A DNA stretch of 64,000 nucleotides. Origin: Variovorax boronicumulans (GTDB lineage: Bacteria > Pseudomonadota > Gammaproteobacteria > Burkholderiales > Burkholderiaceae_C). The position numbers and the translations under genes were made by a program. The notes beneath the pieces are model-generated. The model was not told where the DNA came from, did not search any database, and worked only from the letters and a program-made list of their open reading frames with translations. Shown piece after piece: positions 1-64,000 of the stretch. The stretch's first letter is position 1. Each line of letters starts with the position of its first letter. The stretch is taken from assembly GCF_030812215.1 (NCBI RefSeq), contig NZ_JAUSSG010000006.1:124001-188000 (forward strand). Direction: 5' to 3'.

Positions 1-2
1 TC

Positions 3-98
3 CACTTTCCGCGTCGCTTCACGTTCTGGATGAAGCTGATGCGGCTGCTGCCGTACCGGCTCTACTTCCCGGCCGTCGCCAGGTTCACCGGGCTCTGA
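3..98 (+). CDS. C-terminal end of a probable short-chain dehydrogenase (partial)
   Basis: Only the last 31 codons are in the window, ending in TGA at 96-98. The tail is basic and hydrophobic (it includes RRFTFWMKLM and LLPYRLYFP) and resembles the C-termini of classical SDR oxidoreductases annotated in Comamonadaceae. No catalytic motif is visible because the gene enters from outside the window. The family call rests on this tail alone and is weak. The downstream convergent gene is a glutathione transferase. Confidence 0.4.
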   Translation, partial: HFPRRFTFWMKLMRLLPYRLYFPAVARFTGL

Positions 99-121
99 AA
101 CGAAGGGGCTTCTTCGCGGGA

Positions 122-207
122 CCCCGTGGAGCCGGCTTTGCCGGGCCAGCGGTGTCGCCCCCCGGCGAGGGGGTTGCGAAGCGACACGAAGTGCGCGAAG
201 CCTGGGG
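122..207. repeat. Dispersed intergenic palindromic repeat (Comamonadaceae type)
   Basis: This gap between two convergent genes holds an imperfect palindrome. GTGTCGC at 152-158 pairs with GCGACAC at 181-187 around an inner C-run/G-run stem, followed by a GAAGTGCGCGAAGCCTGGGG segment. I recognise this style of element from intergenic regions of related genomes, but copy number cannot be judged here. It could form a bidirectional hairpin between the convergent genes. It has no coding potential that I trust. Confidence 0.5.
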
Positions 208-212
208 AAGAG

Positions 213-824
213 TCAAGGTTTTGTGTCGATGAAGCTCGGGCGAAGCATGAGCTTGTCGTAGAGCTTCGCCAGGTTGCCGTGCTCGCCGCGCCAGTCGATG
301 TCGGGAAAGCGCAGGCTCAGCCAGCCCAGCGCGCAGCCCACCGCGATGTCCGACAGGCTCAGGTGGATGCCGCTGCAGAAGGGCTTGTCGCCCAGCCCCT
401 TGGACATGGCGGCCACGCCGTCCACGACCTTCACGCGCTGGCGCTCGATCCAGGTCGTGCTGCGCTCGTGGTCGTTGCGGCCGGACCAGGTGGCTTCCAG
501 GCGCCAGAGCACGCCGGCGTCCATGACGCCATCGGCCAGCGCCTCCCAGGTCTTGACCTCGGCGCGCTCGCGGCCCTGCTGCGGGATGAGCTTGCCTACC
601 GGAGACAGCGTGTCGAGATATTCCACGATCACGCGCGAATCGAACATCGCCTCCCCGCCTTCCATGATCAGGCAGGGCACCTTGCCCAGCGGATTGGAAT
701 TGGAGATGGTGGTGTCGGCGGACCAGACGTCCTCGAGCACGAACTGGTAATCGAGCCGCTTTTCGGCCAGCACCACGCGCACCTTGCGCACATAAGGACT
801 GGCGGCGGATCCGATCAGTTTCAT
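213..824 (-). CDS. yibF: Glutathione S-transferase, YibF-like
   Basis: This 203-residue cytosolic protein has the length of E. coli YibF. Residues 1-75 form the thioredoxin-like GSH-binding domain: MKLIGSAASPYVRKVRV with the N-terminal Ser of bacterial GSTs, the cis-Pro motif NPLGKVPCL, and the FDSRVIVEYLD helix that contacts the glutamyl group. Residues 85-200 are the all-helical C-terminal domain, including ALADGVMDAG, which is also conserved in YibF. It should bind glutathione and conjugate or reduce an electrophile, but the substrate is unknown. The ATG start is preceded by an AGGGAGAGA ribosome site. It is a single gene with no operon partner. Confidence 0.85.
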   Translation of the reverse strand: MKLIGSAASPYVRKVRVVLAEKRLDYQFVLEDVWSADTTISNSNPLGKVPCLIMEGGEAMFDSRVIVEYLDTLSPVGKLIPQQGRERAEVKTWEALADGVMDAGVLWRLEATWSGRNDHERSTTWIERQRVKVVDGVAAMSKGLGDKPFCSGIHLSLSDIAVGCALGWLSLRFPDIDWRGEHGNLAKLYDKLMLRPSFIDTKP

Positions 825-949
825 GAAGGCTCTCTCCCTTTGTTCTCAACCTGATAACACTTGTTCATAATCATTTTAGGTGAACGGAACCACCAGGGGC
901 CCGGATCCACCCCGATGTGTCGGTACGGCCCCACGGACCGCCGGCCGCC

Positions 950-2341
<1,392 letters not shown>

Positions 2342-2482
2342 GTTCCCGTGTATCGATCCACCCACCGCAGCGAACGGTTGGTCTGACGCGATCGCGGCCC
2401 CCCAAACTTTCCAGCCAACGCGCCTTTTCACGGGTGCGCCAGCCAACAACCATGACGGGACTCCTCGAGGTCCCCGTGATTC

Positions 2483-3622
2483 ATGCTGCGCGCTCCGCTG
2501 CGACGTCTCTGGCTGAAAATTCACCGCTGGACCGGGCTCACGCTCGGCCCGATCCTGGCCCTTACCGCGCTGCTCGGCGCAGTGCTGGTGGTGGCCCAGC
2601 CGATCGACCGCAAGGTCCATTCCGATCTCTTCGTCTCGCGCAGCGCGGGTGATGCCATCGCGGCTGCGGCCGCATTGCCGCTCGAGCCGCTGCGCCGGCG
2701 CATCGTGTCCGAGTTCGGCCCCGACACCAATTTCACGCTGCGCCCGCCGCACCACGCCGACGAAACGCTCTGGGTGCTGGTGCGCGGCAAGTGGAACGGC
2801 ACGCTCTACCTCGACCCCGCCAACGGCACCGAGCAAGGCCGGCGCGGCGCCGAGGAGGGTTTCTACAACCTGGCCTACAAGATCCACAACAGCCTGCTGC
2901 TCGACAGCACCGGCAAGGGCATCCTGGCTTTCGTGGCGCTGTCCTACCTGTTCCTGCTGGTGACGGGCCTGGTGCTGTGGTGGCCGGTGCGCTGGCCGCC
3001 GTCGCTGCGCATCGTGCTGAACCGCGGCCTCCTGCGCGGGCTGTTCGACCTGCACCGCACGGGCGGCGCGGTGCTCGGCCTCCTGATCGCGGTGTCTGTC
3101 GCCACGGGCGCCTACATGGCCTGGCGACCACTGGGCGATTTCATTTCCGCCGCCATGGGGCAAAAGCCGGTCAAGGCGCCGGCCATCGCCAAGGGCAGCG
3201 CCAGCGGCCCGCGCATGCCGCTGGACGAACTCGTGGCCCGCGCGCAGCAGGTGTTTCCGGGCCAGCCGATCGGCTACGTGCTGGTGCCCGGCAAGGCGGA
3301 CCGCCCGATCCGCGTGCGCTTCCGCCTTGCCGACGATCCGCACCCGAACGGCATCAGCTCGGTGTGGCTCAACCCCGTCAGCGGGGAGGTGCTGGCCGCG
3401 CGCAAATGGCAGGACCTCGATGCCGGCAACGGCGCGGTGGCGGTGATCTTTCCGCTGCACACGGGCGAGTTGGGCGGCGTGGCCCACCAGATCGTCACCG
3501 CGCTGCTCGGCCTGGCACTCGGCGGCCTGGGTTTCAGCGGCATCTGGCTCTGGTGGCGCCGACGCGCCATGGCCGCCGCGGCCCGCAACAACAACGCGCT
3601 TTCCAGTCGAACGACGTCCTGA
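2483..3622 (+). CDS. PepSY-associated transmembrane (iron-regulated membrane) protein
   Basis: A 379-residue inner-membrane protein with the PepSY_TM layout. An N-terminal membrane helix follows the basic KIHRWTGL motif, a periplasmic PepSY-like region comes next, paired helices lie around residues 145-165 and 195-215, a second PepSY segment spans about 245-305, and a last helix near 330-355 is followed by an arginine-rich cytosolic tail. Proteins of this class accompany TonB-dependent siderophore receptors and some act as ferric-siderophore reductases; that role is inferred from context. The receptor gene follows 59 bp downstream, so the two are probably co-transcribed. No clear Fur box was found upstream. 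Confidence 0.85.
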   Translation: MLRAPLRRLWLKIHRWTGLTLGPILALTALLGAVLVVAQPIDRKVHSDLFVSRSAGDAIAAAAALPLEPLRRRIVSEFGPDTNFTLRPPHHADETLWVLVRGKWNGTLYLDPANGTEQGRRGAEEGFYNLAYKIHNSLLLDSTGKGILAFVALSYLFLLVTGLVLWWPVRWPPSLRIVLNRGLLRGLFDLHRTGGAVLGLLIAVSVATGAYMAWRPLGDFISAAMGQKPVKAPAIAKGSASGPRMPLDELVARAQQVFPGQPIGYVLVPGKADRPIRVRFRLADDPHPNGISSVWLNPVSGEVLAARKWQDLDAGNGAVAVIFPLHTGELGGVAHQIVTALLGLALGGLGFSGIWLWWRRRAMAAAARNNNALSSRTTS

Positions 3623-3681
3623 AGAAGAAGCCCCACGGCCCGCCGCACGTTTTCTGTTTTTTATCCCGGAGGAGTTCCCCC

Positions 3682-5844
3682 TTGTTCCCGCACAAACGCA
3701 CCGCCATCGCGATGGCCTTGTTGCCCCTGAGCCTGCAGAGCTTCGCAGCCGACGCAGAACCTGCCGCCGACCCGTCGAAGTCGCTGGAGACCATCACCGT
3801 CACGGGCGACTGGCTCGCCAGCCCCAACGAGACCAAGGTGCTCGAGCACGCCGGCGCGCGCAGCATCGTCGAGCGCAAGCAGATCCAGGAAAGCGGCGCC
3901 TCCAGCGTGCGCGACGTGCTGCGCCAGATCCCGGGCGTGCAGGTGCAGGAGAGCAACGGCACCGGCGGCAGCGACATCTCGCTGAACGTGGGCGTGCGCG
4001 GCCTGACCTCGCGCCTCTCCCCGCGCTCGACCATCCTGCTGGACGGCGTGCCGCTCGCCTACGCGCCCTACGGCCAGCCGCAACTGTCGCTCGCGCCGCT
4101 GTCGCTCGGCAGCATCGAGACGGTCGACGTGGTGCGCGGCGCGGGCTCGGTGCGCTACGGCCCCCAGAACGTGGGCGGCATCATCAACTTCGTGACGCGC
4201 GCGATTCCCAAGCAGTTCTCGGGTGAAGTCGGCGTGGGCGTCGAAGGCGCGAGCCGCGGCGGCGGCACCAAGACCACGCCCACGCTGTTCGTCGGCGGCA
4301 CCAACGAGAACGGCCTGGGCCTCGCGCTGCTGTACTCGGGCACGCATGGCGACGGCTTTCGCCAGAGCAACGACCACACCAGCATCGACGACCTGATGCT
4401 CAAGGGCGCCTACCGGATCTCGAACACCGACGACATCGCCATTTCGCTGCACCGCTTCGAAGGCAAGGGCCGCATGCCGGGCGGGCTGACCACCGCGCAG
4501 TTCGCAGCGAACCCGTTCCAGTCGGACCGCCCCTTCGACGAATTCACCGGCAGCCGCACCGACGGCTCGATCAAGTACACGCACAACGACGGCGTGAACA
4601 AGTTCGAGATGCTGACGTACTACACCGACTCGTACCGCAGCAGTTACCTGGAGCAGGAAGGCACCGGCGCCAACGCCGGCAAGCGGCGCCTGACCACCGC
4701 ACCGCGCAACTACAAGACCTTTGCTGTCGAGCCCCGCTACTCGCGCCTGATCGATTCGGGCAGTGTGGTGCAGGAAGTCAGCGTCGGCTTCCGCTATCTC
4801 AGGGAACAAGCCTCCGAGGTGGCGGCGCGCACCCGCTACTACACGCCCTCGCCCCTGGAGAACGCCTACAGCCTCACCCAGGCGCCGTACCAGACCAGCA
4901 CGGGCGGCACGATTGCGCACGCGTTCTACATCGACGACCGCATCGACTTCGGCAACTGGACGGTCACGCCCGGCGTGCGCTACGAATCCTTCCGCTCGCA
5001 CAACGACGTGTTCACCGTAGCGAACAACCGCGTCACGAACGCGATCTATCCGAAGATCGAATCCAACGAGGTGCTGCCGACGCTGTCGGTGCTCTACCGC
5101 GCGAGCGAACGCTGGACGCTGTTCGCGAATGCCGGCGTGTCGTTCGGCCCGCAGCAGTACGCCCAGCTCGCGCAGTCCACCACCAGCCTGCACCCCGAGA
5201 AGGCCAAGACCTACGAAATCGGCACGAAGTACAAGGGCGAAGCCTGGAGCGGCGAGCTGACGCTGTTCAACATCAACTTCGACAAGGAACTGCAGCTCGC
5301 CCGCTCCATCACCGGCGACGTCGGCCAATGGACCGACCTGGGCGCCACGCGCCACCGCGGCCTGGAATCGGCGCTGCGCTACGACCTCGGCGACCTGAGC
5401 GCATCGCTCAAGGGCCTGTCGGTGTCGGGCACGTACACCTACACGCAGGCCACGTCCAAGGCCGGCAACTTCGCCGGCCGCGACCTGCCGTTCTACTCGC
5501 GCCAGATCCTGACGCTGGGCGCGCGCTACGAGCGCGGTCCGTGGACGCTGAATGCCGACGTGTATGCGCAGTCGAAGCAGCGCTCGCCGGGCTCGCCGGA
5601 CGATGGCAAGCCGTACGTCACGCTCGAAGATTCGACCGGCCGCCTCGGCAACATCCCGGGCTACAGCACCGTGAACCTGCGCGCCGCCTACGACTTCGGC
5701 CCGTCGATGAGCAACCTGAAGCTGGCCGTCGGCATCAAGAACCTGTTCGATCGCCGCTACTACAACCGCTCGGTGGACAACAACGGCGGCAAGTACGTCG
5801 GACAGCCGCGCACGCTGTACCTGCAGGCGTCGGTGGCGTTCTGA
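3682..5844 (+). CDS. TonB-dependent outer-membrane receptor, FecA-like
   Basis: A 720-residue receptor. I chose the TTG at 3682 because GGAGGAG lies 8 bp upstream and the product then starts with a short Sec signal peptide ending at SFAADA; an in-frame ATG at 3712 would cut into it. The TonB box region (ETITVTGD) is followed by a plug domain (residues about 50-160) and a 22-strand barrel ending in aromatic F. Blocks such as YGPQNVGGIINFVTRAIP, LLYSGTHGDGFR, ARYDLGDL-type strands and GQPRTLYLQ closely parallel E. coli FecA, the ferric dicitrate receptor. Unlike FecA it lacks the roughly 80-residue N-terminal signalling domain, and no fecIR-like pair is adjacent. The substrate is probably a ferric chelate, with citrate only a guess. 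Confidence 0.9.
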   Translation: MFPHKRTAIAMALLPLSLQSFAADAEPAADPSKSLETITVTGDWLASPNETKVLEHAGARSIVERKQIQESGASSVRDVLRQIPGVQVQESNGTGGSDISLNVGVRGLTSRLSPRSTILLDGVPLAYAPYGQPQLSLAPLSLGSIETVDVVRGAGSVRYGPQNVGGIINFVTRAIPKQFSGEVGVGVEGASRGGGTKTTPTLFVGGTNENGLGLALLYSGTHGDGFRQSNDHTSIDDLMLKGAYRISNTDDIAISLHRFEGKGRMPGGLTTAQFAANPFQSDRPFDEFTGSRTDGSIKYTHNDGVNKFEMLTYYTDSYRSSYLEQEGTGANAGKRRLTTAPRNYKTFAVEPRYSRLIDSGSVVQEVSVGFRYLREQASEVAARTRYYTPSPLENAYSLTQAPYQTSTGGTIAHAFYIDDRIDFGNWTVTPGVRYESFRSHNDVFTVANNRVTNAIYPKIESNEVLPTLSVLYRASERWTLFANAGVSFGPQQYAQLAQSTTSLHPEKAKTYEIGTKYKGEAWSGELTLFNINFDKELQLARSITGDVGQWTDLGATRHRGLESALRYDLGDLSASLKGLSVSGTYTYTQATSKAGNFAGRDLPFYSRQILTLGARYERGPWTLNADVYAQSKQRSPGSPDDGKPYVTLEDSTGRLGNIPGYSTVNLRAAYDFGPSMSNLKLAVGIKNLFDRRYYNRSVDNNGGKYVGQPRTLYLQASVAF

Positions 5845-5878
5845 AGCCAAGGGAGCGCGGGCATACACTCGCGCACCC

Positions 5879-6439
5879 ATGGCCCTCAAATCCACCATCT
5901 TCAAGGCCACCCTCGCGGTGGCCGACATCGACCACGGCTACTACGCCGACCATGCACTGACCCTGGCGCGCCACCCGAGCGAGACCGACGAGCGGATGAT
6001 GATCCGGCTCGTCGCGCTCGCGCTCAACGCCCACCAGCTGCAGGACATCTGCCAGGGCGACGGCACGCTGGCCTTCGGCGCGGGCCTCTCGAACGTCGAG
6101 GAGCCGGACGTGTGGCTGCGCGACTTCACGGGCGAGACCAAGATCTGGATCGAGGTCGGGCAGCCCGAGGACAAACCCATCATCAAGGCCTGCGGCAAGG
6201 CGGACGAGGTGATCGTCTACTGCTTCAACCACGCCGCCGAGATCTGGTGGCGCGGCATCGAGAACAAATTGACGCGGCCGCAGAACCTGAAGGTCTACCG
6301 CGTGCCGACCGAGGCCTCGCAGGCGCTGGCCGCGCTCGCGCAGCGCAGCATGCAGCTGCAGGCGACGATCCAGGAAAACACGCTGACGCTGGGAGACGGC
6401 ACGAACAGCATCGACGTCGAGCTGCTTCGCTGGAAGTAG
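5879..6439 (+). CDS. yaeQ: YaeQ family protein
   Basis: A 186-residue protein colinear with E. coli YaeQ (181 residues). It shares the start MALKSTIFKATLAVADID, TLARHPSETDERMMIRL, IWIEVGQPEDKPIIKAC, the AEIWW motif and MQLQATIQE near the end. The fold of the family is PD-(D/E)XK nuclease-like, but no enzymatic role is established. A TACACT hexamer lies about 11 bases before the ATG, which would give a very short leader. The gene is convergent with the DUF2007 gene, 19 bp away. Confidence 0.93.
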   Translation: MALKSTIFKATLAVADIDHGYYADHALTLARHPSETDERMMIRLVALALNAHQLQDICQGDGTLAFGAGLSNVEEPDVWLRDFTGETKIWIEVGQPEDKPIIKACGKADEVIVYCFNHAAEIWWRGIENKLTRPQNLKVYRVPTEASQALAALAQRSMQLQATIQENTLTLGDGTNSIDVELLRWK

Positions 6440-6458
6440 CTCTTCTGCTTTTGCAGCG

Positions 6459-6764
6459 CTAGGCGGCCGGCATCATCTCGCCGCACTGCCAGCACTGCTC
6501 GAAGCCGCCCTCGATCCGCTCGCCGCACACGCATTGCCAGTCGTGCTGGGGTCGGTGCTGCACCGCATGCAGCAATTCCTTGGCGCGCTCAAACTGGCTC
6601 TCGTCGTCGATCCAGATTTCCGGCAGGCACTGGTCGGGCGGCAACTGGCCCATCACGGCGCCGAGGAACTCGCGCTGCACCGAGGCCTCGACGCCGTCTT
6701 CACGCAGGGCGTGCACCCACAAGGTCGCGATGGCGAGATTGGGCGCTTGGGCAAGACGACGCAC
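6459..6764 (-). CDS. DUF2007 protein with C-terminal zinc ribbon
   Basis: I place the start at GTG 6764. GAAGAGG lies 8 bp upstream, the position is 13 bp after the upstream stop, and family members start with a VRRLAQAPNLAIA-like sequence. A longer reading from ATG 6845 would overlap the neighbour by 68 bp. The 101-residue product has a DUF2007 domain (residues 5-70, including ASVQREFLG and LPPDQCLPEIW), a family proposed to be signal-transducing. It ends in a CxC...CxxC ribbon (CVCGERIEGG, then CWQCGE) likely to bind zinc. It is co-oriented with the DUF3717 gene. The biochemical role is unknown. Confidence 0.75.
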   Translation of the reverse strand: MRRLAQAPNLAIATLWVHALREDGVEASVQREFLGAVMGQLPPDQCLPEIWIDDESQFERAKELLHAVQHRPQHDWQCVCGERIEGGFEQCWQCGEMMPAA

Positions 6765-6777
6765 GGCAATTGCCTCT

Positions 6778-7242
6778 TCAGGGCGTGTCGTCGGGACCGA
6801 GGGGTTCGGCGGGGTCGTCGGGCCACTGCGGCGGTTCGGCTTCACGCGCCCGCTCGGCGTACTTGTTGAAGCGCCAGGCCGAGTCTTCCATCGTGATGCG
6901 GCGCCAGGTCACGCGCTTCTCGACGGGCGTCATGGCGGGCCAGTGCTGCACTTCGTCGAAGGTGCGGCCGCACCCCTTGCATTCGTCGTCGCCCTGGCTG
7001 GTGGAGCAGATCGCGATGCAGGGCGTGTCGGGGGTGCTGTGGTACCAGTCGAGCCAGGCGGCCCAGGCCTTGGCGGGAAAGCCGACCTCGTCGACTTCGT
7101 CCTCGTGGTGGAACACCATGAGCGCGTAGACCTCGGCCAGCGCGCGCAATTCGGGCGCCAGCGTGATGCCGTCGGGCGAGGGACTCTTCTCGCGCCAGTG
7201 GTTGATGGCGGCCTCGATGTCGGTGATGTGGATGGCGGCCAT
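6778..7242 (-). CDS. DUF3717-DUF1289 fusion protein
   Basis: A 154-residue cytosolic protein. Residues 1-70 match DUF3717 (MAAIHITDIEAAINHWR, then LRALAEVYALM), a small domain seen mainly in Burkholderiales. Residues 73-125 match DUF1289, with TPCIAICSTS and CKGCGRTFDEVQHW giving four cysteines that probably bind a metal. The Pro/Asp-rich tail is disordered. It forms a short minus-strand unit with the DUF2007 gene. Function is unknown. Confidence 0.8.
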   Translation of the reverse strand: MAAIHITDIEAAINHWREKSPSPDGITLAPELRALAEVYALMVFHHEDEVDEVGFPAKAWAAWLDWYHSTPDTPCIAICSTSQGDDECKGCGRTFDEVQHWPAMTPVEKRVTWRRITMEDSAWRFNKYAERAREAEPPQWPDDPAEPLGPDDTP

Positions 7243-7390
7243 GGGGAGTGAAAAAGCAGCGAGCGGCGATCATAGTCCGCCAATGTCCCGCAACCTCGAA
7301 GGGACATGGTCGCTACAAATTAGATAGCACGAGAGCTCCTGCTCACAGGCCTTCCCAAGCGGTTCTCATCGAATGGCTGAAAACTTTCGA

Positions 7391-7420
7391 TTGCCACGGC
7401 GTGTTCTTCGATGCTCTAAT
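7391..7420 (+). promoter_or_regulatory. Sigma-70 promoter of the riboswitch-terC transcript
   Basis: TTGCCA (7391-7396) and TCTAAT (7415-7420) are separated by 18 bp. Initiation about seven bases downstream would fall at about 7427, which is the first base pair of the riboswitch P1 stem at 7429. This agreement supports both calls. Confidence 0.6.
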
Positions 7421-7428
7421 CCCGCCCA

Positions 7429-7559
7429 CGAAGGGGAGTAGCTCCCGACCGTCGTGCACAACGGCGGAAATCGACAGGTCGTCAATACGAAGCACAACAC
7501 TTCCGGCCTTTCGGACAACGCATGCGCACTGGCGCAGGCGCTGTCGAGCAAGACCTTCG
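7429..7559 (+). ncRNA. yybP-ykoY (manganese-sensing) riboswitch
   Basis: The segment carries the conserved elements of this aptamer in order. CGAAGG (7429-7434) closes P1 with CCTTCG (7554-7559), GGGGAGTAGCT starts at 7433, GTCAATACG lies at 7480-7488, and GAGCAAGACC lies at 7546-7555. The class binds Mn2+ and controls exporters such as MntP and TerC-family proteins, the type of gene that follows. The 177 nt down to the terC ATG form the expression platform. No U-tailed terminator is evident, but TTCCTC (7624-7629) is complementary to the ribosome site GAGGAA (7728-7733), so control at translation initiation is possible. That last point is inference. Confidence 0.85.
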
Positions 7560-7736
7560 ATTTGAACCTGTGCAGGTTTGGTCGAAGCGTTCGCAAGTCC
7601 CCGGAGTCACCCGGCGTCTTCGTTTCCTCGCTTTCGACCAGCCCCGTGCGGGATGAATCGAAACGCATCGGTATGCGCCTGCCCGTCGCGATCCACGCAA
7701 GGAACGGCAGGACGGCGCGAAGACAAAGAGGAACCT

Positions 7737-8483
7737 ATGGAACAGTTCATGACCCCGGAATTCTGGGTCGCTGTCGGTCAGATCATCATGATCGACATCC
7801 TGCTCGGTGGCGACAACGCCGTCGTCATCGCGCTGGCGTGCCGCAAGTTGCCGCCCGCCCAACGCACCCAGGGCATCCTGTGGGGCACCGCCGGCGCGAT
7901 CGTGCTGCGCGTGATCCTGATCTTCTTTGCGCTCACGCTCCTTGCCATTCCGTTCCTGAAGCTGGTGGGTGCGATCCTGCTGCTGTGGATCGGCGTGAAG
8001 CTGCTGGCTCCCGAACATGACGACGCGCACGGCAACATCGCCGGCAGCGACAAGCTGTGGGGCGCCGTCAAGACCGTGATCGTGGCCGACCTGGTGATGA
8101 GCGTGGACAACGTGATCGCCATCGCCGGCGCCGCACAGGGTGCGGGCGAAGGCCACCAGATGCCGCTCGTGATCTTCGGCCTGCTCGTGAGCATTCCGAT
8201 CATCGTCTGGGGCAGCCAGTTGGTCATCAAGCTGATGGACCGCTTCCCGATGATCATCACGCTGGGCGGCATGCTGCTCGGCTGGATCGCCGGCACGATG
8301 GCCGTGTCCGACCCGGCCCTGGCGAACCCCGCCAACTGGACCTGGGTGCCGAAGGTGCCGCAGACCGACACGATCAAGTACGCAGCCGGCATCGCTGGTG
8401 CGCTGCTGGTGCTCGCGATCGGCAAGTGGGTGGCCATGCGCCAGGCCCGCAACAAGCCGGAAACGGCCGTGACGACCGGCTGA
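7737..8483 (+). CDS. TerC family integral membrane protein (probable metal exporter)
   Basis: A 248-residue inner-membrane protein with about seven helices. The two pseudo-symmetric TerC metal-site motifs are visible: DILLGGDNAVVIAL in helix 1 and ADLVMSVDNVIAIAGAA near residue 120. TerC/YjbE-type proteins export Mn2+ or supply metal to secreted proteins. The Mn2+ riboswitch upstream makes Mn2+ export the best guess. The ATG at 7737 has GAGGAA 3 bp upstream; an upstream in-frame extension to 7578 runs through the leader and is rejected. A second TerC paralogue lies at 28215-28898. Confidence 0.9.
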   Translation: MEQFMTPEFWVAVGQIIMIDILLGGDNAVVIALACRKLPPAQRTQGILWGTAGAIVLRVILIFFALTLLAIPFLKLVGAILLLWIGVKLLAPEHDDAHGNIAGSDKLWGAVKTVIVADLVMSVDNVIAIAGAAQGAGEGHQMPLVIFGLLVSIPIIVWGSQLVIKLMDRFPMIITLGGMLLGWIAGTMAVSDPALANPANWTWVPKVPQTDTIKYAAGIAGALLVLAIGKWVAMRQARNKPETAVTTG

Positions 8484-8577
8484 GCACTGGCATACCCCAT
8501 TGATCGCCAGAAACTTCGCTGAGAAACTTTCCTGTCCAAACCAGTCTCTGCCACTCTAACTATCTGAAGGAGCACTC

Positions 8578-9042
8578 ATGGAAAAGATCATTCTTTATGT
8601 CGACGACGCCGTGTATGCCAGCGAGCAGTTCGCCGAACTCGCGCCGGATGCCAACAGCGTCGTGGCGCGCCATTGGGTGCTCGTGGCCTGCGCGCCGCGC
8701 ATGACACATCGCATCAGCAAGTGGGTGAGCCACAGCGCACGCGAGAACTGGCGCGCCAAGTGGTTCAGCAAGGTGCAGGCGCAGTTGCTGCCCCTGCTCG
8801 AGCGCAACGGCGGAGAGGTGACGGCGGTGCTGGCCAAAGGGCCGCTGGCGGACCTCACGGTGCAACTCAAGCGCGAGCACGGTGCATCCCACGTGGTCGA
8901 TGCGCGTCGCCCGAAGATCGGCGTCGACCTGGAGCCGGTCACGCCCGACCAGACGCCCGCGCATCAATCGGGCTGGGCCTTTCCCGGCGCCGTGATGGGC
9001 ATGGGCGCATTGCTGGTGCTGGCGAACGAACTGGCCGAGTAA
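8578..9042 (+). CDS. Hypothetical protein downstream of terC
   Basis: A 154-residue protein with no family I recognise. The ATG has a strong GAAGGAG site 6 bp upstream. The first 110 residues look like a soluble alpha/beta fold: a hydrophobic first strand KIILYVDDAVYA, a later strand VTAVLAKGPLADL, and the GASHVVDARR block. This faintly recalls a universal-stress-type fold without its ATP motif. Residues 133-150 form one C-terminal membrane helix (FPGAVMGMGALLVLA), so it may be tail-anchored. It lies 94 bp after terC and before a strong terminator, so it may belong to the riboswitch transcript. Confidence 0.7.
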   Translation: MEKIILYVDDAVYASEQFAELAPDANSVVARHWVLVACAPRMTHRISKWVSHSARENWRAKWFSKVQAQLLPLLERNGGEVTAVLAKGPLADLTVQLKREHGASHVVDARRPKIGVDLEPVTPDQTPAHQSGWAFPGAVMGMGALLVLANELAE

Positions 9043-9065
9043 GCCGCAAGGCGACCCCCTTCTTA

Positions 9066-9104
9066 CGAGCCCCGGTGCGGCAACGCACCGGGGCTCGTTG
9101 TTTT
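9066..9104 (+). terminator. Rho-independent terminator
   Basis: A perfect 14-bp stem (CGAGCCCCGGTGCG with its complement), GCAA tetraloop and TTGTTTT tail follow the hypothetical gene by 23 bp. It ends the terC transcript. Confidence 0.9.
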
Positions 9105-9130
9105 GGGAGCGCTGGGGTATCCTGCGCCGC

Positions 9131-9484
9131 ATGCGCATCATCATCAAATGGCTGCTCAGCGCCGTCGCGCTGCTGGCGGTGGCCTATCTCTACAGCGGTG
9201 TCCAGGTCAACAGCTTCGGCTCCGCGCTCATCGCGGCCGCAGTGATCGGATTGCTCAACATGATCGTGCGGCCGGTGCTGGTGGTGCTGACATTGCCGGT
9301 CACCATCGTCACCCTCGGGCTCTTCCTGTTCGTGATCAACGCGCTGCTGTTCTGGGCCGCGTCGGGGCTCCTCGGCGGCTTTCACGTCAACGGCTTCGTG
9401 GCCGCGCTGATCGGCTCGTTGATCTACTCGCTGCTGGGCCTTCTCATCGAGACCGCGCTGGGCGGCCTGCTCTCCAGGCGCTGA
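9131..9484 (+). CDS. Phage holin family / YvlD-like four-helix membrane protein
   Basis: A 117-residue protein with four hydrophobic segments and little else. The RPVLVVLTLPVTIVTLGLF block is typical of the mycobacterial four-TMS phage holin (superfamily IV, YvlD) family. Despite the name these are ordinary chromosomal membrane proteins of unknown role, and no phage genes are near. The ATG at 9131 gives a good N-terminal helix; upstream in-frame codons run through the terminator and are excluded. It is convergent with the bepA-like gene, 15 bp away. Confidence 0.8.
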   Translation: MRIIIKWLLSAVALLAVAYLYSGVQVNSFGSALIAAAVIGLLNMIVRPVLVVLTLPVTIVTLGLFLFVINALLFWAASGLLGGFHVNGFVAALIGSLIYSLLGLLIETALGGLLSRR

Positions 9485-9499
9485 GCAGCAGCAACACGG

Positions 9500-11077
9500 C
9501 TACTTCAGCGGCGGCTCTTCCGCCTGCTGCTTGACCAGCGCATCGACGGCCCGTGCGCGGGTGTCGATGATCGACGCCTCGTAGTGATCGATCGGCGCAC
9601 CCGAAGCGCCCGACTTGCGCACCAGTTCCTGCGCCGCCTTGAAACGATCGCGCGCCGCGGGGTAGTCGAGGATCGCCACGTTGGCTTCGGCGTCGGCGCG
9701 CACCGCACGCAGCGTGTCGTTCTGCGCGCCATACAGGTTGCTCAGCACGCGCCAAGCCGTGGCATCGCGCGGATTGGCGGCCACCCAGTCACGCAGCACG
9801 GGAATCATCGGCGCGGGCTGGCGCGTGGCGGTCGCGGCTTCGGCTGCGAGGATCATCTCGGGCCGCTCCTTCGACTTGGCATCGAGGAGCGCTGCCGCCT
9901 TGGCCGGGGCGCCGGCGGCCAGCTCGATCTCGGCACTGAGCCAGCGCGCCTGTTTCGCCGCGGCCGGGTCTTCCGTGGTGCGCGCGACGAGCCGCTCGGC
10001 CAGCGCGCGCGCCGCCTTGTAGTCGCGCAGTTCCTTGGCTGCCAGCGCCGCCGCGTAGAGCGTGCCGGCCTGCTGGGCCGGCGTGCTTTTGGCGAACTCG
10101 CCGCTGGCGGCCGACTGGATCCAGAGCCGCAGCACGTCGACGCCCGGCCGCGTCAGTACGCGGGCACGCGAGGCGATCATCGCGTGGTCCATTTCGAGCG
10201 GCAGCGCGGGGGCCGTGTCCATGCGGAACTGGAAGCGGCCCTGCATGTCGGAGATGCGCTCGGTCGTGAGCGGGTGGCTCCGCAGGTACGGGTAAGAGCC
10301 GTTGTCGTTCAGGCGCGAGGCGTACTGCAGCTTCTCGAACATGGCCGCCGCGCCCTGCGGCGCAAAGCCCGCCTGCGTCATCACGCCGAAGCCGATGCGG
10401 TCGGCCTCGCGCTCCATGTCGCGCGAGAAGCTCAGCTGGTTCTGCATGAAGAGCGCCTGGCTGCCCATGATCACGGCCTGGCCGGCATCGCCGTTGCGGC
10501 TCTTGCTGGCGGCGATCATCCCGAGAATGAGGCCCGCGATCATCAGCGGCATCTGCTTGCCCTGCTTGCTCATCATCCGGGAGATGTGGCGCTGCGTGAC
10601 GTGCGAGAGCTCGTGCCCGAGCACCGTCGCCAGCTCGTCGCGGCTGCCGACAGCAGCCACAAGCCCGAGGTTCAGGCCCAGGTAGCCGCCCGGCAGCGCA
10701 AAGGCGTTGATGTTGCGGTCGCGACCCAGCACGACGGTCCAGGCGAAGCGCTCGTCCAGTTCGGGCGTGAGCTCGCCGCGCGCGCGGGCGGCGGTCAAGA
10801 GGCGCTGCCAGATCTCCTGGACATAGGCGGCGATCACCGGATCGTCGATGTAGTCGGTGTCGCGGTACAACTCGCGGGCGATCTGGTCGCCGAGGCTGCG
10901 CTCGGCGCTGGCGGTCATTTCGCCGCCGTCGCCGAGGCCGGGCAGGATCGGCTGCATCTGCGCGCCGGCGGGTATCGGCAACAGGGCCTGCGCCGCTATC
11001 AAAACGGAAGCGCATAGCGCGCGCAGGGTGGGCGTTGCGGTGGTCTTTGGCTTTGCGGAGGGAGTCAAGCGCAGCAT
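9500..11077 (-). CDS. bepA: Periplasmic M48 metalloprotease with TPR tail, BepA-like
   Basis: A product of about 525 residues. The signal peptide ends at PAGA. The M48 zinc site [11 protein letters not shown] is near residue 154, the third ligand lies in [11 protein letters not shown], and [14 protein letters not shown] completes the family pattern. The C-terminal 200 residues form TPR-like helical pairs. E. coli BepA (487 residues) degrades or assists misassembled LptD/BAM substrates at the outer membrane, and a similar role is inferred. Start choice is uncertain: ATG 11116 adds 13 residues, ATG 11077 has GAGGA touching it, and TTG 11068 would have that GAGGA at good spacing. Confidence 0.88.
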
Positions 11078-11130
11078 TCCTCGTCCATGGCTCGGGCTCG
11101 TATGATGCATCTTCAAAACGAACGTTCACC

Positions 11131-11163
11131 CATGAGCGCCGCGCCGGGCCGCCCCAAGCAAGC
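11131..11163 (+). repeat. 33-bp dispersed repeat, copy 1 (upstream of moaC)
   Basis: These 33 bases, beginning CATGAGCGCCGCGCCGGG, recur identically on the minus strand at 58485-58517. Both copies lie just 5' of a gene and point toward it (moaC here, the [2Fe-2S] dehydrogenase subunit there). The internal ATG opens a frame that joins moaC and would give an N-terminal extension, but the native moaC N-terminus starts at 11204. Confidence 0.75.
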
Positions 11164-11203
11164 AAGCGCGCACCGCAGTGCGAAGTACGAAGGTACCCAA
11201 CCC

Positions 11204-11686
11204 ATGAACACCCTCACCCATTTTGACGCCCAGGGCCAGGCCCACATGGTCGACGTGGCCGCCAAGCCCGCCACCCACCGCGTGGCCGTGGCCACGGGAC
11301 GCATCGAGATGCAGGCCGCGACGCTGGCGCTGATCGAATCCGGCACGGCGAAGAAGGGCGATGTGCTGGGCATCGCGCGGATCGCCGGAATTCAGGCGGC
11401 AAAGAAGACAAGCGACCTGATTCCGCTGTGCCATCCGCTGGCGTTGACGCGCGTGGCCGTGGCGTTTGCGCTGGCCGAAGGGGGCAGCGCGCCGCAGGTG
11501 GCTTGCACGGCGACCGTCGAGACGGTCGGACGGACCGGCGTGGAGATGGAAGCGCTGACGGCCGTGCAGGTGGCGCTGTTGACGATCTACGACATGTGCA
11601 AGGCGGTGGACCGGGGGATGCGGATCACCGATGTGCATGTGTTGGAGAAGCATGGGGGGAAGTCGGGGAGTTGGGTGGCCGAGTGA
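11204..11686 (+). CDS. moaC: Cyclic pyranopterin monophosphate synthase accessory protein MoaC
   Basis: The 160-residue length is normal for MoaC (161 in E. coli). With MoaA it converts GTP via 3',8-cH2GTP to cPMP, the first step of molybdenum cofactor synthesis. Family blocks are all present: [40 protein letters not shown] and [11 protein letters not shown], with the conserved Lys/Asp/His residues. The ATG at 11204 matches the family start ([12 protein letters not shown]). No other mo gene is adjacent. Confidence 0.97.
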
Positions 11687-11870
11687 GCGGGCACTCACCA
11701 ATTTTTAGGGTTGCAGCCTGCTGCGACCGCTCGACGCCCGACGAAAGGTCTTGATCGAGCGCTGAGCGGTTTTGCAAAAAGACACAATTAAAGACATCCT
11801 TTGACAATTGATTCTGATCGTTGCCGCGCTGGTGCGGCGGTGATCGTCTCAACCCCCAAAGGTGTCTTCG

Positions 11871-12323
11871 TTGATCAAACTATCGCCCCCACATAAAGCC
11901 ACTCGCCGCCTCGATCGCGTGACTGGCTTCACGCTGATCGAAGTGATGATCACCGTGGCAATCATCGGCATCCTTGCAGCCATTGCGCTTCCCAGCTACA
12001 GGGACTACGTATTGCGCGGCAAATTGGTCGACGGCGCCAATGCGCTCTCGATCGCGAAGGCCGATATGGAACGGTACTTCCAGGACAACCGCACCTTCGT
12101 CGGCGCCGGACCCTGCACATCCTCCACCGTTGGCAGCTTTACCGTTTCTTGTGTAGGAACTCCCACGGCGACAACTTATTCGCTGCAAGCGGTGGGCACC
12201 GGGGCAGTGAACGGGTTCACCTTCACCATCAACCAGCGAGGAGACAAGGCTTCCACCGTCAGCGGTGTTGCTGGCTGGAGCAGTTGTAGCAACAACTGGG
12301 TAATGAAGAAAGGCGCGTGCTGA
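11871..12323 (+). CDS. pilE: Type IV minor pilin, PilE-like
   Basis: About 150 residues. A short basic leader ending in G precedes [19 protein letters not shown], the class III prepilin cleavage site and N-terminal alpha helix with Glu5. The PilE-type [11 protein letters not shown] follows, and two C-terminal cysteines form the usual D-region pair (SSCSNNW and KGAC). TTG 11871 is preferred because AAAGG sits 8 bp upstream; GTG 11862 has no ribosome site. It is the first gene of the minor pilin operon and overlaps fimT by one base (TGATG). The 184-bp gap upstream holds TTGACA at 11801 but no clear -10. Confidence 0.88.
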
Positions 12324-12913
12324 TGGCGCGCCCCGACCGTTCCTCGGGATTCGGCCTGATCGAACTGATGGTAACGATCACCTTGCTCAGCATCCTCATG
12401 GCCCTGGCGGTTCCGTCGATGGGGGCCTGGATCCGGAACAACAAGATCCGCACCGTTGCGGACTCGCTCCAGAACGGGTTGCGCCAAGCGCAAACGGAAG
12501 CCTTGCGCCGCAGCCGCCAAGTGGTTTTTTCCTTGACGAACAGCACGGCCCCGCAGACCAGCCTGGCTGCCGCAGACAACGGCCGCAATTGGTCGATCAA
12601 TGTGATCAAGCTGCTGACGGACGATACCGATGTCTTCGTCGCGTCTGGCGTTCTCGGATCCGTCGGCTCCGATGTCCAGATCACCGGGCCGGCAGCCGTT
12701 TGCTTCAACTCGATGGGCCGGCTGGTTGCCAACTCGGGCACCGGCGTTTCCGGCAGCACAAGTTGCGATGCCGCGTCGATCCCCCCGACATACAACGTCA
12801 CCTTGCCGGGCGCCGATCGACCCCTGCGGGTGCTAGTCGCACTCGGCGGCCAAGTCCGCATCTGCGACCCGAACAGAAGTCTTTCGTCGGGTCAACCGGA
12901 CGGCTGCCCATGA
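12323..12913 (+). CDS. fimT: Minor pseudopilin, GspH/FimT family
   Basis: A 196-residue prepilin-like protein. Its leader ends before FGLIELMVTITLLSILMALAVPS, with Gly-Phe cleavage and Glu5. The RNNKIRTVADSLQNGLRQAQTEA helix is characteristic of GspH/FimT/FimU. The C-terminal part is a beta-rich globular domain with cysteines in VCFNS and ICDPN. The ATG overlaps the upstream TGA (TGATG) and the 3' end overlaps pilV by ATGA, so translation is probably coupled. FimT/FimU help form the tip complex that primes pilus assembly and, in some species, bind DNA. Confidence 0.9.
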   Translation: MARPDRSSGFGLIELMVTITLLSILMALAVPSMGAWIRNNKIRTVADSLQNGLRQAQTEALRRSRQVVFSLTNSTAPQTSLAAADNGRNWSINVIKLLTDDTDVFVASGVLGSVGSDVQITGPAAVCFNSMGRLVANSGTGVSGSTSCDAASIPPTYNVTLPGADRPLRVLVALGGQVRICDPNRSLSSGQPDGCP

Positions 12914-13335
12914 CCAAAAATTCCAATCTTCGGACTCGCCAGCGCCGGCAGGCAGGCGTCGCCCTGCTCGAGGTGCTCGTCTCCATCCTGCTGTTTTCAC
13001 TCGGTGTGCTGGGTTTGATCGGCTTGCAGGCGCGAGCCATCAGCCTTTCCGTCGATGCGGAGGATCGCAACCGTGCCGCCCTGATTGCCAACGAGATCGC
13101 AACCACGATGTGGATCAACAAGTCCGTGACCGTGGCGACCGGCGCCGGCTCGGATTGGGAAGCGCGGGTAAAGGATCAAGACAAGGGCGGCCTTCCCAAC
13201 GGAGAAATCAGCGTGACGGCGGTCGCCGGCATCGCAAACAGCGCTGACGTGCTCATCCAATGGAAAGCACCGCAACGCCGCGACAGCGAGGCCAAGAGCC
13301 AGCTCAAAACCCGGGTCACCCTGCCTCCCACATGA
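12910..13335 (+). CDS. pilV: Type IV pilus minor pilin PilV
   Basis: A 141-residue protein with a basic leader, then GVALLEVLVSILLFSLGVLGLIGLQARA, the PilV pattern: prepilin site followed by LEVLV and GLxGLQ. The remainder is a short globular domain with an IANEIATTMW helix. The start overlaps the fimT stop (ATGA) and the stop overlaps the pilW start (ATGA). It should be processed by PilD and join the PilVWX-FimU-PilE priming complex. Confidence 0.92.
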   Translation: MTKNSNLRTRQRRQAGVALLEVLVSILLFSLGVLGLIGLQARAISLSVDAEDRNRAALIANEIATTMWINKSVTVATGAGSDWEARVKDQDKGGLPNGEISVTAVAGIANSADVLIQWKAPQRRDSEAKSQLKTRVTLPPT

Positions 13336-14540
13336 AATACATGACGCACTCCGGTGCTGCGCGCATGCGCGGCATGACGCTGATCGAACTGCTGGTCGCC
13401 GTGACCATCGGCTTGATCGTCACCCTGGCCGTGACCAGCGTGGTGAGCATCGGCGAAGCACACAAGCGAACCACCACGTCCACCAACGACATGGGCCAGA
13501 GCGGTGCCTTCGGCGCCTATGTTCTGGACCGAGTCTTGCGAAGTGCAGGTTCTAGCTTCACGCAGGCCTGGAACCTTGGCGCTTTCGGCTGCAAGCTCAG
13601 TGCTGCGCGACCCGTCGGTGCGGCAGCGACGACCATCTTGCCGCGAGGCGCAGCCTTTCCCGCGCCGTTCGCGGGCGTGTTGGGTGGGTCCGGCGAGCTC
13701 TACCTGGCGCCTTTGCTGATTGCGCAAGACCAGTCGTCATCAGGCTCCGACGTTCTTGTCGTGATGGGAGGAAACGCCGCCGCGGGCGATGTCCCCCGCC
13801 CGGTGCGCTCCGGCATACCCGGCACCAACAACCTGCGCCTGGACAACACCGTGGGCCTTGCACACAACGACATCGTGCTCGTCACGCAGGAAGGCACGAC
13901 CGACTGCCTCATCGAACAAGTCAATGTGACCGATGCCACCGCATTCAGTGCGGCGGCCAACGAAACGCTTCCGCTCGGAGGAACGTACTTCACCTCGAGC
14001 GGCCCCACCACGTCACTTGCGACGTTCGCTGCGAGCGGCTCCGCCTACGTCACCACGCTGGGCAACGCCGGAGCCAACAACATCCAGTTCCAGCTCATCG
14101 GCGTGGGCGACAACCGGACCTTGTTCAGCTACGACCTGATGCGCATGGCCGGCACCGGCGCGGACGCTGGAGCCGATGCACAAGCCCTGCAGGCGCTGGC
14201 CGACGGCGTCGTCGAACTCCATGCGCTGTATGGCCTGGACACCAACAACGACGGCAAGGTGGACTCATGGACGGCGCCCACCGGGACCTACGCCATTGCC
14301 ACGGCCATGACGACGCCGAGCACGCTCAGACAAATCGTTGCGGTTCGCGTCGCTCTGGTCATGCGCAGCGCCCTCGCCGAGAAAGACCCCGTGTCGCCCA
14401 CCTCGCTCGGCATGTTCAACGATCTCGACGCGGCACTCCATCGCACCGTCAACTTGAGCGAGCCCGAGCGGCACTTCCGCTATCGCGTCATTGAAACCAC
14501 GATTCCATTGCGCAACATGCTGTTGCTCCCTACGTCATGA
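13332..14540 (+). CDS. pilW: Type IV pilus minor pilin PilW
   Basis: A 402-residue protein beginning with a prepilin leader and MTLIELLVAVTIGLIVTLAVTSV. The long globular domain is typical of PilW, the largest minor pilin and the link to PilY1. Around residues 303-311 there is DTNNDGKVD, an EF-hand-like Ca2+ loop, in the region where PilW proteins carry 'LYGLDTNxDG' sequences. It overlaps pilV and pilX by ATGA. It probably acts with PilX and PilY1 at the pilus tip. Confidence 0.92.
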   Translation: MKYMTHSGAARMRGMTLIELLVAVTIGLIVTLAVTSVVSIGEAHKRTTTSTNDMGQSGAFGAYVLDRVLRSAGSSFTQAWNLGAFGCKLSAARPVGAAATTILPRGAAFPAPFAGVLGGSGELYLAPLLIAQDQSSSGSDVLVVMGGNAAAGDVPRPVRSGIPGTNNLRLDNTVGLAHNDIVLVTQEGTTDCLIEQVNVTDATAFSAAANETLPLGGTYFTSSGPTTSLATFAASGSAYVTTLGNAGANNIQFQLIGVGDNRTLFSYDLMRMAGTGADAGADAQALQALADGVVELHALYGLDTNNDGKVDSWTAPTGTYAIATAMTTPSTLRQIVAVRVALVMRSALAEKDPVSPTSLGMFNDLDAALHRTVNLSEPERHFRYRVIETTIPLRNMLLLPTS

Positions 14541-15184
14541 AGAAAACCCATATGCGATCCGGTCGCACGCGGCAGCGCGGCGTCGTGCTGCTTTTCTGCC
14601 TCGTCATCCTGGTGGTTCTGCTCGCCGGCGGCGTGGCTGTGATGCGGTCGATGGATACCTCCCTGGCCGGCGCGGGCAACCTTGCGTTCAAGCGGGACCT
14701 GCTCAATCAGGGCGAGCTGGCCGTCTCCAAGGTCATGACGGCATTCACGGCGGGGGGAGCGCTCGACAACGCCACCAAGACAGCTGCAAGCCTGCCTTCA
14801 GCCAACTACAGCGCAATCGAATTGGTGACCAACGCCCGAGGCATCCCCGACGTGTTGATGAAAAAGGGAAGCGGCCCCACTGGCTCCGATGTCTATGGCA
14901 ACACGTTTGCACCGACAGGCGCCGATATCGAAGGCGGAACCTCCGACGTGAAGGTGCGCTATGTCATCGATCGCCTGTGCAACACAGCCGGCAGTTTTGC
15001 GACGCTCGGCAAGACGCGCTGCGTCTACACCCCCTCGAACACCCAGGTCACAGGCGGCAGCAGCCAGCGCGCGCAGGACGACCTGCCCGCGCCGGTTCCG
15101 GCGATCTACCGCTTGAGCATTCGCGTGGACGGCCCCCGGGACACGCAGGTCTTCATGCAGACCTCTTTCACCAATCCTGAGTAA
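14537..15184 (+). CDS. pilX: Type IV pilus minor pilin PilX
   Basis: A 215-residue protein. The RQRGVVLLFCLVILVVLLAGG segment is the PilX signature: the prepilin helix has no Glu5 and carries a VLL...LVxLxxL pattern. The remaining domain has a cysteine pair (RLCNTAGS and KTRCVY). The start overlaps the pilW stop and pilY1 follows 18 bp later. PilX bridges PilW to PilY1 in the tip priming complex. Confidence 0.88.
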   Translation: MKKTHMRSGRTRQRGVVLLFCLVILVVLLAGGVAVMRSMDTSLAGAGNLAFKRDLLNQGELAVSKVMTAFTAGGALDNATKTAASLPSANYSAIELVTNARGIPDVLMKKGSGPTGSDVYGNTFAPTGADIEGGTSDVKVRYVIDRLCNTAGSFATLGKTRCVYTPSNTQVTGGSSQRAQDDLPAPVPAIYRLSIRVDGPRDTQVFMQTSFTNPE

Positions 15185-15202
15185 CGCAAGCAAGGCGCAT
15201 TC

Positions 15203-18200
15203 ATGAAACCCGAATTCAGTTCTTTCTCGGGCGCACTTCGGCGCGTCGGTGTTGCTGCAGCAGTTGCTGCCACACTCAGTGCAACGCTGTATGCATCCGC
15301 CACGACGCTGGCGGATCAACCGATCTTCTCGACGTCCGACGTTCCGGGCAACCTTGCATTGGCGCTGTCGGTTGAATGGCCCACCGCATCGCGCACGGCG
15401 CACACCGATAACTATTCGAGCGCGGCAACCTTCCTCGGATATTTCGACCCGGACAAGTGCTACCTGTATCAGTACGACGCTACCGCAAATAGCACAGCCA
15501 CCGGCAACACAAGCTACTTTTATCCAGCGGCCTCGGCAACGAACCACACATGTACGGGGACCAATGACGACAAATGGAGTGGCAACTTCCTGAACTGGGC
15601 GGGCACAGCCACCATCGATCCGTTTCGCTGGGCAATGACCGGCGGACGCCGTGTCGTCGACGAGACCAACAGAACAATTCTTGAAAAGGGTTGGCACTCT
15701 GGACAAGGCCTGTTCGGCGATCGGTCGATTTCCGCAGCAGACAGCGTTGGAGCGACGCCTCTGACCGATGCCAACAAAGCCGCGATGCTTCTGCGCGTGA
15801 ACGGCATGGGCTTTCGCATGCGCTTCACGGTGGCACCGACACGGGTATTGAAAGGTGAATATTTCAACAACATCACAGCCACCGGCACGGTTGTGTCCAC
15901 CAACAACAATGCAACCGCAGACTACGCTTGGAGCGGCAGTCCGGCGACCAACGTCAATGCAGATAATTTTTCGACTCGTTTCACTGGAACCTTCAAGGCT
16001 CCTGTTACTGGAACCTATGTTTTCCGAACAATCTCCGACGACGGGGTGCGACTTTGGATCGATAAAACCGGGAACAACAATTTCAGCGATACGAATCGCG
16101 TAATCAACAACTGGACAGGCCACGGATCGACTATCGATGACAGCGCCCAGATCACGTTGACCGCGGGGAGCAATTTCAGCATACGGCTGCAACATTACGA
16201 CAGTGGCGGAGACGCCGAGATACGCCTGTTGTGGCAAACGCCGTCATCTCCAGGTGTGTTCAAGAAATTCAGCAATCCAATCGACGGTAGCCCGAATGAC
16301 GCCAGCGGCGCCACGCCCTATCAAAACGCGATCGGCGTAGACGGCATTTACGATTTGACGATGCGCGTCAAGGTCTGTGACTCTTCTGTGGGAGTCGAAG
16401 CCAATTGCAAGGCGTACGGGAGCAACTACAAGCCTGAAGGCCTCATTCAGAAGTACTCGCAGAAGATGCGTTTCAGCGCCTTCGGCTACCTCAACGACGG
16501 CAGCGACCAGCGCGATGGCGGCGTCATGCGCGCAGGCCAGAAGTTCGTGGGTCCAACGCAGCCCCGGCCCGGCCTGCCGAACGTCGACAACACCCAGAAG
16601 GAGTGGAGCGATACGACCGGCGTCTTTTTCCAGAACCCGAACAGCGCAGATGCAACTGCCACGACCGAGGCAACCGGGATCCAGATCAATGACAGCGGTG
16701 TTGTCAACTACTTGAACAAGTTTGGTCAACTCATACCAGGCAACTATAAAAGTTATGACCCCGTCAGCGAGATGTACTACGCCGTGCTCCGCTACTACAA
16801 GAATTTGGGCAACATTTCGTCTTGGAGCGACATGGGCGGCGCCGATGCCAATACCAAGAAGATCTATCTCGACGGCTTTCCTGTAGTGACCGGCTGGACC
16901 GATCCGATCCAGTATTCCTGTCAGCGCAACTTCGTCCTCGGCATCGGCGACATCTACACACACGTGGACAAAAACGTGCCAGGCAATACGGCTTACAGAA
17001 CCCGCGAGCCGGCTGCGCCCGACTTCACCACGGACACGGTGAATGCGGTGACCGCAACCAACAAGGTCGGGAACCTTCAAGGGCTGGGCAACATCGGCAA
17101 CACCAACAGCTACAGCGGCCGAGACAACTCTGCCTACATTGCGGGGCTGGCCTACGATGCAAACACCACGGACATCCGGCCTGAAGTCACAGGGAAGCCG
17201 CAGACCGTCGGCAAGCAAACTGTCCAGACCTATTGGGTGGACGTGCTCGAGCAAGCCTTCCAGGCCAATAACCAGTTCTATCTTGCGGCCAAGTACGGCG
17301 GACTGAAGGTTCCGAGCAACTTCAACCCCTACGCCAATGACGTCGGCACGATTCCGGATACATGGTGGTCCACCAACGGCGAAACCCTGACCGATACCCG
17401 CACGAATCCCGCTACCGTGCAGAAGAAGCCTGACAACTATTTCACTGCCGGGCGCCCAGACACTATGGTTTCGGGCCTGACGAGGGCATTCGAGAGCATT
17501 GCAAACGCCATTAAGGCCTACACCACCTCGTTCTCTCTCTCGACAGTTCAAGTTTCTTCGCTTGGCGCTGCGTCCTATGCATCGCAGTACGACGCCGGCG
17601 CGTGGACCGGCGTGCTGTCGGCGAGCCAGATCACCTTTGCTGCGGATGGCACGCCCACTTCGACGGTCAAATGGCAGAGTTCGACGACGCTCGAAACGCA
17701 GCTCGCCGGAACGGGATGGAACAGCGGCAGAAATGTCGTGACCTGGAATGGCTCGGCAGCCGTTCCATTCCGCAGCGGCACCGGCGGTATCGGTTCCACC
17801 CTGTTGTCGAGCCTGCGAACGACCTATGTCGCCAGCGGCGACGACAGCGCGAACTACCTGAATTACCTGCGCGGTGATCGAAGCAACGAGAAAACCTCCA
17901 CGGACACCTCCAAGCCCTACCGGCAGCGTGCGCTCCTGCTCGGCGACATCGTGGGTGCCAAGGTCACGCCGGTCGGACCGCCGTCCATGAACTACTCCGA
18001 CGCGGTCAACCTGGGCTATGCGGCATTCAAGACGGCCAAGGCATCGCGCCCGAACATGGTTTACGTCGGTGCCAACGATGGCATGCTGCACGCGTTCAAT
18101 GGCGGCCTGACGGGCACCGGGGTCGGTACGGAGCGATTCGCCTACATCCCGGGTGCGCTCTTTCAGGGGCCGAACGGCACCCCCGCGGTCGATGGCCTGG

Positions 18201-19420
18201 CGCAGCTGGGAAATCCCAACTACCTTCATCACTACTATGTCGACGCCACGCCCAAGGTGTTCGATATCGATTTCAACAATGCGGGCGGGACCTTCACGAC
18301 GACATCCAGCGCCACGTCCGACTGGCATTCGGTGCTCATCGGCGGACTGGGCAAGGGCGGAAAATCCTTCTACGCGATCGACGTGACCGACCCCGCCAGC
18401 ATGACCAGCGAAAGCAATGTTGCCGGCAAGGTCCTGTGGGAGTTCACGGACTCGACGATGGGCTACAGCTTCGGCGAACCGATGGTCATCAAGACCAAGA
18501 AACACGGCTGGGTGGTGGTCTTGACCTCGGGCTACAACAACAGCGATGGCATCGGCTACCTGTACATCCTGAACCCCAAGACCGGCGCGCTGCTGCAAAA
18601 GATCGGAACGGGTTCTGCGTCCAACGGCCTGACGCAGGCGTCGGCGTTCATTCGCGACTTTTCCGACGGCACCGCCGACGCGATCTATGCAGGCGACCTC
18701 GACGGCCAGCTCTGGCGCTTCGATGTCACGCTGGCGCGCGCCGCCACCGGTTCGTATCCGGCGCCTGTGAAGCTTGCGACGCTCGCGAGCGCCGGCAACA
18801 GTGGCACGCCGCAGGCAATCACGACTCAGCCGTTGATCGAGATCCAGCCGCTCACCAAGAAGCGGTATGTGATGGTCGGCACCGGTCGCCTGCTCGACTC
18901 GACCGACATCAACACCTCACAGGCGCAAACGTTCTACGCGATCCTCGACGGCAACGCGAACGCGTTCAATCCCGTGAGCACGCCGATCACGCGCGCCAAC
19001 CTGACGGAGCTGACCAGCCTGACGGACGGCGTGGCGCTCTCGGCCACGTCGATGGGGTGGTACATGGAGTTGGGTTCGGAATCGAACGTGCCGTTGCGGC
19101 TGGTGTCCAGTCCGACGGCTTACTCGGGCATCGTGGCATTCAGCACGCTGTCGACATCGGGCGACGCATGCAGCCCTTCGGGCAAGAGCCGGGTGTACGC
19201 GATCGACTTCGGCAGCGGACAGTCGGCACTTACGCCCGAAGGCACGACCTTCGTGAGTTATGACACCGCAGTCACGGACCTGAAATTTGTCGGTGTCGAT
19301 GGGAAGGCACGTCTCATCACCGGCGACGTCGTCGGGAATCTGAGAAACGTGGGATTCAGGCCGCCCAAGAGCATGTCGCTGCGCCTGCTGAACTGGCGCG
19401 AGATACCGACTGTCGACTGA
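15203..19420 (+). CDS. pilY1: Type IV pilus tip adhesin PilY1 with an internal PA14 domain
   Basis: A 1405-residue exported protein. After a signal peptide (AAAVAATLSATLYASA), residues about 25-215 are the PilY1-type N-terminal region with a NWAGTATIDPFRWAMTGG block. Residues about 215-355 form a PA14 domain (GEYFNN, FSTRFTGTFKAPVTGTYVF, SDDGVRLWID, IRLQHYDSGGDAEIRLLW), a carbohydrate- or ligand-binding beta barrel. The vWA-like half follows to about 820. The C-terminal 500 residues are the beta propeller of PilY1 (VYVGANDGMLHAFNGG, IYAGDLDGQLWRFDV). It caps the pilus and controls extension and retraction. Base composition in the PA14 segment is clearly more AT-rich than on either side, suggesting a domain gained by transfer. 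Confidence 0.92.
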   Translation: MKPEFSSFSGALRRVGVAAAVAATLSATLYASATTLADQPIFSTSDVPGNLALALSVEWPTASRTAHTDNYSSAATFLGYFDPDKCYLYQYDATANSTATGNTSYFYPAASATNHTCTGTNDDKWSGNFLNWAGTATIDPFRWAMTGGRRVVDETNRTILEKGWHSGQGLFGDRSISAADSVGATPLTDANKAAMLLRVNGMGFRMRFTVAPTRVLKGEYFNNITATGTVVSTNNNATADYAWSGSPATNVNADNFSTRFTGTFKAPVTGTYVFRTISDDGVRLWIDKTGNNNFSDTNRVINNWTGHGSTIDDSAQITLTAGSNFSIRLQHYDSGGDAEIRLLWQTPSSPGVFKKFSNPIDGSPNDASGATPYQNAIGVDGIYDLTMRVKVCDSSVGVEANCKAYGSNYKPEGLIQKYSQKMRFSAFGYLNDGSDQRDGGVMRAGQKFVGPTQPRPGLPNVDNTQKEWSDTTGVFFQNPNSADATATTEATGIQINDSGVVNYLNKFGQLIPGNYKSYDPVSEMYYAVLRYYKNLGNISSWSDMGGADANTKKIYLDGFPVVTGWTDPIQYSCQRNFVLGIGDIYTHVDKNVPGNTAYRTREPAAPDFTTDTVNAVTATNKVGNLQGLGNIGNTNSYSGRDNSAYIAGLAYDANTTDIRPEVTGKPQTVGKQTVQTYWVDVLEQAFQANNQFYLAAKYGGLKVPSNFNPYANDVGTIPDTWWSTNGETLTDTRTNPATVQKKPDNYFTAGRPDTMVSGLTRAFESIANAIKAYTTSFSLSTVQVSSLGAASYASQYDAGAWTGVLSASQITFAADGTPTSTVKWQSSTTLETQLAGTGWNSGRNVVTWNGSAAVPFRSGTGGIGSTLLSSLRTTYVASGDDSANYLNYLRGDRSNEKTSTDTSKPYRQRALLLGDIVGAKVTPVGPPSMNYSDAVNLGYAAFKTAKASRPNMVYVGANDGMLHAFNGGLTGTGVGTERFAYIPGALFQGPNGTPAVDGLAQLGNPNYLHHYYVDATPKVFDIDFNNAGGTFTTTSSATSDWHSVLIGGLGKGGKSFYAIDVTDPASMTSESNVAGKVLWEFTDSTMGYSFGEPMVIKTKKHGWVVVLTSGYNNSDGIGYLYILNPKTGALLQKIGTGSASNGLTQASAFIRDFSDGTADAIYAGDLDGQLWRFDVTLARAATGSYPAPVKLATLASAGNSGTPQAITTQPLIEIQPLTKKRYVMVGTGRLLDSTDINTSQAQTFYAILDGNANAFNPVSTPITRANLTELTSLTDGVALSATSMGWYMELGSESNVPLRLVSSPTAYSGIVAFSTLSTSGDACSPSGKSRVYAIDFGSGQSALTPEGTTFVSYDTAVTDLKFVGVDGKARLITGDVVGNLRNVGFRPPKSMSLRLLNWREIPTVD

Positions 19421-19454
19421 CCTGCATGAAGGATGGCTCGAGGCGCCAGCGAAA

Positions 19455-21116
19455 TCAATGCTTGCCCTTGAGCCACAGTTCGTACGCAGCCGGATACGCG
19501 ATGCGAAACCTTTCGATCTCGGCTCGGGCTTCGTCGGGACGGCCGGACAGCTGCGCGCTTTCGATCAGCTTGATGACCACGCGGGGCTCGGGCGAGAAAT
19601 GGACCGTCGACCGGGCCATTTCGTACATGCGCTCCGCATTGGCGGGGGTGACATCGGTCAGCGTGAGTTCGGCAAACCTCACCTGGTTTGCGAACAGCCA
19701 AGAGCCTTGCAGCTTGGTGAGCGTGTCGTCCTGGTAGCCGCTCAGGCGCTCGCTGCGCGGCAGATAGATTTGACTGATGCGGGTGTAGTCCCAGGCGGCA
19801 TAAGCCAGGCAGCCGAGCAGCGTGACGGCAGCGAGGGTCAGCCACTTGCGCCCCCCGACAAGCACGGCGAACCCGCGATTGCGGACCGGAAGTTGCGGTA
19901 ATTCGTTGCTGCTGCCCAGGGTCTGCGGCCACAGCATGCCGAGGCAGACGCCAAAGACCAGCTGAAACGGGCCGTACCAAAGTGGGTACTCGAGCAGGCT
20001 GTGCAGCAGGATGACGCCGAGCAAGCCCCAAGCCATCAGTCGTATGGGAGAGCGTTCGGCCCATGGCCGCGCTGCAATCACCATCCAGACAAAACCGCCG
20101 CAGATCAGCAGCGCGGCAGGAATGCCGAGTTCCACGGTCAGGTGCAGCGGCAGATTGTGGGCATTGTCGAGGATGACGGGGAAGCGAGGGCCTGCATACG
20201 AGGTGCCGTAGTGCGCGTAGCTCAACTCACCCCAGCCCCAACCGGCCCAGGGGCGCTGCGCGATCAGCGTCAGCACGTTGCTCCAAAGATCCAGTCTGCT
20301 TTCACTGGCCAATGCGCCTTGGCGCAAGCGCCCGAACATTTCCTGGACTTCACGGCCAACCAGGAGTGGCAGCAGCCAACTTGCTGCGAAGTACAGGGGG
20401 ATCAGTGCGAGCAGCGCGAGGGGTGAGGGCAGGCGGAATGCGGGATTGCCGTTGACGGCCTTGCGCTCGCGGCGGGCCATGAATGCAGCCAGTCCGACGA
20501 TGACAAGCAACTGCAGCAGACCGGTTCGCGAAACCGAAGCGGCGAGCCCTACGGTCAGCAGCCCGGAAGCGCCTGTCAACAAGCGTCTGTGCCACACGCC
20601 GCGACAGCCGGCATGCAGCCACAGGGCGGCGATCAGCGCGATGATGAGCAAGGTGGCGAACTGGTTGCGCTGGCGCAGATTTCCGTAGGCTTGGCCGATG
20701 CTCGGCTCTGCAAGCCATGGGGCAAATGGGCCGGCGAGGCCGTAGTACTGGAGCAAACCGATTGCTGCGCTGATGAGTCCGGCAATCAGGAGGCCAAAAG
20801 CCAATGCGCGCTGCGCTCGCATGTCCTGTCGTACCCAACCTGCGCCGACGCATGCGGCGATGCCGATCACGGCGACAGCTGCACTGGTTGCCGATGGAAG
20901 CCCTGCACCAAGTTCCGGGCTGCTCCTGAGAGCAATGACTATCGCCGTCGTGCCGAGCCACGCGAGAAGCATTTGATGGGGGTTTGCGACTGGCCCCCTC
21001 AGTGCGAGCAAACCCACGCACAGCCACGAGACGATCAGTTGCACCAGGTTGATGGACGGACCGGCGGTGAAGGGAACGACAAATGGCAGTCCAAACAACA
21101 CTGCGCAAATGGTCAC
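19455..21116 (-). CDS. pglL: O-antigen ligase / PglL-type protein O-oligosaccharyltransferase
   Basis: A polytopic membrane protein of about 553 residues. It begins with FGLPFVVPFTAGPSINLV, shared by the PglL_A group. The Wzy_C ligase domain follows (SRTGLLQLLVIVGL, then the periplasmic loop LDNAHNLPLHLTVELG carrying the conserved His). A soluble C-terminal tail of about 110 residues is Tpr-like (NAERMYEMARSTV, ARAEIERFRIAYP). Such enzymes transfer lipid-linked glycan to pilins. Gene order pilA - methyltransferase - pglL on the same strand supports pilin as substrate. I place the start at GTG 21116, just before the first helix; GTG 21230 would add 38 poorly conserved residues. Confidence 0.85.
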   Translation of the reverse strand: MTICAVLFGLPFVVPFTAGPSINLVQLIVSWLCVGLLALRGPVANPHQMLLAWLGTTAIVIALRSSPELGAGLPSATSAAVAVIGIAACVGAGWVRQDMRAQRALAFGLLIAGLISAAIGLLQYYGLAGPFAPWLAEPSIGQAYGNLRQRNQFATLLIIALIAALWLHAGCRGVWHRRLLTGASGLLTVGLAASVSRTGLLQLLVIVGLAAFMARRERKAVNGNPAFRLPSPLALLALIPLYFAASWLLPLLVGREVQEMFGRLRQGALASESRLDLWSNVLTLIAQRPWAGWGWGELSYAHYGTSYAGPRFPVILDNAHNLPLHLTVELGIPAALLICGGFVWMVIAARPWAERSPIRLMAWGLLGVILLHSLLEYPLWYGPFQLVFGVCLGMLWPQTLGSSNELPQLPVRNRGFAVLVGGRKWLTLAAVTLLGCLAYAAWDYTRISQIYLPRSERLSGYQDDTLTKLQGSWLFANQVRFAELTLTDVTPANAERMYEMARSTVHFSPEPRVVIKLIESAQLSGRPDEARAEIERFRIAYPAAYELWLKGKH

Positions 21117-21230
21117 GCTCGATCCCGAACTTTGGCGATGCGCGATGGTTGTTGTGTGCAGACAGACGACTTGTTGAAAGGGTTGCGGTGGCCCACCCTC
21201 ACTGGAAACTCCGTGAATGCCCTGGGTCAC

Positions 21231-21547
21231 CGCGCGGAACTATAGAGCGCGCCCAGTAAATCTCCTACATCTCACATAAACCCTTGCATTCCCGAAATCT
21301 CGGATTCGCCTCTTAGACGCGCTGTGCGGACGGTCTTGTCAATTCGGCCTGAAGGTAGCGCGTGGCCTGTCTGATCGGGGCATCTATCTGTGCGCTGCCG
21401 GATAGACAAAACGATATTCAGTCTGAGTCAATTGCTGGCCCTCAGAAATCGACAGGCCTCTTTTTCAAATGGAAGTAGGCCGCGCTGGAGCCGAAGCAAC
21501 TGCCAGTAGAACAAATATTGAAAGTAAAAATAGGTAGCGCCTCACAC
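21231..21547. other. Gene-free, AT-richer spacer
   Basis: These 317 bases lie between the methyltransferase stop and the upstream region of pglL. I see no ORF with coding character, no RNA and no clear terminator. TATAGT at 21239-21244 (read on the minus strand) is a possible -10 for pglL. The composition matches the AT-richer methyltransferase gene and may be part of the same acquired segment. Confidence 0.5.
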
Positions 21548-22783
21548 TTAACCCGTTGCCAGCTTTTTCTTGCGGACAATCCAATGCGCGAGCCTTTCTA
21601 GCAACCCATGCTCTGCAATCCATTTACTGTAAGCTTGATAGGCCGGATCACTCATCAAGTGGCGCTCTTCAGTTACCGCGCGAACGACGTAAATTCCATT
21701 GATGACCAGCAACGCAGCACAATTTCCGATCGCGGCGAGGGCGCCCATGTTGGAAACAAAGGGGACCGAGATCAACCACCACGCGATATTTTTTCCAATA
21801 TAGGACGGATGCTTGAAAAACTGATACGGCCCTGAGGTGATAATTCCTCGATTTGTCAAATTGGAGAAACGCGGACCAAATGCAACGGTGGCCGAAACAT
21901 ATAAGCCTACCGATAGCAAAATCGCTGTACCCCATACAAATGAAATCACAGGCCAATTTTTCAGCCATGCGTCCCATTCGAGTCCATCGCGGTAAGACAG
22001 CCACTGGTGCAAAACCAGTAAATTAAGAGGGGGGTAGCACACCAAGGCAGACGCCCACCCCAAAAGGGTGGTTTCGGTTGATCGAATATGAGCATCGATT
22101 CTTCTGCTGGTCGAACAATAGCCGACGGTAGCAAATGCCGTGTCCACCGCAAACATCAGCATATAAATAATTCCGAAAATACTCATCCAACCATTTTTTT
22201 GCTCAAAAAATGTGTGCGCATTTGTCAAAAACAGATAGGTGCTGCTCAACATGAGCGGCAAGTAAAATGCTTTGACCAGCCAGCCTAGGAGCGCCTGCAA
22301 ATCGGCGTGGCTCTTTTTTCTTTTTGGCTTAAAAAATCGAACGATTGCCTTGCCAAGCGATTCGACAGAATCCAATGCGCGTCCAACTGGGATGCGTAAT
22401 GCTATCCATCCCATCCACCCTGCGGCAACGAATGGAACCAAGAGTGACATCGATTCAAAACCCGCAAAAGCCTCCGGACTGAGCATTCGAAACATTGAAG
22501 CTGTAACGCAAAACATTGCGATCAAAAAGGCCAGCCCCATCAATCGTAACTTACGGCGCCAGGAAGGTATGCGCTGCTTGGAATAGCGTAGCGCGCGCGA
22601 AGGAAATCGCCGCAATTCCAATACCCACATTGGCAGTGCGCACGCGCAAAGGAATAACACCGCATTTAACAGTGCTGGAGGCTCGAATACCCAGATGAGC
22701 AGAGAGGCGAGAGCCGCGCCACACACACCCGCCAGAGCGATTCGCGTTGGAACTGCAGTTATAGGTTTTGATGCCTTTTCCAT
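21548..22783 (-). CDS. Membrane methyltransferase, isoprenylcysteine carboxyl methyltransferase (ICMT/PEMT) family
   Basis: A 411-residue protein with about nine membrane helices. The C-terminal catalytic signature of ICMT/PEMT proteins is present: RGIITSGPYQFFKHPSYIG, then VTEERHLMSDPAYQAYSKWI (the GPYxxxxHPxYxG and EExxL...YxxY motifs that bind SAM). The N-terminal half is unusual for the family and helical. The likely reaction is SAM-dependent methylation of a lipid-soluble or membrane-presented acceptor. The position between pilA and pglL suggests the pilin glycan or its lipid-linked precursor, which is inference. G+C is far below the neighbours, with A- and T-runs and rarer codons, so it is probably acquired. 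The ATG directly abuts the pilA terminator U-tract, with no ribosome site. Confidence 0.75.
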   Translation of the reverse strand: MEKASKPITAVPTRIALAGVCGAALASLLIWVFEPPALLNAVLFLCACALPMWVLELRRFPSRALRYSKQRIPSWRRKLRLMGLAFLIAMFCVTASMFRMLSPEAFAGFESMSLLVPFVAAGWMGWIALRIPVGRALDSVESLGKAIVRFFKPKRKKSHADLQALLGWLVKAFYLPLMLSSTYLFLTNAHTFFEQKNGWMSIFGIIYMLMFAVDTAFATVGYCSTSRRIDAHIRSTETTLLGWASALVCYPPLNLLVLHQWLSYRDGLEWDAWLKNWPVISFVWGTAILLSVGLYVSATVAFGPRFSNLTNRGIITSGPYQFFKHPSYIGKNIAWWLISVPFVSNMGALAAIGNCAALLVINGIYVVRAVTEERHLMSDPAYQAYSKWIAEHGLLERLAHWIVRKKKLATG

Positions 22784-22810
22784 AAAAAAAAGGGGGCACT
22801 GCCCCCTTTT
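22784..22810 (-). terminator. pilA terminator abutting the next start codon
   Basis: On the minus strand AAAAGGGGGC (22797-22788 region read in complement) pairs perfectly with GCCCCCTTTT around a 3-base loop, followed by a run of eight T. The next three bases are the ATG of the methyltransferase gene. It should end most pilA transcripts, and readthrough would place the AUG at the base of the hairpin. Confidence 0.88.
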
Positions 22811-22829
22811 CAACTATCGCCAGAAAATA

Positions 22830-23309
22830 TTAGCCGCCTGCAGCGGGGGCAGCAGCGCCGCGGCAGCTTGCCGGCAGGTGCTTGGCTTCGCCTGCAGCCA
22901 AAGTGCACGCCCAAGTGATTTGGTCATTGGCAGTCGGTTGTGTCGGGGTCATCTTGAACGAAGGCTGCGTGGTGGCGCCAGTGTTCTTCGTGACCACGGT
23001 GATTTCGCCGCCTGCAGCGATCGCAACACTTGCGACGTAGGCGTTGGAAGCGTTAGAAGCGGTGAAAGAATAGCCGGAGTTGGTAGCCGTAACTTGGGCC
23101 AGGCCGCCCAGTGCTTGGGCAGTTTCAGCCACAGCCAGCTTGGCAGCTGACGCTTGCGTCAGCGCTTCCGTGACCTTAGCGCGGATCGTGTAGTCCTGAT
23201 AAGCCGGCAAAGCCACAGCAGCCAAGATACCAATGATCGCCACAACGATCATCAATTCGATAAGGGTAAAGCCGGCCTGTGCGCGGCGGGCGATCTTGCG
23301 AACGTTCAT
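22830..23309 (-). CDS. pilA: Type IV major pilin PilA
   Basis: A 159-residue prepilin. The leader [13 protein letters not shown] precedes [22 protein letters not shown], the canonical N-terminus of type IVa pilins with Glu5, then [15 protein letters not shown]. The D-region disulfide is formed by WACTL and PASCRG. The chain ends in a flexible AAAPAAGG tail after the last Cys; this is low-complexity Ala/Pro like PglL acceptor regions, but it has no Ser or Thr. GGAG lies 9 bp before the ATG. A sigma-54 promoter drives it, and its own terminator separates it from the modification genes downstream. Confidence 0.96.
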
Positions 23310-23368
23310 GAGAAAAACTCCAGGTTGGTTTGTTGAGCCCGGGAACCAGCCCGGAGCGAAGTACCTTC

Positions 23369-23384
23369 CGCAGCATCTGTGCCA
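23369..23384 (-). promoter_or_regulatory. Sigma-54 promoter of pilA
   Basis: Read on the minus strand, TGGCAC-N5-CTGCG matches the RpoN consensus TGGCACGN4TTGCW, with GG and GC ten bases apart. The -12 GC lies 61 bp before the pilA ATG, leaving a leader of about 50 nt. In Pseudomonas pilA is transcribed by RpoN with the PilS/PilR two-component system, and the same is inferred here. Confidence 0.8.
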
Positions 23385-23442
23385 CCCGGTTTCCTACCCC
23401 TCCAGTGACCGAACACGTCACCTTTGTTCACATTGGCGTTAC

Positions 23443-23494
23443 AGCAAGTGACACAACTTGCTTCAAGATGCTACAAGCAGTGACAAATTTGTCA
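23443..23494 (-). promoter_or_regulatory. Probable activator region of pilA: two inverted repeats
   Basis: Two symmetric elements lie 60-125 bp upstream of the sigma-54 core. AGCAAGT/ACTTGCT arms flank six bases at 23443-23462, and a perfect 14-bp palindrome TGACAAATTTGTCA lies at 23481-23494. Both contain TGTCA-like pentamers, as reported for PilR sites in Pseudomonas. The second could also be a fold at the end of the phosphodiesterase transcript, but it is AT-rich with no U-run. Confidence 0.5.
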
Positions 23495-23515
23495 TGCCGC
23501 GCAGCCGGCAAGGGA

Positions 23516-24319
23516 TCAGAAAGTCAGGATCCCATCCGCCTTCAGCCAGCGGATATCCCGCTGCGCCAGCCCCGCCACCTGCCGCCCGGCGAGCGTCTCG
23601 ATCTGGCTCATGATCTCTTCGGTTTCCGCCGGCTTGGTGTGTGTGATGTAGATCGGGTAGTGCTTTCCCGGATCGATGTGCGCCAACTCGTCGGCCAGCA
23701 CTGCGGGCGACAGGTGCAGGCTGCGTTCCGCCAGCGCCTGTTCGCGGCTGCTGAAGGCCGTTTCGATGACCAGCATCGCCACGTCGAGCGCGTTGACGCG
23801 GTCCCAGAAGGGCGCATTGCGCTCGGTGTCTCCGCTGAAAACCCAATGCGCGCCACCCGTGGCGCGGCGGATGGCGAAACCGCAAGCGGGCACGGTGTGC
23901 ACGGCCGGCAGCACTTCGATGAGCTTGGGCGCGCTGGTGCCCAGTTGCAGCATCTGCCCGACCGAGATGTCGTGAAAGCTCACGAAGGGCGCCTCGGGGC
24001 TCGGAATGCTCTCGAAATCGGGCCAGATCACGTTGTTGAACACATGCGCCCGCAGCGCCTCGATGGTCGCGCGCAGCGCATGCACGCGCAGCGGCTGGGT
24101 GCGGCGGCTGCCGACGGCATCGAGCATCAACGGGAGCGCGGCGATGTGGTCGAGGTGGCTGTGGGTGAGCACGACATCGTCGATGCGCGCCATCTCGTCG
24201 AGGGTGAGGTCGCCGACACCGGTGCCGGCATCGACGAGCAGGTCCGTGTCGACCAGGAACGAGGTCGTGCGGCAGTCCTTGGCAATGGCGCCTGAGCAAC
24301 CCAGCACGCGAACCTGCAT
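23516..24319 (-). CDS. MBL-fold hydrolase, probable class II 3',5'-cyclic-nucleotide phosphodiesterase
   Basis: A 267-residue protein with a metallo-beta-lactamase fold: VLGCSGAIAKDCRTTSFLVD, VDAGTGVGDLTLDEM, the metal site THSHLDHIAALPLM, FSGDTERN and THTKP. The THSHLDH form and overall pattern match class II cAMP phosphodiesterases (CpdP/PDE1 type). It should hydrolyse cAMP or cGMP made by the adjacent cyclase. ATG 24319 has AAAAGGGG 9 bp upstream. ATG 24352 overlaps the cyclase stop (ATGA) and would add 11 residues. A generic MBL hydrolase is the alternative, but gene context favours the phosphodiesterase. Confidence 0.78.
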   Translation of the reverse strand: MQVRVLGCSGAIAKDCRTTSFLVDTDLLVDAGTGVGDLTLDEMARIDDVVLTHSHLDHIAALPLMLDAVGSRRTQPLRVHALRATIEALRAHVFNNVIWPDFESIPSPEAPFVSFHDISVGQMLQLGTSAPKLIEVLPAVHTVPACGFAIRRATGGAHWVFSGDTERNAPFWDRVNALDVAMLVIETAFSSREQALAERSLHLSPAVLADELAHIDPGKHYPIYITHTKPAETEEIMSQIETLAGRQVAGLAQRDIRWLKADGILTF

Positions 24320-24348
24320 TGTGAGAGACCCCTTTTGTGTGTCTGTCG

Positions 24349-26601
24349 TCATTTGGTTTCGAACCGGGTTGCGCCGTCCCATTCCGGGTCTTGCGGCCGC
24401 AACGCCATCGAGGCTAAACGCTGCGCGTAGAGCTGGTAAAGGACTTTTTTCGCATCGGCGGCGAGCAGGGGGGCGAGCAAGTTCCGGCCCATGGCCCAGT
24501 CCTGGCGGCGGTAGGCCGCGAGCACTTGGGCCCAGCGCTGGAGCTGGCCCGTGCGCTGCGCCGCAATGGCCGCTTCGGTGGTGAGTGGCGTGAAAACGGC
24601 CACGGCCTGGGCCTTGCCCTTGACGAGCACACTGTCCAGCTCCTGCCAGGTGCAGCAGTCGGGCGCGAGGTCGCGGGTCGTGCCGCTGGCCACGATCTCG
24701 ACGCCGTAGTAACCGCTCAGCCCTTCGAGCCGCGATGCGAGATTGACCGCATCGCCGACCACGGTATAGCTGCGGCGCGCGGCCGAGCCCATGTCGCCGA
24801 CGCTCATCACGCCGCTGTTGATGCCGATGCCCACGCTGATCTCGGGGCGGCCGCCCGCGCGGTGGATGCGGTTGATGTCGCGCACGGCATCGGCCATGTC
24901 GAGCGCGGCGCGCACGGCCAGCGCGGCGTGGTCGGGCGTGTCGATCGGCGCGCCCCAGAAGGCCATGACGCAATCGCCCATGTACTTGTCGACGGTGCCG
25001 CGGTGCGCGCTGATGACGTTGGTGAGCCGGCTGAAAACCGTGTTCAGAAAGGCCTGCAGTTCGGCCGGCGCCATCTGCTCCGACAGGCGGGTGAAGTCGC
25101 GCATGTCGCAGAAGAGCACGGTCATCTCCTTGCTCTCGGCGCGCATGCTGTAGCTGCCCGGGCGCTGGAGCATTTCGTCGACCAGCTGCGGCGGCACGTA
25201 GGTGCCGAAGAGGCGCACCAGCCCGCGCCGTGCGCGCGATTCGACGAAGTAGCCCCAGCTCGTGTTGAGCGCGAAGGCCAGCGCCGTCATGACGAGCGCC
25301 GATGCGAGCGGCAGCACGAGGCTGTGGCCGGCGTAGAGCCAGGTGTTGAGGCCGATCAGCACCGCGGCCGTTCCCGCGCCCAGCAACACCGCCCGCGGCG
25401 CCGACAGCAGCGACAGCCCGAACGCCAGCACGAGCCCCGCGACCAGCACCGTCAGCACCTCGTAGCCGGGCGCGTAGTCAGGCACGGCGAGCAGGCGCTG
25501 ATCGAGCAGGCCCGAGACGATGTTGGCGTGCACCTCGACACCCGGAAACGCCGCGCCGACCGGCGTCGCGCGCAGGTCCTGCAGGCCGGGCGCCGTCGCG
25601 CCCATGAGCACGATCTTGTCCTTCAACTCGCCGGGGGCGAGCCGGCCTTCGACCACATCGGCGGCCGCGACGTAGCGGAACGATCCGCCGCCCGCGCCGC
25701 CGGGTCCGCGAAACGGCACCTGCATGCTGGCGGTCTGGTCGACGGGAATGCGCAGGCGCCCGAGCGCCAGCGACTCGAGCCGCTGCATGGCGCCGCCCGG
25801 CGCGAGGAGCGGCCGCACCGGCGGCGATCCGTTCGCGAGCCGGTAGACGGCCAGGGCCAGCGACTCGTAGTAGCCGGGCATCGCCTGCTCGCCTTCGTAG
25901 CGCGCGATGAGCGGCACGCTGCGAATGACGCCGTCGCCGGTCTCGCCGATCAATGTGTTCAGGAAGCCCGCGACGGGCGCGGCTTCCGCCAGCATCGGCA
26001 GGCTGGCGCCGAAACCGCTCCAGGCCGTGGCGTAGGAGGCGCCTGTGGGAAAGATATCGGGCGGCAGCAACGGCGCGGCCGGCAATTGCCCTTTGGCGCT
26101 CGGCACCTGAGTCCGGGTGAAGTAGTAGCCGAGTGCGACGCGCCGGTTGCGCAGTGCCGCGGCGAACGTGATGTCGTGGTCGAGCGTGGGCGCGAGCCGT
26201 TCGACCTCGGCGGCAAGGCCCGTCATGTTGCGCAGCGGCCCGCTCGCGATCTGGCGCAGCCTCTGCAAGCCCGAGCTCCGGTCGGGCTCGAGGAACATGA
26301 CGTCGAATCCGAGCACGGCCACCTGCTGGCGAACCAGGAGTTCGGTGGTCAGGCGCGCCATCGTGTCGCGCGCCCATGGCCACTGCCCCTGGCGCGCGAG
26401 GCTCGCATCGTCGACGTCGACGATCACCACGCGCGTGTCCAGCGTCCGCGGCATGGTGGCGCGCAGGCGCATGTCGTAGATCAGGTGGTCGAGGCGCTCG
26501 AGGGTCGACAAGTGCCAGATGCCGGTGGCATGCGCCAGCGCCAGCAGCACCGGCAGCAACGTGATGGCAATGCGCGGCCAATGCCGCTGCAGCGCGTTCA
26601 T
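24349..26601 (-). CDS. CHASE2-domain adenylate/guanylate cyclase
   Basis: A 750-residue membrane cyclase. An N-terminal helix (ITLLPVLLALAHA) is followed by an extracytoplasmic CHASE2 sensor (residues about 40-350, including DVDDASLARQGQWPW and MGATAPGLQDLRATP). Three membrane helices span about 365-445, and a class III cyclase domain about 475-665 (EMTVLFCDMRDFTRLSEQM with a metal Asp, HRGTVDKYMGDCVMAFWGAP with the second Asp, and GINSGVMSVGDMGS). The C-terminal 80 residues are helical. It should make cAMP in response to a periplasmic cue. It lies between the FHA gene (54 bp upstream) and the phosphodiesterase gene (overlap). Confidence 0.92.
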   Translation of the reverse strand: MNALQRHWPRIAITLLPVLLALAHATGIWHLSTLERLDHLIYDMRLRATMPRTLDTRVVIVDVDDASLARQGQWPWARDTMARLTTELLVRQQVAVLGFDVMFLEPDRSSGLQRLRQIASGPLRNMTGLAAEVERLAPTLDHDITFAAALRNRRVALGYYFTRTQVPSAKGQLPAAPLLPPDIFPTGASYATAWSGFGASLPMLAEAAPVAGFLNTLIGETGDGVIRSVPLIARYEGEQAMPGYYESLALAVYRLANGSPPVRPLLAPGGAMQRLESLALGRLRIPVDQTASMQVPFRGPGGAGGGSFRYVAAADVVEGRLAPGELKDKIVLMGATAPGLQDLRATPVGAAFPGVEVHANIVSGLLDQRLLAVPDYAPGYEVLTVLVAGLVLAFGLSLLSAPRAVLLGAGTAAVLIGLNTWLYAGHSLVLPLASALVMTALAFALNTSWGYFVESRARRGLVRLFGTYVPPQLVDEMLQRPGSYSMRAESKEMTVLFCDMRDFTRLSEQMAPAELQAFLNTVFSRLTNVISAHRGTVDKYMGDCVMAFWGAPIDTPDHAALAVRAALDMADAVRDINRIHRAGGRPEISVGIGINSGVMSVGDMGSAARRSYTVVGDAVNLASRLEGLSGYYGVEIVASGTTRDLAPDCCTWQELDSVLVKGKAQAVAVFTPLTTEAAIAAQRTGQLQRWAQVLAAYRRQDWAMGRNLLAPLLAADAKKVLYQLYAQRLASMALRPQDPEWDGATRFETK

Positions 26602-26655
26602 GGCGCCTCGATCAGCCGGCCTGCGCCGCGCCGTGAAAGAAGAAGAAAAAGAGGC

Positions 26656-27306
26656 TCAGACCCGGACGAACTGCATGCGCGTGGCGCCGCCGAGTTCGAG
26701 GATGTCGCGCTCCTGCAGGGCAACGGCCTCGGTGCCGAGCACCGCACCGTTGAGCGTGACATCGCCCATGACGCTGGCGGCCACGTAGCCCTGCCGGCGA
26801 CGCGTGACAACCGCGACGGCCACGCCGGGCTTGCCGATGGTGGTGACCACCTTCTGCAGCGGTACGTCGTGGTTGTCGCTGCCGCCCGAGAGCACGCGAA
26901 GCATCGGAATGCCCAGCTCGATGAGCGCCCCTGCTTCCGTGGGTGCCGACGACAGCGGAATGGGCGTGGAGAACTCGCCCGACGCCGTGTGCGCCGAGGC
27001 GGCGCCGATGGCCAGGTTGCTGCGGGCGCGAAAGTGGATGCGGCAGCCACCGACCTCGATGACGTCGTTGTCCTCGAGCGTCTGCTTCTGGACGGCCAGC
27101 GCATTGACGTAGGTGCCGTTGGTGCTGTTGAGATCTTCAATTTGGACTTCGCCATCGCTCATGTGCAGCACGGCATGCTCGCCGCTGACCGCCAGGTTGT
27201 CGATCACGATGTCGTTGTAGGCGCGCCGCCCCAGCGTCGTGCGGTCCTTGGCGAGCGCCACTTGCCCGATGACAACGCCATCGACCGAAATGATCATCTT
27301 CGGCAT
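26656..27306 (-). CDS. FHA-domain protein (tandem, second domain degenerate)
   Basis: A 216-residue cytosolic protein. Residues 5-95 are a canonical FHA phosphothreonine-binding domain (TTLGRRAYNDIVID, SGEHAVL, NSTNGTYVN). Residues about 130-216 repeat the fold (TTIGKPG, VTLNGAVLGTEAVALQERDILELGG) but lack the Arg and Ser/His phosphopeptide contacts, so this half is probably non-binding. The two are joined by an A/S/P-rich linker. It follows the PP2C phosphatase gene by 70 bp and precedes the cyclase gene, suggesting one phospho-signalling operon. Confidence 0.88.
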   Translation of the reverse strand: MPKMIISVDGVVIGQVALAKDRTTLGRRAYNDIVIDNLAVSGEHAVLHMSDGEVQIEDLNSTNGTYVNALAVQKQTLEDNDVIEVGGCRIHFRARSNLAIGAASAHTASGEFSTPIPLSSAPTEAGALIELGIPMLRVLSGGSDNHDVPLQKVVTTIGKPGVAVAVVTRRRQGYVAASVMGDVTLNGAVLGTEAVALQERDILELGGATRMQFVRV

Positions 27307-27376
27307 TGCCGGCTACTCCCCCAAGTACAGAACGGTATCGACCGCAAGCGCGGCGGCGAGTTGCCGCCCCGGCCTG

Positions 27377-37935: not shown

Positions 37936-38672
37936 GCACGCCGGCCAAGGAAAGCAAAGCCATCGAGGCGCTGCGTCGCCGCTTCAAGACGATCCGCATC
38001 GACACCGACGTGTCGGACATGTTCGACTTCGGCGCCGACCTGCTCGAGCTTCCATCGGCCGAGGCGCTGGCCTTCCACTACGCATTGCTGCGCGACACCG
38101 GCATGGACGGCGAGCTGTACGACTGGCTTTGCCGCAAGTTCAGCGAACGCGGCGACGAAGCCGAGGACCATCTGCTCGCGTGTTTCGAGCAGGAGCACGA
38201 CCCGGCGATGCAGGCGACGGTGCTGCAGATGCTCGGCACCTTCAAATACCGCAAGGGCCGGCGGCTGAAAGAAACGGCGGCACTGGCGCGCGCCGCACTC
38301 GCATCGCCGCACGAAGACCTGCGCTGCAAGGGCCTGTGGGTGATCGGCTGGCTCGGTGGCACGGCCGACATCGCGAAGGTGGCGCCTCTGCTCGCCAGCG
38401 ACCCCGCCGTTGCGAACCGCCAATGGGCCGCCAGCGCGCTGATGCAGATCGTGCTCAACCGCCGCAGCGCGGCGCCCAGGGCGCTCGAATGCCTGCGCAC
38501 CGCCCTCGAGGCCGAGACCGATCCGGTGGCGCTTCGCGGCATCCTGGTCGCGGTGCAGGAGATTGCGGGCAAGAAGTTCGGCCTGAGTTCAAGCGCGCAC
38601 GAGCCCCCATCCGAAGAAAAGCTGCAGGCCGCGCTGGCCAAGGCGCGCCGCATGTTCGCGCGCGCCGCCTGA
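37932..38672 (+). CDS. HEAT-repeat domain protein
   Basis: A 246-residue helical protein with HEAT/PBS-lyase-like repeats between residues 75 and 220 (MQATVLQMLGTFKYRKGR, LRCKGLWVIGWLGGTADIAKV, VANRQWAASALMQIVLNR, ALRGILVAVQEIAGKK). The start overlaps the kinase stop by ATGA, so it is translated with the two-component genes. Function is unknown. An adaptor or scaffold role is the usual guess for such repeats. Confidence 0.7.
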   Translation: MSTPAKESKAIEALRRRFKTIRIDTDVSDMFDFGADLLELPSAEALAFHYALLRDTGMDGELYDWLCRKFSERGDEAEDHLLACFEQEHDPAMQATVLQMLGTFKYRKGRRLKETAALARAALASPHEDLRCKGLWVIGWLGGTADIAKVAPLLASDPAVANRQWAASALMQIVLNRRSAAPRALECLRTALEAETDPVALRGILVAVQEIAGKKFGLSSSAHEPPSEEKLQAALAKARRMFARAA

Positions 38673-38679
38673 TCCCCGG

Positions 38680-38877
38680 TCAGGGCGCGGGCGCGCCCGC
38701 CTTCGTGTCCTTGCGCACCTGCACCCACTCGGGCTTGATCTGCCGCGCCACGCGCTGCGGCTCGCGCTCGTTGAGGCTCGCCGGCGCGAGGCCGAAGCCC
38801 ACCAGGTCGCCGCGTGCCCACAGGAAGTAGCCGGCATTGGCCAGCAGCAGGACGATCAATGCCAGACGCAGTTTCAT
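38680..38877 (-). CDS. Small membrane-anchored protein, possible truncated SPOR protein
   Basis: A 65-residue protein with one N-terminal helix (LRLALIVLLLANAGYFLWARG) and a short periplasmic tail (GFGLAPASLNEREPQRVARQ and onward). The sequence resembles the N-terminus of SPOR-domain proteins that often follow birA/coaX in Burkholderiales, but no SPOR domain remains. The frame closes in TGA before the HEAT gene. It lies 11 bp after birA and is likely co-transcribed. Confidence 0.6.
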   Translation of the reverse strand: MKLRLALIVLLLANAGYFLWARGDLVGFGLAPASLNEREPQRVARQIKPEWVQVRKDTKAGAPAP

Positions 38878-38888
38878 GGTGATGATTT

Positions 38889-39704
38889 TCAGAACGCCAT
38901 GCCTCGAGGGCGCACGCTCACTTCGTCGCTCGTGATGGCCTGCAGGCCCGCGGCCGTGCGCACCTGCAGCTCGCCGCTCCAGGCCACACCTTCGCAGACG
39001 CCTTCGGTGCCGTCGCTCAGCACCACCTCGCGGCCGCGCAGCACATCGCGCGCGGCAAAGCGTTCGGCGAACTGCGCGAAGCCTTGCGCCTCGAAGGCGA
39101 GCACGTCGCGCACCAGCGGCTCGGCCAGTTCGCGCAGCACCTCGGGCGCAGTGGCGTCGGGGCGCCATTGGTGCAGCCATGCGGGCGGCGTGCGCATGCC
39201 GTCGGCTTCGCGCGCGCCGATGTTGATGCCGATGCCAATCACCACGTAGCGCTGCGCGCCGGGTCCGGCGGCGTGCGGCAATGCGGTTTCGATGAGGATG
39301 CCGACCAGCTTGCAGTCGTTCACCCAGATGTCGTTGGGCCACTTGAGGCCGACTTTGTGTGCGCCCGTCGGATCGAGGCTTTCGGCCACGCTGACGCCGA
39401 CGGCCAGCGACAGGCCCGACCAGTCGGCCGGCGCAAGCGGCAGGCCCAGCGAGAACAGGAGCGATGTCTGCTCCTGGCTCTGCGGCGCGCTCTGCCACGC
39501 GCGGCCGAGGCGACCACGACCGGCGGTCTGGCGCTCGGCCACCAGCAGCACGGGCTCGGTGCGCCCGGCGCGCGCGCGGCGCATCAGCTCGGTATTGGTG
39601 GAATCGATCTCGGCCACGGCCTCGACCGCGAATCCGGGCAGCAGCGTCGCCACCGACGCGGCGATCCGGTCTTCCTGCCAGGCGACCGTGGTGCTGCTGC
39701 TCAT
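38889..39704 (-). CDS. birA: Biotin--[acetyl-CoA-carboxylase] ligase
   Basis: A 271-residue ligase that adenylates biotin and attaches it to AccB. Visible blocks are EIDSTNTELMRRA, ERQTAGRGRLGRAWQS with the GRGRxGR biotinyl-AMP loop, KVGLKWPNDIWVND, KLVGILIET and GIGINIG. It has no N-terminal helix-turn-helix, so it is a mono-functional enzyme and not a biotin repressor. It starts 2 bp after the SET gene stop. Confidence 0.95.
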   Translation of the reverse strand: MSSSTTVAWQEDRIAASVATLLPGFAVEAVAEIDSTNTELMRRARAGRTEPVLLVAERQTAGRGRLGRAWQSAPQSQEQTSLLFSLGLPLAPADWSGLSLAVGVSVAESLDPTGAHKVGLKWPNDIWVNDCKLVGILIETALPHAAGPGAQRYVVIGIGINIGAREADGMRTPPAWLHQWRPDATAPEVLRELAEPLVRDVLAFEAQGFAQFAERFAARDVLRGREVVLSDGTEGVCEGVAWSGELQVRTAAGLQAITSDEVSVRPRGMAF

Positions 39705-39706
39705 GT

Positions 39707-40312
39707 TCAGTCCTTCTTGGACTTCTTCTTGTCGGCTTTCTTTTCGGCCTTCCTGGCTTCTTTTTTCTTCTCTTCTTTTTTCTCGGCCTTTTTCTTTTCA
39801 GCCTTCTTCTTGGCTTTCTTCTTCTTTTTCTTTTCTTCGTCCTCATCCTTGGGTGTCAGCAGCGTGCCGCGGCACTGCTCGGAGCCGCACCAGCAAGGAA
39901 ATTCGGACAAGAGCTTCGGCGTGTACGGCTCGTCGATGATCAGGCCGTAGTCGTAGTTGAGCTCTTCTCCTGCAGCGATGTTGCGCAGCGCCTTGATATA
40001 AACGCGCCCATCGACTTCGTCGGCCTCGCAGTTCGGCTCGCACGAGTGGTTGATCCAGCGGGCGTCGTTGCCCTTGACGTTGCCGTCGATCACGCGACCG
40101 TCGTCGATGTGGAAGTAGAAGGTGTGGTTCGGCTGGGCCGGGTCGTGCGGATGGCGGCGCAGCGCCTCTTTCCAGCTGATGAGCTCGCCCTTGTATTCGA
40201 TCAGCGTCTCGCCTTCGGCCAGGTCGTCGACGGCGAACACGCCGTTGCCGTGGACATCCGAGCGCCGCATCTGGATGCGGCGGCCGGCGAGTTGTGGGGA
40301 TTTGGAAGGCAT
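39707..40312 (-). CDS. SET-domain protein-lysine methyltransferase with lysine-rich tail
   Basis: A 201-residue protein. Residues 10-135 form a SET domain with all key motifs: SDVHGNGVFAVDDLAEGE, the SAM-binding INHSCEPNC, and the catalytic-pocket AAGEELNYDYG. The post-SET cysteines CWCGSEQCRG follow. The last 48 residues are almost wholly K, E, A and D (EEKKKKKKAKKKAEKK and on), like a nucleic-acid-binding tail. It should methylate lysines using SAM. The target is unknown, with the H1-like linker of the divergent topoisomerase an attractive but unproven candidate. Confidence 0.88.
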   Translation of the reverse strand: MPSKSPQLAGRRIQMRRSDVHGNGVFAVDDLAEGETLIEYKGELISWKEALRRHPHDPAQPNHTFYFHIDDGRVIDGNVKGNDARWINHSCEPNCEADEVDGRVYIKALRNIAAGEELNYDYGLIIDEPYTPKLLSEFPCWCGSEQCRGTLLTPKDEDEEKKKKKKAKKKAEKKKAEKKEEKKKEARKAEKKADKKKSKKD

Positions 40313-40333
40313 CGCCGAAGTCTGTTAGTTTGA

Positions 40334-40370
40334 ATATGCACACATGCGCGTGTGCGCGTGCGCACACGCG
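40334..40370. other. 37-bp perfect alternating purine-pyrimidine tract (potential Z-DNA)
   Basis: Every base from 40334 to 40370 alternates purine and pyrimidine, mainly as GC and CA/TG steps, and the segment contains the 20-bp inverted repeat CGTGTGCGC-GT-GCGCACACG (40349-40368). It sits between the divergent SET and topoisomerase III genes, 30 bp from the topB start. Such tracts adopt left-handed DNA or cruciforms under negative supercoiling. Confidence 0.75.
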
Positions 40371-40399
40371 GGAAGCCGCAGAGTATAGAGAGCCCTTAG

Positions 40400-43366
40400 A
40401 TGACAAAGACGTTGGTAATCGCAGAAAAGCCGTCGGTGGCCCAGGACATCGTCCGCGCCCTCACGCCGGTGGCCGGCAAATTCGACAAACATGACGAGCA
40501 TTTCGAGAACGACAGCTATGTCGTGACCAGCGCTGTCGGTCACCTGGTCGAAATCCAGGCGCCCGAGGAGTTCGACGTCAAGCGGGGCAAGTGGAGCTTT
40601 GCCAACCTCCCCGTGATTCCGCCGCACTTCGACCTGAAGCCGGTCGACAAGACCAAGACGCGCCTGAACGCGGTGGTCAAGCAGGCCAAGCGCAAGGACG
40701 TGACGCAGCTCATCAACGCCTGCGACGCGGGCCGCGAGGGCGAACTGATCTTCCGCCTGATCGAGCAGTACGCCGGCGGCAAGAGCCCGTTGGGCAAGCC
40801 GGTCAAGCGCCTCTGGCTGCAGTCGATGACGCCGCAGGCGATCCGCGACGGCTTCGATGCGCTGCGCACCGAAAAGCAGATGCAGGGCCTGGCCGACGCC
40901 GCGCGCTCGCGCTCGGAGGCCGACTGGCTGGTGGGCATCAACGGCACGCGCGCCATGACGGCATTCAATTCCCGCGACGGCGGCTTCTTCTTGACGACCG
41001 TGGGCCGCGTGCAGACGCCGACGCTCTCCGTCGTCGTGGAGCGCGAGGAGCAGATCCGCAAGTTCGTCTCGCGCGACTACTGGGAAATCCACGGCAGCTT
41101 CGCGGCCGAGGCCGGCCAGTACCCGGGCAAGTGGTTCAACCCCGACTGGAAGAAAGCGAATGCGCCGCTTCTGGCCAACGGCGAACCCGATGCCGAGCAG
41201 CGTGCCGACCGCGTGTGGTCCGAGCAGGAAGCCCGCGCCATCGCCGACGCCTCGCGCGGCAAGCCCGCCACCGTCACCGAAGAGAGCAAGCCCACCACGC
41301 AGGCCTCGCCCGCGCTGTTCGACCTGACCTCGCTGCAACGCGAGGCCAACGGCCGTTTCGGCTTCAGCGCCAAGACCACGCTGGCGCTGGCCCAGAGCCT
41401 GTACGAACGCCACAAGGCGCTGACCTACCCGCGTACCGATTCGCGCGCGCTGCCGGAAGACTATCTGCCGGTGGTCAAGCAGACCATGGAGATGCTCGCC
41501 AACAGCGGCATGAAGCACCTGGCGCCGTTCGCCCAGCAGGCGGTCGATGGCAACTACGTCAAGCCCAACAAGCGCATCTTCGACAACGCCAAGGTGTCGG
41601 ATCACTTCGCCATCATCCCGACGCTGCAGGCCCCGAGCGGCCTGAGCGAGGCCGAGCAGAAGCTGTATGACTTCGTGGTGCGGCGCTTCCTGTCGGTGTT
41701 CTTCCCGAGCGCCGAGCACCAGGTGACCACGCGCATCAGCACGGTGGAGCAGGGCGGCAAGAAGTATCCGTTCCGCACCGACGGCAAGGTGCTGGTCAAG
41801 CCGGGCTGGCTCGCCATCTACGGCAAGGAAGCCCAGGACGACGAGAAGGAAGACGACAAGGACGGCAAGCGCCTCGTGCCGGTGAAGCCGGGCGAGATCG
41901 TGCAGAACGAGTCGGCCGACCTCAAGGGCCTGAAGACGCGCCCGCCCGCACGCTATTCGGAAGCCACGCTGCTGGGCGCCATGGAAGGCGCCGGCAAGAC
42001 CATCGACGACGACGAGCTGCGCGAGGCCATGCAGGAGAAGGGCCTGGGCACGCCAGCCACGCGCGCGGCCACCATCGAAGGGCTGATCGCCGAGAAGTAC
42101 ATGCTGCGCGAAGGCCGCGAGCTCATTCCGACCGCCAAGGCCTTCCAGCTCATGACGCTCCTGCGCGGCCTGGGCGTGGAAGAACTCTCCAAGGCCGAAC
42201 TCACCGGCGAATGGGAATACAAGCTCGCGCAGATGGAGAAGGGCGCCCTGAGCCGCGACGCCTTCATGCGCGAGATTGCCCAGATGACGGAGCACATCGT
42301 CAAGAAGGCCAAGGAATACGACCGCGACACCGTGCCGGGCGACTACGCCACGCTCGCGACGCCATGCCCCAACTGCGGCGGCATCGTGCGCGAGAACTAC
42401 CGCCGCTACGGCTGCGTGGGCAAGAGCGGCACGGGCGAGGACGCCTGCGGCTTCTCGTTCGGCAAGTCGCCGGCCGGGCGCACCTTCGAGGTGGCCGAGG
42501 CCGAGGCGCTCCTGCGCGACAAGCACATCGGTCCGCTGGAAGGCTTCCGCTCCAAGGCGGGCTGGCCCTTCACCTCGGAGATCGTGCTCAAGTACGACGA
42601 CGAGGCCAAGAACTGGAAGCTGGAGTTCGACTTCGGCGACGACAAGAACGGCGACACCGGCGAGATCGTCGATTTCAGCGAGCAGGACACCGTGGGCCCA
42701 TGCCCGGTGTGCGGCGCGCCGGTGTTCGAGCATGGCAGCAACTATGTCTGCGAGAAGTCGGTGCCGACCAACGCGCAGCCGACGCCCAGCTGCACCTTCA
42801 AGACCGGCAAGATCATCCTGCAGCAGCCGGTGGAGCGCGCGCAGATGGAAAAGCTGCTCGCCACCGGCAAGACCGACCTGCTCGACAAGTTCGTGAGCAT
42901 GCGCACGCGCCGCGCCTTCAAGGCCTTCCTCACCTGGAACGCCGAAGAGGGCAAGGTGACCTTCGAGTTCGCGCCGCGCGAAGGCGGCAGCAAATTCCCG
43001 CCGCGCAAGACCTTCGGCAAGCCGGCCGCCAAGACCGCGGCCGCGAAGAAGGTCGCGGCGAAAAAGACGCCGGCCGCCAAGAAGGCGCCGGCCGCGAAGA
43101 AGGCCGCCGCGCCGCGCAAGCCCGGCGCGGGCTTGAAGCCCAGCGACTCGCTGGCCGCGGTGATCGGCGCCGAGCCGGTGGCGCGCACCGAGGTCATCAA
43201 GAAGCTGTGGGACTACATCAAGGCCAACGGCCTGCAGGACGCGACCAACAAGCGCGCGATCAATGCCGATGCGAAGTTGAAGCCCGTGTTCGGCAAGGAC
43301 CAGGTGACGATGTTCGAACTCGCGGGCATCGTGGGCAAGCACCTCTCGGCGCCCGACGCGGCCTGA
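40400..43366 (+). CDS. topB: DNA topoisomerase III with H1-like linker and C-terminal SWIB domain
   Basis: A 988-residue type IA topoisomerase. The Toprim domain starts at TLVIAEKPSVAQDIV (acidic triad including ACDAGREGELIF). The catalytic Tyr is near residue 342 in LTYPRTDSRALP. Zinc-ribbon repeats follow at about 655-690 (CPNCGGIVR) and 770-800 (CPVCGAPVFEHG). Residues 868-910 are an Ala/Lys/Pro-rich linker like histone H1 (KKVAAKKTPAAKKAPAAKK). Residues 911-988 form a SWIB/MDM2 domain (VIKKLWDYIKANGLQD, ALPVFGKD-like region). E. coli TopB has 653 residues, so about 300 are added. It should decatenate and relax negatively supercoiled DNA. The SWIB part recalls chlamydial TopA. Confidence 0.95.
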   Translation: MTKTLVIAEKPSVAQDIVRALTPVAGKFDKHDEHFENDSYVVTSAVGHLVEIQAPEEFDVKRGKWSFANLPVIPPHFDLKPVDKTKTRLNAVVKQAKRKDVTQLINACDAGREGELIFRLIEQYAGGKSPLGKPVKRLWLQSMTPQAIRDGFDALRTEKQMQGLADAARSRSEADWLVGINGTRAMTAFNSRDGGFFLTTVGRVQTPTLSVVVEREEQIRKFVSRDYWEIHGSFAAEAGQYPGKWFNPDWKKANAPLLANGEPDAEQRADRVWSEQEARAIADASRGKPATVTEESKPTTQASPALFDLTSLQREANGRFGFSAKTTLALAQSLYERHKALTYPRTDSRALPEDYLPVVKQTMEMLANSGMKHLAPFAQQAVDGNYVKPNKRIFDNAKVSDHFAIIPTLQAPSGLSEAEQKLYDFVVRRFLSVFFPSAEHQVTTRISTVEQGGKKYPFRTDGKVLVKPGWLAIYGKEAQDDEKEDDKDGKRLVPVKPGEIVQNESADLKGLKTRPPARYSEATLLGAMEGAGKTIDDDELREAMQEKGLGTPATRAATIEGLIAEKYMLREGRELIPTAKAFQLMTLLRGLGVEELSKAELTGEWEYKLAQMEKGALSRDAFMREIAQMTEHIVKKAKEYDRDTVPGDYATLATPCPNCGGIVRENYRRYGCVGKSGTGEDACGFSFGKSPAGRTFEVAEAEALLRDKHIGPLEGFRSKAGWPFTSEIVLKYDDEAKNWKLEFDFGDDKNGDTGEIVDFSEQDTVGPCPVCGAPVFEHGSNYVCEKSVPTNAQPTPSCTFKTGKIILQQPVERAQMEKLLATGKTDLLDKFVSMRTRRAFKAFLTWNAEEGKVTFEFAPREGGSKFPPRKTFGKPAAKTAAAKKVAAKKTPAAKKAPAAKKAAAPRKPGAGLKPSDSLAAVIGAEPVARTEVIKKLWDYIKANGLQDATNKRAINADAKLKPVFGKDQVTMFELAGIVGKHLSAPDAA

Positions 43367-43372
43367 CGCGGC

Positions 43373-44359
43373 ATGCAGCGCCGACACCTCGCCGCCGCGC
43401 TGGCCACGACAGCGATGCTGCTGGGCGGCGCGGGCCTCGCCCAGGCGGCCGCTGCGTGGCCTGAAAAGCCCGTCAAGCTGGTCGTGCCTTTCCCGCCGGG
43501 ACAGGCCACCGACATCTTCGCCCGCGCGCTCGCCGAACAGCTCGGCAAGCGGCTGGGCCAGCCGGTGATCGTCGACAACAAGGCCGGCGCGGGCAGCAAC
43601 ATCGGTACCGAGTTCGTGGTGCGCGCGCCGCCCGATGGCTACACGCTGGTGGTGGCCGGCAGCGCGATGGCGGTGAACCAGACGCTCTATGCCAAGCCGG
43701 GGTTCGATCCGCGCCGCGACCTGGTCGGCATCTCGCTCGTCGCGAAAGTGCCGCTGGTGTTCCTGGCCACGCCCGAGAGCGGCATCCGCACGCTGGCCGA
43801 CCTCACGGCGCGCGCGAAGGCCGAGCCCGGAAAGCTCAGCTACGCGAGCGCCGGCATCGGCGGCACGCAGCACCTGTCGGGCGAGATGTACAAGTCGGCG
43901 GCGCGTGTGTTCATCACGCACATCCCGTACCGCGGCAGCGGGCCGGCGCAATCGGACTTCCTGGGCAACCAGGTGCCGTTGATGATCGATTCGGTGACGG
44001 CCGCGCTGCCGCACATCAAGGCGGGCAAGGCCGTGGCGCTGGCAGTGACTTCCGCCACGCGCTCGTCGCAATTGCCCGAGGTGCCGACCGTGCGCGAGAG
44101 CGGCGTGGCGGGCACGAAGAATTTCGAGGCCGTGGGCTGGCTGGGCCTCATGGCGCCGCGCGGCACGCCGCCCGAGATCGTGGCGCGGCTCAACCACGAA
44201 GTGACCGACATCCTGAAGACGGAGCAGATGGCGCGCTTCATCCGCGAGCGCGGCTCCGAGCCCGCGCCCACGAGCGGACCCGAGTTCGACCGCTTCGTGG
44301 CGAGCGAAATCGGGGTCTGGGGCGCGGCCGTCAAGGCATCGGGCGCCAAGCCCGAATAA
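43373..44359 (+). CDS. Bug-family (tripartite tricarboxylate transporter) binding protein
   Basis: A 328-residue periplasmic protein. A signal peptide ends at AQAAAA, followed by the family blocks [41 protein letters not shown] and [12 protein letters not shown]-type [12 protein letters not shown]. Such proteins deliver carboxylated ligands to TctAB permeases or act as sensors' partners, and the ligand is unknown. It starts 6 bp after topB, though a functional link is unlikely. No TctA/TctB genes are near. Confidence 0.88.
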
Positions 44360-44459
44360 CGGGGCGGACAAGCGCCCCGGCGGCGGGTGGGTTGTTACAA
44401 GGCAGGTCGGGGCGCGCGCCTATAGTGGTCCGCAGTCCCACCCATTCCTGGAGTTTTCC

Positions 44460-44645
44460 GTGAAGTCATTCATTGCAGCTGTGTTCGCTCTCGCGATGGG
44501 CGCCCTCGTGGCGGGTTGCGCCGGCACCGGCTCGGCGGGCCCGGCCAGCGGCACCTCCGGCACCTCGTCCAGCAGCGGCGTCACGGTGTTCGGCACCATC
44601 GACGCCAGCGTGAGCGGCAGCACGAACCGCTCGGACCGCCGCTAG
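44460..44645 (+). CDS. Small lipoprotein
   Basis: A 61-residue product starting at GTG 44460, with CTGGAG 6 bp upstream. The signal peptide (KSFIAAVFALAMGALVAGC) ends in a lipobox, LVAGC, so the mature chain is a 42-residue Gly/Ser/Thr-rich lipopeptide ending VFGTIDASVSGSTNRSDRR. The VFGTIDAS part resembles the first strand of outer-membrane porins, but there is no barrel. No known family. Confidence 0.65.
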   Translation: MKSFIAAVFALAMGALVAGCAGTGSAGPASGTSGTSSSSGVTVFGTIDASVSGSTNRSDRR

Positions 44646-44659
44646 GCAGCCCGCGCGCT

Positions 44660-45541
44660 TCAGCGCCGCAGCAACGCCTGGCGCAGCACCCGCGCCGCGC
44701 GGTCGCGGATCTTGCCGGAGCCCGAGCGCGGCGGCGTCTTCGGCGCGACCTTGGCGGTCGCGCAGGCCCACAGGAAGTCATGCAGGATCGGCGTGTCGTC
44801 GACCGTCTCGGTGCTGCCGTATTTATGAAATTCGGGGTGCCACTGGGTTGCGGCGATGTAGCTGCGGCCCTTTTCCGGCCGTCGGCGGATGGCCTCGGGC
44901 ACCCGGTCGGGCAGGCTCCAGGCCTCGATCTCGAACCCCGGGGCGAGCCCCTTGATGCCCTGGTGGTGGATGCTGTTGACGCGCGCCGTGTCCACCTGCG
45001 GATAGAGCTTGGACAGGCGCGTGCCCTGCACGATCTCGATCTGGTGGAAGTTCTGGTCGTAGGTCACCGGGTCGCGGTGGCGCAGGCCCCCTTCGTGCTG
45101 CGCCTCGATGTCCTGGTAGAGCGTGCCGCCGAAGGCCACGTTGATGAGCTGCAGCCCGCGGCACACGCCGAAGATGGGCTTGCCGGCCTGCTCGAAGGCT
45201 TCGACCAATGCCAGGTCGTAGAGGTCGCGGATCTGGTCGCCGATCCACGCGTCCTTCAGCGGCACCTCGCCGTAGCTGCCGGGCCAGACGTCGGCGCCGC
45301 CGTGCATCACCACGCCGTCGAGCCATTCCGCATAGTGCGAGAGCTTGGTGTCGCCGCGCGCGGTTTCGCCGGTGGGGCAGGGCACCATCACGACCATCGC
45401 GCCGGCCGACATGAGCCAGTGCGCGATCGACTGCTCGACGTACTGCAGCGTCTTGTTGGTGAAGAGCGAGCGGGCCGGGTCGGCGTGCGAGAAGCAGGCC
45501 GACAGGCCGATCTTGAGCCGGGCGGAAACAGGTTGCGTCAT
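44660..45541 (-). CDS. Class I glutamine amidotransferase-like (gamma-glutamyl-GABA hydrolase, PuuD-like)
   Basis: A 293-residue hydrolase of the peptidase C26 family. The nucleophile Cys is in PIFGVCRGLQLINV, the catalytic His/Glu in AATQWHPEF, and an N-terminal LDGVVMHGGADVWPGSYGE block binds the substrate. HEGGLRHRDPVTYD and NSIHHQGI are also typical of PuuD-like proteins. It probably hydrolyses a gamma-glutamyl amide; the exact substrate is uncertain. The C-terminal 30 residues are basic and unconserved. ATG 45541 is chosen from the family start. Confidence 0.85.
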   Translation of the reverse strand: MTQPVSARLKIGLSACFSHADPARSLFTNKTLQYVEQSIAHWLMSAGAMVVMVPCPTGETARGDTKLSHYAEWLDGVVMHGGADVWPGSYGEVPLKDAWIGDQIRDLYDLALVEAFEQAGKPIFGVCRGLQLINVAFGGTLYQDIEAQHEGGLRHRDPVTYDQNFHQIEIVQGTRLSKLYPQVDTARVNSIHHQGIKGLAPGFEIEAWSLPDRVPEAIRRRPEKGRSYIAATQWHPEFHKYGSTETVDDTPILHDFLWACATAKVAPKTPPRSGSGKIRDRAARVLRQALLRR

Positions 45542-45642
45542 CGCGGGACTGTCAGCGCGAACTGATCGGGAGGTGCGGAAAGGAAAGTCCATTGTGGCTC
45601 GTTGGCCTCTCGCGCGGGGTCGGACGACACGCCAAAGTATGC

Positions 45643-45720
45643 TCAAGCAAATGTGGCTTCGCCACTTTGCTTGATCCCCCTTGGGGGGCGGGCTGGGCAT
45701 AGCCCAGCCCTGGGGGTTAT
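45643..45720. repeat. Double-hairpin intergenic repeat
   Basis: Two adjoining palindromes. TCAAGCAAA...TTTGCTTGA with an inner GTGG/CCAC stem lies at 45643-45674, and a perfect GGGCTGGGC-ATA-GCCCAGCCC at 45690-45710, bordered by C- and G-runs. It lies in the divergent spacer before the sugar isomerase gene. I associate the second half with a common intergenic element of Comamonadaceae. Here it leaves a 34-bp spacer to the gene. Confidence 0.6.
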
Positions 45721-45754
45721 TCAACGCCGCCACGACGCATAAGGAAGACAAGCC

Positions 45755-54334: not shown

Positions 54335-55222
54335 ATGACCCGCCGAACCACCGACGTTCTCCTCACCGCCACCGCGCCCGCCATCTGGGGCAGCACCTAC
54401 ATCGTCACCACGGAACTTCTGCCGCCGAGCTACCCGTTGACGGTCGCGCTTCTGCGCGCGCTGCCGGCGGGGCTGTTGCTGCTGCTGATCGTCCGGCAGT
54501 TGCCCAAGCGCGCATGGTGGGGCCGCATCCTCGTGCTCGGTGCGCTGAACTTCTCGATCCTCTGGGCGATGCTGTTCGTCGCGGCCTACCGGCTGCCGGG
54601 CGGCGTCGCGGCGACGATCACCTCGGTGCAACCGCTCTTCGTCGTGTTCCTTGCGAGCCTGTTCCTCGGCTCGCCGATCCGCGCGCTGTCGATCGCGGCG
54701 GCGGTGGTCGGCATCGGCGGCGTCGCGCTGCTGGTGCTCACGCCGAATGCCGCGCTCGATGCGCTCGGCATCGCCGCGGCCCTTGCAGCCGCGGTGTCCA
54801 TGGCCGTCGGCACGGTGCTCGCCCGCCGCTGGCAGCCGCCGGTTTCGGCACTGGTCTTCACGGCCTGGCAACTCACTGCGGGCGGGCTCCTGCTGCTGCC
54901 GTTCGCGTTGCTGATGGAGCCACCACTGCCCGCGCTCACCGTGCAGAACTGGATCGGCTTCGCCTGGCTCGGCCTCGTGGGCGCCGCGCTCACCTACATC
55001 GTGTGGTTTCGCGGCGTGGCGCGGCTGGAGCCTTCGGCGGTCGCGCCGCTGGCCTTCCTGAGCCCAGTGACGGCGGTGATCCTCGGCTGGGCGCTGCTGG
55101 GGCAGAGCCTCTCGATGCTGCAGGTCGCGGGCATCGGCATCGTGATCGCGAGCATCTGGCTGAGCCAGCATGCGCAGCGCGGCGCGCAGCCGCCGGTGCT
55201 CGCGAAACCCGCGACGCGCTAG
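54335..55222 (+). CDS. EamA-family (DMT) transporter
   Basis: A 295-residue membrane protein with ten helices in two EamA repeats. The start TRRTTDVLLTATAPAIWGSTYIVTTELLP and the second-half GAALTYIVWFRGVARLEPSAVAPLAFLSP are typical. It probably exports a metabolite or amino acid. ATG 54335 is chosen with AGGAAG 8 bp upstream; the frame could begin at 54275. It is convergent with the desaturase gene. Confidence 0.88.
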   Translation: MTRRTTDVLLTATAPAIWGSTYIVTTELLPPSYPLTVALLRALPAGLLLLLIVRQLPKRAWWGRILVLGALNFSILWAMLFVAAYRLPGGVAATITSVQPLFVVFLASLFLGSPIRALSIAAAVVGIGGVALLVLTPNAALDALGIAAALAAAVSMAVGTVLARRWQPPVSALVFTAWQLTAGGLLLLPFALLMEPPLPALTVQNWIGFAWLGLVGAALTYIVWFRGVARLEPSAVAPLAFLSPVTAVILGWALLGQSLSMLQVAGIGIVIASIWLSQHAQRGAQPPVLAKPATR

Positions 55223-55230
55223 CTAGCCGA

Positions 55231-56166
55231 TCAAGTGACGGGCCGCGCCGCCGTCGCCTGCCTCAAGAGGTGCAGGTAGCCAGCCTGCACTTCCATCCGA
55301 TCGGTGATGCCCCGGCGCAGCAGCAGGCGATGCGCCTTCGGCAGCGCCCAGCAGGGCAGGCTGGTGAACATGTGGTGTTCGCAGTGGTAGTTGACCCAGT
55401 AGGGCGCAATGAAGATGCGCTCGATCAGGTTGGCATGCGTGGTGCGCGCCTGGCGCAGCGGATCGGCCTCGTTCTGCGCGACCAGCGCATGCTCGGCGAT
55501 GTTGCGCACGCGGCTCACGAGCGGCAGCCACGTCGCCATCGGCAGCAGCCACATCAGCACCCAGGCCCACCAGTAACCCGCCACCGCAAAGGCCAGCAAG
55601 CCGAGGCCGTTGCCGACGAGGAAGCGCCTGTCTTTCGCGATCTCGCGGCCGAACACCTTGAGCGCCGATTCGCCCGGCGCGCGATTGCGGATGCCCTCGG
55701 CGATGTGCCCGAAGCGCTGTTTGTAGAAGGTCTGCCCGCTCAGGTCGCGCACGACCTTGCGCCACATCGATTCGCGCGTGATCGGAAAGGGCGCCGACAG
55801 CACAAGGTCCGGGTCTTCGGTCTGCTGCACGAAGCGGTGGTGCTGCAGGTGATAGGGGCGGTAGTCGCGAAGGGTGTACGAGCACAGCCAGTGGCCGACC
55901 CAGTCGTTGACCTTGCGGCTGCGGTGCAGGCCCGCGTGCGCCGCGTCGTGCATGAGGATGAAGAGCCCCAGCTGCCGCGCGCCGACGACCGGCACCATGA
56001 GCGGAATGGTCCACGGCCACACGATGCCCGCGAGCATCGCGGCGCCGATCACGCCCCAGCAATGCGCCACCAGCCACAGGCCCTTCCATGACGAACGGCT
56101 GGTGAGCGACTGCCACTCTTCGGGCGTGAAGAAGTCTTCGGGTTGGGCACGGGGTGCGACGGCCAT
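55231..56166 (-). CDS. Fatty acid desaturase
   Basis: A 311-residue membrane di-iron enzyme. Three histidine boxes are visible: HDAAHAG near residue 73, HLQHHR near residue 105, and HCEHHM near residue 245. Two pairs of helices cross the membrane. It introduces a double bond in an acyl chain or similar lipid. The regiospecificity is unknown. The ATG at 56166 is supported by MAVAPRAQPEDFFTPEEWQ. It stands alone on the minus strand, 61 bp after the GntR gene. Confidence 0.9.
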   Translation of the reverse strand: MAVAPRAQPEDFFTPEEWQSLTSRSSWKGLWLVAHCWGVIGAAMLAGIVWPWTIPLMVPVVGARQLGLFILMHDAAHAGLHRSRKVNDWVGHWLCSYTLRDYRPYHLQHHRFVQQTEDPDLVLSAPFPITRESMWRKVVRDLSGQTFYKQRFGHIAEGIRNRAPGESALKVFGREIAKDRRFLVGNGLGLLAFAVAGYWWAWVLMWLLPMATWLPLVSRVRNIAEHALVAQNEADPLRQARTTHANLIERIFIAPYWVNYHCEHHMFTSLPCWALPKAHRLLLRRGITDRMEVQAGYLHLLRQATAARPVT

Positions 56167-56227
56167 CGGGCCAGTATGCGCCGGGGGCCGCGGCAAATCA
56201 CGCGTAGTTCCCCCGTAGTCCTTCGAC

Positions 56228-56920
56228 CTATTTGTCGATGATCTTGCGAGCGAAAAGCTCCAGGTAATCCATGAGACGTTCGGCGCCTGCAACCGCTGCG
56301 GCTTCGTCGCCGGTCGCGATGCCTTGCGCAAGTTCGAGGTGCGCGTTCGCGCCTTCGACGATCTCGCCTTCGTGCTGGTAGGCGTACCAGAAGCGGCGGC
56401 ATTGCACGATGGGCGGGATCACCGCCTTCACCGCCGAATCGTTGTGGCTCGCCTGGTGGTTGACGAGGTCCAGCGCGTGGTCGGCGCGCATGTAGTCGGT
56501 CAGGTCGCCGCGGCCCGCGGCCTCGACCATCGCCTCGGCGCAGCGCACGATGTCCTTGCGCTGCAGCGCGGTCGCCCGGCGCGCCGAGCAGGCCGCGATC
56601 ACGCGCTCGAGCACGCGCCGGGTCTGGATCACGTCCAGGTGGTCGGCCAGGTCGATGGCCGACACCAGCAAACCGCGGCGCGGCTGCTGCACGATGAGCC
56701 CGATCGACACCATGCGCATCAGCGCTTCGCGCACCGGCGTGCGGCCGAGGCCGGTGCGCTCGGCAAGGTCGGCCTCGACGATCTGGCTGCCGGGCTCCAG
56801 CTGCATGGTGGACAGCAGCGTCTCGATGGCGTCGTAGGCCACGTCGGCGGCACGGCGCTTGGGCGGGGGGCGGGGGGAGGTCTTCGCGGGGGCCATGGTT
56901 GTCTTTGGATGCGGCCTCAT
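56228..56920 (-). CDS. GntR-family regulator (FCD/FadR subfamily)
   Basis: A 230-residue regulator with an N-terminal winged helix (VAYDAIETLLSTMQLEPGSQIVEADLAERTGLGRTPVREALMRM) — listed here only as the block AERTGLGRTPVREAL — and a C-terminal helical FCD domain (residues about 90-225) with a possible metal site. The start ATG 56920 overlaps the upstream stop (ATGA); ATG 56896 is an alternative. It ends the hydroxyproline operon and probably represses it, with a hydroxyproline intermediate as inducer (inference). Confidence 0.88.
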   Translation of the reverse strand: MRPHPKTTMAPAKTSPRPPPKRRAADVAYDAIETLLSTMQLEPGSQIVEADLAERTGLGRTPVREALMRMVSIGLIVQQPRRGLLVSAIDLADHLDVIQTRRVLERVIAACSARRATALQRKDIVRCAEAMVEAAGRGDLTDYMRADHALDLVNHQASHNDSAVKAVIPPIVQCRRFWYAYQHEGEIVEGANAHLELAQGIATGDEAAAVAGAERLMDYLELFARKIIDK

Positions 56921-58194
56921 TGTCGGTCGCCATCCTCGCTGACCAAGCCGGCCAGTGTCGCGATGCGCACCGGCGACAGCGGCGGGCGCGGCGCGGGCGG
57001 CGTCCAGCCGAAGAGGAATTGCGCCGCATCGCCGCACACGCGGCCCTGGCAGGCGCCCATGCCGCAGCGGCGATGCAGCTTGGCATCGGTCCAGCCGGTG
57101 CAGTCCGCGAGCGCAGAGAAGGGCACGTCTTCGCAGCGGCACACGAGGGTGTCGGGCTGCGGCATCTGCCGGATCTCGGGGGCCAGCGCGAAGCTGCGGT
57201 GCAGTTGCGCGGCGAAGGCGCTCCAGCGGGCGCGTTCGGCTTCATGCTGCTTCGCGGCCCGCTCGTTGCCGACGGCGGTGTAGCCGGCGATGGTGCCCTG
57301 CGCGAGCGCGCGTTCGCTGCCGCCAAAGCCGGTGCATTCGCCGGCGGCGTAGACGTCGCTCAGGCTGGTGAGCTGCCGCGCATCGACAACCAGCGCCGGT
57401 GCGCCTTCGGCCGTGAGGGTGCAGCCGAGCAGGCGGCCGAGCTGCGTGTTGGGCGTGAGGCCGAAGCCGCAGGCCACGCGATCGCAGGCGATCTCGACTT
57501 CGCGACCGCCTTGAAGAAGCCGGACCGACTCGACCTGCGTGCTTCCCCGTGCCGAGGCGATGCGTGACGACGTGCGGTACTGCGGATCGGCCAGCATCAC
57601 CGACTGCGCGGCCTTGCCCGGCCAGCGCCAGAGGTTCGCGGCGAAGCCCGCTACCGCCGCGAACGAAGCCTGCTCGGCAATGCGCGCGACCTTCGCGCCG
57701 GCAGCACGCGCAGTGGCAGCGGCAGCAAGCAGCAAGGGACCGCTGCCCGCGATCACGATGCGCTCGCCTTCGACCGGCAGGCCCGCCTTGATGAGCGCCT
57801 GCAAACCGCCCGCGCCCGTCACGCCGGGCAGCGTCCATCCCGGAAAGGGCAGCAGCAGTTCGCGGGCGCCGGTGCAGAGGATCAGCTTTTTCCACTGCAC
57901 GCGCCAACCGCGTTCGGCATCTTCGAGCAGCAGTTCGTTGCGCGCGGGCACGGCGATCACGCGCGTGCCGCTGCAGACGCGAATGTTGGCGTGGCGTTCG
58001 AGCGCATCGCGCCACTTGCGCGCGGCCGCGGGCAGCGATGCGCCGGGGCCGTCGCGCCAGATCTGTCCGCCGGGCACGGGGTTGTCGTCGATCACGACGA
58101 TCGATGCGCCGCTTGGTGCGGCAGCGACTGCCGCCGCCATGCCGGCAGGACCCGCGCCGACGATCAGCACATCGCAATGTTCGAGCGCGGTCAT
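56917..58194 (-). CDS. FAD/NAD(P)-binding subunit of heteromeric D-hydroxyproline dehydrogenase
   Basis: A 425-residue pyridine-nucleotide-disulfide-type flavoprotein. FAD binding is at VLIVGAGPAGMAAAVAAA, a second dinucleotide site at RIVIAGSGPLLLAAAATA, and GVYAAGECTG-type VYAAGECTGFGG. The C-terminus has a BFD-like [2Fe-2S] motif (LVCRCEDVPFS and CGMGACQGRVCG). It matches the large FAD subunit (OoxA/HcnB-like) of three-component amine dehydrogenases. It overlaps its small partner by ATGA and acts with the FAD oxidase subunit in the same operon. Confidence 0.85.
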   Translation of the reverse strand: MTALEHCDVLIVGAGPAGMAAAVAAAPSGASIVVIDDNPVPGGQIWRDGPGASLPAAARKWRDALERHANIRVCSGTRVIAVPARNELLLEDAERGWRVQWKKLILCTGARELLLPFPGWTLPGVTGAGGLQALIKAGLPVEGERIVIAGSGPLLLAAAATARAAGAKVARIAEQASFAAVAGFAANLWRWPGKAAQSVMLADPQYRTSSRIASARGSTQVESVRLLQGGREVEIACDRVACGFGLTPNTQLGRLLGCTLTAEGAPALVVDARQLTSLSDVYAAGECTGFGGSERALAQGTIAGYTAVGNERAAKQHEAERARWSAFAAQLHRSFALAPEIRQMPQPDTLVCRCEDVPFSALADCTGWTDAKLHRRCGMGACQGRVCGDAAQFLFGWTPPAPRPPLSPVRIATLAGLVSEDGDRQ

Positions 58195-58439
58195 TCCGAG
58201 GTCTCCACGCGCATGCCTTCGCCGCAGACCGTCTGGCAGGCGAGCCGTCGGCGGCCGTCGATCAGCACGCGGCATTCCTGGCACACGCCCATGCCGCAGA
58301 ACGGCGCGCGCGACTGGCCCGTGACGGAAGTGCGCGCCGCGCCCATGCCGCCGGCCACGCGCAACGCGGCAGCGACCGAACTGCCCGTCTTCACGCGCAC
58401 GAGATTGCCGTCGATGTGCAGCAGGGTGTGACCGGTCAT
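58191..58439 (-). CDS. [2Fe-2S]-binding small subunit of heteromeric D-hydroxyproline dehydrogenase
   Basis: An 82-residue ferredoxin-like subunit. It has the cluster motif CGMGVCQECRVLIDG and a fourth Cys in RLACQT. It resembles HcnA/OoxX small subunits. I start it at ATG 58439 (MTGHTLLHIDG) with AAGGG 7 bp upstream; the frame extends 5' through the 33-bp repeat but this part is not protein-like. It transfers electrons between flavoprotein subunits. Confidence 0.85.
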   Translation of the reverse strand: MTGHTLLHIDGNLVRVKTGSSVAAALRVAGGMGAARTSVTGQSRAPFCGMGVCQECRVLIDGRRRLACQTVCGEGMRVETSE

Positions 58440-58484
58440 TGATGCACCCTTGGCGCTGCGCGCCTTCCCGCCAAGCGGGAGCGA

Positions 58485-58517
58485 GCTTGCTTGGGGCGGC
58501 CCGGCGCGGCGCTCATG
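58485..58517 (-). repeat. 33-bp dispersed repeat, copy 2
   Basis: Identical to 11131-11163 on the other strand. Here its first ATGA contains the stop codon of the oxidase gene, and the element fills most of the spacer before the [2Fe-2S] gene. It is followed by CCCGCTTGGCGGG, a small hairpin. Confidence 0.75.
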
Positions 58518-59616
58518 CCATCTCCAGCAGGCCGCGCGGCGCATAGGGCGCTGCATCGAATTCAGGTGCGGCGCCCGTCATCAGCGCCGCGAGCAAGTGC
58601 GCGCTGCCTGGCGCGGTGGTCACGCCCAGGCCTTCGTGGCCGACGGCGAGCCAGAGCTTCTCGCGCCACGGATGCTTGCCCAGCAGCGGCAGGCCATCGG
58701 GCGACGCGGCGCGCATGCCGGTCCACGCGCGCACCGCGTTGAGGTTCGCGAGCCCCGGCAGGTAGTCGAGCGTGCGCTGCAGCATGCGCGCGAGCATCGG
58801 CGCTTCGACGGCCGGGTCGGTGGTGTCGAACTGGCGCGAGGAGCCGACCAGCAATTGCCCCGTGGGCCGCGGCTGCACGTTGAACGCGACCGAGTCGCCG
58901 TCGCTGTGGTGCGCGCTGGTCACGTAGCCGAGCTCGACGAGCTGGTGGTGCACCGTGCCCGGATAGCGGTCGGTGATCAACAGGTGGCCCTTCTTCGGGC
59001 GGATGGGGAGTTCGGGGCAGAGCGTCGTCGCCTCGATGCCGTTGGCCAGCACGATCTGCGGGGCGGTGCGGCGGGTGCCATCGGCAAGGCGCAGCGTGCC
59101 GTCGTCTTCGATGGCATCGACCTTCGCGTGCTCGATGCGGATCGCATCGCCGCCTTGAGCGAGCAGCCAGCGCGCAGCGTTCGGTGCATAGAGGATGCCG
59201 TCGCCCGGCACTTCGAGTGCGCCTGCCAGGCCTTTGCGCAGCGCGGGTTCGGCGCGCGCCAATGCGGCGGCATCGAGCAGGCGGCTGGCGATGCCGTCCG
59301 CACGCAGCCGTTGCTGCTTGCGCTGGGCTTCGGCCATTTCTTCTTCGTTCGCCGCGATCCAGAGCGTGCCGCAGGCGCTGTACGCACAGTCTTCGGGCAT
59401 GCGGGGCGCGAGGGCGCGCCATCGCGCCGTCGAATCGCGGCTCAGTGCGAGTTCGGCCGGGTTGTCGTCCATCACCACGAGGTGGCCCATGCCGGCGCCG
59501 GTGGCACCGCCGATGCGCGCATCGAGCACCAGCACCTTGCAGCCGGCCTGCGCCAGCGCATGTGCGCAGGCAGCACCGACGATGCCGGCGCCGATGACGA
59601 TCGCATCCGCGTTCAT
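58513..59616 (-). CDS. lhpB: FAD-dependent D-amino-acid oxidase-type subunit of D-hydroxyproline dehydrogenase
   Basis: A 367-residue DAO-family flavoprotein. Its N-terminal FAD site is VIGAGIVGAACAHALAQAG, and the C-terminal signature is WTGMRAASPDGLPLLG with NRAP-like VGHEGLGVTTAPGSA. It oxidises cis-4-hydroxy-D-proline to pyrroline-4-hydroxy-2-carboxylate, transferring electrons via the two other subunits. Gene context (epimerase directly upstream by 10 bp, deaminase further up) makes this assignment strong. The name follows lhp nomenclature of Pseudomonas. Confidence 0.85.
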   Translation of the reverse strand: MNADAIVIGAGIVGAACAHALAQAGCKVLVLDARIGGATGAGMGHLVVMDDNPAELALSRDSTARWRALAPRMPEDCAYSACGTLWIAANEEEMAEAQRKQQRLRADGIASRLLDAAALARAEPALRKGLAGALEVPGDGILYAPNAARWLLAQGGDAIRIEHAKVDAIEDDGTLRLADGTRRTAPQIVLANGIEATTLCPELPIRPKKGHLLITDRYPGTVHHQLVELGYVTSAHHSDGDSVAFNVQPRPTGQLLVGSSRQFDTTDPAVEAPMLARMLQRTLDYLPGLANLNAVRAWTGMRAASPDGLPLLGKHPWREKLWLAVGHEGLGVTTAPGSAHLLAALMTGAAPEFDAAPYAPRGLLEMA

Positions 59617-59626
59617 GCCAGCGGCG

Positions 59627-60562
59627 TCAGAGCCGGATGCCCCATCCGAACGGGTCTTCGTCGTCGACCAGCAGCGTGGCTTCGGCGCTGATGTGCGCGC
59701 GGCCTCGCAAAGTGGGAATGACCTTGTCGCCGTCCATCGTGTAGCTGGCCTCGAAGCGGCTGCCGATCACGCTGGCCTGCGTCCACACCTCGCCCGGCGC
59801 GAGCTTGCCGTCGGCGGCCAGGCAGGCGATCTTGGCGCTGGTGCCGGTGCCGCACGGGGAGCGGTCGTAGGCGTTGCCGGGGCACAGCACGAAGTTGCGG
59901 CTGTCCGCGCCTTCGTCATCGTTGGCGAAGAGTTCGATGTGGTCGATCTCCGCGCCGTCCGCGCCCGTGATGCCCTGCGCTGCGAGCGCCTTGCGCAAGG
60001 CGGCGGTGTAGTCGGTCAGCGCCGCGAGGTTGTCGCTCGCCACGCGTTGGCCGTGTTCGCTCACCAGGAAGAACCAGTTACCGCCCCAGGCCACGTCGCC
60101 GTGCACGACGCCATGGCCCGGCAGCTCGACCGCCACCTGGTGCAGGTGCCGGTACGCCGGCACGTTGCGCACGCTCACCGAGCCGTCGGCATGCAGCGTG
60201 GTCGTGACCGTGCCGACCGGCGTCTCGATGCGGTGCTCGCCCACGCCGATGCGCCCCATGTGCGCCAGGCTCGCGACCAGCCCGATGGTGCCGTGGCCGC
60301 ACATGCCCAGGTAGCCGGCGTTGTTGAAGAAGATCACGCCCGCGGCGGCATCGGGCGACACCGGCTCGCACAGCAGCGCGCCGACCACCACGTCGCTGCC
60401 GCGCGGCTCCAGCACGGTGGCCGCGCGCCACTTGTCGTGCTGGTCGGCCAGCAGCGCGCGGCGCTCGGCCATGCTGCCGCCACCCAGGTCGGGAAACCCG
60501 CCGATCACAAGGCGCGTGGGCTCGCCGCCCGTGTGCGAATCGACGATCTGGATGCGTTGCAT
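59627..60562 (-). CDS. lhpA: 4-hydroxyproline 2-epimerase
   Basis: A 311-residue proline-racemase-family enzyme. Both catalytic cysteines are present: GMCGHGTIG near residue 88 and [11 protein letters not shown] near residue 236, so it is an epimerase and not a Thr-containing dehydratase. [19 protein letters not shown] is the family start. It converts trans-4-hydroxy-L-proline to cis-4-hydroxy-D-proline, the first step of the pathway. It lies 11 bp after the binding-protein gene and 10 bp before lhpB. Confidence 0.93.
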
Positions 60563-60573
60563 GGGCTGTCCGT

Positions 60574-61716
60574 TCAGTAGCTGGCGATCGGCACGGGGGC
60601 CGCGTTCTTGAAGGTGAAGACGGTGATCGGGGCCTGCTTCATGTTGCCCTTGTCGTCATAGGAATAAGTCGCGGCCACGCCCTTGTAGGTGTCCTTGTAG
60701 AGCTGCGCACCCACTTTGTCGGGGTCGATGGAGTTGGCCTTCTTCATCGATTCGCCGATGAACAGCACCTGGTCGTAGTACGAGGCGGCGTAGGCATCCG
60801 CATCGGCGTTGAAGCGCTTCTTGAACTTCTCCTTGAAGGCCGGGCCGCTCTGCGCTTTTTCGAGGATCGAGCCGCCCTGCGCGCAGTACACCAGGTCGTT
60901 GACCGCGTCGCCGCCGAGCTTGCCGGTGGCGGGGCTGCAGACGGTGTCGCCGCCCAGCAGCTTGCCGGGCACGGCGAGTTGCTTCATCTGGCGTGCCATC
61001 GGCGCGGCCTGCGGCGCGTAGCCGCCGAAGAAGATGGCCTCGGGCGCCTTGGCCTTCATGTTGGTGAGGATGGCGGTGAAGTCCACGGCCTTGTCGGTGG
61101 TGAATTCCTTGCCCACGACCGTCAGGCCTTGCTTCTGGGCTTCCTTGGTGAACTCGTCCGCGAGGCCCTGGCCGAAGGCGGTGCGGTCGTCGATCACGCC
61201 GACCTTCTTCACCTTCAATTCCTTGGCCGCGTACACGGCCATGCTGGAGCCGATCTGGTTGTCGCTCGCGATGATGCGGTAGAGGTTCTTGTAGCCGCCC
61301 TGGGTCACCTTCGGGTTGGTGCCCACGGTCGAGACCATGGTGCCGCCGTCGCTGTAGATGCGCGAGGCCGGAATCGCCACGCCCGAGCAGTACGGGCCCA
61401 TGACGAACTTGACGCCGTCGTCCACGAACTTCTGCGCCACGGCCACGCCGGTCTTGGCATCGCACTGGTCGTCTTCGGAGACCAGCTCGAACTTCAGCGT
61501 CTTGCCGCCGACGCTGAGCTTCTTGGCGTTGAGCTCCTCGATCGCCAGGCGCACGCCGTTTTCATTGTCCTTGCCCGCGAACGCGTTGGGACCCGAGAGG
61601 GGACCGCTGTGGCCGATCTTGACGACCTGCTCCTGCGCGCTGGCCTGGCCTGCGACGGCGAGCGCCACCAGGCCGATGCCGCCGATGAATGGAACCATGC
61701 TTGCTTTTGTCTTCAT
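60574..61716 (-). CDS. Branched-chain amino acid-type ABC transporter substrate-binding protein
   Basis: A 380-residue periplasmic protein of the Leu/Ile/Val-binding (LivJ-type) family. A signal peptide ends at [56 protein letters not shown] and [19 protein letters not shown] are typical. Its place in the operon suggests that it binds hydroxyproline. No permease or ATPase genes accompany it, so it must share a transporter elsewhere. AGGAAG lies 6 bp before the ATG. Confidence 0.9.
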
Positions 61717-61752
61717 GCTTCTTCCTAGGTTGGGACAATGAAAGGGCGGTTA

Positions 61753-62667
61753 TTACACAACCGATTGGTACTGCACCGGCCGCGTCGCGAGCGCCTTCTT
61801 CACGATGTTCTCGATGAAGGCGCGCTCCTCGCCGATGAGCGGCAGGCGCGGACGGCGCATGTGCTCGGTGCCCACGCCGACCAGGAGGTCGATGAGCTTG
61901 AGGTTCTGCACGAGCTTGGTCGATACATCGAGGTGCAGCATCGGCGTCATCCACTGGTAGAGCTTGAGCGCCTCGGCGAACTTGCCGGCCTTCATGAGGT
62001 CGTAGAGCGCCACGGTCTCGCGGGGGAACGCGCAGCCCACGCCGGCCAGCAGGCCATCGCAGCCGAGCGCCAGGCCTTCGTAGGCGAGGTCGTCCACGCC
62101 AAGGAACAGCTGGTAGCGGTCGCCCACCGTGTTGCGCAGGTCGGTGATGCGGCGGATGTTGTCGGTGCTCTCCTTGATGGCGGCGATCCACTCGCAATCG
62201 GCCAGCTCGACCATGTGCTCGGGCTTGAGGTCCACGCGGTAGGCCACCGGGTTGTTGTAGACCATGATGGGTTTCTGCGCGGCATTGGCGATGGTGCGCA
62301 CGTTGAGCATGGCTTCGCGCGCGTCGGCCACGTAGATCACCGAGGGCATCACCATGAAGCCGGCCACGCCGAGCTTGTTGGCGCCGTCCACGTAGCGCAA
62401 CGCTTCGCGGGTGCTGGTTTCCGACACGTTGGCCAGCACGGGGATGCGGCCGTCGGCGGCTTCGAGCGCGATCTTGGCGACCTGCAGCTTTTCTTCGAGC
62501 GTCAGCGTGCTGGCTTCGCCGAGCGAGCCGCAGGTGACGAGGCCGTGGATGCCGTTGCGGATCTGGAAGTCGATGTGGCGCGCGGTGCCCTCGGCATCGA
62601 TGCTTTCGTCGGCGTGGAACTTGGTGGTGATGGCGGGGAAGATGCCTTGCCAGCGGGGATTGCTCAC
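61753..62667 (-). CDS. lhpC: Dihydrodipicolinate synthase-family deaminase (pyrroline-4-hydroxy-2-carboxylate deaminase)
   Basis: A 304-residue DapA-like TIM barrel. Schiff-base Lys is in WIAAIKESTDNIRR, the Tyr in MVYNNPVAYRVD, and the substrate motif in GLVTCGSLGEASTLT. In this operon it should convert D1-pyrroline-4-hydroxy-2-carboxylate to 2-oxoglutarate semialdehyde. The next enzyme, the semialdehyde dehydrogenase, is not in the window. The start is GTG 62667 with AGGAGC 7 bp upstream. It is the first gene of the operon. Confidence 0.88.
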   Translation of the reverse strand: MSNPRWQGIFPAITTKFHADESIDAEGTARHIDFQIRNGIHGLVTCGSLGEASTLTLEEKLQVAKIALEAADGRIPVLANVSETSTREALRYVDGANKLGVAGFMVMPSVIYVADAREAMLNVRTIANAAQKPIMVYNNPVAYRVDLKPEHMVELADCEWIAAIKESTDNIRRITDLRNTVGDRYQLFLGVDDLAYEGLALGCDGLLAGVGCAFPRETVALYDLMKAGKFAEALKLYQWMTPMLHLDVSTKLVQNLKLIDLLVGVGTEHMRRPRLPLIGEERAFIENIVKKALATRPVQYQSVV

Positions 62668-62702
62668 GGGTTCGCTCCTGGGGTGTGCGGTGGAAGGAGC
62701 CT

Positions 62703-62732
62703 ACTCTAAATATATTTAACGTATATCGTCAA
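62703..62732 (-). promoter_or_regulatory. Promoter/operator of the hydroxyproline operon
   Basis: On the minus strand TTGACG (62732-62727) and TAGAGT (62708-62703) are 18 bp apart. The spacer holds the AT-rich, partly symmetric ATATACGTTAAATATAT, a plausible binding site for the operon's GntR regulator. The predicted start is about 30 nt before the GTG of lhpC. Confidence 0.5.
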
Positions 62733-62832
62733 TATGCGTGCAGCGGATCACCCCATTTGTTTCATCGGGGTTTGCCCTGAAATGGAGAGCCCGGCGCTGC
62801 GGGCCGCGGTGGTGCCTGAGCGGCGCCCGCTG

Positions 62833-63828
62833 TCAGTCGATCTTCGCGCCCGAGGCCTTCACCACCGCGCCCATCGCATCCCAGTCGGCGCGCAGCAGCT
62901 TCTGGAACTCCTCCGCGCTCTGGCTGCGCGGCTCCACGCCCAGCCGCTTGAAGCGCTCCTGGATCGCCGGATCGGCCAGCACCTTGTTGGCCGCGACGTT
63001 GATGCGCTCGACTTCCGCCTTCGGCGTGCCGGCGGGCGCCAGCAGCCCGATCCACGAATCGAAGGCGTAGCCCGGCAGGCCGCTCTCGGCCACGGTCGGC
63101 AGCTTGGGTAGGAAGGGGCTGCGCGACTGGCCCGTGGAGGCGAGCAGCTTCATGCGCGCGTCGTCCTGGAAGCCCATCACGCCGATGCTCGACGAGATGA
63201 CCGCCTGCACCCGGCCCGCGAGCACTTCGTTGACGGCTTCTCCCGTCGACTTGGTCGGGATGTGCGTCATCTGCAAGCCGGCCTTCGCGAGGAACGACGC
63301 CATCGCCAGATGCGTGGCGCTGCCGTTGCCCGCCGAGGCGTAGTTGTACTTGCCCGGGTTGGCCTTCACCTCCTTGATGAAGTCGGCCGTACTCGACACG
63401 TTCATGCCGCTCGCCACCGCCAGCACGTAGCCCGCGTTGCCCACGTTCGCCACGCCGACGAAATCCTTCAGCGGGTCGTAGGGCAGCTTGCTGTAGAGGA
63501 ACGCCGCGATGTTGTGGCTCGCGGCCGCGAGCACCAGCGTGCTGCCATCGGCCGGCGCCTTGGCCGCGATGGCGGCGCCCACGGTGCCGCCCGCGCCCGC
63601 GCGGTTCTCGACGATGGCGCTCGCATTGAGCGCCGCGCCCAGTTCGTTGTTGAAGGCGCGCGCCACCGTGTCCTGCACCGCGCCGGTGCCGAAGGGCACG
63701 ATGATGTGAATCACGCGCTGCTGTGCGTGAGCGGCGCCGAAGCTGCAAAGGGCCACGGTGGCAGCAACCGCAGCCAGCGAACGTCGGGTGAACAGGGTGG
63801 AAGTCATCGTTGTGGCCGCTTTCATCAT
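62833..63828 (-). CDS. Bug-family (tripartite tricarboxylate transporter) binding protein
   Basis: A periplasmic protein of about 331 residues. The signal peptide ends at GAAHAQ. IIVPFGTGAVQDTVARAF, IVENRAGAGGTVGAA and YNYASAGNGSATHLA fit the Bug family. There are several near-adjacent starts (TTG 63831, ATG 63828, ATG 63825, ATG 63807); the last is the shortest that keeps a full signal peptide. It lies 18 bp after the amidohydrolase gene, a frequent pairing in this family of bacteria. The ligand is unknown. Confidence 0.85.
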   Translation of the reverse strand: MMKAATTMTSTLFTRRSLAAVAATVALCSFGAAHAQQRVIHIIVPFGTGAVQDTVARAFNNELGAALNASAIVENRAGAGGTVGAAIAAKAPADGSTLVLAAASHNIAAFLYSKLPYDPLKDFVGVANVGNAGYVLAVASGMNVSSTADFIKEVKANPGKYNYASAGNGSATHLAMASFLAKAGLQMTHIPTKSTGEAVNEVLAGRVQAVISSSIGVMGFQDDARMKLLASTGQSRSPFLPKLPTVAESGLPGYAFDSWIGLLAPAGTPKAEVERINVAANKVLADPAIQERFKRLGVEPRSQSAEEFQKLLRADWDAMGAVVKASGAKID

Positions 63829-63846
63829 CAACAGGAAAGAAAAAAT

Positions 63847-64000
63847 TCAGGTGCCCGACTGCAGCCAGCGCTGCACCAGCTTCACGAAGTAGCTGGCACC
63901 GATCGGTATGATCTCGTCGTTGAAATCGAACGAGGTGTTGTGAATGATGCAAGGGCCGGGCCCGTGGCCGTCGAGCCGGTGGTCGCCGTCGCCATTGCCC
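63847..64000 (-). CDS. M20-family amidohydrolase, C-terminus (partial)
   Basis: The last 50 codons of a gene that enters from the right, ending TGA at 63849-63847. The residues CIIHNTSFDFNDEIIPIGASYFVKLVQRWL match the C-termini of M20 peptidase/hippurate hydrolases (written here in two parts: CIIHNTSFDFNDE and IIPIGASYFVKLV). It probably hydrolyses an N-acyl amino acid. The Bug gene follows directly. Confidence 0.8.
   Translation of the reverse strand, partial: GNGDGDHRLDGHGPGPCIIHNTSFDFNDEIIPIGASYFVKLVQRWLQSGT

Follow-up and report, generated by a model that had tools for sequence, protein, structure and literature searches.

A conserved, predicted Z-DNA-forming tract separates the divergent genes for a SET-domain protein and topoisomerase III in Comamonadaceae

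The window, a 64,000-nt stretch of a Variovorax boronicumulans contig, contains two divergent genes whose start codons face each other across a shared gap of 87 bp (40313–40399). The minus strand carries a SET-domain gene (39707–40312; assigned from its ORF and Pfam), which encodes a KMT2-like protein of 201 residues with a post-SET cysteine cluster and is directly followed downstream, on the same strand, by the biotin ligase gene birA (38889–39704; Pfam, NCBIfam). The plus strand carries topB (40400–43366; ORF, Pfam, NCBIfam), which encodes a topoisomerase III of 988 residues with a C-terminal SWIB domain.

The SET ORF matches the Pfam SET profile (PF00856) over residues 22–123 (39944–40249, minus strand) with an E-value of 2e-23 and 83.3 bits against a curated cut-off of 22.4, which places it within the SET fold. 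Its closest solved structure is KMT2A (MLL1; 4e-26), and KMT2/MLL-type domains, its best solved relatives, align with it in both the SET domain and the post-SET cysteines. On the other hand, unlike KMT2A, the Variovorax protein is small and stand-alone, and most of its own invariant residues (W47, H54-P55, H63-F65 and F67) differ in the aligned KMT2A. The motifs NH(S/A)C, ELxYDYG and post-SET CxCx4C, which we take to be the catalytic motifs of SET lysine methyltransferases, are intact; specifically, residues N88, H89, C91, Y122, C140, C142 and C147 are conserved in 99% or more of 108 rows and are invariant in 29 rows. An AlphaFold model was poor (pLDDT 53.9, pTM 0.37) and was left unused. Judged from its sequence, the protein is most probably a true protein-lysine methyltransferase acting on native basic nucleoid proteins, with Ala/Lys/Pro-rich SWIB and HC2-like proteins, and perhaps TopB, as candidate substrates. 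Its Lys-rich C-terminal tail (approximately residues 154–201; 39707–39853, minus strand) is lineage-specific and unconserved: at a threshold of at least 20% Lys, it occurs in 13 of 106 Comamonadaceae rows (two of the 108 rows, which have no tail anchor, are omitted) and changes at least 11 times on the TopB tree. Given this sporadic occurrence, the tail was rejected as a conserved substrate or docking element.

TopB matches four Pfam families, Toprim, Topoisom_bac, Toprim_Crpt and SWIB (PF02201; 1.3e-25; residues 912–982, 43133–43345, plus strand), and its architecture is covered by an already-named model for DNA topoisomerase III, NF011313/PRK14724 (1994.3 bits against a cut-off of 1088, over residues 1–983 of 988); among the papers listed by SWIB-directed literature searches, none dealt with this architecture, its promoter or its neighbour. 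An Ala/Lys/Pro-rich linker (approximately residues 869–908; 43004–43123, plus strand) precedes the SWIB domain. No linker-histone or HC2 family was detected in TopB at E ≤ 0.001, none of the four matching families being H1-like, and the "H1-like" character of the linker is, on its sequence, a resemblance of composition only. Similar Ala/Lys/Pro tails also occur on TopBs without SWIB and, as judged by eye, in three of the four family genomes that have no SET gene. Other H1-like candidates exist, namely a stand-alone SWIB protein with longer Ala/Lys/Pro repeats and an HC2-like protein. An earlier note on this DNA had described a SET protein with a Lys-rich tail placed head to head with a TopB carrying an Ala/Lys/Pro linker followed by SWIB, and ORFs, Pfam and NCBIfam bear this arrangement out; of the chromatin-associated modules that it named, Pfam recognizes SET and SWIB, whereas the H1-like linker does not hold as a family.

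The pair is conserved well beyond the genus, the limit at which the earlier note had set its doubt. SET is found in 111 of 120 genera of Comamonadaceae, and the two genes lie head to head in 105 of the 106 genomes (one per genus) that have both on one contig; the same order is seen in all 75 named loci with topB in reach, out of 80 named loci. SWIB fusion was rejected as the cause of this pairing: because SWIB is fused in just 56 of 112 Comamonadaceae TopBs, the pairing is independent of it. Among the titles and abstract openings of open-licence papers listed by literature searches, none concerned the SET–topB locus or a topB promoter with Z-DNA.

Within the shared gap, two conserved elements flank a 37-nt tract of alternating purines and pyrimidines (40334–40370) that is predicted to form Z-DNA. 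The SET-side element on the left, GTTAGTTTGAA (40324–40334), has the approximate family form GnTAnnTTGAA and occurs in 104 of 107 gaps, and the topB-side element on the right, AGTATAGA (40382–40389, plus strand), takes mostly the form ATTGTAG and occurs in 105 of 107, the positions of both being fixed by the search expressions. We infer a core-promoter role for the former and a -10-like role for the latter; no sigma-70 consensus site was found. The spacing between the tract and the SET-side element is fixed, and the purine/pyrimidine phase of the tract is locked to that element for approximately 30 nt; phase locking to the topB-side element was not seen. The 107 gaps comprise 103 of the 105 head-to-head pairs, G438 and G501 being omitted where contig ends cut them, and four further gaps from the gene-order sample (G350, G377, G133 and G093). 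The Variovorax tract also contains a perfect 11-bp inverted repeat (40347–40370). A hairpin or palindrome was rejected as a conserved feature, the mean arm across 71 tracts being 5.8, against 6.0 in shuffles that kept the alternation. The gap with this tract is the most unusual part of positions 39707–43366, the span covered by the earlier note, which was silent on it.

Alternation of this length is rare elsewhere. In the 6.75-Mb genome the tract is the sole alternating run of at least 27 nt, as scored with purine-first patterns that miss a pyrimidine-first run whose length is exactly 26 nt or exactly 20 nt, and the next longest is approximately 22 nt. Across the family, runs of at least 20 nt occur in 71 of the 107 gaps (17 kb) but are absent from the remaining 638 kb of these loci, which is mostly coding; a general genome property was thereby rejected for the V. 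boronicumulans genome and the sampled family loci. In 95 of 107 loci it is the gap that holds the longest run of the locus. The mean run is 24.5 nt, against 9.6 nt after dinucleotide shuffling, a comparison that covers 106 gaps, one shorter than 30 nt being excluded. Tracts reach up to 56 nt and are at least 20 nt long in two thirds of genera; among the named loci, 58 of 75 have, no more than 300 bp from topB, a run of at least 20 nt. Conservation is incomplete: a perfect run of 20 nt is missing from 36 of the 107 gaps and one of 15 nt from 15, a few gaps are no better than their own shuffles, and the TopB tree requires at least 31 changes of state when tracts are scored by the 20-nt threshold. 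Among the four SET-less genomes, alternating runs measure 21 and 17 nt or else do not reach 12 nt.

The alternation is maintained while the letters of the tract drift. The 106 distinct tracts are not simple repeats, and repeat slippage was rejected, the pure-dinucleotide share in the 71 tracts of at least 20 nt having a median of 0.25 and a maximum of 0.44. In alignments of close relatives (34 loci, L224 excluded), transversions make up 8% of differences in the tract, against 58 and 62% in its flanks, 54% at SET third positions and 78% at fourfold positions. The purine/pyrimidine class is thus conserved more than the letters. Alternating patterns are described as frequently under-represented in betaproteobacteria in the available part of one study (PMC4060949).

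Alternating purine–pyrimidine DNA can flip under negative superhelicity, according to the accessible text of the paper from which we took the energies of a superhelical B–Z competition model (PMC3024258). The gap tract is a long alternation of the kind that favours this transition, and in the model 100 of the 107 gaps are more than 50% Z at a superhelical density (sigma) of -0.045. The same model gives 1 of 40 for topB upstream regions outside Comamonadaceae; a general property of topB promoters was rejected on a separate count, also 1 of 40 outside the family. Three of the four SET-less genomes, and the one genome in which SET and topB lie apart, are still predicted to be mostly Z at -0.045; the Z-prone element is therefore not SET-specific. 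A second, cruder site-by-site estimate shows a modest contrast: the median is 0.040 for the gap against 0.045 for the rest, the best site is the gap in 91 of 107 loci, and within the window the gap scores 0.0391 against 0.0400 at a coding site at 36102.

Taken together, the conserved Z-prone alternation in the shared gap suggests a twist-sensing switch. We propose, with a probability of roughly 0.45, that the gap is a torsion-sensitive bidirectional promoter that forms a family-wide module, with the tract as its Z-DNA switch. Specifically, one promoter would drive topB and the opposite one SET and birA, the two outward-facing promoter-like elements flanking a tract that spans the expected site of both -35 regions. 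Divergent transcription would concentrate negative supercoiling at the gap, where the tract would flip to left-handed Z-DNA and take up the torsion. The flip would alter, in one direction or the other, the access of RNA polymerase to both promoters, and the output of topoisomerase III and SET would thereby track local supercoiling. A farther-reaching form, in which this switch sets topB and SET jointly and SET marks the TopB tail, the stand-alone SWIB protein and the HC2-like protein, closing a feedback loop between supercoiling and the methylation of nucleoid proteins, seems to us distinctly improbable. The tract shares alternating, flip-capable DNA with known supercoiling-sensitive promoters and upstream Z-DNA-forming sequences; unlike these, it is kept in most of approximately 100 genera, between divergent genes for a topoisomerase and a methyltransferase. 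Whether bacteria use Z-DNA to regulate genes is a long-standing question for which natural test cases are few, and here a natural tract is kept by its alternation at a site where transcription-driven negative supercoiling should peak, in a setting that ordinary reporters can test.

The tract might instead never become Z in the cell and serve as a binding platform, read by its DNA shape or through a GCGCAC-type word, or as a rigid promoter spacer. The constant distance from the SET-side element would suit either role, and some words are commoner than in shuffles that keep the alternation, CGCACGCA being found in 36 of 71 tracts (18.3 expected) and GCACGCAC in 32 of 71 (18.8 expected); however, most words tested occur near expectation, inverted repeats are unenriched, and class is kept over letters, and we regard this explanation as rather doubtful. 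A stronger possibility, though one that we would still not favour, is plain synteny, in which SET goes with birA, and topB is a chance divergent neighbour, the SET and TopB proteins being functionally unconnected. Indeed, SET and birA are neighbours on one strand in 106 of the 108 family loci that contain SET; where SET is missing, all four loci read have birA facing topB; and SET remains with birA in the one genome where it is apart from topB. Outside the family, however, TopB accompanies SET in 70 of 74 SET-bearing genomes (SET matches with E above approximately 1e-26 not being counted as such) against 113 of 313 others, kinship being ignored, and no birA match was found beside SET at the eight SET loci examined there, within the sequence stretch covered.

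The earlier note suggested that SET may modify the Lys-rich TopB linker or other basic nucleoid proteins; methylation of the linker would tune its DNA binding. Adjacency across Comamonadaceae and the intact catalytic motifs agree with this, and there is precedent in a chlamydial SET protein reported to methylate Hc1 and an archaeal one to methylate MC1-alpha, according to the available text (PMC3980110). The wide adjacency partly supports the earlier note, but the linker as substrate gains no support: the pairing is independent of SWIB fusion, the SET tail is labile, SET is bound just as closely to birA, other Ala/Lys/Pro-rich or H1-like proteins exist, and the chlamydial results on Hc1 are reported to conflict (PMC6426960). 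We consider linker methylation unlikely. It is less likely again that SET acts outside the nucleoid, as an exported histone-modifying effector of the BtSET/LegAS4 type or a small-molecule methyltransferase of the BurB type. Bacterial SET proteins of both types appear in the available portions of the literature (PMC7819608; PMC12542666), and the AnkI/LegAS4 model matches SET weakly, at 39 bits against a cut-off of 550, a score that says nothing on secretion; against this reading, SET is nearly family-wide, lies beside a housekeeping gene and has KMT2-like post-SET cysteines.

The locus has a partial counterpart in Chlamydia, which we compared by description. In the accessible text, CT643 is a topoisomerase I with a flexible region and a C-terminal SWIB domain (PMC12445093), and Chlamydia also has a SET protein (NUE/cpnSET) and a small SWIB protein (PMC12445093; PMC6426960), so that the parts resemble those described here. 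Unlike in Chlamydia, the enzyme here is topoisomerase III, the SET and topoisomerase genes are adjacent, and the lineage does not consist of intracellular parasites. SWIB-containing TopA is said to be absent beyond Chlamydia in the available part of that 2025 paper (PMC12445093); the Variovorax TopB is a SWIB–topoisomerase fusion outside Chlamydia, in a different topoisomerase class. Within Comamonadaceae, a single change on a tree separates the 56 fused SWIBs from 12 stand-alone family SWIBs.

The SET protein (201 aa; 39707-40312, minus strand) and topoisomerase III (TopB, 988 aa; topB at 40400-43366, plus strand) are encoded by divergent open reading frames whose facing start codons are separated by 87 bp. 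Pfam places the SET domain at residues 22-123 of the former, and assigns to TopB a Toprim domain, a catalytic domain, C-terminal repeats and a SWIB domain at residues 912-982, bearing out the head-to-head pair and the domains described in the earlier note. The fusion of TopB to SWIB is an already named model, since NCBIfam PRK14724 covers TopB residues 1-983, and the SET protein, topoisomerase III and SWIB fusion are all of known kinds. KMT2-type SET domains are the closest solved structures to this SET protein, and the nearest parallel is the chlamydial SWIB-TopA with SET, as presented in the available part of PMC12445093. The SET protein identifies the genome as a Variovorax: among the matches listed, it shares 97-98% identity with its counterparts in V. 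boronicumulans, V. beijingensis and V. paradoxus. We take the sampled family to be Comamonadaceae because the named SET relatives come from Variovorax, Xenophilus, Polaromonas, Ramlibacter, Hydrogenophaga and similar genera.

The divergent pair is conserved far beyond the genus, as the earlier note had asked to be checked. Of 120 family genomes, no two sharing a genus code, 111 yielded SET (E ≤ 1e-40) and 114 TopB (E ≤ 1e-200). Both share one contig in 106, and in 105 of these 106 the genes are divergent and less than 1 kb apart, the remaining pair lying 8 kb apart; the other genomes have the genes on different contigs (2), SET only (3), TopB only (6) or neither (3). Among the matches listed, topB is in reach at 75 of 80 named loci, always divergent and within 720 bp (75/75). 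In the 399 genomes of the wider order, relatives of SET occur in 98, TopB in 195 and SWIB in 148. Outside the family, TopB accompanies SET in 70 of 74 SET-bearing genomes versus 113 of 313 others, a comparison that ignores kinship, and at least 18 of these SET-bearing genomes carry both genes on one contig, 0.7-125 kb apart.

The shared DNA between the start codons (the gap; median 123 bp, range 29-713, 107 family loci) contains a long alternating purine-pyrimidine tract. In the window it is strictly alternating over 37 nt (40334-40370), and a scan of the whole genome carrying the window (6.75 Mb, 30 contigs) found no other run of at least 27 nt; 20 nt is reached at six other places, the longest being about 22 nt. 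The gap holds the longest alternating run of the locus in 95 of 107 family loci. Specifically, runs of at least 20 nt occur in 71 gaps (17.4 kb in total) versus none in 638 kb outside gaps, where the longest is 16 nt, and a length of 25 nt is reached in 53 gaps versus none outside; because the outside DNA is mostly coding, intergenic DNA is better controlled for by the genome scan. The mean longest run per gap is 24.5 nt versus 9.6 nt in dinucleotide-preserving shuffles (106 gaps), and in 58 of 75 named loci among the matches listed a run of at least 20 nt lies no farther than 300 bp from topB. The longest run is below 15 nt in 15 of 107 gaps, and in a few gaps it is no longer than in shuffled versions. 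Six gaps exceed 600 bp, with runs of 8, 8, 18, 33, 35 and 35 nt; the two with 8 nt (L089, 648 bp; L101, 713 bp) enclose an ORF that is thioredoxin-like by eye, with a WCPFC motif in L101.

Selection seems to keep the alternation itself. All 106 compared tracts differ in sequence and none is a simple repeat, and in an anchored alignment the purine/pyrimidine phase is kept for about 30 positions from the conserved SET-side element (40324-40334 in the window) while the letters vary; the same anchoring of family gaps on the topB-side element (40382-40389) revealed no locked phase. Among 34 close relatives, pairwise tract differences comprise 3311 transitions versus 303 transversions, compared with 3452:4831 and 4148:6822 in the loosely aligned flanks, 12327:14391 at third codon positions of SET and 2588:9128 at its fourfold sites; the pairs are not independent, but tract and controls differ strongly. 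Allowing for alternation, the tracts show no excess of inverted repeats. The conserved long tract is more telling because alternating patterns are often under-represented in betaproteobacteria, according to the available part of PMC4060949. Among the papers listed by our literature searches, none described conserved purine-pyrimidine alternation at the promoter of a topoisomerase gene.

In a one-run competition model over 4-5 kb, with B-Z energies from the accessible part of PMC3024258, the window gap is predicted to be 98% Z at sigma -0.04. The family median in the gap is 0.84 at sigma -0.04 and 0.99 at -0.045 (107 loci), and the gap is more than one half Z in 83 of 107 loci at the former value and in 100 at the latter, while making up about 4% of the modelled length. 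Fourteen other 4-kb window tiles also reach Z at some site within them (0.71-0.99 at sigma -0.045, 0.17-0.78 at -0.04). A cruder site-by-site estimate gives a median of 0.040 for the gap versus 0.045 for the rest, with the gap as best site in 91 of 107 loci; for the window it gives 0.0391 versus 0.0400 at the next site, a contrast below that of the competition model. Among 40 sequences upstream of topB taken from other families (20 SET-less and 20 SET-bearing genomes), a run of at least 20 nt occurs once, a 21-nt tract in L198 (genome G317), and the competition model likewise gives 1 of 40. In four SET-less family genomes the runs measure 21 and 17 nt or fall short of 12 nt, and upstream of the topB lying 8 kb from SET no run reaches 12 nt. 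At sigma -0.045 the model nevertheless makes four of these five predominantly Z, so the element follows the family's topB promoter region and is not strictly bound to SET.

The two conserved gap elements look like outward-facing -10 regions, and the tract would overlie both presumed -35 regions. A search for a sigma-70 consensus found none, which leaves the two elements as putative promoters. Divergent transcription should concentrate negative supercoiling between the two genes (twin-domain model). Such supercoiling building up in the gap would provide the condition for a B-Z flip of the tract, and the gap may thus act as a torsion-sensitive bidirectional promoter serving topB and SET-birA. 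At window positions 40324-40399, the presumed -10 elements sit so near both start codons that the transcripts may have almost no leader.

The pairing itself does not depend on the SWIB fusion, which is present in 56 of 112 family TopB proteins read and requires at least four state changes on the TopB tree (115 rows); on the SWIB tree, a single change divides the 56 fused domains from the 12 stand-alone ones. Unfused TopBs tend toward Ala/Lys/Pro-rich C-terminal tails (last 45 residues of 53 proteins: median 22% Lys, minimum 7%), as do three TopBs from other families (L058-L060), the trend being strong in two and weak in one, and the tail therefore seems older than the fusion. Most SET proteins stop soon past the post-SET cysteines, their tails having a median length of 12 residues. 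Longer lysine-rich tails (at least 25 residues and at least 20% Lys) occur in only 13 of 106, always beside a SWIB-fused TopB (13/13), and this trait changes state at least 11 times on the TopB tree. Additionally, of the 108 family loci with SET, 106 have birA paired with it on the same strand; birA directly faces topB in four SET-less family genomes, and remains the neighbour of SET where SET and topB are apart. Given the tie to birA, the SWIB-independent pairing and the sporadic SET tail, adjacency by itself argues only weakly for an action of SET on TopB. Another family of the order (f32) has five genomes (L053-L057) in which SET adjoins a conserved pair of genes (clusters 3 and 4), by eye a response regulator and a sensor kinase; this pair also lies near SET-birA in several Comamonadaceae.

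Because its catalytic and post-SET residues are intact, protein-lysine methylation is the favoured activity for SET. In the available parts of the sources, a chlamydial SET protein methylated Hc1 and an archaeal one methylated MC1-alpha (PMC3980110), and Hc1 methylation was not seen with NUE (PMC6426960). Nucleoid proteins rich in Ala/Lys/Pro are the most plausible substrates, and TopB, whose linker the earlier note had proposed as a target, is one candidate among several. The genome carrying the window also encodes a second, distant SET protein (L002 1429-1974, 181 aa; match at C2:319479-319892) with an NHAC variant and CxCx4C kept, 43% identical to the window SET over the matched part. A search of this genome for Hc1 found no match. 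Its stand-alone SWIB protein (L289 on contig C2, SWIB match 400321-400536, up to 155 aa) has long AKKAAPAKK-type repeats before SWIB, a fuller Ala/Lys/Pro arm plus SWIB than the TopB C-terminus, and an HC2-like histone H1-type protein (L287, C8:75104-75619) scores 70.7 bits versus a cut-off of 40.
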